Part shown: one piece after another, positions 1 through 64,000 of the stretch
How the letters are laid out: the number at the start of each line of letters is the position of its first letter
Numbering within the stretch: position 1 is the stretch's first letter
NCBI GenBank assembly: GCA_018712645.1
Contig: DVGO01000056.1
Span: 124,001-188,000 of the forward strand
Source: Candidatus Faecousia faecavium
GTDB lineage: Bacteria > Bacillota > Clostridia > Oscillospirales > Oscillospiraceae
Direction of reading: 5' to 3'
DNA: 64,000 nucleotides
Notes under the pieces: model-generated
Databases searched by the model: none
What the model was told of the DNA's origin: nothing
What the model saw: only the letters and a program-made list of their open reading frames with translations
Position numbers and translations under genes: made by a program

Positions 1-989
1 GCAATGCCCCCTATCAAAGCACACACCGCCAGCAGATAATGCTTTCTTACCAGTTCTTTCAGATTCTGTCGTTTCATAACAAGGCAATACAGCAGGAAAA
101 ACATCCCCAGCAGCAGCAAGCTGCCGGGAGTTTTGGTGATGGATACGGTTTCCAGCATTTCGCTTCCTGCAGCTCCTTTGGTCAACACATCAAAGATCTG
201 TGCCGCCAGCATCCCCGTTTCTTCAAACTGGTCCGAACCACTGTAAATAGGCAGCATGTTTCCTTCCAGGAACGGCAGAAGAAACCACGCATTCAACAGC
301 ACAAATACCACCATCGCCTGAGCAAGGGCCTTCCACACGCTTAGCCTTTTCAAGGCAGGAAGATAAAACATTATACAGCCAAGTCCCATCATTATCAAAA
401 TAACAAAGGACAAAATGTGGGACTGGAGGACACAGGAAACGGAAATCGCCAGTAATAACCACCGGTTTTGCTTTCCTCGCAAAATATCCAGCAGTGCCAG
501 AAGGAACAGCGGCAAAAATGTCAAGGCCAAATACTCTCCCACACTGGCACGGGTATACAAGTCTACCAAACGATACGTGGCCGTGCTATAAAGAATGGCT
601 GCAAAGAAACCAATCTCCTTTGAGTCGGATAACTTTGTATACCCATGGTAAGACAGTCCAACTGTCAAGCAGTTAACCAATACCACAAAAATCCGATATG
701 CATGGTACACCGGCACCCCTACATAGTGCAGCAATGCAGGAACGTACAGAAAAAGATGGGGATAGTAAATAGGCGCTCCATATCCATATCCATCGTACAG
801 TTCCTTATAGATTCGAATAAACCACTCTCCTCGGGAGAATCCATTTGCAATGGATTCTATTCTCTGCAGATGGAACCCCAGATCATGACTGTAGAAAAAT
901 CCTTCCTGTAAAACCGGAAGGGATAACACAAACACAACTGAAATGGCTAAGAACAGAGGTGCTTTATTTTTTGCAATTCTCTCTTTCAT
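1..989 (-). CDS. Polytopic membrane protein, YfhO/6-pyruvoyl-tetrahydropterin-synthase-related-domain-like (partial, runs off left edge)
   Basis: Minus-strand reading from ATG at 989 is open to the window edge: MKERIAKNKAPLFLAISVVFVLSLPVLQEGFFYSHDLGFHLQRIESIANGFSRGEWFIRIYKELYDGYGYGAPIYYPHLFLYVPALLHY... Not in ORF track because no stop lies in the window. Confidence 0.8.
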   Translation of the reverse strand, partial: MKERIAKNKAPLFLAISVVFVLSLPVLQEGFFYSHDLGFHLQRIESIANGFSRGEWFIRIYKELYDGYGYGAPIYYPHLFLYVPALLHYVGVPVYHAYRIFVVLVNCLTVGLSYHGYTKLSDSKEIGFFAAILYSTATYRLVDLYTRASVGEYLALTFLPLFLLALLDILRGKQNRWLLLAISVSCVLQSHILSFVILIMMGLGCIMFYLPALKRLSVWKALAQAMVVFVLLNAWFLLPFLEGNMLPIYSGSDQFEETGMLAAQIFDVLTKGAAGSEMLETVSITKTPGSLLLLGMFFLLYCLVMKRQNLKELVRKHYLLAVCALIGGI

Positions 990-1344
990 CTATTTTCTCC
1001 TCTTATCTTTTATAAAGCTATCCAAACATCATTGTATCTTGTACATCATCACCTGTCAAGCACCGCACACGGTCAGCACATGCTCCCTGTCATACATATG
1101 CTCTGCAGCTGCTCCAATGCGCGACTGATAACTGCGTCCTTCTTAGCATCCAACACGGCGGAGATAGCTAGGATATGCTTTTCTGACGGGTTGTCCGTCC
1201 AAATAGGTACACGACATAGCAGGCACCTAAGCTGCTCCGCGTTTACCGTGCACTTACATGAACCGACATGCCATAAACACGCAACGCGTTGGATTTCCAA
1301 GAATATTCTGATGCGATCTGCTGGCAGGAACGCTGACAACACGC

Positions 1345-1989
1345 TCAGATGTCAATGTTCCAAAGTGCTTCCGCCAAAGCAAAATCCTCAGGGTTATCGA
1401 TATCAACAGCCTCTTTGTAGGAAACCTCTTTCACAAACGGCTTGATGCCTATTCTTCTGTGGTATTTTTCAAACACTTTCTTTGTAAAAACATATACCCC
1501 GGAGGTTTCCTGAAAGATTGGTTTCAGATCCTGGGTCCGAGGAAGATTTTCTGCGTCGAAATTCAGCGGTTTCCCATCCTGCCAGAGATAATCCTGCAGC
1601 TTCACTGCGCAGAAGGCGGAATCGTAGTTCCCGGACTTTACAGCTTCGATGCACTGCTTCATGGTACCGACTGTAATATAGGGCGCTGTGGCGTGGGCAT
1701 ATACATAAATATCCGCAGGATGTTCTGACTGAAATGCCTGAAAAATTTGCGTAAAATTGGACGTAGGTAAATCCAGACACCTGGGACGTTTCACGAAATC
1801 CACACCTTCCGGCAGGAAGGGCACAACGGCTTCGTCGCTGCAAAAAACGCAAATTCTGTCTACCAGCGCCGTTTGCTTCAGGTTATCCAGTTCATGCTGC
1901 AGCAAAGGTTTTCCTCCCAGTAACCTTGTGTTTTTCCCTGGACATCTTTCATTTATTAATTTAATTGGCATTACTGCGATGATACTCAT
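1345..1989 (-). CDS. Acylneuraminate cytidylyltransferase family protein (NeuA-like)
   Basis: MSIIAVMPIKLINERCPGKNTRLLGGKPLLQHELDNL.. N-terminal nucleotidyltransferase signature; ORF extends to 2034 but the ATG at 1989 is the better start. Confidence 0.8.
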   Translation of the reverse strand: MSIIAVMPIKLINERCPGKNTRLLGGKPLLQHELDNLKQTALVDRICVFCSDEAVVPFLPEGVDFVKRPRCLDLPTSNFTQIFQAFQSEHPADIYVYAHATAPYITVGTMKQCIEAVKSGNYDSAFCAVKLQDYLWQDGKPLNFDAENLPRTQDLKPIFQETSGVYVFTKKVFEKYHRRIGIKPFVKEVSYKEAVDIDNPEDFALAEALWNIDI

Positions 1990-2092
1990 AACGTTCCCCC
2001 ACAACCGCAAACATATTTTGCCTTTTCCGGACATAATGGAAGCATAACCAATTCTTCATGGTTACTTGCAATTTTGGGTGGCAGAGGGGTAT

Positions 2093-2123
2093 AAAAAAGG
2101 TTTGTACCATATTGGCACAAACC
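2093..2123 (-). terminator. Rho-independent terminator between LCP gene and neuA-like gene
   Basis: Minus-strand GGTTTGTGCCAATATGGTACAAACCTTTTTT hairpin plus T-run. Confidence 0.65.
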
Positions 2124-2359
2124 ATCTATCAAATCTCTCTCGCTTTTTCACTGTCTGCTTGGCACAGGAACATCCAAATCCTAATTGCAGCTTCTATTCA
2201 GGAGCCACAACTCTCACCATTGATATGGAGCTCTTATTTCAATCTTGCATGCCTTTTCAGCGAGCACAATTTTCATTTGACTGCACGGGAAAAGAGCAGG
2301 GAACGTATTTTACAGACCAACGAGAATCTGTCCAGGTTCTCCTGCTCTTTCCGTGCACA

Positions 2360-3379
2360 TTAGTCGGTGACTGTTTTTTCATAAAACAGAGAAAGGACAA
2401 TCTCCTTCACAGATTCTTCATCTGCGTAAAACTCGATATACTCCTCTCCCTGAACCGCTTCTCCCTCTATGGAGACAATGGGATTGACGGAGCAGACCTC
2501 CAAAAGATTACTCAATTCATCCAGTTGGTTTACGGTACAGTCTGATTCAAAGTCATCATTGACTTTCAGAAGTGTGGAACTGAGAAATCCATTGACCTTT
2601 CGGTTTGCTTCCATCAGCTTTTCATAAAAAGCATTCAAATATTGGCGCTGCCGTTCCATCCGGTGCAGGTTGCTGCTGTCTTCCAACTCCCTGCGGGTGC
2701 GGACATAGAGAAGCGCCTGATCACCATGCAGCGTTACTTCTTTGCCTTTTTCCATCTCCGGATCCAGGTCCGTGAAATCATCCAGCATGGTTACAGTGAC
2801 ACCGCCTACCAGGTCATTGATTTTTCCAACGGCATCCATGGTCAGCGTCATGTAATGGTCAATTTTCACGCCGCCTAAAAAGTTGGAAACCGCCTTGACC
2901 GTATTGATGCAGCTGTCAGAGCCACCGCTCCCGTAGGTGTGGGCCAGAGCCAGCTGCCCTACAAAGCTTCCGGTGCTGGAGCCTCCAAAGCCCAATCTGG
3001 GAATCTCTGTCATTGTATCCCGGTTCAGGTGCAGCAAGTCACAAGTCTGGGCATCTTTATCAATGACCACCAGCAGCAAAAAGTCCGACTGCATTTTGTT
3101 GGTATATGCCAGCACCTGTTCCTCCCGTTCAAACTTATCCAGGCCCATAATCAAGACCGTTTCCAGGTTCTCTTTGGGAAGATACACATCACCCGCATAT
3201 TCCACCGCATCCTCCGGCAAGGTCGGCTGGGTTTGCTCTGTAACGGCGGAAACCGTTGTTGTTTCCGGTTCAGTCTCCGGTTCAGACCCACAGGCTGTAA
3301 AAATAAGCATCATAGAAAAAATGCTCAGGGCAAACATTGCCGCCCTGAGCACCTTTTTCTGTAAATTATGTTGTTTCAT
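2360..3379 (-). CDS. LytR-CpsA-Psr (LCP) family protein
   Basis: Lipoprotein-like N-terminus, then VLIMGLDKFEREE.., LLHLNRDTMTEIPRLG.., GGVTVTMLDDFTDLDPEMEKGKEVTLHGDQALLYVRTRRELEDSSNLHRMERQRQYL (LCP core). Confidence 0.9.
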   Translation of the reverse strand: MKQHNLQKKVLRAAMFALSIFSMMLIFTACGSEPETEPETTTVSAVTEQTQPTLPEDAVEYAGDVYLPKENLETVLIMGLDKFEREEQVLAYTNKMQSDFLLLVVIDKDAQTCDLLHLNRDTMTEIPRLGFGGSSTGSFVGQLALAHTYGSGGSDSCINTVKAVSNFLGGVKIDHYMTLTMDAVGKINDLVGGVTVTMLDDFTDLDPEMEKGKEVTLHGDQALLYVRTRRELEDSSNLHRMERQRQYLNAFYEKLMEANRKVNGFLSSTLLKVNDDFESDCTVNQLDELSNLLEVCSVNPIVSIEGEAVQGEEYIEFYADEESVKEIVLSLFYEKTVTD

Positions 3380-3407
3380 AAATTACAAGTTGAAGTGGCA
3401 ATGCGCT

Positions 3408-3938
3408 TTATTTGTTCTCAGTAACAAAAGCGATGGGGCCAACCACATCGAACGTAACCTTGACTTCGCCATTGGCGCTCACTTCTACCTTTTCGGCATC
3501 GACGATAACCCACTCACCGTCAACAAAGACCATAACCATCAGGAAATCATCAGCAGAAATGCCTTCAGCCTTAAAGGTCAGTTCCTTTTCCTCGCCCTCA
3601 GCCAGTTCCTTGTCCAGGGCAACGTAGAACAGATCTCTAACGACCAGATCGGAAGCCTTTACAGTGGTGTTCATAGCCTTCAGGGTGTCTGCCAGAGTGG
3701 GGACAGCCTCTTCCAGGCTCTTGGCGTCGGTAATGACCTTAGCAGCTTCTTCCACAATCTTCTTGACCTCTGCGGGAGCCTTGCTCAGGTCAGCCAAAGC
3801 GGTAACGGTTACGCCAGCTTCCTTAACGGTGGGTGCGCCCTTCTGTTCCACACTGGGAGTGAAGCCTGCTGCGGAAGCAGGAACAGCCAGCATGGCAACA
3901 ACCAGAAGAACGCAAATCAGTTGAATTGCTTTTTTCAT
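3408..3938 (-). CDS. Small secreted protein of unknown function in the EPS operon
   Basis: Signal peptide MKKAIQLICVLLVVAMLAVPASAAG, 176 aa, no recognised anchor. Confidence 0.75.
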   Translation of the reverse strand: MKKAIQLICVLLVVAMLAVPASAAGFTPSVEQKGAPTVKEAGVTVTALADLSKAPAEVKKIVEEAAKVITDAKSLEEAVPTLADTLKAMNTTVKASDLVVRDLFYVALDKELAEGEEKELTFKAEGISADDFLMVMVFVDGEWVIVDAEKVEVSANGEVKVTFDVVGPIAFVTENK

Positions 3939-4010
3939 GTGTATACCTCGCTTTTTATTAAATTTAATTACGCCATATGCTCCGCAATTCGTATAGAGAT
4001 ACAGCGGTAA

Positions 4011-4715
4011 TTACACAAATTCCAAATGGACACCATCTGTGTCCAACTGCCACAGTCGTATATTCTCCATACCTGTGGCAAGCAAACGCTTGGCATGCTC
4101 CGGCAACAAGTCCCAATTGGGCTTTCTCGTTTTCTGATTATGGCAATCTGTTCCAAGAAAGTGAATCTCGCCATTGGCAAGCATATTCAGTGCCTTGCCT
4201 TTGGTTTTCCAATTTCCAAAAAAGGATACATTGCTCTGCATCAGCACACCATAAGCACGCAATCTCGCCCAAAGATCCGGCGACTGCATGGCCATGTAGC
4301 GCTCAATATGCGCCAGCACAATCTGAAGCTGCCACTGATCATTTAGTTCCAGGACATCTCCTATCATGCGATCTGTCCATCGACAAAACGGCATCTCCAA
4401 AAGCAGGAAATTCGTTCCTACGATCCGCAGATGGCGGATATCCTCAATGCCGCAAATCCCTTCAAAATACTGGACCTCAGCGCCCAACCGCACTTTGGGA
4501 AATTCCCGGCACCAGGCTTCCGATAAACGTTTCCAGGCAGCATACCGTCGGCGCAAGAAATCCACCGGACTATTTTCATCTGCATAATAATGCGGCGTCA
4601 ACATCACAGTGTCCACGCCCTGGCGGGTTTCTTCTTGTAAAAGCCAGATACTTTCCTCTACACTTTTGCTCCCATCATCCATGCCGGGCAGAATATGGGT
4701 GTGAAAATCAATCAT
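4011..4715 (-). CDS. CpsB/CapC-type PHP-domain protein-tyrosine phosphatase
   Basis: MIDFHTHILPGMDDGSKSVEES..; LTPHYY; QIVLAHIERY; GTDCHN. Confidence 0.9.
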   Translation of the reverse strand: MIDFHTHILPGMDDGSKSVEESIWLLQEETRQGVDTVMLTPHYYADENSPVDFLRRRYAAWKRLSEAWCREFPKVRLGAEVQYFEGICGIEDIRHLRIVGTNFLLLEMPFCRWTDRMIGDVLELNDQWQLQIVLAHIERYMAMQSPDLWARLRAYGVLMQSNVSFFGNWKTKGKALNMLANGEIHFLGTDCHNQKTRKPNWDLLPEHAKRLLATGMENIRLWQLDTDGVHLEFV

Positions 4716-5461
4716 GTCCCGGCACCACCGGAAGCGTGCTGTTTATAATCCCCGTAGGACTTTCCGTAGTGCTTATACCCCTTTTTCTGGGTGTCGGCAC
4801 CGGTCATAACAAAGCCCAAAATCTTTGCTCCCACAAACCGCAATTGCCGAACGGATTCATCCAGCACGCCACGATCACAGTAATTCTGACGGACAACAAG
4901 AATCATGCCATCCACCAGTTTGGACACCAGAGCAGCATCCGTAACCGCAGAAACAGGTGGTAGGTCTACGATAATCACATCAAAAAAGTCTTTCATCGCG
5001 TCGATGGTTGCCTTCATATTGGCAGATCCAAGTAATTCTGAAGGATTTGGCGGAATATCTCCGGCCGTCGCCACCCACAAGTTGGAGATCAGATCCGTTC
5101 TCTGCAGCACGTCATTACCGCTGCATTGGCCGACCAAAAGATTGGAAATACCCGGTCTCGTTTTCACGCGAAGTCTCTTCGCCAATGTGGGAAGACGCAT
5201 ATCTGCTTCAATCAGCAACACCTTACCGCCGCTTTGGGCCATGGTGTATGCAATATTTACCGATGTAGTGCTTTTTCCTTCCCCTTTCAAGGAACTGGTA
5301 ACACCAATTACCCGGCATCCGGACTCCATCGGCAAACTGAACTCCAGATTGGTACGCAGCAGCTTATAAGCTTCCGCTGCTGCAAAACTCAAGCTATTAC
5401 CCAAAGTCTTTCTGGATTCTTCTGGTGTCATATTATCCCGGTATTTATTTTTGTTTCTCAT
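4712..5461 (-). CDS. CpsD/CapB-type tyrosine-protein kinase (BY-kinase)
   Basis: GVTSSLKGEGKSTTSVNIAYTMAQSGGKVLLIEADMRLPTLAKRL Walker motifs. Confidence 0.9.
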   Translation of the reverse strand: MRNKNKYRDNMTPEESRKTLGNSLSFAAAEAYKLLRTNLEFSLPMESGCRVIGVTSSLKGEGKSTTSVNIAYTMAQSGGKVLLIEADMRLPTLAKRLRVKTRPGISNLLVGQCSGNDVLQRTDLISNLWVATAGDIPPNPSELLGSANMKATIDAMKDFFDVIIVDLPPVSAVTDAALVSKLVDGMILVVRQNYCDRGVLDESVRQLRFVGAKILGFVMTGADTQKKGYKHYGKSYGDYKQHASGGAGT

Positions 5462-5465
5462 TGCT

Positions 5466-6248
5466 TTACCTCACCTTTTTGGCTCGCTGTTCCGCACTTC
5501 GGTAATATTCATTGGAAGAGTGGTTGGACAGCAAATCCGGGATAACCGCCAAAACAGGAATTTCGTAGGTCTGAACCAAATAGTCCGAGTCATGAATCAG
5601 GTCATCCATCAGTTCCAGAACAACAACCAGTCCGCAGCTTACCACAAAGCCCAGCATAAATCCGATCAATGTACTCTTCGTCAGGCTGGGGGATGCCTTT
5701 TTAACCGGCTCCACAGCATAGTCCACAATTCGGGCAGAACTGCCCTCGACAATAGACGCAATCTTTTCAGGAAGCACCTGTGCAATGGTATTGGCCAGCA
5801 ATTCTGCTTCCTTTGGATCGGGGCTGGTCACAGTGATTGAAAATATTTCCGTTCCATTTACAGACTCAGCCGAAATCATTTCCCGAAGCTGCTCATACGT
5901 ATAGGCGACTCCAGTTTTCTCCACAACATCATTTAAAGTTGTTCTGGTATTCAGAATAACAATGTACGTCTCCACCAAGCTCTGGGCTGCGCTCAGTTCC
6001 GCCGCGCTGATACTCAACTTTGTGCTCCCCACAGAAATGTCGTTGCTGTTAACATACATTAGGGCTTCCGCTTCATACAGCGGTGTTTTAAATATCGCTG
6101 TGAATCCCAAAGCACAGCCAGCACAAACGACAGACGCTAAAACAATTGCCCAAGCTCTGCGCCACAACGCCTGCGCCATTTGCAGCAGATCAATCTCTAC
6201 TTCCTCATTACTTGTCATGATGATTTTTTCCTCTTCCTGATACTTCAT
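5466..6248 (-). CDS. Wzz/CpsC-type chain-length determinant protein
   Basis: EIDLLQMAQALWRRAWAIVLASVVCAGCALGFTAIFKTPLYEAEA.. two-TM Wzz architecture. Confidence 0.88.
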   Translation of the reverse strand: MKYQEEEKIIMTSNEEVEIDLLQMAQALWRRAWAIVLASVVCAGCALGFTAIFKTPLYEAEALMYVNSNDISVGSTKLSISAAELSAAQSLVETYIVILNTRTTLNDVVEKTGVAYTYEQLREMISAESVNGTEIFSITVTSPDPKEAELLANTIAQVLPEKIASIVEGSSARIVDYAVEPVKKASPSLTKSTLIGFMLGFVVSCGLVVVLELMDDLIHDSDYLVQTYEIPVLAVIPDLLSNHSSNEYYRSAEQRAKKVR

Positions 6249-6374
6249 GCTTACCAGCAGATGATACCATATTCATCCCAGTATTTCAACCCATTTTGCA
6301 AGCATCTAACTAATTTTCTTTTATACTCGAAAGCAATATATATCGAATATCATTCCAGGACTGCACTGTCAATA

Positions 6375-7835
6375 TCACATTGCCCCTTTTCTTTTCAGGA
6401 CGACACCAATCGTCTGAATCAAGATCCGCATATCCAGTCCGGGGGTCCAACCGGTAATATACTTCATGTCCAGCTTGACAACTTCTTCAAAATCCGTAAT
6501 CTTACTTCTGCCGCTGATCTGCCACATTCCAGTAATTCCAGGTCGGAATGCCATCCGTGCCCGATGATGGAGCTCATATTTGTTCCATTCGTCCAGCGTA
6601 GGCGGTCTTGTTCCCACCAGGGACATGTCGCCTTTGAGTACATTCCAGAACTGGGGCAGCTCGTCAATGCTCCAATCCCGGATATAGTTACCGATTCCTT
6701 TTTTGATGGTTCCATCCGGCAGCTGCTTGGCTCCGATAATCCGGGGGTCAAAGTCCAGCTTGAACATCATGCCGTCAGATACCCGGTTTCTCTCCATCAG
6801 CTTCTGCTTTTGGTCATCTGCGTCCAGAACCATACTGCGAATCTTGTACATGGTGAATAGTTTGCCATTGCGTCCCACGCGCTGCTGTTTGAACACAATC
6901 GGCCCCGGAGACTGTATGTACACAATAGGGCCTACGATCAGCAGGGCAAATATTGCCATCACACTGCCCACAAGTCCGCCTGCAATGTCCAATGCACGCT
7001 TGAAAAACGCCTGACGGAAGGTTACGCTTTTGATGACACTGGTCAAAACCGGATAGCCGCCGACCTGTTCCACAATCCGTTCCACACCGGAACTTTCCTC
7101 TTCAAAATCCAACACATTGTGAACCGCAACTCCAGCTTCCGCAATTCGCTCTACGATACTGCGCAATTCCGGAATCCAGGTGGTATTGCGCTTGACAATC
7201 ATCAGCTCATCCACCCAGTTGCGGCATACAAAGTCTTCCATAGTCCGAATGTTGGCAACTACAGGATAATTCCCGACAGACTTCTCTTCTTTGGATTCTC
7301 CATCCAACAGCACAACACCGATGATTTTGGATAAACCATAGCAATTCCGGTTCAGTTTTTCCAGTACAGAAACAATAGAGTCCCGCTCTCCTGCCACCAG
7401 CATTACAGTTCCAGTCCGCGACGTCCCTCTGCTTTTAAGAATATGTTTCCAGCCAAGACGGAATCCATAATTGAGCATCATATAAAATCCGCCTGTCATA
7501 TAGCAAACCAGCCGGGAATACTCTTCGCCTGCTTTAATGGAGAACAGATACCATGTGGTAACCAGGGTGATCAGCACCGCACTTTGGCAGCATTTGACCA
7601 GTTCTTTCCAGTACCCCCGGTAAATCACACCTCGCAGAGATTCCATAAAAAACAGGATAATCAGATCGGTACAAAGCAGAACCAAACTGATCTCCTGATA
7701 CCCCTGCCGCAAGTATGGATTGGCTATTCCATGCCGCACCCAGTATGCAATCACAAAACTTAAGTGCAGAGCAATCAGATCCAGTAATATAAAATCCCAA
7801 TGTTTCATCCAACCGGTGGATCTCTGCCGATACAT
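6375..7835 (-). CDS. Exopolysaccharide biosynthesis polyprenyl glycosylphosphotransferase
   Basis: C-terminal FFKRALDIAGGLVGS..FKQQRVGRNGKLFTMYKIRSM..SIDELPQFWNVLKGDMSLVGTRPP bacterial sugar-transferase signature. Confidence 0.93.
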   Translation of the reverse strand: MYRQRSTGWMKHWDFILLDLIALHLSFVIAYWVRHGIANPYLRQGYQEISLVLLCTDLIILFFMESLRGVIYRGYWKELVKCCQSAVLITLVTTWYLFSIKAGEEYSRLVCYMTGGFYMMLNYGFRLGWKHILKSRGTSRTGTVMLVAGERDSIVSVLEKLNRNCYGLSKIIGVVLLDGESKEEKSVGNYPVVANIRTMEDFVCRNWVDELMIVKRNTTWIPELRSIVERIAEAGVAVHNVLDFEEESSGVERIVEQVGGYPVLTSVIKSVTFRQAFFKRALDIAGGLVGSVMAIFALLIVGPIVYIQSPGPIVFKQQRVGRNGKLFTMYKIRSMVLDADDQKQKLMERNRVSDGMMFKLDFDPRIIGAKQLPDGTIKKGIGNYIRDWSIDELPQFWNVLKGDMSLVGTRPPTLDEWNKYELHHRARMAFRPGITGMWQISGRSKITDFEEVVKLDMKYITGWTPGLDMRILIQTIGVVLKRKGAM

Positions 7836-7877
7836 GAAATCTTCCCTTCTCTCTAAAATAGTCTATTTCTTTGTATC

Positions 7878-7906
7878 AGTATACATCAGAATGCAGAATG
7901 TGTCAA
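7878..7906 (-). promoter_or_regulatory. Sigma-A promoter for the EPS operon
   Basis: TTGACA-N17-TATACT on the minus strand, upstream of 7835. Confidence 0.7.
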
Positions 7907-8218
7907 CTTTTTTATAAGTATATTTCCCTATTGCAATATTTTTCTCAATAAAGAATCCATTTTTTATGCAAAAAATCAGATTCGCATTATTGCTGAGTAT
8001 TTTCCCCTTTTCAAGTTTTTTGCTTTTTACAGAGTCTTTGCAAAGTCTTTTCTTTTTTCTTGCATTTCCGTTTTGAAAGCAATCTCAAACCGCAAAATCA
8101 TGCGTATATTGTGATACAGAAAACCTCATTCCAAAACTCTCGTTCTCATCAGAGTTGCCGTCAGCATCTGCACAGAAGCAAATCGATAAAAACTGTTGTG
8201 TTGTAATGTATTCTTTCC

Positions 8219-8247
8219 TTGACATATTTTTTTCAATGGAATATGAT
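8219..8247 (+). promoter_or_regulatory. Sigma-A promoter for the 8292 gene
   Basis: TTGACA-N17-TATGAT, about 45 bp before the ATG. Confidence 0.7.
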
Positions 8248-8291
8248 AGATATCATCAATTTAACAAAACACTACGCAAAAGAGGATTTAC

Positions 8292-9791
8292 ATGAACAAA
8301 CGCAAGCACTTTTTGATTACAATTTGGTACCTGAGCATCTTCGCATTTTTCTGCTTCTGGTTCACCCAAATCCTTCCTCTGGTGGTATATGACACCGATG
8401 ATTGGAACTATATCGGATATGTTCGCTCGGCTCATCCGATCTGGGGCGATTGGAATCCTGCCAAAGTTTTCCCGGAAATCATCATGCCTTTTTTTTCTTC
8501 ACTGGGGCGGTATCTGCTGTACCCGCTCAGCGGCGACTATATTGGCGCATTGACCATTACCCATGCCGCTGTAGTCAGTGGATTTCTCACACTGTATGTC
8601 TGGTGTCTGGCAGGTATGCTGAAGCGTTTATTCCGAATTTCCCGGCTTCATACCGGGCTGACCGTTGTTTTCTTCCTTTTGCTGCATTTTTTGTTTCTTC
8701 GCATCAGTGATACAGACAATTCTTATCTGTTCAACACCGGCGATTTGAACTGTTATTACAATTACCTGATTCCCGGGCTGCTCAACGCCTCCATTGTGAT
8801 GCTCTTAATCGGCAACCCCGCCATGGATGCCTTCCTTCGATCCGGGAACTGGGTACTAAGAGGCTTTTTTCTCTTGCTGCTTTATCTGGCAATCTTCTCC
8901 AATCTGGCATGCAGCGGTATTTTAACTGCGTATGCAGGAAGCTGTATTCTTGTCAGTCTTTGGACGCATCGGAAGCGTTTTTCTCCTGTTTTAATCATAA
9001 AAGAAAACAGCTGGCACCTGGGAATCCTGTTAGCTTGGTTTATCAGCGCCGTCTATGAGATGAACGGCGGACGGGCCCAGGCAGCCGGGAATGGGGGTCT
9101 TCTGCACAATGCGTTGGACACATTCACTGCGTACAGTTACGTATTAACTACCAGCAACCGATATTTCTGGTATTGTGTTTTGGGTCTGTGTTTGACTGCA
9201 GGAATCGTCTTTTTCTTTTCCCGGAAGCACGGCACCGGCGAAGCATCTGTTCGGCAGTGGGTTCCCATTTGGTTTTTTGCTGTTGCCGCACTGCATGTAT
9301 ATACCATACTTCTCTGTGCCAGCGTATGGCCTGAGTATATCTATCGAAGCGAATATCTGTTTGCCCCCCTATTCTACATCATTTTGATTGCTGCACTCGC
9401 TCTTGGGTATCTGTTTTACAAATTCCCCCAATTGGCGCTGGCTGTACCGTTGGTCTTGCTGATTCTCATATCCGAAGTCAATACACCAGGAAAAACCTTC
9501 CGGGAACCCAACATGTCCAACTATGACGGCAGTGTATGCGCCGACATCAGTCGGGATATTCTTCAGCAGGTTCTGGAAGCAGATCGCCAGGGTCTCACCG
9601 AGCTCGATTTGTACATTCCGAAACATGTTGCGGATTTGGAGCAATCGGACAACTGGCCCCATTCTTTAGGCCAGCTGCAATACATTTCCAAATCTCTGTA
9701 TGAGCAAGGTATGATCCATTATCCCATTATCCTTCGTGGCATTCCCTCTGAGGAATTCAATGAAAGGCATCATTTGCCCATCCCGCAATAA
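8292..9791 (+). CDS. Polytopic membrane protein (glycosyltransferase/GtrII-like, uncertain)
   Basis: 499 aa, many TM segments, YDTDDWNYIG motif near the N-terminus, own promoter and terminator. Confidence 0.7.
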   Translation: MNKRKHFLITIWYLSIFAFFCFWFTQILPLVVYDTDDWNYIGYVRSAHPIWGDWNPAKVFPEIIMPFFSSLGRYLLYPLSGDYIGALTITHAAVVSGFLTLYVWCLAGMLKRLFRISRLHTGLTVVFFLLLHFLFLRISDTDNSYLFNTGDLNCYYNYLIPGLLNASIVMLLIGNPAMDAFLRSGNWVLRGFFLLLLYLAIFSNLACSGILTAYAGSCILVSLWTHRKRFSPVLIIKENSWHLGILLAWFISAVYEMNGGRAQAAGNGGLLHNALDTFTAYSYVLTTSNRYFWYCVLGLCLTAGIVFFFSRKHGTGEASVRQWVPIWFFAVAALHVYTILLCASVWPEYIYRSEYLFAPLFYIILIAALALGYLFYKFPQLALAVPLVLLILISEVNTPGKTFREPNMSNYDGSVCADISRDILQQVLEADRQGLTELDLYIPKHVADLEQSDNWPHSLGQLQYISKSLYEQGMIHYPIILRGIPSEEFNERHHLPIPQ

Positions 9792-9803
9792 CCGAGCAAA
9801 ATA

Positions 9804-9833
9804 CCGGCTGTCCAGTTTTTCCTGGACAGCCGG
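9804..9833. terminator. Bidirectional hairpin terminator
   Basis: CCGGCTGTCCAG tttttc CTGGACAGCCGG between convergent genes. Confidence 0.8.
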
Positions 9834-9839
9834 TTCTTC

Positions 9840-11519
9840 TTATCGACCGAATTTGGGGTTATAGTCCTTTCTTCTGCCTGTTTTTCTGATGAGGATAACC
9901 ACCACCAGCATCACAACAGCGCCGGTGAGGAAGGAAATCCCCATCATCAAAAGCACCTTACCAGGCTGCTCCGGAGACGCTTCCGGTGCCTGCACCACTG
10001 TTGGCTCTGTTGCCATAGTGGCAGGCTGGGTGGCTTCCGTGGTGGGCGCAACCGTCACAGCCGTGGTTTCCTCTACCACCTGTTCCTGGGGGAAGGCTGT
10101 CTGCGCATAGTACTGCCGGGCATAGCGGAACAGCCACGCTGTCTTTTCACAGCGCTCTATGTCATCTTCTCCGCCGAACAGAACCACCACCAGATCGTGG
10201 GTGTCTCCAGTCCCATCTGTGACGGGCAGGGCGCTGACCAGGTTCGCACCGGAGCGATTGGTAGTTCCGGTTTTCAAGCCCAGGCAATCCGGGAAGTTGT
10301 ACAGCAGGGCATTGGTGGTTTTGGCATAGGCTACCTTGCCCTCTGGGGTCTGTCCAAAGCTGGGAAGATCCGTTTTGGTCATTCGGGTAATGGTCGTCAG
10401 ATGTTCCCGATGGTTGTTCAGCAGATACTGGGTCAGACGGAACATATCTTCCGCGCTCATCTCGTTCTGGCGCTTGGAAGCTGTGGGAGACTGGGTATAA
10501 TCCGGCAGCCCGTGGGGGTTATAGAAAACCGCAGAAGCCAGCCCCAGTTCCTGGGCCCGCTGATTCATCAGCTGGGTAAAGGCTTCTTCCGACCCAGACA
10601 CCATTTCCGCCAATGCAGTTGCCGCTTCATTGGCAGACACAATCAGCATGGCCCGCAGCAAATCTCCCACCGTAACCTGGGCTCCCAGGGCCAACGTTCC
10701 GTATTTTCCCTTCTTCCGGTAGATGCCATCCTCGGAATTTGCCAGGCGGTAAACATCCTCGGAAACGGTATAAACGCTCTCTTCCGTCAGATTTCCGGCG
10801 TCAATGGCCTCTTTTACCAGAAGATAGGTCATCAGTTTGGTGGTACTGGCAATCTGGGTGGAAACATCCCCATTATACGCATACAGAACACAGCCGGTAT
10901 TGGCATCTCCCAGCACGACACCATGCAGATCCTGAAAGTACCCTTCAGCCTGCTGCTTTTCCAAATCGTAATGATATGCGGCTGTGGTGTCCAATGTCAG
11001 CGTGTCCTGACCTGTATACACCAGGTTCAGGTCAAAATACATGCCCAAATCCGCCATCCGGACATAAATATCCGCCGGTCCTTCTTCAGTGGAAAAATGC
11101 AGATAAGTGGGCAAACGCATTTCCTGATCGTCCAGGTACAACTTGTTGTAGCTGGTGCTGGCGTAAATGCAGTCTCCAACGTCCAATTGGGTAGTCGGCT
11201 CCCCTTCTCCGCCCACTGGAGTGTATTCCTGCCCTTTGCGGATCACAAGCCGGGTACCGGATTCCTCGTCCGGCTCAATGGCAATGGAAAATCCCTTCTC
11301 CGTGCCGGACAATACCGCCGCCAGATCCCGAAGAGACACAAGCAGGTTATTGTCATAGGAGCTTTGGAAGGCTTTCACCACCACAGCTTCCCGGCCATCC
11401 ACAGAAACGGATAAATTGCGGCCATCCAATTGGGCTGCGCTGACGGTCACCATTCCCACGCCTGCCAGGGATACCAGCAAGCAGCATGCCAGAAAAAGGC
11501 TGACTACACGTTTTCCCAT
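9840..11519 (-). CDS. D-alanyl-D-alanine carboxypeptidase (S11 family) with extra N-terminal domain and C-terminal TM
   Basis: STTKLMTYLLVKEA; SANEAATALAEM; LGLKTGTTNRSG; copper-amine-oxidase-N-like region SVDGREAVVVKAFQSSYDNNLLVSLRDLAAVL. Confidence 0.9.
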   Translation of the reverse strand: MGKRVVSLFLACCLLVSLAGVGMVTVSAAQLDGRNLSVSVDGREAVVVKAFQSSYDNNLLVSLRDLAAVLSGTEKGFSIAIEPDEESGTRLVIRKGQEYTPVGGEGEPTTQLDVGDCIYASTSYNKLYLDDQEMRLPTYLHFSTEEGPADIYVRMADLGMYFDLNLVYTGQDTLTLDTTAAYHYDLEKQQAEGYFQDLHGVVLGDANTGCVLYAYNGDVSTQIASTTKLMTYLLVKEAIDAGNLTEESVYTVSEDVYRLANSEDGIYRKKGKYGTLALGAQVTVGDLLRAMLIVSANEAATALAEMVSGSEEAFTQLMNQRAQELGLASAVFYNPHGLPDYTQSPTASKRQNEMSAEDMFRLTQYLLNNHREHLTTITRMTKTDLPSFGQTPEGKVAYAKTTNALLYNFPDCLGLKTGTTNRSGANLVSALPVTDGTGDTHDLVVVLFGGEDDIERCEKTAWLFRYARQYYAQTAFPQEQVVEETTAVTVAPTTEATQPATMATEPTVVQAPEASPEQPGKVLLMMGISFLTGAVVMLVVVILIRKTGRRKDYNPKFGR

Positions 11520-11687
11520 AGTGTCTCTCCTTACGCAATTATTTGGGATATCATATCATATTCTGCCCCAAAATGCAATTCGCCAAAATACGCCAATCTT
11601 CCCCGATTTCTTCAAAAAAGGAGCGGTACTGTTTTGCAGTACCGCTTCCAAAGATGGACAATATGGAATGAAACGCTTGTCGCTGCA

Positions 11688-12125
11688 TCACAGCAGCATG
11701 CCGGCAAAGCACTGGCCTGCCAGCATCAGTCCCAGGCCGGTGGCGAGAATCGCCAGCTTTCCCTTGGGGCCGGAGGCAATGCGCTGCACCAGGGAGCTGA
11801 AAATCCGCTCCGCGACAGCAAAGATCAGTCCTCCTGCCAGCGCCAGCTGCCAGATCTGCCAGGCAGGGATTTCTCCCGCCACCCAGGGCAGAATGCCGAA
11901 GGTAATGGCAGCCAGAATATCCGCCTGAATCCAGCAGTATTCTGCCTGAGGCGCAAGATAGGCATTCAGAATCAGCGCCAGAACGCTCAGGATCAGAAGA
12001 TTGGGGATGTTCAGCGGAGGCAGTACCACCGCAGGCTGGAAGGTTCTGCACAGCATGTACACCAGCATGGTCAGAGCAACCACGGCGCACAGCAGAATAT
12101 TCAACATTCCGGATTGTTTCTTCAT
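11688..12125 (-). CDS. Unknown membrane protein at the end of the Rnf-like operon
   Basis: 145 aa, about 4 TM, immediately downstream of rnfG-like gene; no evident similarity to RnfA/RnfE. Confidence 0.65.
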   Translation of the reverse strand: MKKQSGMLNILLCAVVALTMLVYMLCRTFQPAVVLPPLNIPNLLILSVLALILNAYLAPQAEYCWIQADILAAITFGILPWVAGEIPAWQIWQLALAGGLIFAVAERIFSSLVQRIASGPKGKLAILATGLGLMLAGQCFAGMLL

Positions 12126-12128
12126 GGC

Positions 12129-12668
12129 TTAACCTCCCCAGGATGTGGCGCCGGAGGAAGTATCCGCGCCGGTGACAAAGCCTACGGCTGCATTCACGCC
12201 TCTGGCAATGGCTTTGGAGGTAACAGTGGCACCAGTCAGAGCGTCCACGCCCTCACCGATCTGGGCATCGCCCTGGGTTCCCAGGAACTGGATCAGAAAA
12301 TCCGTATCCAGCAGCGCCTGTGCGCCCAGTCCCAGGGTTTCCTCCATGTCCCGTACCGTCAGGCCGGTGACTTTACCGCTGTTGTCCACGCCTACCAGCA
12401 GATAGATATCTCCGGCATATCCGGCGGTTTTGGTTTCCAGGACATAGCCGGTTTCTCCCTTGTAAACCGCCACAATGGCTTCATCCTCGCCGGTGTAGAC
12501 TTCCTGAGTAAAGGTGGTGCTTTCCGGCAGCATGAAGCGGATCATTTCCTTCTTCTCCGCAGCGGCAATCTCATTTGCCACCCCGGACAGGCCAAACCGT
12601 GCACCTGCCAGTACTGCGGCAGATACCACAATGGCAGCCAGGGCCGTCAGAATCTGTTTTACTTTCAT
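12129..12668 (-). CDS. RnfG-like FMN-binding subunit
   Basis: Single TM, GLGAQAL..DALTGATVTSKAIARGVN FMN_bind motif. Confidence 0.88.
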   Translation of the reverse strand: MKVKQILTALAAIVVSAAVLAGARFGLSGVANEIAAAEKKEMIRFMLPESTTFTQEVYTGEDEAIVAVYKGETGYVLETKTAGYAGDIYLLVGVDNSGKVTGLTVRDMEETLGLGAQALLDTDFLIQFLGTQGDAQIGEGVDALTGATVTSKAIARGVNAAVGFVTGADTSSGATSWGG

Positions 12669-13714
12669 GCGGCACCTCCTTTGCTGCCGAAGCGGACAGG
12701 TGCCGTCCAGCGATCCATTGCCCAGGACAGGGCATTCATAATCAAAATGGCATAGGTGACGCCTTCCGGGAACAGGCCGAAGTAACGAAACAGCACCGTC
12801 AATGCGCCACAGCCAATGCCGTAGAGAATCTGTCCCTTGGGGGTAACCGGAGAGGTGGCATAGTCGGTGGCCATGAAGATGGCGCCCAGGATCACGCCGC
12901 CGCCCAGCAGGCTGTACATCATCCAGCCGAAGGCATCATCGGTCTTGTGGAACACCAGGGTCAGCACCGCCACGGTTCCCAGATACGCCACGGGAATCCG
13001 CAGGGAGATCACCTTCCGCCAAACCAGGTAAGCACCCCCCAGCAGCAGTGCCAGGGCAGAAACCTCACCAATGGAGCCGGGGATGTTACCCAGGAACATA
13101 TCCAGCAGGCTCTGCTCCGGCAGAGCGGGCATCACCATGTGGTGCAGAGGGGTTGCGGTGGTTACTGCATCCATGCCGCCGAAGAAGCCGTTGACTGCGG
13201 CGTAGCGCACCATGGAGGTGGGAAAGAGCAGCACCAGCAGAGCTCTTGCCGCCAGGGCAGGGTTAAAGGCGTTCTGGCCCATACCGCCGCAGAAGGCTTT
13301 CACCACCAGGATGGCAAACACGCTGCCAAAGGCGGCAACCCAGTAAGGCACGGTAGCAGGCAGGGTCATTGCCAGCAGCATGCCGGTGACCACTGCGGAG
13401 CCATCCAGCTCCCGATGGTCCCGGAAGAGAAAGCGGTTGGCAGCCAGTTCCGTAATCACAGCCGCCGCAATGGAAACGATGGTCACCACCGCAGCCCGGA
13501 TGCCGAAATGGGCAATACCGAAAACCAGCGCCGGTAGCAGGGCAATATTCACATCCCGCATAATCCGGCGGGTGGAGTCATTTCCCCGAACGTGGGGGGA
13601 AGAAGATACCGTCAAATTCATTTGCCAGCAGCCTCCCTTACTTTGGATTTTCCCTTGCGGATCACTTCCACCAGAGGAAGTTTCCCCGGGCAGGTATAGG
13701 CACAGCAGCCGCAC
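12665..13714 (-). CDS. RnfD-like membrane subunit (NQR2/RnfD/RnfE family)
   Basis: SSSPHVRGNDSTRRIMRDVNIALLPAL..; ATDYATSPVTPKGQ; GVTYAILIMNALSWAMDRWT; likely starts downstream of 13714 (MNLTVSSSPHVRG). Confidence 0.9.
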   Translation of the reverse strand: MRLLCLYLPGETSSGGSDPQGKIQSKGGCWQMNLTVSSSPHVRGNDSTRRIMRDVNIALLPALVFGIAHFGIRAAVVTIVSIAAAVITELAANRFLFRDHRELDGSAVVTGMLLAMTLPATVPYWVAAFGSVFAILVVKAFCGGMGQNAFNPALAARALLVLLFPTSMVRYAAVNGFFGGMDAVTTATPLHHMVMPALPEQSLLDMFLGNIPGSIGEVSALALLLGGAYLVWRKVISLRIPVAYLGTVAVLTLVFHKTDDAFGWMMYSLLGGGVILGAIFMATDYATSPVTPKGQILYGIGCGALTVLFRYFGLFPEGVTYAILIMNALSWAMDRWTAPVRFGSKGGAA

Positions 13715-14922
13715 TCAATGCAGTCCATGACATAGTAGCGGTTCAGCTCTGCGGTATTGTCCCGATACCGGTACAGATACAACGGCTGCAGGTGCATGGG
13801 ACAAACCTGCACACACCGTCCGCAGCGGATGCACAGAGGATTCTCTTTTTCCTGGTTGCGGAACTGAGCCAGGCACAGCACAGAGTTGGTGCCCTTGATG
13901 GTCACCACGGACAGATCATCCTGAGCAAAGCCCATCATGGGGCCGCCGCAGATGACCTTCCACACATCTTCCGTCAGGCCGCCGGCAGCTTCGATCAGTT
14001 CCTGATAAGACGTACCAATGCGGCACAGGAAGTTCTTGGGATTTTTCACAGCCTCGCCGGTTACGGTGACAATTCGCTCGGTCACAGCCTGACCCAGGCA
14101 CACCGCCCGGTAGACCGCATAGAACGTTGCGGCGTTGAACACGGCGCACTGGACGGAGGAAGGCAGCTGTCCCGGAGGAATCTGCCGTCCGGTAACCGCC
14201 TGAATCAACTGCTTTTCCGCACCCTGGGGATAACGGGTAGGCAGAACCTGAATCTCTACATCGTCCTTGCCTGCCAGGGTCTGTTTCAGTGCTTCCACAG
14301 CCTTGGGCTTGTTATCTTCAATCGCCAGCACCACCCGGTCGGGGTTCAGGATTTTGGTGACGATGCGCATGCCTTCCAGTACTTGCTCCGGGCTGGTACG
14401 CAGCAGGATGTCGTCAGCAGTGATGTAAGGCTCACACTCGCAGGCATTGGCAATCAGGGTGTCGATTTTACCCAGGCTGGTCAAAGCCTTCATGTTGGAG
14501 GGGAAGGCTGCGCCGCCGTGGCCTACCACACCGGCTTCCCGGATGATGGCAAGCAGGGTATCCACATCCAAGCCGGAATAATCCGGATGGGGCACCAGGG
14601 TGGTGTCCGGGGTATCCAGGCCGTCGTTTTCAATCACCACGGACAGGATGTCCCGTCCGCTGGGATGGCGGCGAGGTTCCACGGCAATGACCTTGCCGGA
14701 GACAGAGGCATGGACAGGCACACACAGTCCCTGACCGTCGCCAATCTTCTGCCCTTTCTTGACCAGATCTCCCACCTGCACCAGCGGGGTACAGGGGGCG
14801 CCAATGTGCTGCTGCATGGCAATGGCAACAGTCTTGGGCTGAAAAGCGGTGTCCAGCTGGGCGTTGGAGGAAAGCTCCTTCCGTCCCGCCGGATGCAGGC
14901 CGCCAAAGAAAAGATGTTTCAT
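13618..14922 (-). CDS. RnfC-like subunit
   Basis: GGLHPAGRKELS; GHGGAAFPS; two ferredoxin motifs CIRCGRCVQVCP and CIECGCCAYTCP. Confidence 0.92.
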   Translation of the reverse strand: MKHLFFGGLHPAGRKELSSNAQLDTAFQPKTVAIAMQQHIGAPCTPLVQVGDLVKKGQKIGDGQGLCVPVHASVSGKVIAVEPRRHPSGRDILSVVIENDGLDTPDTTLVPHPDYSGLDVDTLLAIIREAGVVGHGGAAFPSNMKALTSLGKIDTLIANACECEPYITADDILLRTSPEQVLEGMRIVTKILNPDRVVLAIEDNKPKAVEALKQTLAGKDDVEIQVLPTRYPQGAEKQLIQAVTGRQIPPGQLPSSVQCAVFNAATFYAVYRAVCLGQAVTERIVTVTGEAVKNPKNFLCRIGTSYQELIEAAGGLTEDVWKVICGGPMMGFAQDDLSVVTIKGTNSVLCLAQFRNQEKENPLCIRCGRCVQVCPMHLQPLYLYRYRDNTAELNRYYVMDCIECGCCAYTCPGKLPLVEVIRKGKSKVREAAGK

Positions 14923-14942
14923 AGATTCACCTTCTTATTGTA

Positions 14943-15971
14943 TTAGGTTCGGATATAGTCTTCAAAACCGGGACTATAGGTAATGATCCCGTCCTGGGCA
15001 ACCCACATGGCCAGAGCCTGGGTTTTGTCCAGCAGTGCCTGTCCCTGCTCCTGATCCAGCAAAAACAGCGCCGTGGACAGGCAGTCAGCCAGGCCGGAAT
15101 CCGGGCAAAGAATGGTCACAGAGCGCCAGTAGTTTGCCGGCATCCGGGTTTCCGGGTCGATGATGTGGTGATAGGATTTTCCGTCCACCACATAGTAGCG
15201 CTGATAGTCACCGCTGGTGACCACACTGCCGTCAGAAATATTCAGGGTGTGCAGGTAACCTGCATCCCATTTCTCCGGGGACTGGACTCCCACCACCCAC
15301 TGGGCGCCGGTTGCCTTGGGGCCGGTGGCACAGACGTTTCCGCCGATGCTAACCAGCATTCCCTCTTCAATCTGGGCACAGACCTGCTGGGCAGACCAGC
15401 CTTTGGCCACTGCGCCCACATCCAATTGCATGTCCGGGTCCGCCAGGAACACGGTGCCCGCTTCTTCGTCCACGATCACATCGTCCAGATTGCAATGGGC
15501 AGAAGCTTCTTCCAGCGCTGCCTCGTCCGGCAGGGCGGCGTGCTCCGGATCGTCAATCCCTGCCGTCCGGGCATCGTGCCACAGCTTTAGTACGCTGCCC
15601 ATGGCAACATTGACTTTTCCATCGGTCAGGGCGTAGTACTCCTTGCACTCCAGCAGCAGATCCACAATCCGCTGGTCTACCGCCACCGGGGCAACGCCTG
15701 CCTGATCGTTGATGGTTTTCAGGTTGGCAATGCCTTCGTAATCGTTATAGATGTCGAACAGCTGGTGATATTCCAGCAGCTGGTCATGGATTGCCTGGGC
15801 CTTCTCCTGAAATGCTTCCTCCGATTCGGCATACCCCAAAATGGTGGTCACCGTATCAAACAGGGTCAGAAACGTGGCCTGATACTGGGTTGGCCCCTCC
15901 GTTTGGGCGGGGGATGCACAGCCTGTCAGCAGGCAGGCAAGACACACAAAGCAAATCAGGATTCGCCGCAT
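14943..15971 (-). CDS. apbE: FAD:protein FMN transferase (ApbE family) lipoprotein
   Basis: Lipobox LLTGCAS; FDTVTTILGY; LDVGAVAKGWSAQ; GGNV; DGSVVTSGDYQRYYVVDGKSYHHIIDPETRMPA. Confidence 0.92.
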   Translation of the reverse strand: MRRILICFVCLACLLTGCASPAQTEGPTQYQATFLTLFDTVTTILGYAESEEAFQEKAQAIHDQLLEYHQLFDIYNDYEGIANLKTINDQAGVAPVAVDQRIVDLLLECKEYYALTDGKVNVAMGSVLKLWHDARTAGIDDPEHAALPDEAALEEASAHCNLDDVIVDEEAGTVFLADPDMQLDVGAVAKGWSAQQVCAQIEEGMLVSIGGNVCATGPKATGAQWVVGVQSPEKWDAGYLHTLNISDGSVVTSGDYQRYYVVDGKSYHHIIDPETRMPANYWRSVTILCPDSGLADCLSTALFLLDQEQGQALLDKTQALAMWVAQDGIITYSPGFEDYIRT

Positions 15972-16000
15972 AACTTCACCTTCCGTTAAAAATCAGAGAA

Positions 16001-17089
16001 TTAACCGGCAGCCTTGGCAATCAGGGCCTGGAAGCCGCCCACAGCGATGGTCACAGAGGCAGCCAGATCCGCTTCGGTAACCTTGCTGCTCTCATCCACG
16101 GCAATGCCGCTCACTTCCTCAGCGGTCTTGCCGGTAACGTAAGCAGCAAAGGAAGCAGCCTGCTCGTTCCATTCGTAGGTGCTGCCGGCGTAAGCCTTCA
16201 TGCCGTAAGCTTCGCCCAGCTGGTTCTTGGTCTGGGGAGCAGCAGTCAGGTCGGTGGTAATCTTGCCGGTGGCATCAAAGCTGACCTTGGCCTGCAGGCC
16301 ATCCAGGATGCAGCTGGTGATGGTATCGCCGTTCATGGTCAGGGCGGTGACGTTCACATCCAGCTGAGCGGTGCCGTCCTTTTCGGCCTCAGCATTGACG
16401 CTGCTGTCCAGGCCGTTGAGGGTGCTCAGCACCAGCTTGTCGCCTCTGTGGGCGCCCAGATGGGTGGCAGTCTCGGCAGCCATGGCAATGGCATCCACAT
16501 AGCCGCCAATGTAAATGGTAGCAACAGAAGCCAGGTCGGCGTCGGCAGCCTTACCGGATTCGTTGACAGCGCCGGTCTTCAGCTCCTGGGCAGTCTTGCC
16601 CACGGCGTAATCCGCCAGAGCCTGGGCTTGCTCGTTCCACTCGTAAGCGCTGCCGGCATAGGCCTTCATGCCGTAAGCTTCACCCAGCTCGTTCTTGGTC
16701 TGGGGAGCGGCGGTCAGGTCGGTGGTGATGACACCCTTGGTATCAAATTCCACAGTGGACTTGATTCCGTCGATGGCGCAGGAGTCAATGACACCGTTGT
16801 CATCCACATTAACCGCAACCAGGGTTACATCGTACACAGCGCTGCCGTTCTTATCAGCGGCGGCATCGGTGCTGTCAGCAATGCCCGTAACCACAGCCAG
16901 GCCGGTCTTGACAGCGTCGTCACTGCTTCCGGCGGTGGTAGCCTGAGGAACGGTGCTTTCGGTGCTCTGGGCAGGAGCAGCGGTGGCGATGGGCTGGGTG
17001 GGGCAGACGTGTACATGGGCGCCTGCACAGCCGCCCAGCAGGCTGACGGCCATAACAACAGTCAGCACCATGGCGAGAAACTTCTTCAT
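16001..17089 (-). CDS. Lipoprotein with two tandem ~156-aa repeats, Rnf/ApbE-linked
   Basis: Lipobox SLLGGCAG; repeated TTDLTAAPQTKN(E/Q)LGEAYGMKAYAGS(A/T)YEWNEQA. Confidence 0.8.
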   Translation of the reverse strand: MKKFLAMVLTVVMAVSLLGGCAGAHVHVCPTQPIATAAPAQSTESTVPQATTAGSSDDAVKTGLAVVTGIADSTDAAADKNGSAVYDVTLVAVNVDDNGVIDSCAIDGIKSTVEFDTKGVITTDLTAAPQTKNELGEAYGMKAYAGSAYEWNEQAQALADYAVGKTAQELKTGAVNESGKAADADLASVATIYIGGYVDAIAMAAETATHLGAHRGDKLVLSTLNGLDSSVNAEAEKDGTAQLDVNVTALTMNGDTITSCILDGLQAKVSFDATGKITTDLTAAPQTKNQLGEAYGMKAYAGSTYEWNEQAASFAAYVTGKTAEEVSGIAVDESSKVTEADLAASVTIAVGGFQALIAKAAG

Positions 17090-17195
17090 GGGGATTCCTC
17101 CATATCGTTATTTTTATTCCGATATTTTTATATCAGATTAACCTTAACTGTTCATAGATGAAATCTAAATAAATATTAAGATTGTCAAAAATTTT

Positions 17196-18779
17196 TCACA
17201 GATTTTCCATACTCTCCGGTTCTTCCCTCTGTTTCCGTGGAATGGTCACCACAAAGGTTGTGCCAACACCCAAACGGCTGCTGACATCAATCTCTCCTTT
17301 GTGATCCTCTACCACCTGGGCTGCAATGGCAAGGCCCAATCCGGTGCCCTTCCCCTGCTCCTTTGTGGTGAAGAAGGGTTCAAAAATCCGGGAAATCACC
17401 TCCGGCGCAATGCCGGTGCCGGTATCGTTGACCGTAATCTGCACCGTTTCCTCCTGGGCCTGGGTGGAGATGGTCAGAGTTCCGCCCTTGGGCATTGCGT
17501 GAAAACCGTTGAGAATCAGGTTCAGCAGCAGCTGAGACAGCTGGATTTCATTGCCCAGAATGCACATATCCGGACAGTGCAGATCCGTCTGCACCGTGAT
17601 GGTTTTGCTCTGGGCCGGTTTTGCCACATGGAGGGCTTTCTGCACCAGTTCATCCGGAGAAAGGGGGCGAAAGACCGTTTCCGAATTTTTCCGGGACAGG
17701 TCGGAAAGTCGCTGAATCAGGGTTTTGGCTTTCAGAGAAGTATTGTAGATTTCCAGCACATCGTCATAGATATCCTCGTTTTCCGGAGGAAGCTTTTCCA
17801 GGGCCAGCATGCTGTAGCCCATAATGGGGACCAGCAGGTTGTTAAATTCATGGGCAATACTGGAGGTCAGGGTACCCATGATTTCCAGCCGCTGGTGGTG
17901 GGCCAGCTGTTGGGTTTTCTGATTCAGCGCTTCCATGGCGGCATTTTTTTGCTGCAGCAGTTCCAGATCCCGACGTCCCTGCTCGGTTTTCAGAATTGCC
18001 GCTGCTATCGAGGTGCATCCCGCCGCCAGCAGCATGCAGCACAAAAGCCCCATTGCCCCCGGTACCCACAGCATTCCCTCCGGGACGCTTCCCAGGATGC
18101 CGATGGTAAAATAGCCGTTTCCGGACAGTTCTGCCGGAATCACCCCCATCCAGGAATCCTCCCCCATAGTCGCAGAACGGGATTCTTCCTGATTTTCCAG
18201 CGCATCCCATACAGGATCATATTCCTGCTTCCGCGCCAGTTCCACCGCAATTCCGCCATCCCTGGGATGTATCAAGGCGCTGCCGGAGCGGTCCATCAGT
18301 ACCGCCTGATAGCTTTCATCTGCGGGTACACAGTCCCGATAAAAGGAAATCAGATCCAAAAGGATTCCCTTGGCCTCTCCTTCCGAGGAAACCCGCACCA
18401 CCGCCAGGTAGACCTCCCCGTTTTCCCCCAGGCAGGGCAGCACATTCATCCCCGGATTCCATTGGGCCTGGGGCGGCAGCTGATATTGTCTGCCGTCCTG
18501 ATCGGATGAGCTTCCCTGGGTATCCAACTCCATGGGAAATCCCCCGGTCCCCTGCTCCATCTGCGCAGTGTAGGGCATCAGCAGCTGATGAATCCGGCTG
18601 TCCATTTCCCATGCCTGAAGCAGCAGCTTTTCCTGAAACTGCTGCACATTCCGGGCTTTCTGCCCCGCTCCCAGCCAGATTCCCGCAGCCAGCCCCAGCA
18701 GCAGCAACCCGAACCCTAACAAGAAAAAAATCCGGTTCTTCCCGGAAAACACATTCTTCATCCCGATCCCCCTTGTCAA
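17196..18779 (-). CDS. Membrane sensor histidine kinase
   Basis: SIAHEFNNLLVPIMGYS H-box; NLILNGFHAMPKGG; GTGIAPEVISRIFEPFFTTKEQGKGTGLGLAIA. Confidence 0.92.
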   Translation of the reverse strand: MTRGIGMKNVFSGKNRIFFLLGFGLLLLGLAAGIWLGAGQKARNVQQFQEKLLLQAWEMDSRIHQLLMPYTAQMEQGTGGFPMELDTQGSSSDQDGRQYQLPPQAQWNPGMNVLPCLGENGEVYLAVVRVSSEGEAKGILLDLISFYRDCVPADESYQAVLMDRSGSALIHPRDGGIAVELARKQEYDPVWDALENQEESRSATMGEDSWMGVIPAELSGNGYFTIGILGSVPEGMLWVPGAMGLLCCMLLAAGCTSIAAAILKTEQGRRDLELLQQKNAAMEALNQKTQQLAHHQRLEIMGTLTSSIAHEFNNLLVPIMGYSMLALEKLPPENEDIYDDVLEIYNTSLKAKTLIQRLSDLSRKNSETVFRPLSPDELVQKALHVAKPAQSKTITVQTDLHCPDMCILGNEIQLSQLLLNLILNGFHAMPKGGTLTISTQAQEETVQITVNDTGTGIAPEVISRIFEPFFTTKEQGKGTGLGLAIAAQVVEDHKGEIDVSSRLGVGTTFVVTIPRKQREEPESMENL

Positions 18780-18846
18780 ATTCAGCCTCTTGCCTTATAC
18801 TATCATCATAACCAAGTTGTGTAAATCTGTAAAGGGGTGAATTCCC

Positions 18847-19530
18847 ATGGAGGATATGGTGCTGATTGTGGATGACGACGAAGCCGTGCGCACCATGCTG
18901 TACAAAGCCATCCGCAGCAACGGAATCGAAGCCCAGCAGGTTTCCAGCGGCGAGCAGGCTCTGCAGTGGGTTTCCCGGAATCGGTGCGATCTGATTATCA
19001 TGGACATCAATATGCCGGGGATGGATGGATTCCAAGTGATCCAGACCCTGCGCAATCGGGGGCTGCGCATCCCCATTATGATCGTCAGCGGCCGTCAGGA
19101 AGACTACGACACCCTTTACGGTCTGGATATCGGAGCGGATGACTATGTGACCAAACCCTTTAATCCGGTGGTCTTGGGAGCCAAGGTCAAAGCGCTGCTT
19201 CGCCGGAGCAAGGCCAGTTCTTTTGGTGACAGCGCGGTCATTGTGGCCGGTCCTTTCCGCTATAACACCATCACCATGCGCTTTTACAAGGACAATCGGG
19301 AAATCTCCCTCTCTTCCAAGGAGCACGCCATGATGAAGCTGTTCCTGGACAACGTCAACCGGGTTTTCTCCAAGGATATGCTCTATACCCTGGTTTGGGG
19401 CGAAGCCATCATTGACGAAAACGCCATTATGGTCTACATCAACCGTCTGCGGCAAAAAATTGAGGAAAATCCCTCCAAGCCCCGCTACATTCAAACTGTC
19501 CGTGGACTGGGTTACCGATTTGTAGTATAA
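18847..19530 (+). CDS. OmpR-family response regulator
   Basis: LIVDDDEAVR..LIIMDINMPGMDG..DDYVTKPFNP plus winged-helix C-terminus YINRLRQKIEENPSKPRYIQTVRGLGYRF. Confidence 0.95.
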   Translation: MEDMVLIVDDDEAVRTMLYKAIRSNGIEAQQVSSGEQALQWVSRNRCDLIIMDINMPGMDGFQVIQTLRNRGLRIPIMIVSGRQEDYDTLYGLDIGADDYVTKPFNPVVLGAKVKALLRRSKASSFGDSAVIVAGPFRYNTITMRFYKDNREISLSSKEHAMMKLFLDNVNRVFSKDMLYTLVWGEAIIDENAIMVYINRLRQKIEENPSKPRYIQTVRGLGYRFVV

Positions 19531-19535
19531 AAATA

Positions 19536-19580
19536 CTCCCTGCGTCTGCTCCGGAATCCCACCGGAGAATGCGCAGGGAG
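19536..19580. terminator. Hairpin terminator
   Basis: CTCCCTGCG..CTCCGG..CCGGAG..CGCAGGGAG between convergent genes. Confidence 0.75.
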
Positions 19581-19588
19581 TTTCTTTC

Positions 19589-19942
19589 TTATAAAAGGAC
19601 TTGCGTCCACTGTTCTTCCCGGAATCCCACCAGCACCGAACCATCCTCGGTGACCACGATGGGCCGCTTGACCAGCATTCCGTCGCTGGACAGCAAGCGC
19701 AGCTGCTCATCCTGGGACATCTGAGGCAGCTTCTCCTTCAGTCCCAGGGCCTTGTACTGCAGGCCGCTGGTGTTGAAAAACTTTTTGACCGGCAGTCCGC
19801 TGACTTCCAGCCACCGGCTCAGTTCTTCATAAGTGGGATTTTCTTCCTTGATATGACGGGCGGTATAAGTCAGGCCATGATCGTCCAGCCACTTTTTTGC
19901 CTTTTTACAGGTGGAACAGGGCGGATATTCCAAAAACAGCAT
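19589..19942 (-). CDS. ArsC/Spx-family protein
   Basis: MLFLEYPPCSTCKKAKKWLDDHGLTYTARHIKEENP..GMLVKRPIV. Confidence 0.92.
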   Translation of the reverse strand: MLFLEYPPCSTCKKAKKWLDDHGLTYTARHIKEENPTYEELSRWLEVSGLPVKKFFNTSGLQYKALGLKEKLPQMSQDEQLRLLSSDGMLVKRPIVVTEDGSVLVGFREEQWTQVLL

Positions 19943-19955
19943 GGCATTTTCTCCT

Positions 19956-21236
19956 TTACTGCCATTTCAGCAGCCGTTTTACAAACTGCTTGAAATAGTG
20001 AATTTCCAAATAGTGGTGCCACAGGAAGGGTCTGCGTCCGTCCAGATAATCGGCAAAGAAGCTGTGCCCCGCCTTGTAGCCTTCATACAGCGAATCCGCG
20101 AAAGGGCCATACCAGTCGTCCTGGAACCAGTTGTACTGGTACAGATCCCAATAGGACTTCATATACCGGACGAAGCACTTTTTGTAGTGTTTCTTGGTCA
20201 GGTATTGTGCATCCGGCGGCTGATAACCCTGATCTTTGGCAAACCGTTCCAGTTCCGGGGTCCAGCCCATAATGAACGGGCCAACAAAATCGATTGGGTA
20301 CAGCGGGATATTGGCATCAATATAGGTCACCTGAAGCTGACGCATCCGGTTGACATCGGTCTGATTGTCGTCGCTGATGGCCAGCCGCTCCACAATCTCC
20401 ACTTTTTGTCCGGAATTGGCAAAGAGCATATTGTGAGGCAAGGAGCCGGACAAGCTTGCCACCACTTTGCTGTGGCGGATGTAATGAACCATCCGGCTCA
20501 GGGGCACCTTCTCCGGGTAGAGGACGGTGTAGCCATTTTTCTCGAAGAAATTGTCCAAGGCATCGAAACCAAATTCAAACTGCAGGCCCTTTTTGAACTG
20601 GCTGCGGCTATAGTAGATTTTTTCCGGAGTTTCCCAGCTGGGGTCCGGCACCACATTGTCCGCCACCGCGTCAAATACCTTCACCAGCTTAGGGGTATAG
20701 GCCTGACGCATATGGATACCCAATTCCGGGACGATCACCTCCCGGTAGGTGGTGGGGCGGTTGATGATTTCCAGCTTGTCCCAGATTTTCAGTAGTTCCA
20801 GAAACTCCCGGTAATTTCCCCGGATTTCCCGCTGCTCTCCTTCGTCCAGGAAAAACACATATTTGTCTACCGTCGGGTCATTTTCCAGGAAGTACCACAG
20901 CCGGGTCACACCTTCAATGAGGAAATGCCCCCAGTGGTTGACCAGATATCCGCAATAGACCACTTTTTCATCCCGATATTCGGCATTTTCAAAGGGGTAG
21001 CTTCCCTCTACCCGGTCAGGGATGGCAGACAAATCCACATACTTGCCCTGCTGATCCACCACGCCGCCCTTTCCGAACAGCAGGCCATACGCCGCCTTTC
21101 TGCGCAGCGGCAGAATGGTTGCTCTGCTTCCCTGCCAGATTTCCGGATTTTCCCGGACCTCTACCGGGAATTCACACCATTTTCGCAGTGCCTCCGCCTT
21201 TTTCGGGCGCAGATACTGATAGTCAATTTTCTCCAT
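19956..21236 (-). CDS. Glycosyltransferase family 61-like protein
   Basis: MEKIDYQYLRPKK..; YCGYLVNHWGHFLIEGVTRLWYFL; KIYYSRSQ; SLSGSLPHNMLF. Confidence 0.75.
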   Translation of the reverse strand: MEKIDYQYLRPKKAEALRKWCEFPVEVRENPEIWQGSRATILPLRRKAAYGLLFGKGGVVDQQGKYVDLSAIPDRVEGSYPFENAEYRDEKVVYCGYLVNHWGHFLIEGVTRLWYFLENDPTVDKYVFFLDEGEQREIRGNYREFLELLKIWDKLEIINRPTTYREVIVPELGIHMRQAYTPKLVKVFDAVADNVVPDPSWETPEKIYYSRSQFKKGLQFEFGFDALDNFFEKNGYTVLYPEKVPLSRMVHYIRHSKVVASLSGSLPHNMLFANSGQKVEIVERLAISDDNQTDVNRMRQLQVTYIDANIPLYPIDFVGPFIMGWTPELERFAKDQGYQPPDAQYLTKKHYKKCFVRYMKSYWDLYQYNWFQDDWYGPFADSLYEGYKAGHSFFADYLDGRRPFLWHHYLEIHYFKQFVKRLLKWQ

Positions 21237-21840
21237 GCAACTTCTCTCCTTGCTCCGCCAGAGGCTTGAGCTGCTGATCCTTCTGACTGAGCAGCAGCGG
21301 TGTGCCATCGGCCAGCATATAGCTCTGGGCACTGGCGCTGCCGCAGTACGCTCCCACTACCTCCGGCCACTGCACCCCAATATCCGGGTCGTTCCAGGCA
21401 ATGCCCACCTCGTCCTCCGGGTGGTAAAAATCCGTTACTTTGTAGCAGAATTCCGCCACATCTGACAAGACCAGAAATCCGTGGGCAAACCCCTCCGGAA
21501 CGTAAAACTGCTTCTTATTTTCCTCAGACAATTCCACGCCATACCACTTTCCGTAGCTGTCCGAACCAGGGCGCAGATCCACCGCCACATCAAACACCCG
21601 GCCCCGGATCACCCGCACCAGCTTGCCCTGAGGATGCTGCTTCTGGGTATGCAGGCCCCGCAGCACTCCCTTTCGGGAGCGGCTCTGATTGTCCTGAACG
21701 AACACCATATTCAGTCCGTGCTCGGCCATATCCTGCTGATTGTAGGTTTCCATAAAATAGCCCCGGTCGTCACCATGCACCGCTGGCTCAATGACATACA
21801 GTCCCGCAATGGGACAGGGCGAAACCTTGATCTGACTCAT
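21223..21840 (-). CDS. rfbC: dTDP-4-dehydrorhamnose 3,5-epimerase
   Basis: DDRGYFMETYNQQDM..FVQDNQSRSRKGVLRGLHTQ..VRVIRGRVFDVAVDLRPGSDSYGKW..FYVPEGFAHGF. Confidence 0.95.
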   Translation of the reverse strand: MSQIKVSPCPIAGLYVIEPAVHGDDRGYFMETYNQQDMAEHGLNMVFVQDNQSRSRKGVLRGLHTQKQHPQGKLVRVIRGRVFDVAVDLRPGSDSYGKWYGVELSEENKKQFYVPEGFAHGFLVLSDVAEFCYKVTDFYHPEDEVGIAWNDPDIGVQWPEVVGAYCGSASAQSYMLADGTPLLLSQKDQQLKPLAEQGEKLHGEN

Positions 21841-21851
21841 AAACTTCCCTC

Positions 21852-22020
21852 TTATTTCCAGTTTGGATACACTTTCTCGTGGTAATGCTGATATTCTCCG
21901 GGGAGAATGGTCTGCCACCGCTGGCAATGATTCCGGTACCGGGGATACTTCCAATATCCGGCAGATAAAACCTCATTCGATGAATCCGGCGCTGCCGGTG
22001 ATAAAACGGGCTGAGTGCTC
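21852..22020 (-). pseudogene. Remnant of dTDP-glucose 4,6-dehydratase (rfbB) with internal deletion
   Basis: N-terminal-like ARFITGSAGFI, then C-terminal-like WQTILPGEYQHYHEKVYPNWK-stop, in different frames within 170 bp between rfbA and rfbC. Confidence 0.6.
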
Positions 22021-22021
22021 C

Positions 22022-22927
22022 TCAGTTCTCCGTATTTTTCTTAAAGCTTGTAAATTTATCCTCGGCGACCTGGAGCAAATGATTGCCGTAAGGAGATTTT
22101 CCGTAAGCCTGAGCAGATTCCAGCAGCTCTTCTGTGGAAATCCATCCAAACCGGAAAGCAATCTCCTCCGGCGCGGAAATTTTGACACCCTGCCGGCGCT
22201 CTACGATGTGGACAAACTCTGCCGCCTCCAGCAAACTTTCCATGGTTCCGGTATCCAGCCAGGCAAAGCCCCGGCCCAGAAGCTTTACATCCAGAACATC
22301 CCGCTGCAGGTACAGATCATTCAGCGTAGTAATTTCCAATTCCCCTCTGGGGGATTTTTCAACCTGTTTTGCCATCCGGGATACCCCCTTGGGGTAAAAA
22401 TAAAGGCCGGTAATGGCATAGTTGCTCTTAGGATTGGCAGGCTTTTCCTCTACGGAGATTACCTTCTCGTTTTCGTCAAACTCCACCACCCCGAACCGCT
22501 CCGGGTCCCGGACATAGTAGCCGAAAATGGTGGCCCGTCCAGCTTCCGCTTTTTCCCTGGCCTGGGCCAGAATTTCAGAAAAGCCATTTCCGTAGAAGAT
22601 ATTGTCCCCCAAAATCATGGCGCAGGCATCTTCGCCAATGAATTCTTCCCCAATGAGAAAAGCCTGTGCCAATCCGTCCGGAGATTCCTGCACCGCGTAG
22701 GTCAGGTGTATGCCGAAATGGCTGCCATCTCCCAGCAAATCCTGAAACCTGGGGGTATCGGTGGGGGTGGAGATAATCAGAATATCCCGGATGCCCGCCA
22801 GCATCAGCGTGGACAGGGGGTAGTAAATCATGGGTTTGTCGTAAACCGGAAGCAGCTGCTTGGAAGTAACCTTTGTCAGTGGATAGAGCCGGGTTCCGGA
22901 ACCGCCGGCAAGAATAATGCCTTTCAT
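22022..22927 (-). CDS. rfbA: Glucose-1-phosphate thymidylyltransferase
   Basis: [55 protein letters not shown]. Confidence 0.97.
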
Positions 22928-23033
22928 AGCCTGCCTCCTCCAAAAAAGAGAAAATCCTGTATCCTTGTTGCCATTATTCTACCATGGGGAGAAAGAAATG
23001 TAAACCGCTATTTCGGTATGTGTCAAACTCTCA

Positions 23034-23062
23034 AAAGGCCTGCCACGAGATGGCAGGCCTTT
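23034..23062. terminator. Hairpin terminator
   Basis: AAAGGCCTGCC acgagat GGCAGGCCTTT. Confidence 0.75.
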
Positions 23063-23064
23063 GA

Positions 23065-24000
23065 TTACTTTGGTGCAATTTTCATCATTCGCAAAATCTT
23101 TCGGAACCCCCGAACCATAACGTCCTTTGTGCAAAGGTAATAATAGCGCAGTTTACAGCGATACAGCAGGGAATCCCAAAAACCCAGCGGAAACGTATCT
23201 CCGCCTGGTTTCAAGCCATATTTCAGCATGACGTTCAATTTTTCTACTTCGAAAATATATGGCGGTTTCGTACAATTTCTGGTTCCAAAGTGGACTAACC
23301 GTCCCTGTTCTACCTTGGGATGCCAATGTGTTGCATAAGTACATTTCCCGGTAAAAATATCGAACTCCATTTGGGTAGCTTCCCAGGGATGGCCATAGTT
23401 TTTCGGATCTGCTTCCATGGCATGTAAGCCGTGGACCGCCATTGCCAAGCAGAGCACGGTTTCATCCGCACGGGGCGCACAAAAATCAGGCCATCGAAAT
23501 GAATCATAAATTTGGGAAATATGTTGGCATTCTTTGTACAATGCATTACAGCTTTCCCCTCTGCGTATGAAATACAGTCCTCCGCAAATATCCGGTTTCC
23601 AATGGGCGCGCCCACAATATTCCCCAATCTCTTCTGCCTGAAACAACCCACTTTCCGACTCTATCGGATAGTTGGTTCCACATCCTGTAAAATCATCTGC
23701 TTCGGCGAAGTAATCCCAGTATTCGTTCAAATCTGCATAGGCCAGGCAATCTGCATCAATAAAAATCGTTTCATCAAAGGGAGCTTTCACCAGCAATTCA
23801 AATTTGTCCCAAAAGGAATACAGAGGCTGTTCCAGAATCACTACCTGGTCAAACTGCTTTGTATAATCGTTTTCCCGGTCACACATAATCGCAAAGGGCA
23901 GAGGATTCCTGGAATACAACCGATAGGATTTCAGCAGATTCAATGCCAGCTTATAATACATTTCTTTACCGGTAGCAATTGTAATAAATCCTCGTGTCAT
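23065..24000 (-). CDS. Nucleotide-diphospho-sugar transferase (GT8-like)
   Basis: MTRGFITIATGKEMYYKLALNLLKSYR..FETIFIDADCLAYADLNEYWDYF; start chosen at MTRGF. Confidence 0.7.
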   Translation of the reverse strand: MTRGFITIATGKEMYYKLALNLLKSYRLYSRNPLPFAIMCDRENDYTKQFDQVVILEQPLYSFWDKFELLVKAPFDETIFIDADCLAYADLNEYWDYFAEADDFTGCGTNYPIESESGLFQAEEIGEYCGRAHWKPDICGGLYFIRRGESCNALYKECQHISQIYDSFRWPDFCAPRADETVLCLAMAVHGLHAMEADPKNYGHPWEATQMEFDIFTGKCTYATHWHPKVEQGRLVHFGTRNCTKPPYIFEVEKLNVMLKYGLKPGGDTFPLGFWDSLLYRCKLRYYYLCTKDVMVRGFRKILRMMKIAPK

Positions 24001-24033
24001 ATACATCGTCCTTCCCGCAGCGCTGTTTTTCCT

Positions 24034-24062
24034 ATTATAATCTGCATCAATATACTTGTCAA
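24034..24062 (-). promoter_or_regulatory. Consensus sigma-A promoter
   Basis: TTGACA-N17-TATAAT (exact consensus) upstream of the GT8-like gene. Confidence 0.8.
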
Positions 24063-24153
24063 GGATTGGTAACTTTCCCACAGTAATGGTTGCATTCTAC
24101 CCTTTTCACAGATATAATGAGACAAAGGAAGAAAGGAAGGCTGCAAATTACTT

Positions 24154-25047
24154 ATGGATCTTCGCAGTTTGAATATTTTTATCGAAGCGGCGGAGCTGGG
24201 AAGCTTTACCCGAACCGGGGAAAAGCTGGGTTACTCCCAGCCCACCATTTCCTTTCAGATCAAGCTTTTGGAAAAGGAACTGGGGGTGCAGCTGTTTGAC
24301 CGGATCGGACATACGGTCAGCCTGACCGATGCCGGACGGGATCTGCTTCCCTATGCCCAGAGCATCTGCCATCTGTCGGACGAGATGGTGCTGGGAACCG
24401 CTTCCCGGCAGGAACCCAAAGGACTTCTCCGTCTGGGTGCTCCCGACTCCCTGTGCGGCCCCCTGATTGCCGGGCATTTCCGGCAGTTCAGCAGCACCTA
24501 TCCCCAAATCTGCCTGGAAATTTCCACCGGCGACACCGGGCAGCTGCTGGACTTTCTGGATCACAATCTGGTGGATATGATCTGCACCATTGACGATCGG
24601 GTGTACGACACCAACTATGTCATTGCCAGCGAAGAAGAGATCCAGGTGCATTTTGTGGCATCTCCGGATCACCCCCTTGCCTCACAAGCGCAGGTGCCGC
24701 TGGAAGAACTGGTGCGCTTCCCCTTTCTGCTGACGGAGCGGGGGATGAGCTACCGCAGAATGATGGACGAAAAACTGGCCCGCAATTCTGTGCAGCTGCG
24801 TCCCATTCTGGAAACCGGGCGGGCAGATCTGATCTGCGCTCTGGCAGAAGAGAATGCCGGTATTGCCTTCCTTCCGGACTATGTCACCGAGGACAGCGTC
24901 CGGGCCGGGCGATTGGTTCGGCTGAATGTCCCCCAATGCCAAATCGTGGTGTGGAAACAGCTGCTCTATCGCCGGGAAAAATGGGTGTCCCTGCAAATGC
25001 GGGCCATGATCGACCATCTGTCCAAAATCACCCTGAGTCAGAAATAA
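24154..25047 (+). CDS. LysR-family transcriptional regulator
   Basis: MDLRSLNIFIEAAELGSFTRTGEKLGYSQPTISFQIKLLEKELGVQLFDR. Confidence 0.96.
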   Translation: MDLRSLNIFIEAAELGSFTRTGEKLGYSQPTISFQIKLLEKELGVQLFDRIGHTVSLTDAGRDLLPYAQSICHLSDEMVLGTASRQEPKGLLRLGAPDSLCGPLIAGHFRQFSSTYPQICLEISTGDTGQLLDFLDHNLVDMICTIDDRVYDTNYVIASEEEIQVHFVASPDHPLASQAQVPLEELVRFPFLLTERGMSYRRMMDEKLARNSVQLRPILETGRADLICALAEENAGIAFLPDYVTEDSVRAGRLVRLNVPQCQIVVWKQLLYRREKWVSLQMRAMIDHLSKITLSQK

Positions 25048-25058
25048 GGGAGCATTTT

Positions 25059-25757
25059 ATGAGACATCTTATTTTACTTCTGACAGTTCTTCTCCTGTTC
25101 AGCGGGTGCAACCGCCCTGCTGCATCCCCTGCCCAGCCCACGGAAACTACCCCAGGTTTTACCGTCCAGGAAACCACTGCCCCGCCTGCAACCGTCCCCA
25201 CCGAACCGGAGGACGACGCCCTGGTTCGGGTGAAGGATTACCTGCCGGAAGCACAGCAGGAGCTGATGTACGCAACCCGGGAGAATTTCACCGGAGAACA
25301 GATTTACAGCTTTTACGAGGCCTATCTGCGCTACGGTACAGTAAAAAAGCTCCAGAAGGTATCTCAGGAACTATCCCAGATGGGGCTGAATCTTAAAATC
25401 TGGGACGGATTTCGCCCGGTAAGCGCCCAATTCCGTCTGTGGGAAGTTTGCCCCGATCCGGCCTATGTTGCAAACCCGGAAACGGGCTTTAGTTCCCACA
25501 GCCGGGGGAATACGGTGGATTTGACCCTGGTGGACGAAACCGGTCAGGAACTGGAAATGCCCACAGGCTTTGACGATTTTTCCGCTCTGGCAGACCGGGA
25601 TTACTCCGACTGTACCGCTGTGGCCAGGGAAAACGCCCAGCTTTTGCAGGACGTGATGGAACGCGGCGGTTTTACCGGTTACTTTGGAGAATGGTGGCAC
25701 TTTTCCGATACCCAAGACTATCCGGTGGAGGAAACTTTTGAACCCCCGGCGGGATAA
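25059..25757 (+). CDS. VanX-like D-Ala-D-Ala dipeptidase (M15D) lipoprotein
   Basis: Lipobox LLFSGCN; IWDGFRPVSAQ; SSHSRGNTVDLTLVD; MPTGFDDFS; GEWWHFSD. Confidence 0.88.
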   Translation: MRHLILLLTVLLLFSGCNRPAASPAQPTETTPGFTVQETTAPPATVPTEPEDDALVRVKDYLPEAQQELMYATRENFTGEQIYSFYEAYLRYGTVKKLQKVSQELSQMGLNLKIWDGFRPVSAQFRLWEVCPDPAYVANPETGFSSHSRGNTVDLTLVDETGQELEMPTGFDDFSALADRDYSDCTAVARENAQLLQDVMERGGFTGYFGEWWHFSDTQDYPVEETFEPPAG

Positions 25758-25765
25758 TGCAAAAG

Positions 25766-25791
25766 CGGTCTGCGAGTTTCTTCGCAGACCG
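25766..25791. terminator. Hairpin terminator
   Basis: CGGTCTGCGA gtttct TCGCAGACCG plus T-run. Confidence 0.75.
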
Positions 25792-25796
25792 TTTTC

Positions 25797-26528
25797 TTAT
25801 CCAAATTCCGCCATGTCCAGCACCTGACCATCCCGGGTCAGCGGGTCCATTTCCCCGTTTCGCAGGATATAGCTTTCCCCGCACAGCAGCAGGCCCTGTT
25901 CGTCCTGGTAAAAATAGCTGCCATCCGGCAGGGCGTAGAAAGTTTTTCCGAAGCTATCAGCGTAGGTAATGTCCTCAAACAGCCTGCGTCCGTCCAGAAT
26001 GGCATCCCACACCTTCTGATAGTGGGGCAGAATATTGACCTCCGTCAGTCCTAATCCCGGTACAAACCGGGGAAAGTCCGGCGAAGATTCTCCCGGCTCC
26101 TCAGGCTGGACGTACACTTCCCGGGCCAGGTTCATGGAGCCTGCGCTGATGCCCATAACGGTGCCGGAGAAATCTTTCAGCAGATTTCCCAGCCCGATTT
26201 CCCGGAAAAAGCTGTTCTGAGTGGGCACATGACCTCCCGCCAGAACAATCAGATCCGCCTGGGCAATCAGATTTCGGGCCTGACGGGCATTTCGTCCGTC
26301 CAGCACCTGATAGCCAGAAAAGGGCATATCCGCCAGAGAGAAAGCTGCCGCGGTATCCGCACCAAAATGACAGGTCATGTGATGATCCTCCGGGTCAGAG
26401 CAAATGAACAGCGCCCGAGGCTCCGGCGGCAAAGCGGAGCGCAGCCGCTCCACAAAATCGTTGGCGCCGCTGAGGATAGCCCGGTCCGCCCCCTCCACGT
26501 AAGGGCTGCTGGTGATGAATACCTTCAT
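25797..26528 (-). CDS. Peptidase E-like (S51 family)
   Basis: ADLIVLAGGHVPTQNSFFREIGLGNLL..GTVMGISAGSMNLA. Confidence 0.85.
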   Translation of the reverse strand: MKVFITSSPYVEGADRAILSGANDFVERLRSALPPEPRALFICSDPEDHHMTCHFGADTAAAFSLADMPFSGYQVLDGRNARQARNLIAQADLIVLAGGHVPTQNSFFREIGLGNLLKDFSGTVMGISAGSMNLAREVYVQPEEPGESSPDFPRFVPGLGLTEVNILPHYQKVWDAILDGRRLFEDITYADSFGKTFYALPDGSYFYQDEQGLLLCGESYILRNGEMDPLTRDGQVLDMAEFG

Positions 26529-26552
26529 ACAATCTCTCCCTGCATTCTGGAT

Positions 26553-27518
26553 TTATAACCGAAAATCCGGGAAATACTCCCCTACAAAGTCCACTTTTTC
26601 CACCTGGAAGGACTTTCCGTTCAGATATTCCAGCGCGCCTGCCTCGGTGGTAAAGCAGAAAGTCAGTTTGTAGGAGTACAGTGCCTGGTAACTGCGGTCG
26701 TAACGCTTATCCAGTTTGCCGTACTTCCCATCTCCCAGCAGCGGATGTCCGGCATGGGCAAATTGCGCCCGGATCTGGTGGGTTCGGCCGGTAATCAGCT
26801 CACATTCCACCAGGCTCAGTCCGTTCCGGCTGGCAAGGACTTTGTAGTTGGTCTGGCAGGTTTTGGCCCCAGGCTTGGGGCTGTCGCTGACGAATACCCG
26901 GTTCTTCTTTTCATCCTTGAACAAAAAGCCTTTCAAGCTGCCTTCTTTGACTTTCGGCGTTCCTTCCACAATGGCCAGATACCGTTTGTCCAGTTCCCGG
27001 TCTTTGATTTTCTGATTCATCACCCGCAGGGCTTCCGCGGTTTTCGCCGCAATGACAATGCCGCCGGTATTGCGGTCAATCCGGTTGCATAGCGCCGGAG
27101 TAAAGGCGTTCTCTTCCCGGGGCCGCCACTCCCTCTTCTGGTAGAGGTAAGCCTGGATATGGTCAATCAGCGTCCGTCCATATTCTGCGCCGTCATGGGG
27201 ATGCACCGCAAGCCCCGGGCGCTTATCCACCAGCAGAATATGGTCATCTTCGTAGACAATGTTCAGCTTGGGCGTTGCCACTGTCAGGTAAGCATTTTCT
27301 TCCCTGGGTTTGTCGAAAAATTCATCGTTGATATACAGCTGAAGCACATCCCCTGCCTGAAGCCGGGTATCCCGCTCCACACGCTTTCCGCCCAATTTGA
27401 TTCGTTTCAGACGGATATATTTCTGAGCCAGGGAAGCCGGCAGCAGCGGAACGGCTTTGGCGAGAAAACGGTCCAGACGCTGTCCCGCGTCGTTGGGGCC
27501 AATTGTCAGTTCTTTCAT
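26553..27518 (-). CDS. RluA/RluD-family pseudouridine synthase
   Basis: S4 domain N-terminus; HPHDGAEYGRTLIDH; ALCNRIDRNTGGIVIAAKTAEA; GRTHQIRAQFAHAGHPLLGDGKYG. Confidence 0.94.
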   Translation of the reverse strand: MKELTIGPNDAGQRLDRFLAKAVPLLPASLAQKYIRLKRIKLGGKRVERDTRLQAGDVLQLYINDEFFDKPREENAYLTVATPKLNIVYEDDHILLVDKRPGLAVHPHDGAEYGRTLIDHIQAYLYQKREWRPREENAFTPALCNRIDRNTGGIVIAAKTAEALRVMNQKIKDRELDKRYLAIVEGTPKVKEGSLKGFLFKDEKKNRVFVSDSPKPGAKTCQTNYKVLASRNGLSLVECELITGRTHQIRAQFAHAGHPLLGDGKYGKLDKRYDRSYQALYSYKLTFCFTTEAGALEYLNGKSFQVEKVDFVGEYFPDFRL

Positions 27519-28471
27519 GGATTCCTTCCTGTATGTTCTTCAAAATGTCGGTTCATCTGATCCGTGAACTCCTGGGCTGCGTTGTAGCCCATCTTCTTCT
27601 GACGGTTATTCATAGCGGCAACCTCCAGAATCACCGCCAGGTTACGGCCCGGGGTGATGGGGATGGTATACTTGGGAATTTTCACTCCCAGAATTTCCGT
27701 ATACTGTTCATCCAGTCCCAGACGGTCGTAGGCCTGATTCTTATTCCAGGCAACGATATCCACCACCAGGTTGATTTCGTTTTCCAGCTTGATGGCACCC
27801 ATACCAAACAGCTTTGCCACATTGATGATGCCGATACCACGCAGCTCGATATAGTTGCGAATCAGTTCCGGCGCCGTTCCCACCAGAGAGTTGGTGGAGA
27901 CTTTGCGGATTTCCACAGCATCGTCGGCAATCAGCCGGTGTCCGCGTTTCAGAAGCTCTACGGCGGCTTCGCTTTTTCCGATACCGCTGTCACCAGTCAG
28001 CAAAATTCCTTCACCGTAAACTTCCGCCAACACACCATGCCGGGTAATGCGGGGTGCCAGAGCCGCTTTCAGATAGGTGATAATGGTAGAAACAATGGTG
28101 CTGGTGGGCTCGGTGGTGCTCAAAATGGTGACATTGTGCTTTTTCGCCATGGTCAGCATTTCCGGATGGGGGGTAATTCCCCGGGCGATTATCAGCGCGG
28201 GAAATTTGTAAGAAAACAGCCGGTCATAAATGGCAGAGCGTTCCCAGGAAGCAAGCTTCGTCACATAGCTCATTTCCACATTTCCCATGACCTGCAAACG
28301 CATGGGTTCATAGTGGTCAAAATATCCCGCCAACTGCAAACCAGGACGGGCCATATCCTCCACTGTAATCCGGATGGAAGCAAAGTCCGTGGAGGCATAG
28401 ACAATATCCAGATGAAATTCCTTGACCAGTTGGCTCAGCAGTACGCTGTATGTATCCGTCATGGCGCACAC
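27515..28471 (-). CDS. hprK: HPr kinase/phosphorylase
   Basis: HGVLAEVYGEGILLTGDSGIGKSEAAVELLKRGHRLIADDAVEI; ELRGIGIINVAKLFG. Confidence 0.96.
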   Translation of the reverse strand: MCAMTDTYSVLLSQLVKEFHLDIVYASTDFASIRITVEDMARPGLQLAGYFDHYEPMRLQVMGNVEMSYVTKLASWERSAIYDRLFSYKFPALIIARGITPHPEMLTMAKKHNVTILSTTEPTSTIVSTIITYLKAALAPRITRHGVLAEVYGEGILLTGDSGIGKSEAAVELLKRGHRLIADDAVEIRKVSTNSLVGTAPELIRNYIELRGIGIINVAKLFGMGAIKLENEINLVVDIVAWNKNQAYDRLGLDEQYTEILGVKIPKYTIPITPGRNLAVILEVAAMNNRQKKMGYNAAQEFTDQMNRHFEEHTGRNP

Positions 28472-28563
28472 CCCACAAGTTCGAGTTACTCAGAACATTA
28501 TACCCGCCGCAAAAAGGAATATCAATAGATTTCGAAAAAATCAAAAAAATTTGAAAAAAACCC

Positions 28564-28592
28564 TTGCTTTTTTGGCGAAAGTTTGATATCAT
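28564..28592 (+). promoter_or_regulatory. Candidate promoter for rpmB
   Basis: TTGCTT-N17-TATCAT. Confidence 0.5.
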
Positions 28593-28657
28593 ATCAAAGC
28601 GCCTTTGGTAGGCGTAGTTTGTTGAGTAAACATCCGGATGGGAGGTGCAATGAAGAA

Positions 28658-28846
28658 ATGGCTAAGTGTGATTTTTGTGGCAAGGGCGTAACCTTTGGTA
28701 TTAAGGTCTCCCACTCCCACAGACGTTCCAATCGTGCATGGAAGCCCAACGTCAAGCGCGTTAAGGCTGTCGTTAACGGAACTCCCTGCCATGTGTACGC
28801 TTGTACCAGATGCCTCCGCTCCAATAAGGTCGAGCGTGCCATCTGA
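28658..28846 (+). CDS. rpmB: 50S ribosomal protein L28
   Basis: MAKCDFCGKGVTFGIKVSHSHRRSNRAWKPNVKRVK. Confidence 0.95.
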   Translation: MAKCDFCGKGVTFGIKVSHSHRRSNRAWKPNVKRVKAVVNGTPCHVYACTRCLRSNKVERAI

Positions 28847-28865
28847 TTTCCCGGGCATATAATTA

Positions 28866-28887
28866 CGTTGCTGACTTCTCAGCAGCG
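28866..28887 (+). terminator. rpmB terminator
   Basis: CGTTGCTGA cttc TCAGCAGCG TTTTTATTTT. Confidence 0.8.
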
Positions 28888-28948
28888 TTTTTATTTTGTC
28901 CGGCAGAATTTCCGCTCCACGAATTTGGCACAATTTGGCCCGAAAAAG

Positions 28949-29614
28949 TCACATTTCTTCCTGCCGATTGCCCCGAATGGTCTTCAGATAATTGTATACC
29001 GTAAAATTGGTAACTCCCAGCCGCTTTGCCACATACTCCACGGCTCCTTTTACGTCAAAGAGTCCTTTCTGCTCCAGCTTTTTCACAACTGCCAGTTTGT
29101 CTTCCTTCTGCATATAGGCTGCCGGTTTGTCCATCCGTTCCAGTTCCCTGCGTACCATGGATTCCACAATCTCGTTAATATCCCGGCAGGACCGCTCTGA
29201 AAATACATTGTCAATCCCGGCATCTGAAAATTCCGTGAGATTCCCCAAAAGCTTTGATGCAACCACATAATCCGTCAAATCCTGGTTGATGCACACACTC
29301 CCCAAAACACGCTGGGATTCATCCCGGATAAACAGGGTAGAATTGCGCAGGACCCTGCCGTCCGGCAGCGTGGTTCGGTAGTTGATCTGATCCGGCACAT
29401 CGTTTCCGTAGTTGTCCAGTAACTGTAAAAGCACATCCGTTGGGGATCCTCCGACCTTACGGTTGGTTACGTTTCCAAAAACCCCTACAATAGAATGATC
29501 TGCACGGCCCAGGTCATGCACAATCACCTCATAGCGCTGTCCTAAAACCTGAGACAGTCCCTCTGCCAGCTGCATTGCAGCCTGCAGCCCTGGGTGCAAA
29601 TTTTCCGTCTGCAT
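28949..29614 (-). CDS. YheO-like PAS/HTH transcriptional regulator
   Basis: ALGQRYEVIVHDL-like PAS start, C-terminal KRLGVTNFTVYNYLKTIR HTH. Confidence 0.85.
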   Translation of the reverse strand: MQTENLHPGLQAAMQLAEGLSQVLGQRYEVIVHDLGRADHSIVGVFGNVTNRKVGGSPTDVLLQLLDNYGNDVPDQINYRTTLPDGRVLRNSTLFIRDESQRVLGSVCINQDLTDYVVASKLLGNLTEFSDAGIDNVFSERSCRDINEIVESMVRRELERMDKPAAYMQKEDKLAVVKKLEQKGLFDVKGAVEYVAKRLGVTNFTVYNYLKTIRGNRQEEM

Positions 29615-29777
29615 CAAACCAGTCCTTTTTGCCAGCTTTCTTTTCCTCTGCCGTTCTCCACCGGCGGAAGATTGTCCGTCGTCGTGAGAGTAATATAGCA
29701 TTTAACCTGTAGGAAGTCAATATCGCATCCTGAATTTTACCTGAAACCGCTGACCAAGCCAAGAATCCAATAAGAAA

Positions 29778-29810
29778 CGCCGCCGAGCAGGGAACCCCTG
29801 TACGGCGGCG
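29778..29810 (-). terminator. Terminator downstream of UPF0597 gene
   Basis: CGCCGCCG..CGGCGGCG hairpin followed by TTTCTT on the minus strand. Confidence 0.7.
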
Positions 29811-29842
29811 CTTATGCAGTTTTTATAAAGCCGATTTTCCTT

Positions 29843-31126
29843 TCAGCACTGGGATTGGGTCATCATGCGAATGATTTCCCGGTCCGTCTGTTTCATACCT
29901 ACCCGGCCCAGGTGGCTGAAATTGTAAATGCTGTTTTCCACGCCCTTTACTACCAATCCATCACCGCCATAGAACTGATGCCCGTTGCGATACATCTCAA
30001 ATCCCAAAATTCCCGCGTCCACGGATACGGCGATTTTTGCGGCGCAGGAGGACTTGGCTCCGTCACAGACAATTCCGGATGTTATGGCCAGTGCATTGAC
30101 AATGGTATGGCTGACGGTAGCGGTGTCACCCGTAAGCAGGTAGGCAATTCCCGCCCCTGCTCCGGCACCGGCACTGACAGCGCCGCAGTAAGCAGACAAC
30201 CGGCCGATTCCCTGCTTTGCATGCAGAGTGATCAAATTGGATACCAGGAGTGCTCTAAGGAGCTTTTCTTTCGGAAGATTCTCTTCCTTGGCGTATTCTA
30301 TCACAGGCAAGGAAGCGGTCAGGCCCTGGTTGCCACTGCCGGAGGCAATGATGACAGGCAGCTCACAGCCGTTCATTCTGGCATCGGATGCGGCTGCTGC
30401 CCGGGCCTTAGCCCGGATTTTCACATTGTTTCCATAGACATGGATCAGCGTCTGGCCAATGGCCGCACCATACTTTCCCGTCATTCCCTCATCAGCAATG
30501 GCACTGTTATAGGCAATCTGCCGTTCCAGAATCTGGCCAACCTCTTCAAGATCACAGGAATCGGCAAAGTCGCAAATATCCTTCACATTCAGAAGGCTGT
30601 AATCCGGGGCATTTTCATCTACAATATCCAGGATTTCCTTATCCTTCAGAACCGTACCGTCCTTCTCAATGTGTACCAGGTTTGTGTGCTCGTTCACCGC
30701 CCGAACGGAGGCATACGCCTCACCGTGGTGCACCGTGACCGTCACATCCAGGACATACCCCGAATCCGCCGGAGCGACGGTTATAGGGGTTGTGTTCAGG
30801 TAATCTCTCAGACGCTCCTTTGCTTCCTCGCTGACATGGGCAATCACTTCCAGCTGAGCCCTTTCATCTCCGCCAAGAATGCCGATGGCCGCAGCAGCAG
30901 CGATGCCTTTGCTGCCATTGGTATTGGGAACCACAACGCTCTTTACGTTTTTAATAATGTTGCCGCTGGCTGTAATTTTCACCCGATCCGGAAGGGCGCC
31001 CAGTACGCTTCTTGCCATGGCAGCGCAATAGGCAATGGCAATGGGTTCCGTGCAGCCCATGGCCGGTATCAATTCCCGATGCAAAATCCGGACATAGGTC
31101 TGGTATACGATACTGTTTTTTTCCAT
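29843..31126 (-). CDS. UPF0597/L-cysteine desulfidase-like (serine dehydratase alpha-related)
   Basis: ELIPAMGCTEPIAIAYCAAMAR; VVVPNTNGSKGIAAAAAIG; ASGSGNQGLTASLPVI; CDGAKSSCAAKIA. Confidence 0.92.
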   Translation of the reverse strand: MEKNSIVYQTYVRILHRELIPAMGCTEPIAIAYCAAMARSVLGALPDRVKITASGNIIKNVKSVVVPNTNGSKGIAAAAAIGILGGDERAQLEVIAHVSEEAKERLRDYLNTTPITVAPADSGYVLDVTVTVHHGEAYASVRAVNEHTNLVHIEKDGTVLKDKEILDIVDENAPDYSLLNVKDICDFADSCDLEEVGQILERQIAYNSAIADEGMTGKYGAAIGQTLIHVYGNNVKIRAKARAAAASDARMNGCELPVIIASGSGNQGLTASLPVIEYAKEENLPKEKLLRALLVSNLITLHAKQGIGRLSAYCGAVSAGAGAGAGIAYLLTGDTATVSHTIVNALAITSGIVCDGAKSSCAAKIAVSVDAGILGFEMYRNGHQFYGGDGLVVKGVENSIYNFSHLGRVGMKQTDREIIRMMTQSQC

Positions 31127-31157
31127 GGAAACCTGTTTCCTTTCTTGATATCATCTG

Positions 31158-31191
31158 AAAAGTACCGATGAGTTAACTCACCGGTACTTTT
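31158..31191. terminator. Hairpin terminator
   Basis: AAAAGTACCGATGAGTTAACTCACCGGTACTTTT. Confidence 0.7.
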
Positions 31192-31206
31192 CCTTATTTA
31201 GCAGCC

Positions 31207-32181
31207 TTAGGCAAATTCCCTCTGGGCTTCCAGGGTATACTGCACATAGAAGGCAGCGCCGTTGAGCATGCTATCCTCGTCCAGATTAAACTTGTCCGAG
31301 TGCAGCTCGTACACACAATCATTCTCCGGCGTGCGGCAGCCTACAAAGGCATAGACGCCGGGGGTTCGTTCCAGGAAATAGGAGAAGTCCTCTCCTCCGG
31401 GCGTTCCTGGGAACTGGATCAGATGCTCTTTGCCGATGCTGTTTTCCACTGCCCGCTGAGAAATCTGGCTGCAGCGATCATCGGTAATGGTGGCCGGAAT
31501 ATCGATGTAATAATCGAACTCGTAGGTTGCCCGGTAGGCTTCACATGTCCCCTTGATGATCCGCTCGATGATTCCGGGCAGCTGCTTTTGCAGCTTGGGG
31601 TTGAAGGTTCTCACCGTTCCCGTGAGCTCTGCAGATTCCGCAATGATATTGGGCAGTGTGCCGCAGTGGAAGGTGCAGATGCTTACCACCACTGTATCAT
31701 TGGGCTTTACTTCCCGACTGGTGATGCTTTGCAGTGCATCCACCACCTTGGCACCCACATAAATGGGGTCTACTGCGCTTTCCGGCATAGCCCCATGACC
31801 GGATTTGCCAATGATTTTAATCTTCATAAAGCCGGCAGAGGTATATCGGGGGCCGGGGTCAACAGAGATGGTTCCGGCAGGCAGTTTGGGGAAAATATGC
31901 ATGCCCGCAATCAGCATAATGCAGAACATCATGTTGGCAGTGGCCGTCAGGCCCTCCGGAATAGAGCGGAACATATTGAACAAGGACACGGGAGTCCGTT
32001 CCACTGCATGGTAGCTGTCTGCCACGACGCGGGTCACGCCGTCTACGGTTTCCCGGTCATAGGCACCCGGGACCACAAAGTAGGAAATGATGGTGCACAG
32101 TACCACCATAACCAGCAGCGGGATAAAGGGGTGCATTGCTTTGCCCTGGGTCAGGGCTTTCTTTTCTTTTTTGATCTTCAT
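31207..32181 (-). pseudogene. In-frame chimera: N-terminal YfcC-family transporter (residues 1-93) fused to C-terminal M20D amidohydrolase (from residue 94)
   Basis: MHPFIPLLVMVVLCTIISYFVVPGAYDRETVDG..PVSLFNMFRSIPEGLTATANMMFCIMLIAG then MHIFPKLPAGTISVDPGPRYTSAGFMKIKIIGKSGHGAMPES..FPGTPGGEDFSYFLE; both parent proteins incomplete. Confidence 0.75.
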
Positions 32182-32293
32182 TGTCTTTCTCCTTTCAAAT
32201 TTCCGTTTGTCCTATTTCTGTTTGATGAAGCCCCTCCACCTCCCGTGAATTCATAATCCATTGTTAAAAGATAGTTGCTGTTATTTGACAATT

Positions 32294-33436
32294 CTATCTT
32301 TGAAACGACATGCCCAGTTTGATCAGGCGATACATCCGATCCGCTGCGTTGAGAAACAGAGAATCCGCACGGGCCAGCGCGTCTTCCTGAGAGGATGCAG
32401 CCCCCATACAGGAGATGGCGGCCACAATACCGCAATCATAGATTTCTTCAGCACCTTCTCCCATGCAGCCTACTACGGCCACTGCCGGCACGCCCTGTCT
32501 GGCACAGTGCTGACCGATGCCTGAGAGCACCTTTCCTTTCGTACTCTGATAATCCATCCTGCCTTCTCCGGTAACCACCAAATCCACATCTGCAATCAGC
32601 TGGTCAAAGTTCACCAAAGAAAGCACAGTCTCAATGCCGGAGCGGATTTCTACGTTGGAAAACGCCAGCAGCGGCACGGACAGTCCTCCGGCTGCGCCGC
32701 TGCCCTGCAAATCCCGCAAATGCTTGCCGCAGGCTGTTTCCACTACCTGGACGTAATTTTTCATTCCCGCTTCCAGCCGTGCCTGTTCCTCCGGACCGGC
32801 GCCTTTTTGTCTGCCGTAAACATATGTAGCGCCATCCGGCCCCAGCAGAGGATTCTTCACATCACACATTAGGATGAGATTGGCGTCTTTCAGCTGAGGG
32901 AGCATCTGGGTTGTATCAATGGATGCGACCTTCTCCAGCCCCGCACCATCAGGGCTGACGCTGTTGCCACTGGAATCCAGGAATCGGATTCCCAGAGCCA
33001 TAGCAGCGCCAATGCCGCCGTCGTTGGTAGCGCTGCCGCCCAACAGCAGATAAATATTGCGATACCCTTGCAGCAGGATATGCCGAAGCAGCTGCCCTGT
33101 TCCGATAGACGAGGCGTGAAGAACATCCAGCTTCCGGCCCTGAATCAGGGGCAAACCTGAAGCCTGTGCCATCTCCAAAATGGCGGTGGTATCGTTCAGA
33201 ATGCCATAGCGAGCATCTACCTCTGCACCCAAAGGGCCTGTAACCCGGCAGCTGGCATAATGGCCTCCCAGTGCATGAATCAGCGATTCCACCGTGCCTT
33301 CCCCGCCATCGCCGATGGGTAAGTCCACCATCTGGCAGTCAGGAAAATGCTTTCTGGTTGCCTCGTGCAGAAGCTCGATTGCGTGGAAAGAGGACATGGA
33401 ACCTTTAAATGAATCCGGTGCAAACAGGATTTTCAT
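32294..33436 (-). CDS. Glycerate kinase
   Basis: MKILFAPDSFKGSMSSFHAIELL..; PIGDGGEGTVESL; LLGGSATNDGGIGAAMALG; GEGRMDYQSTKGKV. Confidence 0.95.
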   Translation of the reverse strand: MKILFAPDSFKGSMSSFHAIELLHEATRKHFPDCQMVDLPIGDGGEGTVESLIHALGGHYASCRVTGPLGAEVDARYGILNDTTAILEMAQASGLPLIQGRKLDVLHASSIGTGQLLRHILLQGYRNIYLLLGGSATNDGGIGAAMALGIRFLDSSGNSVSPDGAGLEKVASIDTTQMLPQLKDANLILMCDVKNPLLGPDGATYVYGRQKGAGPEEQARLEAGMKNYVQVVETACGKHLRDLQGSGAAGGLSVPLLAFSNVEIRSGIETVLSLVNFDQLIADVDLVVTGEGRMDYQSTKGKVLSGIGQHCARQGVPAVAVVGCMGEGAEEIYDCGIVAAISCMGAASSQEDALARADSLFLNAADRMYRLIKLGMSFQR

Positions 33437-33503
33437 ATGGTTTCTCCGCCTTTCGTGATTTTGCATAACAAGTTTCTTTGATAATACCGAATCCTTTGGT
33501 AAA

Positions 33504-33566
33504 AAAACAACATTTTCCATCCTAAATTTTTTGCCATTTCTTGTTTTGACGATACAATGTTGTTTT
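33504..33566. promoter_or_regulatory. Inverted repeat upstream of glycerate kinase (possible operator)
   Basis: AAAACAACATT ..41 bp.. AATGTTGTTTT, perfect 11-bp arms. Confidence 0.5.
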
Positions 33567-33593
33567 ATTTGCCGGGATAGTGTGCAAAAAATA

Positions 33594-33631
33594 CCGCAGA
33601 GATTTATGCAGATCGCACAAATCCCTGCGGA
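33594..33631 (-). terminator. Terminator downstream of CdaR remnant
   Basis: Long hairpin CCGCAGGGATTTGTGC..GCATAAATCTCTGCGG on the minus strand. Confidence 0.65.
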
Positions 33632-33637
33632 TAAGTC

Positions 33638-33868
33638 TTATGGATACTCCTCTAGATAATGGTACAGACAGGTCATCAGCAGCTTGTCGTTGCCTGACTG
33701 GAAAGGGTTGATTCCCAGTGCGGTGCGGAGTTTGTTAATCCGGAAAACCAATGTGTTTTTGCCAGATTGGGATTGATCATGCCCTCGCCTCCATATTCCT
33801 GCGTCCTGTTTCAGCAGCTCACCAACTTGCCTTTCGCTGATTATAACAATTCGTGCCCGCAGGTGCAA
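33638..33868 (-). pseudogene. Remnant of CdaR/PucR-type sugar-diacid regulator (C-terminal HTH only)
   Basis: ..TLVFRINKLRTALGINPFQSGNDKLLMTCLYHYLEEYP resembles the C-terminal HTH of CdaR proteins; upstream part absent. Confidence 0.6.
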
Positions 33869-33908
33869 GTGGGAACTTTTTTACAGCTGGATGCCTTTGC
33901 CCCAACGA

Positions 33909-33938
33909 AAAAAGCCGAACCATATGGTTCGGCTTTTT
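33909..33938. terminator. Palindromic hairpin terminator
   Basis: AAAAAGCCGAACC atat GGTTCGGCTTTTT. Confidence 0.75.
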
Positions 33939-34005
33939 ACACAGCTTTGCGTCAGAGCTCTTTCAGAGGGCTTGCCATTTCTGGTGGAGATATTTTCAGA
34001 AAAAA

Positions 34006-34032
34006 AGACCCGAAGAATCAAGCTTCGGGTCT
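34006..34032 (-). terminator. Ancestral tRNA-Thr terminator, now separated from the gene by the element
   Basis: AGACCCGAAG aatcaag CTTCGGGTCT beside the tRNA 3'-end repeat. Confidence 0.65.
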
Positions 34033-34079
34033 TTTGGAGCTGCTAGCCAGATTTGAACTGGCGACCTCATCCTTACCAA
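34032..34079 (-). repeat. Distal att repeat (48-bp duplicate of tRNA-Thr 3' end)
   Basis: TTTTGGAGCTGCTAGCCAGATTTGAACTGGCGACCTCATCCTTACCAA identical to 40940-40987. Confidence 0.95.
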
Positions 34080-34324
34080 AACAATATAGCCTGTTGTGTT
34101 CTAACTTTTCTTGTTGTATAATCCTGTATTATAAAAGGTTTTATATTTGTTTTCAAAACTTTTTGCTGTGAAATGCTGTTGCCTGTTGTAGCTTGTTGTG
34201 TGGTGGTTTCTGTTGTAGGTAGTGGTTTTGTAGTGGTTTTTTAAGGGTATGAGAAAAGCCGCCCAGCAAACGCCAGACGGCTTCCCTAAAGGAGAAAATC
34301 TGCACCAAATGTGCAAAGGAAGGA

Positions 34325-34594
34325 TTATTCTTTTTTGGCTCTCTGTTCGTGGAAAGCCTTGTGTGCTGCGTTCAGCCGTTCACGCCGTTCCTGTTCCCAC
34401 ATTGCATTATAAAACGCATTCAAGGCACGCTCTGCCGATCTCCGGTCAGCTTGATATATTCGCTGCTGGTTCTTTTTGCGTTGCTGGTAACAGGCAGCAG
34501 CTCCGGTGCATTCCGGTTTCGTACACATCAAACAAACAGCGGCATCCCTGCGGCTGGCTTCTTCCTCTGTCAGCTTGTCAGCCATAGGCATCAC
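34325..34594 (-). CDS. Small Cys-motif protein of unknown function
   Basis: 89 aa; CLMCTKPECTGAAAC; overlaps the next gene by 17 bp. Confidence 0.65.
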   Translation of the reverse strand: MMPMADKLTEEEASRRDAAVCLMCTKPECTGAAACYQQRKKNQQRIYQADRRSAERALNAFYNAMWEQERRERLNAAHKAFHEQRAKKE

Positions 34595-34913
34595 CGTCCA
34601 GAATGCGCTGGATTTCGGTTGCTACCTTCTGGATATGTTCAGCTCGTTCTGCTTCTGTTCTAAATTTCAAAGGCTTCCGCAAGGGTTCGTCCAGACCTTC
34701 ACCCACACCGATTTCCGCTAGCTGCATCAGCAGGGCAGCATATATCTTGCCGCTTCCATAGCCCATAAACCGGGCATACATATCCTGCTGATCTTCCGTC
34801 AAATCGGAATACCGCTTACCATACCGCATAGCAGCCGCCACCGGAGCGAATGCTTGGGTTTCCTGTGCGACCTTTTCAAGCTGTGCCAGCTTCCTTTTGG
34901 ATATTCCTGCCAT
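34578..34913 (-). CDS. Unknown element protein
   Basis: 111 aa, tightly packed with neighbours. Confidence 0.65.
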   Translation of the reverse strand: MAGISKRKLAQLEKVAQETQAFAPVAAAMRYGKRYSDLTEDQQDMYARFMGYGSGKIYAALLMQLAEIGVGEGLDEPLRKPLKFRTEAERAEHIQKVATEIQRILDGDAYG

Positions 34914-34917
34914 AGCC

Positions 34918-35133
34918 TCAGCCCCTTTCGTCAGCGGTTGCCGTCTGGACAGCGTGCAGTAATGTTTCCATTGCCGGGTTATCCTTCACAGAAAAGGATA
35001 CAGAGGCATCCTGTGCGGCGATGTTAAACGCCATCAAACTGTTTACGGTCTTTGTGCTGCCATCCGGATATAGCACCTTCACCACGGAAGGGCTGTTACG
35101 CTCCAATTCTGCAAGCCGTTTCTTAAAGTCCAT
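34918..35133 (-). CDS. Unknown element protein
   Basis: MDFKKRLAELERNSPSVVKVLYPDGSTKTVNSLMAF; start at internal ATG. Confidence 0.6.
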   Translation of the reverse strand: MDFKKRLAELERNSPSVVKVLYPDGSTKTVNSLMAFNIAAQDASVSFSVKDNPAMETLLHAVQTATADERG

Positions 35134-35380
35134 AGTTTTCCTCCATCTGCCGGGCGATCTCTTGCAGGCTGGGTTCGGCTGGGTCAATAACGCCCAGCCT
35201 TACCAGATATTCACGAATGACACGGTTGCCGCCCAGAGCCATAGCTTCATAGCAAGCCCTGTCCATAGGTGTTAGAGCTTCCCACTTTTGGCAGAAGGCA
35301 TCAAAGGAAAGCGGCTGCTGTGTCCGATGCAATTCTTCCAAAGCCCGGAGGCGGTTTATAAAGCCCCTCATATCAGCCAT
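35123..35380 (-). CDS. Unknown element protein
   Basis: 85 aa, overlaps both neighbours. Confidence 0.6.
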   Translation of the reverse strand: MADMRGFINRLRALEELHRTQQPLSFDAFCQKWEALTPMDRACYEAMALGGNRVIREYLVRLGVIDPAEPSLQEIARQMEENYGL

Positions 35381-35954
35381 TCATAATCTGGGCAAGCTCG
35401 GAATTTTCACCCATAAACTGCTCGTAAAACTCCGGTCTTTTATGCCAACTCACACTCTTATTTGCAACATAGGGAACATTCTTCACCGTCTGGATTAAGT
35501 TGGCGTTTGGATATGCGACGGCACGCTTAATTCTAATACCGTTCTGGTCTGCATAATCAGCGATCAGCCGCTGCATTGTGTAATTTCCAGCGTGCTTATC
35601 AAACATCTTTTCAAGGTCAGTATCACGCAGCTTCACACCTACAGACAGCAGCTGTGCATCGTCCGTCAATGCTCCACCGTTAAGATGGTTTTCTGCTTCC
35701 AGCTCGGCAATATAGGCGGCGGTCAGCTTTTCAACCTCGATTTTTGCAAGGTCTGCGGCATCGTTGATCTGTCGCCGTAAATCTCTACGCTGCGGCTCTA
35801 AAACCTTGTTGATATGCTCCACAGAATACTTGCGGCGGTTGCTGATCTTTTCTTCTACGCCATCAAGTGCGGTCTGGGCTTCAATGCGTGCGGCAATGGC
35901 CTTCTTCACGATTTCATTTACAGCGGAAAAATATTCTCTTTTATTCATAATCAA
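35373..35954 (-). CDS. Unknown element protein, helical N-terminal half
   Basis: 193 aa; N-terminal half charged/helical, C-terminal YPNANLIQTVKNVPYVANKSVSWHKRPEFYEQFMGENSELAQIM. Confidence 0.65.
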   Translation of the reverse strand: MIMNKREYFSAVNEIVKKAIAARIEAQTALDGVEEKISNRRKYSVEHINKVLEPQRRDLRRQINDAADLAKIEVEKLTAAYIAELEAENHLNGGALTDDAQLLSVGVKLRDTDLEKMFDKHAGNYTMQRLIADYADQNGIRIKRAVAYPNANLIQTVKNVPYVANKSVSWHKRPEFYEQFMGENSELAQIMNG

Positions 35955-35969
35955 TAGTCCTTTCTAAAA

Positions 35970-36338
35970 TCAAAATTTGTCAGCGTTCTGGGCTGCTTCC
36001 AAAGCATCCAGACGGGTTAGAATGTTGGCGGCTTCGATGTAACGCAAGCCGTGGCGTAACAGGCTGTCAGCGGCTGATACTCGCACCGTGGCGGCTGTTT
36101 CTGTGCTGTCCAGCACCTCACACAGGGTATCAACTGCCAGCGTTAGCCGGGCTGATATGGCATCGCACGCCTCCGACAGAACGGCGGCTTTTGCCTTTTC
36201 GTACTGCTCCCGGAAGGCATCGTCATTCAGCCGATTTCTGATCGTTGCTTCCGACACATCGGCAATTTTGGCAGCTTTTCGCACACTTCCTGCTGCAAGC
36301 AATGCACCCAGAATTTTCTCGTCGTTCAGTTTCTGCAA
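35970..36338 (-). CDS. HTH protein of phage/terminase-small-subunit-like type
   Basis: MQKLNDEKILGALLAAGSVRKAAKIADVSEATIRNRLNDDAFREQYEKAKAAVL. Confidence 0.65.
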   Translation of the reverse strand: MQKLNDEKILGALLAAGSVRKAAKIADVSEATIRNRLNDDAFREQYEKAKAAVLSEACDAISARLTLAVDTLCEVLDSTETAATVRVSAADSLLRHGLRYIEAANILTRLDALEAAQNADKF

Positions 36339-36401
36339 GCGTTACACCCCCTTTATTCGTGGTAAATTTCAAAAATAACCTTCGGATAGCATCAAATAGT
36401 T

Positions 36402-36668
36402 TCATTCTTCATCCCCTGCCAGCTTTAGAAAATATTTAATTTCTTCGGTTGTCCATTTTGCAAAGGGGAAGCGTGCATCCTCTGGTTTTCCATATTGCAA
36501 GCCCAAAGTGCAAGCATATTCAGCCGCCACAAAAGGCACATCCATCTTTTCGGCAATAGCTTTCCTGCTCTCTGGCACATCACGCCAACGCTTGCAGAGG
36601 GTGAAAAAGGTTTCCTCTGGCTGGTTGCGTTCAATCGTTGCTAATCGGTGTAGCAAGGTCTTATTCAT
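36402..36668 (-). CDS. Unknown element protein
   Basis: 88 aa MNKTLLHRLATIERNQPEETFFTLCKRWRDVPESRKAIAEKMDVPFVAAEY. Confidence 0.6.
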   Translation of the reverse strand: MNKTLLHRLATIERNQPEETFFTLCKRWRDVPESRKAIAEKMDVPFVAAEYACTLGLQYGKPEDARFPFAKWTTEEIKYFLKLAGDEE

Positions 36669-36822
36669 CCGTTGCGTTCTCCTTTTCGTTCAGTTTCTTC
36701 TCCAATTCTTTAATCCGTCTGGCTTGACGGTTGATTACTTTCCGCTGGCGGTCTTTGTCCTGCTCAAGGCGTAGGATTTTTTCATTCAGCAAATCAATCA
36801 GCTGTGCGTTATAATCGGTCAT
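36661..36822 (-). CDS. 53-aa coiled-coil protein (not in the supplied ORF track)
   Basis: MTDYNAQLIDLLNEKILRLEQDKDRQRKVINRQARRIKELEKKLNEKENATDE; stop overlaps the start of the 36668 gene. Confidence 0.6.
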   Translation of the reverse strand: MTDYNAQLIDLLNEKILRLEQDKDRQRKVINRQARRIKELEKKLNEKENATDE

Positions 36823-36847
36823 TATTTCACCTTCTTTCGTGGAATTG

Positions 36848-37004
36848 GTACAGGTAGTACAGAGAAAACGCCATTTTGAAAAACTTTCCTGTGTACCACT
36901 ATGTATATATCTTTCTTTTTTTGGGGTTTAGGGGAATGTACTGTACTAACCGTACTAAAACCTAAAAACACATTGATATTAAAGGCTTTTTTGTAGTACA
37001 GTAC
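36848..37004. repeat. GTAC-iterated non-coding region, candidate replication origin of the element
   Basis: 8 GTAC tetranucleotides in 157 bp and a perfect 12-bp inverted repeat TGTACTGTACTA/TAGTACAGTACA (36937-36948 and 36994-37005) flanking AT-rich DNA, adjacent to the primase gene. Confidence 0.5.
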
Positions 37005-37022
37005 ACCCCTTTTCTGCTGTCA

Positions 37023-38495
37023 TTATGCTGTGCTTTTCTGTGCTATCTTGAGATCGTTAGCCCAATTATACCGGGGTAACACTCTTACACGCTGCTGCCG
37101 CCCTGCCATCATCCTTCTTTCTGCGGTGATACCGATGCGGTCAAGTGCCTTTCCGATCTGCTCGACAGAGTATGTACGCAAGCATTCGTGTTCCAGCTTA
37201 AAATCCGTAACCGTGGAATATGCCCATACAAAGGTTGAGCCGTCCTTGTTTGCCTTGCTGATAATATCCTCGATTTCCGGTTGAGCCTTCAGCGGCTTTT
37301 CGTGTTCCGTGTTCCTTCGTGCCAGCTCGTCCTGCTCCTGCCGTGTCAGCCGGAAGCCTTGCAGATTTCCAGCCGCCTGTGCTTCAATCTGTTTCCAAAG
37401 CTGAAGGGCATCCAGAGCCGCCAGAGCTTCCAAATCAATACCCTTTACAGGGACAGTCCAAAAACGTCGTGATCCTGTTGGGTCTATGAGAAATTGCGTT
37501 GTGTTACAGGTTGCGATTAAAGATGTACGGCGGCACAGGGTCTGGTCTGTCCGTCCATAGGGAAGCCGGTATTCGTCAATCTCTGCCGTGATAAATGCCT
37601 TCAGCCGTTCCAGATCGCTGCGAAGCGTGGTTTCGATTTCGCCCCATTCACAAATCCAGCAGCTAGTGCAGCGGCGAATTGTGTCTTTGTCCCGGCTGTC
37701 CAGATACTGACCTAGCTTGACTAGCTCCGGTAACACTCCGATTTTCCGTACAAAGCTGGTTTTGCCGATACCCTGTTTTCCTTGCAGGACTAGCAGCCCA
37801 TCAGCTCCGAAGGGGTGTTTCGTGTCGTTGTGTGCCATACTGTAGCATTGCCAGAGCCATTTATGCAGCAGGGCTTTGGATAGCTCGTCATCCTCGATAC
37901 AGAGGATTTTATAAAGCTGCTCCACACGGTCTACACCGTCCCACGCTGGGGCATTCTTCAGCATAACCTCTACAGGGTTATACCGATGTTTGCCAGCCAG
38001 AACGCCCAGCAGGTCAGCCACAAGCCCCCTGTCGCATTGGTATTTCCGTTTTAGCTGATCGTGGACAATAATGTGCAGATCGCTTTTGACGGTTTCCGGA
38101 TTAAAACTAGGGTCTACGCCGTCCACCTCGACAGAATGGGAAATACAGTTATAAGCTATTTCGATGGCATTGTCATCCAGCCACATTTCCAGCTTATCAA
38201 CGGTCAGCTGTGGCTTCGTCTGTCGCTCTGGTTTGGCTTTTTCTTCTGGTATATCCTCTGCCTCCGGTTCATCTACAAGGCTTTCTCCACGCTCTACAAT
38301 GCTTCTGGCGGCATCCGCTAGCACATTAAGAGGTATTCCGTCTTGAAGATGTTTTTGTATTTGTGCCGTGTCCATTCCGTTTAGAATTAAAAAATCCAAA
38401 TCGGACAGCGGCTGCTCTGTTTGTGTTGCCTCCAATTCCTGACCGCCTTGCCGTCCTCCTACCGACAGGGCTGTGCGGTGCAGGGTTTCTGTCAT
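37023..38495 (-). CDS. VirE/VapE-family primase-helicase-like ATPase
   Basis: GADGLLVLQGKQGIGKTSFVRKIGVLP; WICEWGEIETTLRSDLERLKAFITAEIDEYRLPYGRTDQTLCRRTSLIATCNTTQFLIDPTGSRRFWTVPV. Confidence 0.9.
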   Translation of the reverse strand: MTETLHRTALSVGGRQGGQELEATQTEQPLSDLDFLILNGMDTAQIQKHLQDGIPLNVLADAARSIVERGESLVDEPEAEDIPEEKAKPERQTKPQLTVDKLEMWLDDNAIEIAYNCISHSVEVDGVDPSFNPETVKSDLHIIVHDQLKRKYQCDRGLVADLLGVLAGKHRYNPVEVMLKNAPAWDGVDRVEQLYKILCIEDDELSKALLHKWLWQCYSMAHNDTKHPFGADGLLVLQGKQGIGKTSFVRKIGVLPELVKLGQYLDSRDKDTIRRCTSCWICEWGEIETTLRSDLERLKAFITAEIDEYRLPYGRTDQTLCRRTSLIATCNTTQFLIDPTGSRRFWTVPVKGIDLEALAALDALQLWKQIEAQAAGNLQGFRLTRQEQDELARRNTEHEKPLKAQPEIEDIISKANKDGSTFVWAYSTVTDFKLEHECLRTYSVEQIGKALDRIGITAERRMMAGRQQRVRVLPRYNWANDLKIAQKSTA

Positions 38496-38677
38496 TGGGC
38501 AGCACCTCCGTGTGTGATCTGCTCCAATAGTGCAGGAATGTGAATATAGTAGGTTGTTCCGCTGCGGATATGGGGAATAGTGCCTTCCTTGCATCCCTTA
38601 CGCAGGAAATACTGGGATAGCCCGGTTGTCCTGCTTGCTAGTGCAATCTTTTGATATGGGGTTGTATTGGTCTGCAT
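38492..38677 (-). CDS. Excisionase-like/MerR-like HTH protein
   Basis: 61 aa YQKIALASRTTGLSQYFLRKGCKEGTIPHIRSGTTYYIHIPALLEQI. Confidence 0.7.
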   Translation of the reverse strand: MQTNTTPYQKIALASRTTGLSQYFLRKGCKEGTIPHIRSGTTYYIHIPALLEQITHGGAAQ

Positions 38678-38679
38678 TG

Positions 38680-38868
38680 TTACATCTCCTTTCTTGCTTC
38701 GACCATTCTGTCAATCGTCCGGAAGATATGTTCCTTCTGATCGTTGGGCAGCTCTCTCCGGAGCTTCCGGGACAGGTTGCCATCATTCACGCCTAACGCC
38801 TCAGCCAATTCCCACAGCTTGAAGCCGTGAACTGCTACGGCATTTCGTATATCTTGATTTGCCTTCAC
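38680..38868 (-). CDS. Small HTH protein
   Basis: 62 aa VHGFKLWELAEALGVNDGNLSRKLRRELP. Confidence 0.65.
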   Translation of the reverse strand: MKANQDIRNAVAVHGFKLWELAEALGVNDGNLSRKLRRELPNDQKEHIFRTIDRMVEARKEM

Positions 38869-38918
38869 TTTTTTTCACCTCTTTTCAATTTTGGTGTTGA
38901 TTTTTGTTGCTGTTTTTG

Positions 38919-38935
38919 TTACAATGTCATTGTAA
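38919..38935. promoter_or_regulatory. Palindromic operator candidate between divergent transcripts
   Basis: TTACAATG T CATTGTAA perfect 8+1+8 palindrome. Confidence 0.6.
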
Positions 38936-38996
38936 GGTAACACTTTAGGAAAGTCAATACCCGGTAACATACTGTAAACAAAGGAGAAAAAGCATT

Positions 38997-39632
38997 ATGG
39001 AATGTAACACAATCGGAGAAAGAATTGCACACTTGCGGAAGGTAAAGGGGATTTCGCAGGGGGATTTAGCAAAAGCAATGTATGTCAAGCGTGAAGTGGT
39101 AACGCATTGGGAAGTCGGAGATCGTGACCTTAAAACAGAATACACTATCAAACTTGCGGATTATTTTGGAGTAACCTGTGATTATCTGCTCCGAGGCATA
39201 CCATCCGAAAATGTGGATGTAGCTAAAGCAACAGGGCTAAATAATAAGTCCATTGAAAATATCAAGATGCTAGCAAGGCTTTCCACGGAATGCAATCATC
39301 CTAATTTAGGGATTGCCTTAAATAATTTTATCGGCAGCGTTCATTTTGTGTATTTTCTTTCGCAATATATGAATTATCGGAATAAAACAGGGCAACTTGC
39401 ATATCGCCTGGAAGCGTTCAAAGAATGGCTAATCCAGCACGAAGCGAAGCCTCCAAGGGATCTGCTGAAGTATGCTGCTGAAGTAAAACTTGAAAATCCG
39501 ACATCCCCAGCAGCAGATGTAATGCGTTGCGATGCAGAACTTAAATTTGCTTTATTCTGTTTGCATAACAGCATAGATAGCTATGTGGAGGACATAAGAG
39601 AGGAGCTGCTAGAAAATGGCATCAATCCGTGA
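38997..39632 (+). CDS. XRE-family repressor
   Basis: MECNTIGERIAHLRKVKGISQGDLAKAMYVKREVVTHWEVGDRDL. Confidence 0.9.
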   Translation: MECNTIGERIAHLRKVKGISQGDLAKAMYVKREVVTHWEVGDRDLKTEYTIKLADYFGVTCDYLLRGIPSENVDVAKATGLNNKSIENIKMLARLSTECNHPNLGIALNNFIGSVHFVYFLSQYMNYRNKTGQLAYRLEAFKEWLIQHEAKPPRDLLKYAAEVKLENPTSPAADVMRCDAELKFALFCLHNSIDSYVEDIREELLENGINP

Positions 39633-40806
39633 AATGGAAACAAAGACAGGCATCTGCTACGAAGTAGGTGTTAGCCGTGGCAGAGGTAAAAGCAAAGTAT
39701 ACCGCCGCTTTTATCCGGAAGCAGGATGGAGTAAAAGAACCATCGACAGGGAGCTAAACAAATTCGTCCGTGATCTTGAAAAAGAGGTTGAAGCCGGGCA
39801 GACCGTTTCCAGAGAAGAACGCAAAGAAAAAGAGCTTGAAGCAATGCGTGAAGCCGCAAAGGTTCAAACTCTAAAGCAATATGGCGAAAAGGTCTTTATG
39901 CCTACCAAAAAGGTAACGATCAGCGAAAACACACGAAGCAGTTTTCAAGGCTGTCTGGACAGGCGTATTTATCCTGCATTGGGTGATCTGCGGCTTCCGG
40001 ATATTACATCGGCTAATATTTCCGCTTTCCTTCTGTCCGTACAGGCTGAAGGCAAGAGCCACGGCACAGTTATCAAGTATTACACCATCTTAAAGAGCCT
40101 TTTCAAAATGGCATATATGAACGATGAAATACCACGCAATCCGATGGACAAAGTAGAACGCCCAAAGCCTCGCAAGGATGAAGCCAGAAAAATGGAGGTT
40201 GAAGCCTATACAGAGGAAGAAACGGCATATATTCTGGAATGCCTAGAAAAAGAGCCGTTAAAGTGGCGTGTCCTTATGGAGCTTATGATCGACACAGGTA
40301 TTCGCCGGGGAGAATGCTGCGGCTTGAAATGGTCAAATGTGGATTTCCAAAGCAACACTATCACCATAGAGCATAACCTGTGCTATACTCCGGAAAAAGG
40401 TGTATATCTGGACACTCCCTAAAACGGCAAGGTTCGCACCATCAATGTAGCTCCGGAAGTTATGGCTCTGCTGAAGCAGCTCCGGGCAAATGAAGGCGTG
40501 ATAAAATTCAGCCCTTATGTATTCACACAGGACGGTACAGCAGAGCCGATGCATCCCCAAAGCCCCACACGGTATATGCAGAAATTCTCTGCCCGGTATG
40601 GCATACAGGAGCTGCACCCCCACAAACTGCGGCACAGCTTCGCCAGCATCGCAATCACAAACGGTGCAGATATTGCCAGCGTGTCGGAAATTCTGGGACA
40701 CTCCGACAAAGCCGTCACTTTGAGAATGTACACCCACGCCGATCAAGCTAGTATGACTAGGGCAAGTAATATCTTCCGTGAAGCCATCAAACGGAAACAG
40801 GCATAA
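39616..40806 (+). pseudogene. Tyrosine recombinase/integrase interrupted by in-frame TAA (40420-40422)
   Basis: 39616-40422 and 40462-40806 are in the same frame; ..GVYLDTP-stop-NGKVRTINVAPE..; catalytic TGIRRGE before the stop, HKLRHSFAS / LGHSDKAVTLRMYTH after it. Confidence 0.9.
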
Positions 40807-40812
40807 AAAAAG

Positions 40813-40837
40813 CCGGGCAGGTTCAGCACCTGTCCGG
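40813..40837 (+). terminator. Integrase terminator
   Basis: CCGGGCAGGT tcagc ACCTGTCCGG then T-run. Confidence 0.7.
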
Positions 40838-40908
40838 TCAATTTTTCGGTCTATGTAGTGGTTTTTGTAGTGGTTTTTTTGGCTGGCAAGTTTTCCGCAA
40901 AAAAGCAA

Positions 40909-40939
40909 AAGCCCCAAAACCGTTGTGGTTCTAGGGCTT
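40909..40939 (-). terminator. Element-supplied terminator for tRNA-Thr
   Basis: AAGCCCTAGAACC acaac GGTTTTGGGGCTT on the minus strand directly after the tRNA CCA. Confidence 0.65.
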
Positions 40940-41018
<79 letters not shown>

Positions 41019-41139
41019 ATTTTTACTTTGTTTTCGCCGTCTCCCTGACAGCTTGGTCATTATACAATGGACTTGCCAAAATGTCAAGTGTTTTTTCTAA
41101 AAATTTCAAAATTCTTTTTTGGCTTTTTCTACGGATAAA

Positions 41140-41167
41140 GCGCCTGCCACACAGCTGCGGCAGGCGC
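41140..41167 (-). terminator. Terminator downstream of rplQ
   Basis: GCGCCTGCC acacagctgc GGCAGGCGC. Confidence 0.7.
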
Positions 41168-41192
41168 CTGATCTGCGTAGAAATTACCGCAA

Positions 41193-41534
41193 TTACACCA
41201 GCTCGATGATAGCCATCTCAGCGGCGTCACCGCGACGGGCGCCGGTACGGGTTACTCTGGTGTAGCCGCCGTTACGGTCAGCGTACTTCGGAGCAATCTC
41301 CTTGAACAGCTTGTTGGCCACATCTTCCTTGGTGATGTAGGACAGAGCGCGGCGGTAAGCTGCCAGGTTGCCCTTCTTGCCCAGGGTGATCATCTTCTCA
41401 ACCACAGGCTGTACTTCCTTGGCACGATAGAAGGTGGTTTCCATCTTGCCGTTTTCCAGCAGGTCGGTTACCTGCTGACGCAGCAGGGCTTTTCTCTGTG
41501 CGCTGGTCTTACCCAGCTTACGAGTGCCGAACAT
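41193..41534 (-). CDS. rplQ: 50S ribosomal protein L17
   Basis: [22 protein letters not shown]. Confidence 0.97.
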
Positions 41535-41569
41535 GAACGTTTCCTCCTTTTTTGAAAGGTTAAACTCTA

Positions 41570-42529
41570 TTAGTTGTTGCTGCCAGATTCTTCGCTGGCC
41601 AGGGACAGGCCCATCATCTCCAGCTTCTTCTGAACCTCATCCAGGGACTTCTTGCCCATGTTGCGGACCTTCATCATATCTTCGCCGGTCTTGTTAATCA
41701 GGTCGGCAACGGTGTTGATGTTGGCACGCTTCAGGCAGTTGAAGCTCCGGACAGACAGATCCAGCTCATCAATGGTCATGGACAGCTTGGCGTCGGGGCG
41801 ATCAGCAGTCTTTTCCACAACAGTGGAAGAGGTGCTGACAGTATCAGACAGGTTGGTAAACACAGTCAGATGATCGGAAAGGATCTTCGCACCCAGAGAC
41901 ACAGCGTCCTTGGCAGTAATGGTGGAATCCGTCCAGACCTCAAGGGTCAGCTTGTCAAAGTCGGTCTTGTCACCAACTCGAGTAGGCTCCACAGTATAAT
42001 TCACCTTGATAACAGGAGAATAAATGGAGTCAATGGGAATCACGCCAATCACGGTCTGAGGGGTCTTGTTCCGGTCAGAGGAAACATAACCACGACCTTG
42101 AGACAGGGTGATCTCCATGTTGAAAGTGGCATCTTCGCCCAGGGTGCAGATGTGCAGCTCCGGGTTCAGAATCTCAACCTCAGCATCCGCTTTGATATCG
42201 CCGGCAGTGACCTCACAGGGGCCAACCGCGTCGATGTGCACAGTCTTGATACCGGCGCTGTGCAGCTTGGGAGTGATCCGCTTGACATTCAGGATGATCT
42301 CCGTCACATCCTCGGTAACACCGGGAATGGTGGAGAACTCATGCTGAACGCCCTGGATCTTCACGGAAGTTGCAGCATAGCCGGGCAGGCTGCTGAGCAG
42401 GATACGGCGCAGGGAGTTGCCCAGCGTCATACCATAGCCACGCTCCAGAGGCTCTACGACATACTTGCCGTAAGAGGGATCCTCGGGCTGATCAAAACAG
42501 GTGATGCGAGGCTTTTCAATTTCTACCAT
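41570..42529 (-). CDS. rpoA: RNA polymerase alpha subunit
   Basis: [39 protein letters not shown]. Confidence 0.98.
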
Positions 42530-42609
42530 GAATCAAAACCCTCCTTAATAGTGTGGGGAGGAGCTCTCCCCACCAGACAAACATGCGTACAGACAGGGGG
42601 GAAGGATCA

Positions 42610-43206
42610 TTACTTGGAGTACAACTCGACGATGAGGTGCACTGCGATATCGAAGTCGATATCGGCCATGGTAGGCATGGCAATTACCTTACCCTGGAGG
42701 GTGTTCTTATCACGGTCCAGCCACTTGGGGGCAGCAACGAATGCATCGTCTTCCTTCAGCTTCTTGAAGAAGTTGTTGGAAACGCTCTTTTCGGAGACAG
42801 CAACCACATCACCGGGCTTCACCAGGAAGCTGGGGATGTTGACACGGTTGCCGTTGACAGTGAAGTGACCATGGTTCACCAGCTGGCGAGCCTGACGACG
42901 GGAGTTAGCGAAGCCCAGACGGTACACAACGTTGTCCAGACGGCGCTCCACATAGGTCATCAGCACTTCACCGGTGTTGCCTTCGGCACGGGCAGCCTTG
43001 TCGTAGTAGTTACGGAACTGCTTTTCCTGAATGCCGTAGACAAATTTGACCTTCTGCTTCTCGGTCAGCTGAGTAGCATACTCAGACTTCTTTGCTCTTC
43101 TCTGACCGCCGGGGTTCTTGTTGGAAGTCTTGTTGTAACCCATTGCGGCAGGAGAAACGCCCAGCGTTCTGCAACGCTTCAGCACGGGCTGCATATTCTT
43201 AGCCAT
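42610..43206 (-). CDS. rpsD: 30S ribosomal protein S4
   Basis: YGIQEKQFRNYYDKAAR..ERRLDNVVYRLGFANSRRQARQLVNHGHF. Confidence 0.98.
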   Translation of the reverse strand: MAKNMQPVLKRCRTLGVSPAAMGYNKTSNKNPGGQRRAKKSEYATQLTEKQKVKFVYGIQEKQFRNYYDKAARAEGNTGEVLMTYVERRLDNVVYRLGFANSRRQARQLVNHGHFTVNGNRVNIPSFLVKPGDVVAVSEKSVSNNFFKKLKEDDAFVAAPKWLDRDKNTLQGKVIAMPTMADIDFDIAVHLIVELYSK

Positions 43207-43232
43207 AACGCAAAAATCCTCCTATTGCTTTC

Positions 43233-43631
43233 TCAGACACGACGTCTCTTGGGGGGACGGCAGCCATTGTGGGGAATGGGGGTGACGTCCTTAATCATAA
43301 CAACTTCCAGGCCAGCGGTCTGCAGGGCGCGGATCGCAGCTTCACGTCCCTGACCGGGACCCTTCACATAAACCTCAACAGTCTTCAGGCCATGCTCCAT
43401 CGCAGCCTTGGCAGCGGTTTCCGCAGCAGTCTGGGCAGCGAAGGGAGTGGACTTACGGGAGCCACGGAAGCCCAGTCCGCCGGAGGAAGCCCAGCTCAGG
43501 GCGTTGCCTTCCAGATCGGTGATGGTCACCATGGTGTTGTTGAAAGAGGAACGGATATGTGCCGCACCCTTTTCAACGTTCTTGCGCTCACGACGGCGCT
43601 TAACAACCTTCTTAGTAGCCTTTGCAGCCAT
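43233..43631 (-). CDS. rpsK: 30S ribosomal protein S11
   Basis: [46 protein letters not shown]. Confidence 0.98.
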
Positions 43632-43645
43632 TTACATATCCCTCC

Positions 43646-44014
43646 TTACTTCTTCTTGTTGGCGATGGTCTTCTTGGGACCCTTACGGGTACGAGCGTTG
43701 GTCTTGGTACGCTGGCCGTGGACAGGCAGGCCACGACGATGACGCAGACCACGATAGCAGCCGATTTCGCTGAGCCGCTTGATGTTCATAGCAGTCTCAC
43801 GGCGCAGATCGCCTTCGATGATATAGTGATGCTCGATTGCATCACGCAGCTGGGCTTCCTGCTCCTCGGTCAGATCCTTAACACGGGTATCGGGGTTGAT
43901 ACCGGTGGTCTTCAGAACCTCAGCCGCACGAGCGGGGCCGATGCCATAGATATAGGTCAGAGCAACTTCGATCCGCTTGTCGCGGGGAAGATCAATACCA
44001 GAAATACGTGCCAT
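43646..44014 (-). CDS. rpsM: 30S ribosomal protein S13
   Basis: [26 protein letters not shown]. Confidence 0.98.
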
Positions 44015-44033
44015 ATTCGTTCAGCACCTCCTA

Positions 44034-44147
44034 TTAGCCTTGTCTCTGCTTGTGCTTGGGGTTTTCGCAAATTACCATTACGCGACCCTTGCGCTTGATG
44101 ATCTTACACTTTTCGCACATGGGTTTAACGGACGGTCTTACCTTCAT
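44034..44147 (-). CDS. rpmJ: 50S ribosomal protein L36
   Basis: [37 protein letters not shown]; 37 aa, below ORF-track cutoff. Confidence 0.97.
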
Positions 44148-44185
44148 ACTGTTTAACCTCCATATGAGAACGGTCTTCTCTGATT

Positions 44186-44404
44186 TTACTTGCTTCTCCA
44201 GGTGATCCGGCCTTGGGTCAGATCATACGGAGACATTTGAACGGTTACTTTGTCACCGGGCAAGATCTTGATGAAATTCATTCTGAGCTTGCCGGAAATA
44301 TGTGCCAGAATGGTGTGTCCGTTGCCGATGTCAACCTTGAACATAGCATTCGGCAGTGCATCGGTAACGATGCCCTCAATCTCGATTACGTCGTCCTTAG
44401 CCAA
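44186..44404 (-). CDS. infA: Translation initiation factor IF-1
   Basis: (TTG start) [70 protein letters not shown]. Confidence 0.95.
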
Positions 44405-44408
44405 GTTA

Positions 44409-44717
44409 TTACCCTCCCAGGTTGTTCGCTTGCAGTTGTCTGGCGAGAAACGCCAGATCTCTTCGTAATTCGCTGTTGAGCACTTTGTCGCCGGCAAGAA
44501 GCTTGGCGGCAACTCTGGTCTCAGAGCGAAGGACTTTATGCGTGTGTTTGCGTTTCTTACGCTTGGGTTTTTCCAGTGTCCGATCCTTTCCGTTGGCAAG
44601 GAAGAGGTGAGTTTCGTCCTGTGCAATCACATAGAACAGTTCCCCCTGATCCCGTCCCGCAACGGAAACGACCACGTCCGAAACAGAAAAGCTTGTGTCC
44701 GGTATCGCTGGGTCCAT
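44409..44717 (-). CDS. KOW-domain RNA-binding protein
   Basis: [48 protein letters not shown], between infA and map. Confidence 0.85.
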
Positions 44718-44720
44718 AGC

Positions 44721-45476
44721 TCAAAGTCCTCCGTTGACGGTGAGTATTTCCGGCTCGCCGTCGGTGATGAGTACAGTATTTTCATAGTGTGCCGAGAGCT
44801 TGCCGTCGGCGGTCACTGTGGTCCAGCCATCTTTGAGAATGCGCACTTCGTAAGTACCCACATTCACCATCGGCTCCACCGCAATGGTCATACCGGGCAG
44901 CAGTCTGGGCCCACGGCCGGGATTTCCGAAGTTCGGAACTTCCGGCTCCTCATGCAGCTTTCGTCCCACGCCGTGACCTACGAAGGAACGAACCACCGCA
45001 AAACCGTTAGACTCCACATACGTCTGAATGGCGTGGGAGATATCTTGTACGCGCTTGCCCTTGGTGGCAAACTTCATTCCTTCATAGAAGGACTGGGTCG
45101 TCACATCAATGAGCTTCTGCGCTTCGGTGCTGATGGCACCACAGGCAAAGGTCTGGGCACAATCTCCATGAAATCCCTTATAGTACGCGCCAACGTCCAC
45201 GGACACAATGTCCCCTTCCTTCAGGATGTAACCACCCGGAATTCCGTGAATCACCGTGCTGTTGACACTGATGCAGGCACTTGCAGGGAAGCCGTTGTAA
45301 TTCAGGAACGACGGTTTTGCGCCCTGACTTACAATATAATCGTGAACGGCATGATCTATCGCCTTCGTCGAAACGCCGGGTCTTACCAATTCCCCTGCCA
45401 AAGCACGGGCTGCCGCGGTAATTCTACAGGCCTGACGCATCGCTTCCAGCTCATGTTCATTTTTGATTGCGATCAT
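44721..45476 (-). CDS. map: Type I methionine aminopeptidase
   Basis: SACISVNSTVIHGIPGGYILKEGDIVSVDVGAYYKGFHGDCAQTF. Confidence 0.97.
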   Translation of the reverse strand: MIAIKNEHELEAMRQACRITAAARALAGELVRPGVSTKAIDHAVHDYIVSQGAKPSFLNYNGFPASACISVNSTVIHGIPGGYILKEGDIVSVDVGAYYKGFHGDCAQTFACGAISTEAQKLIDVTTQSFYEGMKFATKGKRVQDISHAIQTYVESNGFAVVRSFVGHGVGRKLHEEPEVPNFGNPGRGPRLLPGMTIAVEPMVNVGTYEVRILKDGWTTVTADGKLSAHYENTVLITDGEPEILTVNGGL

Positions 45477-46111
45477 ACCTTTGCACCTATTGCCTTGAGG
45501 ATATCCTCATTTGCCCCCTCGATGCTCTGGCTGCCGTTTACCGTACGCAGACGGCCCAGCTTGGCATAGAAGTCCTTGAGAACTTCTGTGGAAGCGTGGT
45601 ACACCTCCAGACGGTGGCGCACGGTTTCAGGCTTGTCATCCTTACGGACTACCAGCTCGCCGCCGCACAAATCGCAGACGCCTTCGCTCTTGGGGGGATT
45701 GGCGATCACATGGTAGCTTGCGCCACACTTGGCACAAACCCGACGACCGGTCATCCGGCCTTCGATCTCCGCGTCGTCAACCTCAATGGACACCACATGG
45801 TCGATTTTCACGCCCTTTGCTTCCAAGGCCTCCGCCTGGGCCAGTGTGCGGGGCACACCGTCCAGGATGAAGCCGTTTTGGCAGTCGGGCTGGGCCACCC
45901 GGTCCGCGACGATGCCGAGAATCAGCTCGTCGGGAACCAGGCTTCCCTCGTCCATGTACTGTTTTGCTTTTTTACCCAGCTCCGTACCATTGGCCATGGC
46001 CTCACGGAGCATGTTCCCGGTAGAGATGGCGGGAATGGAGAGCTTCTGAACCAGCAGCTCTGCCTGGGTTCCCTTTCCGGCGCCGGGCGCGCCCAGTAGA
46101 ATGAGATTCAT
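45473..46111 (-). CDS. adk: Adenylate kinase
   Basis: MNLILLGAPGAGKGTQAELL; CAKCGASYH zinc lid. Confidence 0.97.
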   Translation of the reverse strand: MNLILLGAPGAGKGTQAELLVQKLSIPAISTGNMLREAMANGTELGKKAKQYMDEGSLVPDELILGIVADRVAQPDCQNGFILDGVPRTLAQAEALEAKGVKIDHVVSIEVDDAEIEGRMTGRRVCAKCGASYHVIANPPKSEGVCDLCGGELVVRKDDKPETVRHRLEVYHASTEVLKDFYAKLGRLRTVNGSQSIEGANEDILKAIGAKV

Positions 46112-46130
46112 CCTGCCATTACCTCCTGCA

Positions 46131-47408
46131 TTAGTCCAGGAAGCCCTTGTAGTGCCGCATCAGCATCTGTGCTTCCAGAGCCTTCACCGTCTCCAGGGCA
46201 ACGCCCACAACGATGATGACGGAAGTACCGCCGATGGCCAGGTGACGAACACCCTCCATCAGGTTGCCGGCCACGATGGGCAGCAGAGCAACAATGCCGA
46301 GATATACAGCGCCAAAGACAACGATCTTGTTGATAACCTTCTGAATGAAGTCAGCGGTGGGCTTGCCGGGACGGAAGCCGGGAATGAAGCCGCCGTTCTT
46401 CTTCAGGTTGTTGGAGATCTCCACGGGATCGTACTGAATGGTGGAGTAGAACCAGCTGAAGAAGAAGATCATCAGGAAGTAGGTGAATGCATAGATCCAG
46501 CTGCTGGAGCTCCACACATGGGTGTACCACCAGCCCTCGGTCCAACCAGGAACGAAAGCGCAGACGGTAGCAGGCAGGCTGCAGATGGACTGTGCGAAAA
46601 TGACAGGCATAACACCGGACATACTCACTTTGATGGGCAGGTTGGTGTTCTGACCACCGTAGACCTTACGGCCCACAACGCGCTTGGCATACTGGATGGG
46701 GATCCGGCGCTCAGCATCATTGATGAAGATGATGAACAGCACCAGAGCAGCCATACCGATCAGCACAATGATGATCTGCCACCAGGTCATTGCCAGCAGG
46801 TTGCCCACCATAGCGGGAATGCCGGAAATGATGTTGGCAAACAGGATCATGGAGATGCCGTTGCCGATGCCAAACTCGGTGATCTGCTCGCCCAGCCACA
46901 TAACCATAGCAGAGCCAGCGGTGAAGGCCAGGACGATAACCAGGCCAGGCAGGAAACCAGCTTCCACAATGGACAGGCCATAGGATGCCTCATAGTTGGT
47001 CAGCATGGTGTAGTAGGCATAGCCCATCAGCAGGCCCAGACCAACGGTGGTGTAGCGGGTAATCCGTGCGATCTTCTTCTTACCTTCCTCGCCGCCGTCC
47101 TTAGCCAGACGCTCCAGATAAGGAATGGCAATGGTCAGCAGCTGGATGATAATGGAAGCATTGATGTAGGGCTGAATGCCCAGAGCGAATACCGTTGCCT
47201 GGGAGAAGGCACTGCCGGACATGGCATTGTACAGACCCAGGATGGTATTGGACAGAACGCTGTCAAAGTAGTTTGCCAGGGTTCCCACATCAATGAAGGG
47301 AACGGGGATAACGTTGCCGATCCGGTAGATCAGCAGAATAAACAGGGTGAAGATGATCTTTTTGCGCAGTTCCGGGATTGACCAAGCATTGCGAAGTGTC
47401 TGTAACAC
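46131..47408 (-). CDS. secY: Preprotein translocase subunit SecY
   Basis: LLIYRIGNVIPVPFIDVGTL..ALGIQPYINASIIIQLLTIAIPYLERLAKDGGEEG. Confidence 0.97.
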   Translation of the reverse strand: MLQTLRNAWSIPELRKKIIFTLFILLIYRIGNVIPVPFIDVGTLANYFDSVLSNTILGLYNAMSGSAFSQATVFALGIQPYINASIIIQLLTIAIPYLERLAKDGGEEGKKKIARITRYTTVGLGLLMGYAYYTMLTNYEASYGLSIVEAGFLPGLVIVLAFTAGSAMVMWLGEQITEFGIGNGISMILFANIISGIPAMVGNLLAMTWWQIIIVLIGMAALVLFIIFINDAERRIPIQYAKRVVGRKVYGGQNTNLPIKVSMSGVMPVIFAQSICSLPATVCAFVPGWTEGWWYTHVWSSSSWIYAFTYFLMIFFFSWFYSTIQYDPVEISNNLKKNGGFIPGFRPGKPTADFIQKVINKIVVFGAVYLGIVALLPIVAGNLMEGVRHLAIGGTSVIIVVGVALETVKALEAQMLMRHYKGFLD

Positions 47409-47849
47409 TTAGACCACCTCGGCCTTTCCGCCTGCCTGCTCGATCTTTTCCTTAGCAGACTCAGAGAAAGCCGCAGCTTTGACAGTCACCTTCTTGGTCA
47501 GGCTGCCGTTGGCCAGCACCTTCAGGCCGTAGGGACATGCAGAAATGATACCAGCCTCGATCAGAGCGGCAGCATCCACGGTAGCACCGTCTTCGAACTT
47601 GTTCAGCACAGCCAGGTTGACGGCAGTCAGAGGCTTTGCGAACACGTTGTTGAAACCGCGCTTGGGGATGCGGCGAACCAGAGACATCTGGCCGCCTTCG
47701 AAGCCCACACGGACCTTGCCGCCGGAACGGGCCTTCTGACCCTTGTGACCACGGCCACCGGTCTTGCCGTTGCCGGTGCCGACACCGCGGCCCTTACGCT
47801 TGCCCACATGGGTGGAGCCAGCAACAGGAGAAAGTTCATGAATCTTCAT
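47409..47849 (-). CDS. rplO: 50S ribosomal protein L15
   Basis: [27 protein letters not shown]. Confidence 0.97.
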
Positions 47850-47863
47850 AACGCTTTCCCTCC

Positions 47864-48046
47864 TTATTCAACTTCGGTAACCTGCAGCAGATAGCCGATC
47901 TTGGCAATCTTGCCGCGGGTCTGGGTGTTGTCGGGCTGGATGGAGACCTGGCCGATCTTGCGCAGACCCAGGGACTGAGCAGTGGCGATGTGCTTCTCCA
48001 GACGACCGTTCAGGCTCTTAACAAGCTTAATCTTCAGGTTTGCCAT
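47864..48046 (-). CDS. rpmD: 50S ribosomal protein L30
   Basis: [33 protein letters not shown]. Confidence 0.96.
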
Positions 48047-48060
48047 GTTAATTGCCCTCC

Positions 48061-48567
48061 TTAACCAACGATTTCTTCTACGCTCTTGCCCCGGACGGCA
48101 GCAACCTGCTCGGGGGAACGCAGGGAAGTCAGGCCAGCCATGGTGGCCTTCACAACGTTCTGGGGATTGTTGGAACGCAGGCACTTAGCGCAGATGTTCT
48201 TGATACCCACAGCCTCCATAACGGCACGGACAGCGCCGCCGGCGATAACACCGGTACCTTCGGGAGCGGGCTTCATCAGAACGGTGCCGGCGCCGAAGAT
48301 GCCGATCACATCATGAGGGATGGTGTCGCCTGCCAGGGAGATCTTGACCATGTTCTTCTTGGCATCGGCGATGCCCTTCAGAATGGCCTCGGAAACTTCG
48401 GCAGCCTTACCCAGGCCGTAGCCTACGGTACCCTTGCCATCACCAACAACAACCAGAGCGGAGAACTTCATGACACGGCCGCCCTTAACGGTCTTGGAAA
48501 CCCGGTTCAGGTAAACGACCTTTTCAATGAGCTCGGAAGCTTCATTGTTTGCCTTATTGTAAGCCAT
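48061..48567 (-). CDS. rpsE: 30S ribosomal protein S5
   Basis: [44 protein letters not shown]. Confidence 0.98.
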
Positions 48568-48585
48568 TTCTTTTCCTCCTTACTC

Positions 48586-48945
48586 TTAGAACTTGAGGCC
48601 GCCCTCGCGGGCGCCTTCAGCCAGGGCTGCAACACGGCCGTGGAACACATAGCCGCCGCGGTCGAACACGACCTCTTCGATGCCCTTTGCCTTGGCACGC
48701 TCGGCCACAACCAGGCCGATCTTCTTGGCAGCTTCGCAGTTGCCGCAGGTGCCCTCAAATTCCTTCTCCAGCGTATTGGCGGAAACCAGGGTCACGCCGT
48801 TGACGTCGTCAATGATCTGGGCGTAGATGTTCGCATTGGAACGGAACACGTTCAGACGGGGACGTTCAGGAGTGCCGGAGATCTTGCCACGAACGCGGAC
48901 ATGCCGCTTCAGGCGCATTGCATTCTTATTGACCTTGCTAACCAT
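48586..48945 (-). CDS. rplR: 50S ribosomal protein L18
   Basis: [31 protein letters not shown]. Confidence 0.98.
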
Positions 48946-48960
48946 TTCGGCACACCTCCA

Positions 48961-49506
48961 TTACTTCTTGCCACCGGTCTTACCAACCTTACGGCGGATG
49001 ACCTCAGTGGTGTACTTGATGCCCTTGCCCTTGTAGGGTTCGGGGGGACGCTTGCCACGGACTTCGGCAGCGAACTGGCCGACGACCTGCTTGTCGATGC
49101 CGTGGATGATGATCTTGTTGGGAGCGGGAACCTCGATGGAGATACCGGGAATCTCGTCCACGATGACTTCGTGGGAGAAGCCCAGACGCATAACCAGCTG
49201 GTTGCCCTTCTTCTCTGCACGGTAGCCAACACCGTTGACTTCCAGTTCCTTGGCGTAGCCCTTCTCAACACCCTCTACCATGTTGTGCAGCAGGGTACGG
49301 GTCAGGCCGTGCAGGGACTTGTGCAGATGCTCTTCGTCGGGACGCTCAACAGTCAGAACGTTGCCCTCAACCTTCAGGATCATGTCGGGATGGAAGGTGT
49401 AGGTCAGGGTGCCCTTGGGGCCCTTTACGGTGACCACATTGCCCTCGGCAACGTCAACCGTAACATTTGCCGGAATGATAACCGGCTTCTTACCAATTCT
49501 AGACAT
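48961..49506 (-). CDS. rplF: 50S ribosomal protein L6
   Basis: [28 protein letters not shown]. Confidence 0.98.
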
Positions 49507-49520
49507 TTACGAAATCCTCC

Positions 49521-49919
49521 TTACCAGACGAAAGCCAGGACTTCGCCGCCGATGTGCAGCTCGCGAGCCTTCTTGTCGGTCATAACGCCCTTGGAAGTGG
49601 AGACGATGGCGATACCCAGGCCCTTCAGAACCTTGGGCAGCTCGTCGGCACCAGCGTAAACTCTCAGACCGGGCTTGGAAACACGGCGCAGACCAGTCAG
49701 AACAGGCTGCTTCTTGGCCAGGTACTTCAGGGTGATGTGAATGGTACCCTGATTGCCGTTGTCCACCAGAGAGTAGGACTTGATGTAGCCCTCATCCAGC
49801 AGAATCTGGGCAATGGCCTTCTTCAGGTTGGAAGCGGGGACATCCACAGTGTCGTGCTTTGCAGAGTTAGCGTTCCGCACGCGGGTCAGCATATCTGCTA
49901 CGGGATCGGTGATTTGCAT
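49521..49919 (-). CDS. rpsH: 30S ribosomal protein S8
   Basis: [29 protein letters not shown]. Confidence 0.98.
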
Positions 49920-50053
49920 GTTTATATCCTCCTAATAGAAGTTACGGGCTTAACCCGTTGAATACCCGGAGGTATCCGGGGAATGCGCTTTGCCCGCAGG
50001 CAGAGCCATCTTCCCAGGACTCTCCGAATCTGTTTCACATTATAGACTCGACC

Positions 50054-50239
50054 TTACCAGCTGGCCTTGCGGACACCGGGGATCTGGCCCTTGTAGGCCA
50101 GCTCACGGAAGCAGATACGGCAAACACCGTAATCGCGCAGGTAAGCATGGGGTCTGCCGCAGATCTTGCAGCGGTTGTAGCGGCGGCTGGAGAACTTAGC
50201 CTCAGCCTGCTGCTTCAGGATCATAGACTTCTTTGCCAT
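50054..50239 (-). CDS. rpsN: 30S ribosomal protein S14 type Z
   Basis: [25 protein letters not shown] zinc motif. Confidence 0.97.
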
Positions 50240-50257
50240 TTGCTAAATCCTCCTAAA

Positions 50258-50800
50258 TCAAGCGGTGAAGGGAGCACCCAGCTGGGTCAGCAGCTCTTTG
50301 GCTTCCTCGTCGGTGGTAGCGGTGGTGCAGATGCAGATGTCCATACCACGGATCTTGTCCACCTTGTCGTACTCGATCTCAGGGAAGATCAGCTGCTCCT
50401 TCAGACCGAAGGCATAGTTGCCGCGGCCGTCAAAGGAGTTGGGGTTGATGCCGCGGAAGTCGCGGACACGAGGCAGGGCCACGCTGAACAGGCGGTCCAG
50501 GAACTCGTACATCTTGTCGCCGCGCAGGGTAACCTTCACGCCGACGGTTTCACCTTCACGAACCTTGAAGTTTGCAACGGACTTGCGAGCCTTGCAGGTG
50601 ATAGGCTTCTGGCCGGTGATGGTGGCGATATCCTTGCAGATGGCCTCGATCTCCTTGGCGTTGTTCTTGCTTTCGCCGCAGCCAACGTTCACGATAACCT
50701 TATCCAGCTTGGGGATCTGCATCACGCTCTTGTAGCCGAACTTCTTGTTCAGAGCAGGAGCGATCTCAGCAACATATCTTTCTTTCATTCTGCTAGCCAT
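50258..50800 (-). CDS. rplE: 50S ribosomal protein L5
   Basis: [23 protein letters not shown]. Confidence 0.98.
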
Positions 50801-50816
50801 GATTTACGCTCCTTTC

Positions 50817-51122
50817 TCAGATTTCAGCGCCGCACTTGCAGCAGACGCGGACTTTCTTGCCATCGACGATCTTGTGGGCAACCCGGACCCCCTTGCCGCA
50901 CTTGTCGCAGAACAGAGCGACCTTGCAAGCGCGGATGGGGGTCTCCTTCTTTACGATGCCACCGGTCTCGCCCTGACGGCGGGGCTTGGTGTGGCAGGTA
51001 GCGACGTTGACCTTCTCGACGATAACCTTGTTCTCGGCGGGCATAGCCACCAGGACCTTGCCCTTGACGCCCTTGTCCTTGCCGGACAGGACGATAACGG
51101 TATCATTCTTTTTAATGTTCAT
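50817..51122 (-). CDS. rplX: 50S ribosomal protein L24
   Basis: MNIKKNDTVIVLSGKDKGVKGKVL. Confidence 0.97.
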   Translation of the reverse strand: MNIKKNDTVIVLSGKDKGVKGKVLVAMPAENKVIVEKVNVATCHTKPRRQGETGGIVKKETPIRACKVALFCDKCGKGVRVAHKIVDGKKVRVCCKCGAEI

Positions 51123-51137
51123 TCCTTCGGTTCCCCC

Positions 51138-51506
51138 TTAGATGACTTCGGGTGCCAGGGAGAGGATCTTCATGTAATCTCTCTCACGCAGCTCACGGGC
51201 CACCGGTCCAAAGATACGGGTACCACGGGGATTCTTGTCGTCCTTGATGATAACGGCAGCGTTCTCATCAAAGCGGACATAGCTGCCGTCCTCACGGCGG
51301 ACGCCCCGCTTGGTACGGACGATGACAGCCTTCACGACTTCGCCCTTCTTCACAGTGCCGCCGGGAGTGGCCTTACGGACGGAAGCAACGATCACATCGC
51401 CGATGTTGCCGTACTTCCGCTTGGAGCCGCCCAGGACACGAATGCAGTGGATTTCTTTAGCGCCGGTGTTGTCGGCAACCTTCAGATAGCTTTCTTCCTG
51501 AATCAT
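51138..51506 (-). CDS. rplN: 50S ribosomal protein L14
   Basis: [33 protein letters not shown]. Confidence 0.98.
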
Positions 51507-51521
51507 GAGTTTCCGACCTCC

Positions 51522-51782
51522 TTACTTCGCCTTTTCAATGATTCGGACCAGTCTCCAGCGCTTGTCCTTGGACAGGGGACGGGTCTCCATGACCTCCACG
51601 GTATCGCCGATGCCGCACTCGTTGTTCTCGTCGTGGGCCTTCAGCTTGTAGGTCCGCTTCATGGTCTTCTTATACAGAGGATGCTGAACGCTGTCCTCAA
51701 TTGCAACCACAATGGTCTTGTCCATCTTGTCGGAGACGACCTGACCGATTCTGGTTTTACGGAATGCTCTATTCTCAGTCAT
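51522..51782 (-). CDS. rpsQ: 30S ribosomal protein S17
   Basis: [27 protein letters not shown]. Confidence 0.97.
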
Positions 51783-51795
51783 TTACGTATCCTCC

Positions 51796-51990
51796 TCAGA
51801 CGTTGGTCTTCTCGCGAATAATGGTCTTGACACGGGCAATGTCCTTCTTGGTAGCAGCGATCTGCATGGGATTGTCCAGCTGATTGGTTGCGTGCTGCAT
51901 CCGCAGCATGAACAGATCCTTCTTCAGCTCATCGAGCTTCTTGGTCAGCTCTTCCACAGACAGGTTTTTGATTTCCTTTGCCTTCATCAT
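51796..51990 (-). CDS. rpmC: 50S ribosomal protein L29
   Basis: LSVEELTKKLDELKKDLFMLRMQHATNQLDNP. Confidence 0.97.
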   Translation of the reverse strand: MMKAKEIKNLSVEELTKKLDELKKDLFMLRMQHATNQLDNPMQIAATKKDIARVKTIIREKTNV

Positions 51991-52421
51991 TATTCACCAC
52001 CAATCTCAGTTTCAACTTCCTTGGTGATGATCCGGGTCTTGATGGGCAGCTTGTGCTGTGCCAGACGCAGAGCCTCGCGGGCGACTTCCTCAGAAACGCC
52101 GCCGATCTCAAACATCACCTTCTGATTCTTAACGACTGCGACCCAGCCTTCGGGAGCGCCCTTACCGGAACCCATACGGGTACCCAGGCCCTTCTTGGAA
52201 TAAGGCTTGTCGGGGAAGATCTTGATCCAGACCTTACCGCCACGCTTGGTGTAACGGGTCATGGCGATACGGGCAGCCTCGATCTGGTTGCCGGTGATCC
52301 AGCCGGGCTCCAGAGCCTGGATGCCGAATTCGCCGTAAGCAACCTTATTGCCGCGGGAGGCAGCGCCGGTCATACGGCCACGCTGCACCTTGCGGTACTT
52401 TACTCTTTTGGGCATCAGCAT
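51990..52421 (-). CDS. rplP: 50S ribosomal protein L16
   Basis: [25 protein letters not shown]. Confidence 0.98.
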
Positions 52422-53185
52422 TAGCGGTTGCCTCCTTCTCTACGGGTATTGGGTCTGTCGCCATTGCGGCGGTCGCCACGGCGCTCGCCGTTACGACGGT
52501 CGCGGCGCTCACGACGCTCACGGGGAGCGGGTTCGGGAGCAGCGGCGCGCAGAGTGGTGTTCAGGACTTCGCCCTTGTAGATCCAGACCTTCACGCCGAT
52601 GCGGCCGTAGGTGGTGGCAGCCTCAGCGAAGCCGTACTCGATGTCGGCACGGATGGTCTGCAGGGGGATGGTGCCTTCGTGATAGGACTCGGAGCGGGCG
52701 ATTTCAGCGCCGCCCAGACGGCCGGAGCAGGTAACCTTGATGCCCTTGGCACCCAGGCGAGTGGCCTGCTGCATAGCCTTCTTCATAGCACGACGGAAGG
52801 AGATACGCTTCTCCAGCTGCTGTGCAATGTTCTCAGCAACCAGCTGAGCGTTCAGGTCAGGGCTGCGAACCTCAACGATGTTCAGGTTCACGCTCTTGCC
52901 CAAACGAGCTTCCATATCCTTGCGCAGGTTCTCGATCTCAGCACCAGCCTTGCCGATCACCACGCCGGGACGGGAGCAGTTGATGTTGATCTTGACCTTG
53001 CCGTTGGAACGCTCGATCTCGATCTTAGCCACGCCAGCGGCGTACAGCTTGTTCTTCAGATACTTACGGATGTTGTAATCTTCGACCACCAGATCGCCGA
53101 CCTTCTCCTCCCGGGCGTACCAGCGGGAGTCCCAGTCCTTGATTACACCAACGCGCAGTCCATGGGGATTAACTTTCTGTCCCAT
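52421..53185 (-). CDS. rpsC: 30S ribosomal protein S3
   Basis: [24 protein letters not shown]; Arg-rich C-terminal tail. Confidence 0.98.
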
Positions 53186-53198
53186 AGCTACCTCCTGA

Positions 53199-53534
53199 TT
53201 AAGCCTTCTCGCTCACACCGATGGTGATGTGAGTGGTTCTCTTGTTGATCCGAACGAAACCACGACGGGATGCGATGCGGCCGCGCTTCAGAATGGGGCC
53301 GGGGTTGGCAATCACAGTGGAAACGTACAGGTTGTCAGCGTTCATGCCGTGGTTGTGCTCAGCGTTGGCAACAGCGCTCTTGAGCAGCTTGGCCATAGGC
53401 TCGCAAGCTGCCTTGGAGGTCTGGCCCAGGTAAACAGCGGCGGACTTGACGTCCTGGCCACGGATCATATCACAAACCAGCTTGACCTTACGAGGAGACA
53501 TACGGACAAATTTAACATGTGCAAATGCTTCCAT
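53199..53534 (-). CDS. rplV: 50S ribosomal protein L22
   Basis: [22 protein letters not shown]. Confidence 0.98.
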
Positions 53535-53546
53535 TTTCGTACCTCC

Positions 53547-53825
53547 TTACTTGCTGTTAGCGGTCTTGCTGCCGGAGTGACCCCGGAAGGTCCGGGTGGG
53601 AACGAACTCGCCCAACTTGTGGCCGACCATATCTTCGGTGATATAGACGGGAACATGCTTGCGGCCGTCATGGACAGCGATGGTGTGACCGACGAAGGAG
53701 GGGAAGATGGTGGAAGATCTGGACCAGGTCTTCAGAACCTTCTTGTCACCGGCCTTGTTCAGCTCCTCAACACGCTTGTACAGCTCAGGAGCTACGAAAG
53801 GGCCCTTCTTGATACTTCTGCTCAT
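53547..53825 (-). CDS. rpsS: 30S ribosomal protein S19
   Basis: [19 protein letters not shown]. Confidence 0.98.
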
Positions 53826-53837
53826 TTCATTTCCTCC

Positions 53838-54674
53838 TTACTTGCTGTTTCTGCGCTTGACGATGAACTTATTGGAAGCCTTCTTCGTCTTGCGAGTCTT
53901 GTAACCCAGTGCGGGCTTGCCCCAGGGAGTAACCGGGCCGGGACGGCCAACGGGAGCGCGGCCCTCACCACCACCGTGGGGGTGGTCATTGGGGTTCATA
54001 ACGGAACCACGAACGGTGGGACGGATGCCCATGTGGCGCTTACGGCCAGCCTTACCGATGTGGACGTTCTCGTGGTCCAGGTTGCCAACCTGACCGATGC
54101 AGGCGGTGCAGTTGGTACGGACGTAACGAACTTCGCCGGAGGGCAGACGAACCTGAGCCAGCTCGCCTTCCTTAGCCATCAGCTGAGCGGCAGCACCAGC
54201 GGAGCGAACCAGCTGAGCGCCGTGGCCGGGCTGCAGCTCCACGTTGTGGATCACAGTACCGACAGGGATGTTGGCGATGGGCAGGCAGTTGCCGGGCTTG
54301 ATGTCAGCCTCAGCGGAAGCGATAACCTGGTCACCAGCCTTCAGGCCGTAGGGAGCCAGGATGTAGGACAGGGTGTTGTCCTCGTAACGGATCAGAGCGA
54401 TATAAGCGGAGCGGTTGGGATCGTACTCAATCCGCTCGACGGTAGCGCTCATGTCGGTCTTCAGGCGCTTGAAGTCGATTACACGATACTTGCGCTTGTT
54501 GCCGCCGCCATGATGACGGACGGTGATATGACCGTAGCTGTTGCGACCAGCATGCTTCTTCAGGGTCTCAACCAGGCTACGCTCAGGTTTTGCCTTCTTG
54601 TCCACGCCGTCAAAGCCGGAAACAGTCATGTTACGGCGAGCGGGGGTGTAAGGCTTAAAAGTCTTAATTGCCAT
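53838..54674 (-). CDS. rplB: 50S ribosomal protein L2
   Basis: [48 protein letters not shown]. Confidence 0.98.
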
Positions 54675-54703
54675 GTGCGTTTCTCTCCTTTATTGAGATT
54701 GGT

Positions 54704-54997
54704 TTAGACCATGCCCTCGAAGAACTCGATGGTCTTGGAATCAGCGGTCAGGGTGACAATGGCCTTCTTGTACTCAGCGCGCTTGCCAGCGGGGTAAGCA
54801 CCGGTGCGCTTGACCTTGCCCTGCATACGAATGGTGTTGACCTTAGCGACCTTAACGCCGAAAGCCAGCTCAACAGCTTCCTTGATCTGGGTCTTGTTGG
54901 CGTTGACGTCCACCATGAAAACGTACTTCTTATCAGCCACAGCCTCCATGGACTGCTCGGTGATGACAGGTCTTCTGATGATATCGTAAGCGTTCAT
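54704..54997 (-). CDS. rplW: 50S ribosomal protein L23
   Basis: [46 protein letters not shown]. Confidence 0.97.
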
Positions 54998-55620
54998 TAT
55001 GCGAATACCTCCTCGATCTTCCGCAGAGCTGCCTGATCGACAACCAGCTTGTTCGCATTGACAACGTCATACACGTTCAGCAGGTTTGCGAAGGTGACCT
55101 CGCAGCCGGGGATGTTGCGGCCGGACTTGACCACGTTCTGATCGGCGGCAGCAGTGACAACCAGAGTCTTGGTGTCGCAGCCCACAGCCTTCAGGAAGGC
55201 GGCGAAAGCGGCGGTCTTGGGAGCGTCCATCTTGATGGAGTCGATAACCACCAGGTTGGTCTCAGCAACCTTGGCGCTGAGCACGCTCTTCAGAGCCAGA
55301 CGCTTGGACTTCTTGTTCAGCGTGTAGCTGTAATCCCGGGGCTTGGGAGCGAACACGATACCGCCGTGGGTCCACTGAGGAGCACGGGTGCTGCCCTGAC
55401 GGGCCCGGCCGGTGCCCTTCTGACGCCAGGGCTTACGGCCGCCGCCGGAAACCTCTGCGCGGGTCAGAGCGCTCTGAGTGCCCTGACGCTTGTTGGCCAG
55501 GTGATTCTTAACTGCGTCGTGAACAACGGACGCATTGGGGGTGATGCCGAACACAGCTTCGGAGAGTTCGATCTCGCCAACCAGCTTGCCGGACATATCA
55601 TAAACATTCGTCTTAAGCAT
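54997..55620 (-). CDS. rplD: 50S ribosomal protein L4
   Basis: [44 protein letters not shown]. Confidence 0.98.
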
Positions 55621-55639
55621 GATTTAAGATCTCCTTTCC

Positions 55640-56359
55640 TTAGCCTCTTGCGGAAGCCTTCTGGGGGTTTCTGCCGGAAGCCTTCTGCGGGTTCTTGCTG
55701 ATGCCAGCCTCAACGTTCTTAACCTTGTTGTTCTTGACAGTGTTGCGGATGTAGACCAGACCGCCCTTGGGGCCGGGGATGGCGCCGCGGATAACGATCA
55801 TGTTCAGCTCAGCGTCCACTTTCACAACATCCAGGTTCTCGATGGTAACCTGCTCGTTGCCCATCTGACCAGCGCCGATCTTGCCAGGGAAGATACGGGA
55901 CTGATGAGAGGAAGCACCCATGGAACCAGCGTGACGATGGACAGGGCCGCCGCCGTGGGTCATGGGAGTACGGCCGGCGCCGTGACGCTTGATAACGCCC
56001 TGGTAGCCATGGCCCTTAGAAATGCCGGTTACGTCGATCTTGTCGCCGGCAGCGAAGGTGTCAGCCTTGACAACGTCGCCAACGTTCATGTCGGCAGCGC
56101 CTTCCAGCTTGAACTCCTTCAGGTACTTCTTAGCCTCAACGCCGGCCTTCTTCAGGTGGCCAGCCTCAGGCTTGGTCAGCTTGGACTCCTTGATGTCTTC
56201 AAAGCCCAGCTGGACGGCAGTGTAGCCGTCGGTGTCAACGGTCTTCTTCTGAGTGACGACGCAGGGACCTGCTTCCACAACGGTAACAGGGATGACCTTG
56301 CCGCTCTCATCGAAGATCTGGGTCATACCCACTTTTTTGCCGATGATTGCTTTCTGCAT
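55640..56359 (-). CDS. rplC: 50S ribosomal protein L3
   Basis: [33 protein letters not shown]. Confidence 0.98.
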
Positions 56360-56478
56360 GGTTGGTTTTCTCCTTTTTTAATAGGTTATTGGTCGACTGC
56401 TCCATTGGGTGAGCTGCCGACATGACCCGTCCGCCCGATGCCAGACAGTGCGGGCTGCTGTAATGCGTTGTTACGTGA

Positions 56479-56787
56479 TTACAGCTTTATCTCAATCTCA
56501 ACACCAGCGGGGAGATCCAGGCTCATCAGGGCCTCAATGGTCTTCTGGTTGGGGTTGAGGATATCGATCAGTCTCTTGTGGGTTCTGCGCTCGAACTGCT
56601 CACGGCTGTCCTTGTACTTGTGCACAGCGCGAAGGATGGTAACAACTTCCTTCTTGGTGGGCAGAGGGATGGGGCCGGAAACCTGGGCGCCGTTGCGCTT
56701 TGCGGTCTCCACGATCTTTGCCGCGCTGGAGTCGATCAGCTGGTGATCATAAGCCTTCAGCCGAATGCGGATCATCTGGTTTGCCAT
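56479..56787 (-). CDS. rpsJ: 30S ribosomal protein S10
   Basis: [30 protein letters not shown]. Confidence 0.98.
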
Positions 56788-57062
56788 GGTTTGTTTTCCT
56801 CCTTGAAATAACGTACTCAGTTTGCGTAGTGTCTGGGTACGGTCGAACTACTTTGTCCGCGCCGCCGTGCGTATCATTCTAAGCCATGAAAAATGGCCGA
56901 CCGAGGCCGACCCTTCTTCCCATGCCCAGCGATATACGCTTGACGCAAGAAGCAGTTCAGCCGCCCGATGACCGGACATACTCCGCGGAAGTTACCGTCT
57001 TTCGACGCAATCTCCCGCATCATCGCAGTGCATATGCATACTTTCCCTGCACATGCTCAAAT

Positions 57063-57091
57063 ATGATACCATCAAAAGAAGAAATTGTCAA
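57063..57091 (-). promoter_or_regulatory. Promoter of the S10-spc-alpha operon
   Basis: TTGACA-N17-TATCAT on the minus strand, about 275 bp upstream of rpsJ. Confidence 0.75.
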
Positions 57092-57212
57092 GCATAATTT
57101 TAGAGAAAATCACAAACTTTCCAGAATAATTTCGTTTAATCTGCTAATCTGCGAAAAAATTCCGGCATCCTGACAAAGAACCGGGAAGCACTTTCGCGCT
57201 TCCCGGTTTGGG

Positions 57213-58100
57213 TCATTTCAGTTCCCAGAGTTTGATCTGGCTGTTTTTTTCGTAGAGCTTCAAATAGCTGTCGTATCGGGTCGGCTCAATCTTGCCTTCC
57301 TCCCAGGCCCGGCGCACAGCGCACTCCGGTTCTTTCCGGTGGGTGCAGTCGTCAAAGCGGCACTTTCCGATATAGGGACCAAAGTCCGGGAAAGCATACT
57401 GAAGATTCTCTTTCAGAATCACGTCCATCTGGTCTGTGTCAAAGGAAGAAAATCCCGGGGTATCCGCCACATAGGTATTGTTTCCCAGAGGGTACAGCTC
57501 CACATGGCGGGTGGTATGCCGTCCCCGGCCCAGCTTCTGGGAGACTTCTCCGGTAGCCAGGTTCAGCTCCGGGCAGAGCCGGTTGAGAATACTGCTTTTT
57601 CCCACGCCGGAATTTCCGGTAAAGGCGGTAAGCTTGCCCTGCAGCAGCTGCCGCAGCTGCTGCACTCCTTCCCCGGTTTCTGCGCTGGTGCGGATCACCG
57701 GAAATCCGGCATTTTCATAGATCCGCACCAAATTCTCTCCCGGGTCCAGGTCACACTTGTTCACACACAGGTACACCGGAACGTCCTGATCTCCGGCAAT
57801 GGCCGCTACCCGGTCAATGAGAAACGGCTCCGTCACCGGATTGACATTGGCGGCGAACACCACCAGCGCATCCACATTGGCTACCGCCGGGCGGATGAAG
57901 CTGTTCTTCCTGGGCAGGATTTTCTCCACCATGCCCTTGCCCCGCTCCACAGTGATCTCCACCAGGTCTCCGGTCAGAGGGCTGTTTCCTTCCTTGCGCA
58001 GGATTCCCCGGGCGCGGCAGGTCACGATCTCTTCCGGGGTCTGTACGTCATAGAATCCGCTGATCGAGCGGAGGATTCGTCCTTGTCTTCTCTCCATCAA
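57213..58100 (-). CDS. rsgA: Ribosome small subunit-dependent GTPase
   Basis: LTAFTGNSGVGKSSILNRL circularly permuted G-domain, C-terminal DDCTHRKEPECAV zinc motif. Confidence 0.96.
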   Translation of the reverse strand: MMERRQGRILRSISGFYDVQTPEEIVTCRARGILRKEGNSPLTGDLVEITVERGKGMVEKILPRKNSFIRPAVANVDALVVFAANVNPVTEPFLIDRVAAIAGDQDVPVYLCVNKCDLDPGENLVRIYENAGFPVIRTSAETGEGVQQLRQLLQGKLTAFTGNSGVGKSSILNRLCPELNLATGEVSQKLGRGRHTTRHVELYPLGNNTYVADTPGFSSFDTDQMDVILKENLQYAFPDFGPYIGKCRFDDCTHRKEPECAVRRAWEEGKIEPTRYDSYLKLYEKNSQIKLWELK

Positions 58101-60196
58101 CTGAACGGCACACTTTCTGTCCGAATATACTCGCCATCGGCATACAGATCAAAGGACTGGGTACCGGTACCTTTCAGGTTGACATAGGTACTGGCCACTC
58201 CGGGAGGCACCAGCTTGGATGCCACCACTTCATCGCTGCCTTTGGGTCGGACCTCCAGGCGATATTCCTTATCCCGCTCCGGTACCTTGAAGGAAATGGT
58301 AATTTCCGTTTCTTCTGTGGTTGGCGCAGTGGTAGATTCTGTGGTTTCCTGGGTATTTTCCGTGGGCGCTGTGGTTTCCTTCGGCCCTTCGGAATAGTGA
58401 ATGATGATCTCCGAGGTAACGTCCGTCTTGGTATCCTTGGCGACGGACTGGTAAATAACCTCGTTTTTGGGCTTCTGGCTTTCCATCGGTTCGTAACGCA
58501 CCTTGGTAAAGCCCAGCTGATCCATCAGTTCTTTCACCCGATCCAGTTCCATGCCCACCACGTTAGGCATGGGTTCCATCACCACATCCGGCCCGGTGCT
58601 GATATAGATGTACACCGTCTGTCCCACCGTCACCTCAGCGCCGGCAATTGGGTCTGTCCGGATGACAATGCCTTCTTCATAAACATCGCTGGATTCTTTC
58701 TTTGTCAAAGGCGCAAAGCCCTGATTTTCCAGCAGATTATAGGCATCCTCTCCGCTGGCACCCACCAGGTTATCCATCGTCTTGGTTTCCGGTTCCGGGC
58801 CCATGCTTACGGTGATCCACAGATCAGAACCACGCTGAACCTTTTCTCCGCCTTCCGGCTGCTGGCGAATGATTTGTCCTGCCGGGTAGGTGTCATCGTA
58901 TTCCTGCGGCAAGGTACGGATGTTGAAATCTGCGTACTTTTCCGCAAAGCCCGCTCCGTAGGTCTCCCCTTCCAGATAGGGCACTTCCACAATATCCTTT
59001 TCCTTGTTCAGCAGTGCTCCGTTAAACAGCGCTACCAGGAATACCACAATGGCAATTACGGCAACGGCGCTGCAGATCACAATAGCTGTGGTAGCCACCC
59101 GGCTGCGCTCTTCCTCTTTCTTCCGTTCCTCGGCTTTGCGCCGCTGCTGTGCCCGACGGATGCTTTGGTTTTCTACATTGACAACCACGCCGGTGGTTCG
59201 TTTGGGAGCGGTCTGACTGCTCTGGTGCAGGCGGATGCTGTCGGTGGTAGCCCGGGTGCCGGTTTTGGCCTGCACCTTTTTCTCCGCCGTGGTTCTGGGC
59301 TGTGTGTTTAAGGGAATGGCCTGGGTGCTGTCATCCCGCAGGAAGCGGTATTGGAAGAGAATCGCCGGGTTTTTCCGGAATTCTTCCATGTCCTGGAGCA
59401 TTTCCGTAGCGGATGCATACCGGTCCCGAACTTCCAGAGCCATGCCCTTCATAATAATCTGTTCCAATCCCCCGGGAATGTTGGGATTTAAGGTAGATGG
59501 CATGGGTGCGCCACCGTTGATGTGCTGGATAGCCACCGCCACTGCAGACTCCCCGTCATAGGGCGGCCGTCCGGTCATCATCTCATACATGACCACGCTC
59601 AAAGAGTAAATGTCCGAGCGGTTGTCCGTATGCCCGCCTTTTGCCTGTTCCGGGGAGATATAATGTACAGAACCCAGCGCTTCCTTGGTCAGGGTATTGC
59701 TTTTGTTCATCACCCGGGCAATGCCGAAGTCCATGACCTTGACCGAGCCGTTTTTCAGCACCATAACATTGTGGGGCTTGATATCCCGGTGGACGATGCC
59801 CCGGCTGTGGGCATGCTCCAGGCCCTTGGCAATCTGCATGGAAAAGTGCAGGGTTTCCTTCCAGTTCAGCACACCTTTTTTCTCCATGTACTGCTTCAGG
59901 GAAATTCCGTCAATCAGCTCCATGACGATGTAGTTTGCACTTTCCGAGGTGGAAACGTCGTAGACCTGCACAATGTTGGGATGGCTGAGCATAGCCACGG
60001 CCTCTCCCTCTGCGTGGAAGCGGCGGCGGAACTCTTCATCCCGGGCAAATTCATCTTTTAATATCTTAATCGCAACCAGCCGGTTCAGGCGATGGCAGCG
60101 AGCTTTATATACGACAGCCATGCCGCCGGTACCGATCACTTCCAGGATCTCGTACCGGTTGTCCAGCAGCCGTCCAATATATTGATCCATAAACAA
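58097..60196 (-). CDS. PASTA-domain Ser/Thr protein kinase (PrkC/Stk type)
   Basis: GTGGMAVVYKARCHRLNRLVAIKIL; HRDIKPHNVMV; repeated PASTA segments after TM. Confidence 0.96.
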   Translation of the reverse strand: MFMDQYIGRLLDNRYEILEVIGTGGMAVVYKARCHRLNRLVAIKILKDEFARDEEFRRRFHAEGEAVAMLSHPNIVQVYDVSTSESANYIVMELIDGISLKQYMEKKGVLNWKETLHFSMQIAKGLEHAHSRGIVHRDIKPHNVMVLKNGSVKVMDFGIARVMNKSNTLTKEALGSVHYISPEQAKGGHTDNRSDIYSLSVVMYEMMTGRPPYDGESAVAVAIQHINGGAPMPSTLNPNIPGGLEQIIMKGMALEVRDRYASATEMLQDMEEFRKNPAILFQYRFLRDDSTQAIPLNTQPRTTAEKKVQAKTGTRATTDSIRLHQSSQTAPKRTTGVVVNVENQSIRRAQQRRKAEERKKEEERSRVATTAIVICSAVAVIAIVVFLVALFNGALLNKEKDIVEVPYLEGETYGAGFAEKYADFNIRTLPQEYDDTYPAGQIIRQQPEGGEKVQRGSDLWITVSMGPEPETKTMDNLVGASGEDAYNLLENQGFAPLTKKESSDVYEEGIVIRTDPIAGAEVTVGQTVYIYISTGPDVVMEPMPNVVGMELDRVKELMDQLGFTKVRYEPMESQKPKNEVIYQSVAKDTKTDVTSEIIIHYSEGPKETTAPTENTQETTESTTAPTTEETEITISFKVPERDKEYRLEVRPKGSDEVVASKLVPPGVASTYVNLKGTGTQSFDLYADGEYIRTESVPFS

Positions 60197-60221
60197 GAGT
60201 AGCTCCTTTCGCGGCTATCGT

Positions 60222-60953
60222 CTAAATCAGCACCAGAATACTGGTCACGTTGTCCGGCGCGCCCCGGTTTTTGGCAATGTTCAGCAGCCGCTTGCAGCAG
60301 TGCTGTTTGTTGACGCCGTGTACAACTTCAAACAAAATTTCCTGATCGTCCATCAGGTTGCTCAGGCCATCGGAACACAGCAGCAGGAAGTCTCCCTTGC
60401 TCAAGTCCCGGTGGAAAATATCGCAGGTAACCATCTGCTCCGTACCGATGGCCCGGGTGATGAAATTCTTGCCCGGGTAGCCCTTGGCAACTTCCGGGGT
60501 GATCTCTCCCCGGTCCACCATCATCTGCACCAGGGAATGATCCTTGGTAATCTGCTGGATGCCTCCCCGGTTAATGCCGTAGGCCCGGCTGTCACCCACA
60601 TTGACAATGGTTGCCCGCTTTCCGTGAACCAGCACGGCAACCAGGGTAGTACCCATTCCGTCAAACTCTTCAAACTGTGCCGACTGGTCATATACCGTGA
60701 AATTGGCCAGCTTCACCGCACTGCGCAGCATTTGGTCAATTTTTTCTGCATCCATTCCCGGCACCCAGCAGCGGCGGATTTCTTCCGTGAAAACCTCTGC
60801 CGCAAGGGTACTGGCAATGTTGCCGGATTTGGCGCCGCCCATACCGTCGCAGACCACACACAGCAGCGTGCTGCGGTCAAGCTGTTCAATTTGATAGGCG
60901 TCCTGATTTTGCTTTCGGACGCAGCCTGGATCAGTCAATCCCCAGCTTTGCAT
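60222..60953 (-). CDS. PP2C-family Ser/Thr phosphatase (PrpC/Stp type)
   Basis: MQSWGLTDPGCVRKQNQDAYQIE; CVVCDGMGGAKSGNIAS; LLCSDGLSNLM. Confidence 0.95.
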   Translation of the reverse strand: MQSWGLTDPGCVRKQNQDAYQIEQLDRSTLLCVVCDGMGGAKSGNIASTLAAEVFTEEIRRCWVPGMDAEKIDQMLRSAVKLANFTVYDQSAQFEEFDGMGTTLVAVLVHGKRATIVNVGDSRAYGINRGGIQQITKDHSLVQMMVDRGEITPEVAKGYPGKNFITRAIGTEQMVTCDIFHRDLSKGDFLLLCSDGLSNLMDDQEILFEVVHGVNKQHCCKRLLNIAKNRGAPDNVTSILVLI

Positions 60954-61039
60954 ACCTCTGGCTCCTTTCGGATCTCTCTGACATAGGGGCAGAGTGCTCT
61001 GCCCGGGTTGGAGCATTTTTCTGCTCCCGGATAGAACCG

Positions 61040-62068
61040 TTATTGGTTCTGTTTTGTGTACTTTCTTCTCAGCTGCCCGCAGGAAGCGTCAATATCGCCG
61101 CCCAAGGTTCTTCGGACAGTGGCCGTGACACCGCCGTCTTCCAAGGTCTTCTGGAAAGCCGCCACCGCCGCCCGGGTGCTGGGCTTCAAGGGGCTTTCTT
61201 CCACATGGTTCAGCGGAATCAGATTGAAATGTGCCGGCAAGCCCTTCAGCCGCCGCAGCAGCTCCTGGGCGTGTTCCGGCTTGTCATTCACACCGCCAAT
61301 CATGGCGTATTCAAAGGAAATCCGCCGGTTGGTACTTTGGTAATACCTGCGGCAGGCATCCAGCAGTTCCTGGGTCGGATAAGCCTTGTTCACCGGCATG
61401 ATCTGGTTCCGGATCTCATTATTGGGAGCGTGAAGAGAAACAGACAGGGTCAGCTGCAGTTTCCGCTTCGCCAGCTCGTCAATTTTCGGCACCAGGCCGC
61501 AGGTGGACAGGCTGATGTGGCGCATGGAGATGTTCATCCCATCGGGACTGTTCACCAGCTCCAGAAAGCGCATCACATTGTCAAAATTATCCAGTGGCTC
61601 TCCAATGCCCATCAGCACAATGTGGGAAATGGGCAGTCCGGAGTCCACCTGGGTAAACAGAACCTGATCCAGCATTTCAAAGGGCTCCAGCCGCCGCACC
61701 AGGCCGCCCAGGGTGGAAGCGCAGAAAGCGCAGCCCATACGGCAGCCCACTTCCGTGGAGATGCAGACGGTATTGCCGTAGTGGTAGCGCATCAGCACCG
61801 TTTCCACACAGTTTCCGTCGGACAGCTGCCACAGATATTTGATGGTGCCGTCCCGCTGGGATTCCTGCTTGCGCAGCACCTGGGGGGCATGGATGGGATA
61901 ACTTTCTGCCAGGCGGTCCCGCAGGGACTTAGGCAGGTTGGTCATTTCTTCATAGGAGCGGACGCCCTTATGCAGCCAGGTGTAGACCTGTTTGGCCCGG
62001 AAGGCAGGCTGTCCCAGTTCTTTCAGGATTGCCGCCAGTTCCGGCTGGGTCAGGGATTTCAGATTCAT
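61040..62068 (-). CDS. rlmN: 23S rRNA (adenine2503-C2)-methyltransferase
   Basis: CISTEVGCRMGCAFCASTLGGLVRRL. Confidence 0.97.
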   Translation of the reverse strand: MNLKSLTQPELAAILKELGQPAFRAKQVYTWLHKGVRSYEEMTNLPKSLRDRLAESYPIHAPQVLRKQESQRDGTIKYLWQLSDGNCVETVLMRYHYGNTVCISTEVGCRMGCAFCASTLGGLVRRLEPFEMLDQVLFTQVDSGLPISHIVLMGIGEPLDNFDNVMRFLELVNSPDGMNISMRHISLSTCGLVPKIDELAKRKLQLTLSVSLHAPNNEIRNQIMPVNKAYPTQELLDACRRYYQSTNRRISFEYAMIGGVNDKPEHAQELLRRLKGLPAHFNLIPLNHVEESPLKPSTRAAVAAFQKTLEDGGVTATVRRTLGGDIDASCGQLRRKYTKQNQ

Positions 62069-63372
62069 GCTTTCCTCCGCAGACGGCAGATGAAAAAGCC
62101 GTCAGTGTCATATTCTCCCGGAATTAAGGTCAGCATTCCGGTTTCGTTTTTTGGAAATACCTCAGGCAGCATCAGCTTCTCCAGGGAAAAGTCCGGGTGC
62201 TCCGCCAGAAATGCCTGCACTACATCCTCGTTTTCCCGTTTCAGCACGGTGCAGGTGGAATACAGCAGTACGCCGCCGGGCTTTACATAAGATGCCTGGT
62301 TTGCCAGGATCTTTCCTTGCAGCTGGGGCAGATTTTCCAGTTCTTTCAGGTTTTTGTACCGAATATCCGGCTTCTTCCGGATGATTCCCAGTCCGGAACA
62401 GGGCACATCGGCAATCACCGTATCCATAGCCCCTACCCAGGAAGCCACCGGTTCCGATGCATCCTGCACCCGGGCTGTCAGATTGTTCAATCCCAGGCGG
62501 GACGCGCCATTTTCAATCAAGGCAGTTTTGTGAGGGTGAATATCACAGGAGGTGATTTCTCCCTTTCCCTCCATAGCAATGGCCGCCGCAAAGCTTTTGC
62601 CTCCAGGGGCAGCGCAGCAGTCCAGTACCCGTGCGCCATCTTTGGGCAGCTGGGCACACAGAACGCTCAGCTTCGCCGCTGGGTCCTGTACATAGTACAT
62701 GCCTTCCCGGAAGGAGGGCAGGTTTTCCAGATTCCCGGTACCGGACAAGATGAGACAATCCGTCATCCATTGATGGGGCACCGCAGAAACCTTCTCCTGC
62801 TCCAGCCGCTTTAGAAGCCCTTCGGTGGTGGTGTGCAGGGTATTGACCTGCACCACCGTCTGGGGAGCTGCATTGTCCGCAATCAGCATGCCTTCCAGTT
62901 TCCCTTTTGGCAGATTGGCTTTCAGCAGAGAAATCAATTCCTCCGGATGGCTGTAGCGGTCGGCATAGGATACCGGCTCTTCCAGCTGGGCAGCCGATGC
63001 CCGGCGGAGCACTCCGTTGACTAGTCCCGCGGCCTTGGGATTTTTGCAGTATTTCTTGGTCAGGGATACGGATTCGTTGACTGCGGCAGCATCCGGGATT
63101 TTGTCCAGTTCCCGAATCTGATACAGTCCCAGGTGGAGAATATCCCGCACCACCGGGTGCAGGTCTTTCAGTCTGCCCTTCAGCAGCTGCTTCAGATAAA
63201 AGTCCAGCTTTCCCCGGTTTTGCTGAACGCCGTAGCAAAGCCGGGTTGCCAGGGCTGCATCCCGGCTGTCCAAGCGGTCCCGGCGAATATACTCTTTCAG
63301 CACGCCATTGGACCAGGCCCCTTCTCTGCGGCAGGCAATCAGCGCATTCAGCGCCGTTTCCCGGGCGCCCAT
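62065..63372 (-). CDS. rsmB: 16S rRNA (cytosine967-C5)-methyltransferase
   Basis: N-terminal NusB-like domain; VLDCCAAPGGKSFAAAIAMEGKG; ADVPCSGLGIIRKKPDI. Confidence 0.96.
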   Translation of the reverse strand: MGARETALNALIACRREGAWSNGVLKEYIRRDRLDSRDAALATRLCYGVQQNRGKLDFYLKQLLKGRLKDLHPVVRDILHLGLYQIRELDKIPDAAAVNESVSLTKKYCKNPKAAGLVNGVLRRASAAQLEEPVSYADRYSHPEELISLLKANLPKGKLEGMLIADNAAPQTVVQVNTLHTTTEGLLKRLEQEKVSAVPHQWMTDCLILSGTGNLENLPSFREGMYYVQDPAAKLSVLCAQLPKDGARVLDCCAAPGGKSFAAAIAMEGKGEITSCDIHPHKTALIENGASRLGLNNLTARVQDASEPVASWVGAMDTVIADVPCSGLGIIRKKPDIRYKNLKELENLPQLQGKILANQASYVKPGGVLLYSTCTVLKRENEDVVQAFLAEHPDFSLEKLMLPEVFPKNETGMLTLIPGEYDTDGFFICRLRRKA

Positions 63373-64000
63373 TACAGCTGCAGGGGATGTCCCCGGAAGT
63401 AGTCCGGTGCCGACATCCGTTTGCCGCCTTCAGCCTGCAAGGACAAAATTTCCACAGCCCCTTCGCCGCAGGCTACCAGCAGGCCGGTTTTGCTCAGGCC
63501 CAGAATCTGTCCAGGTTCACCGGAGCCTTCTGCCACCCGAGTGGCATGGACTTTGAACAGTTTCCCCTGAATCTCCGTGGTGGCTACCGGCCAGGGGTGC
63601 AGACCCCGAACATGGTTGTGCACCTGCCAGGCGGTTTTTGTCCAATCGATGGGGCTCATGGATTTGTCCAGCATAGGCGCATAGCTGACCTGGCTGGCAT
63701 CCTGGGCTGTCCCTTCCACTTCTCCCTGGGCAAAGCGGCTCAGGGTCTTGCTCAGCAGATCCGCTCCCAGCACTGCCAGGCGATCCAGCAGTTCTCCGGC
63801 GGTTTCATTTTCTCCAATGGGAGTCCGGGATACGTCAATGATATCACCGGCATCCATTTCCCGGGTCAGATACATGGCGGTAACGCCGGTTTCCTCCAAA
63901 CCGTCCAACACCGCCCACTGATAGGGCGCAGAACCCCGGTACTTGGGCAGGATGCTGGCGTGGATGTTGATGCAGCCCCGCTTCGGCACATCCAGCACCT
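63372..64000 (-). CDS. fmt: Methionyl-tRNA formyltransferase (partial, runs off right edge)
   Basis: RGCINIHASILPKYRGSAPYQWAVLDG..TGVTAMYLTREMDAGDII. Confidence 0.95.
   Translation of the reverse strand, partial: VLDVPKRGCINIHASILPKYRGSAPYQWAVLDGLEETGVTAMYLTREMDAGDIIDVSRTPIGENETAGELLDRLAVLGADLLSKTLSRFAQGEVEGTAQDASQVSYAPMLDKSMSPIDWTKTAWQVHNHVRGLHPWPVATTEIQGKLFKVHATRVAEGSGEPGQILGLSKTGLLVACGEGAVEILSLQAEGGKRMSAPDYFRGHPLQL

Follow-up and report, generated by a model that had tools for sequence, protein, structure and literature searches.

What is the role of the GTAC repeats that lie beside a vapE gene in the 64-kb stretch of DNA analysed here (the window)? The preliminary description proposed that they form the replication origin of the mobile element that carries them, and we consider this highly probable: the GTAC-iteron region is best read as the island's own origin, part of a predicted rep-ori module of the PICI type. 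The design is a known one, and comparison of sequences indicates that its repeat word changes between relatives together with the DNA-binding tail of VapE.

The array occupies the 200-bp gap (36823-37022) between the stop codon of vapE (37023, minus strand) and the ORF next to it on the left (36822). GTAC occurs in it at 36848, 36857, 36893, 36938, 36943, 36952, 36996 and 37001. Dinucleotide shuffles of the gap contain 1.32 copies on average and 6 at most, and none of 20,000 reaches 8. Within the 64-kb window, which is the scope of these chance tests, the next-best cluster has 4 copies per 158 bp, and GTAC is the most clustered tetramer, homopolymers TTTT and AAAA aside. The eight copies first noted in 36848-37005 are thus the densest GTAC cluster of the window, and the perfect 12-bp inverted pair described with them (36937-36948 and 36994-37005) is present. 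Read on the vapE strand, the full repeat unit is longer than GTAC, namely [A/G]GTACA, with copies in both orientations. The parts of the region are as follows.

36823-37022, no strand: predicted intergenic replication origin with iteron array, from the shuffle test and the arrays in relatives
36847-36861, plus strand: distal iteron pair GGTACA / AGTACA, starts 36847 and 36856, 9 bp apart, opposed to the 36937-36956 set
36892-36897, minus strand: single iteron, GGTACA on the minus strand, from sequence
36937-36956, minus strand: iteron triplet TGTACT / TGTACT / CGTACT (plus-strand reading), starts 36937, 36942 and 36951, spacing 5 and 9 bp
36995-37005, plus strand: gene-proximal iteron pair AGTACAGTACA, starts 36995 and 37000, 5 bp apart, inverted relative to 36937-36947
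36956-36994, no strand: AT-rich segment 1, 77% AT, candidate melting region between inverted iteron pairs
36862-36936, no strand: AT-rich segment 2, about 65% AT, from the central iterons to the distal inverted pair, alternative melting region

The vapE stop codon is 18 bp away from the end of the closest iteron. The outer iteron pairs are opposed to the central copies, and the opposing sets enclose two AT-rich gaps, 36956-36994 (77% AT) and 36897-36936 (68% AT), next to a vapE gene that is 49% AT. The AT-rich DNA that the preliminary description saw between the perfect inverted pair is there, at 36956-36994, but the melting region need not lie between that pair. The 4.5-kb locus around the array contains no DnaA box (TTATNCACA), and Rfam gave no match at the predicted origin. 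Four CTAG tetramers, which are rare in the window, cluster inside vapE (37663-37790).

The gene next to the array encodes the putative initiator.

37023-38495, minus strand: vapE, initiator helicase of self-loading type with a C-terminal winged helix, predicted to bind iterons (PF05272, 5.8e-45)

VapE is an intact protein of 490 aa without an internal stop. In its AlphaFold2 model (mean pLDDT 89.6), an AAA+ core is followed by a winged helix at the C-terminus (residues about 405-476), built from helices 405-417, 429-435 and 444-453 and strands 422-427, 459-463 and 466-476. The best match both by sequence (1.9e-24) and by fold (4.5e-20) is 7pds, the structure with dsDNA of PriRep1, a SaPI Rep protein. 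No primase domain was matched in the window VapE. The array does lie 3' of vapE, as first described, but the gene called a primase there encodes a helicase and putative initiator. We predict that the C-terminal winged helix of VapE reads the iterons.

Both features belong to a 6.9-kb island bounded by a 53-bp direct repeat of the 3' end of a tRNA-Thr gene.

34027-34079, no strand: attL, 53-bp direct repeat of the tRNA-Thr 3' end
35970-36338, minus strand: terminase small subunit-like (terS-like) gene downstream of the predicted origin (phrog_2538, 1.5e-6, moderate support)
38492-38677, minus strand: small gene in excisionase position, by position, with an ATGA overlap with vapE
38680-38868, minus strand: small HTH regulator, first gene of the leftward operon (phrog_17740, 1.2e-7)
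38997-39632, plus strand: phage-type HTH repressor, divergent from the operon (PF01381, 2e-9; phrog_8, 3.1e-15)
39616-40806, plus strand: tyrosine integrase gene with a TAA codon at 40420-40422
40935-40987, no strand: attR, in the tRNA-Thr gene at 40943-41018

Judged by its genes, this order is that of PICIs and SaPIs, and the element resembles a PICI. Named relatives indicate that its host is probably a member of the order Oscillospirales. It has an integrase with a unique att site, a divergent repressor and a rep gene, and among the island proteins scanned there is no match to phage structural or packaging proteins of the capsid, portal or large terminase (terL) type. A packaging or interference gene, found in some PICIs, is represented by the terS-like gene at 35970-36338, one of several small leftward genes past the array (36822-34325); terS-like homologues are similarly placed in three relatives of the element (L108, L042 and L036; L numbers denote the VapE relatives described below). 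The product of 38492-38677 matched no family; translation of DNA upstream of vapE in L029 gives a stretch that is 38.7% identical to it (E 1.1e-5). L042 contains, at 1289-5620, a minimal island about 4.5 kb long whose genes are arranged almost as in the window island: int, HTH, vapE, iterons, a coiled-coil ORF, a terS-like gene and a protein of about 190 aa. Motifs of the form GTAGTGGTTTT / TTGTTGT are repeated just inside both att sites (34180-34245 and 40855-40880) and are likely, by their sequence and position, to be arm-type binding sites of the integrase. Few clusters in the window are as strong as that of TTGT/TGTT near 34092.

The integrase gene raises the question of whether the origin still works. 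Its nonsense codon suggests that the island may be decaying, and the array itself, about 160 bp with 8 copies, two of them GGTACA instead of AGTACA, is shorter and less regular than most arrays in relatives. Nor was a close copy of the island found among 100 other genomes of the genus, where VapE had no match at E <= 1e-20. However, VapE is intact and several iterons are perfect; the catalytic half of the integrase past the in-frame TAA stays in the same frame (268 + 114 aa), so that the stop may leave the island unable to move by itself or may be an error of the draft sequence, and an integrase can be supplied in trans. We regard it as unlikely that the region was the island's origin and no longer works. 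This possibility overlaps with our main reading, since even a decayed region would once have been an origin.

The predicted island origin has published counterparts. In PICIs the origin directly follows rep and has AT-rich DNA between its two sets of iterons, and the Pri-Rep-ori segments of SaPIbov1, SaPI1 and EfCIV583 support the replication of plasmids (PMC6092414). The SaPI Rep protein recognises its downstream iterons through a C-terminal domain (PMC7581432). The rep-ori module of SaPIs and Gram-positive PICIs, as in these three elements, resembles that of the window in its Rep/VapE-type AAA+ initiator with a C-terminal DNA-binding domain, its ori directly 3' of rep, its iterons around AT-rich DNA, a nearby terS and the order int, divergent repressor, rep, ori (PMC6092414, PMC7581432). 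The window array has the features of a PICI-type origin: it is immediately 3' of the putative initiator gene, its inverted iteron pairs surround DNA of 68-77% AT, and the gene's product is a helicase related to SaPI Rep, with a C-terminal winged helix. The window differs from SaPIs in its helicase-only VapE, with no primase domain matched, in its size of 6.9 kb, in its gut-type clostridial host, and in its compact array of AGTACA iterons; the comparison covers layout and initiator. Induction by, and packaging in, a helper phage are also features of PICIs, which the window island may share.

Gram-negative PICIs of the EcCICFT073 type likewise have, 3' of the initiator, an AT-rich region with a set of iterons on either side, and their rep-ori replicates a plasmid (PMC6092414). 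They are transcribed in one direction only (PMC6092414), unlike the window island; the comparison with them covers the layout. In SCCmec, Cch2 uses its C-terminal domain to bind short iterons (AAGTG) that lie immediately 3' of the cch2 gene (PMC7581432), and the putative origin of the pattern-2 type resembles the one predicted here, with iterons just 3' of a helicase gene. It differs in having three iterons in a 23-bp direct repeat, a D5-type helicase and a separate polymerase/primase. The PICMI, minimalist satellites of Vibrionaceae of about 6 kb, are comparable as very small integrase-bearing satellites with few genes (PMC10803314), but have a core of DUF3987/DUF5906 primase and AlpA, integrate next to fis, and are described with no mention of iterons (PMC10803314). 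A literature search, whose reach did not extend to the key SaPI origin papers, found no paper that combines VapE and iterons. The RepA_N origin of the Vibrio PLE type (PMC7145576) was set aside because its initiator belongs to a different family.

If the array is an origin read by VapE, arrays should recur downstream of vapE homologues, as the preliminary description suggested checking. Single-sequence VapE scans recovered no relative; alignment-based scans did, and those drawn from whole genomes, GTDB contigs and viral contigs were dereplicated to 83. A repeated 6-mer, significant against shuffles, is present in the 400 bp 3' of vapE in 60 of the 83, though the words differ. Control segments rarely contain arrays: 2/79 at 500-900 bp and 1/67 at 1000-1400 bp 3' of vapE, 1/83 and 5/80 inside vapE, and 4/56 5' of the ORF. 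The remaining 23 relatives have no significant array in the same test, including some that are at least 40% identical. Some of these failures reflect short or degenerate arrays, and two of the failing relatives, L029 and L018, have visible repeats. The plasmids pTM2 and pAL20115c, which have divergent VapE proteins, contain no detectable array, so the association of vapE with an array is not universal.

The strong arrays also share a geometry. Spacing is mostly 8-9 bp. Of 53 strong arrays, 26 have a core in which a pair of direct copies and a pair of inverted copies stand opposite each other on the two sides of an AT-rich gap, compared with 4.0 +/- 1.8 after shuffling of orientations. In relatives, the gap between facing iteron pairs has a median length of 100 bp and a mean AT content of 77%. 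GTAC arrays of 7-16 copies lie 3' of vapE in seven sampled relatives (L015, L024, L025, L026, L044, L112 and L121), so the word is not confined to this element; other relatives use other words, among them GTTAAC (L113), GTGACA (L030), GTCAACC (L108), CGTAAC (L050) and GTAGACG (L016), with further words elsewhere.

The same arrangement occurs in pPSEST02 (L190, NC_019938.1), a natural circular plasmid of Stutzerimonas stutzeri of 9.9 kb, in which no replication gene other than vapE is recognisable; directly 3' of vapE lie 12 copies of the iteron TGGTGG, arranged as inverted pairs. It shares with the window a vapE gene followed by inverted iteron pairs, and has AlpA and TerS genes, but it differs in its word, in being an autonomous plasmid, and in a VapE that is about 28% identical. 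Its gene set (AlpA, VapE, TerS) is satellite-like, and it is possibly a phage satellite maintained as a plasmid.

These comparisons bear on two other uses of the repeats. The array sits upstream of the gene cluster 36822-34325, and palindromic GTAC words would suit dimeric repressors, so the repeats could be a transcriptional operator through which the island's repressor or regulator controls the leftward genes beyond 36822. However, GTAC is absent from 37752-40038 and hence from the divergent regulatory region (38869-38996), where the element's repressor would act. A pattern scan of 36823-37022 found no leftward sigma-70-type promoter, its only match reading rightwards, towards vapE, and in L016 and L026 the array comes, by eye, after a terminator-like hairpin 3' of vapE. 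Arrays also persist across plasmids, phages and relaxase-bearing elements with differing gene neighbours. Alternatively, since the terS-like gene is 0.5 kb away and TerS-like HTH proteins recur in L108, L042 and L036, the repeats could be a packaging site (pac/cos-type) or TerS recognition site, but equivalent arrays also adjoin vapE where the element carries a relaxase-like gene or is a plasmid.

The repeat word itself provides a further test of these readings. The winged helices closest to that of the window (L025, L015 and L024; 62-65% identical) belong to relatives that carry its AGTACA word despite helicase-domain identities of only 39-47%. Conversely, where the helicase is closer (L113, 77% over a partial domain; L108, 62%; L029, 59%), the winged helix is 47-50% identical and the word is a different one. 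An exception is L121, whose helicase is 62% and winged helix 38% identical, yet which has a GTAC word with a different flank. Among pairs with at least 70% helicase identity, words are more similar where the winged helices are (rho 0.31; 1/1000 permutations), whereas helicase identity shows no such relation to the words (rho -0.05). Overall, word and winged helix correlate weakly (partial rho 0.125; 2/500 permutations); words that switch fast would be expected to give such a value, but it is not strong on its own. A word that follows the winged helix fits a VapE-binding site and is unexpected for a regulator's operator or a packaging site. Taken together with the evidence above, we judge an operator to be very unlikely and a packaging site extremely unlikely, and an iteron origin of the element's own, as first proposed, is the best-supported reading of the recurring arrays, their spacing and inverted-pair geometry, and the tracking of the word with the VapE C-terminal domain.

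Helicase pairs that are 90-96% identical, even neighbours on one contig, have unrelated words. On CANQUQ010000020.1, three vapE elements (L070, L075 and L078) lie about 13 kb apart, with helicase domains 80-96% identical and the words GGTGAAC, GTGACA and GTCAACC; two of them have, by eye, MobC-like or relaxase-like ORFs. Words of co-resident pairs are no more divergent than those of non-resident pairs (17 vs 178 pairs), which gives no support to active selection against shared words.

By analogy with the SaPI/PICI rep-ori module, the island origin would work as follows. Once the repressor is lifted, VapE would be made, and its C-terminal winged helix would bind the iterons on either side of AT-rich DNA. 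AAA+ hexamers would then assemble on the iterons and melt the DNA, loading themselves onto it as helicases. The excised circle would be copied by a host or helper-phage polymerase with an external primase.

For a clostridial host of gut type, the locus would provide a predicted minimal vapE-ori replicon of about 1.7 kb, and the dozens of vapE-iteron pairs make origin recognition by satellite initiators, and its switching, testable. We tentatively propose, as a real possibility, that the VapE family, here comprising satellite-like islands, phages, elements with relaxase-like genes and small plasmids, combines a nearly constant helicase with a winged helix and an iteron word that diversify together and fast, forming a switchable specificity code of rep and ori. 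If this is true, the code would let related replicons coexist without cross-initiation, and the GTAC origin of the window would be one readout of it.
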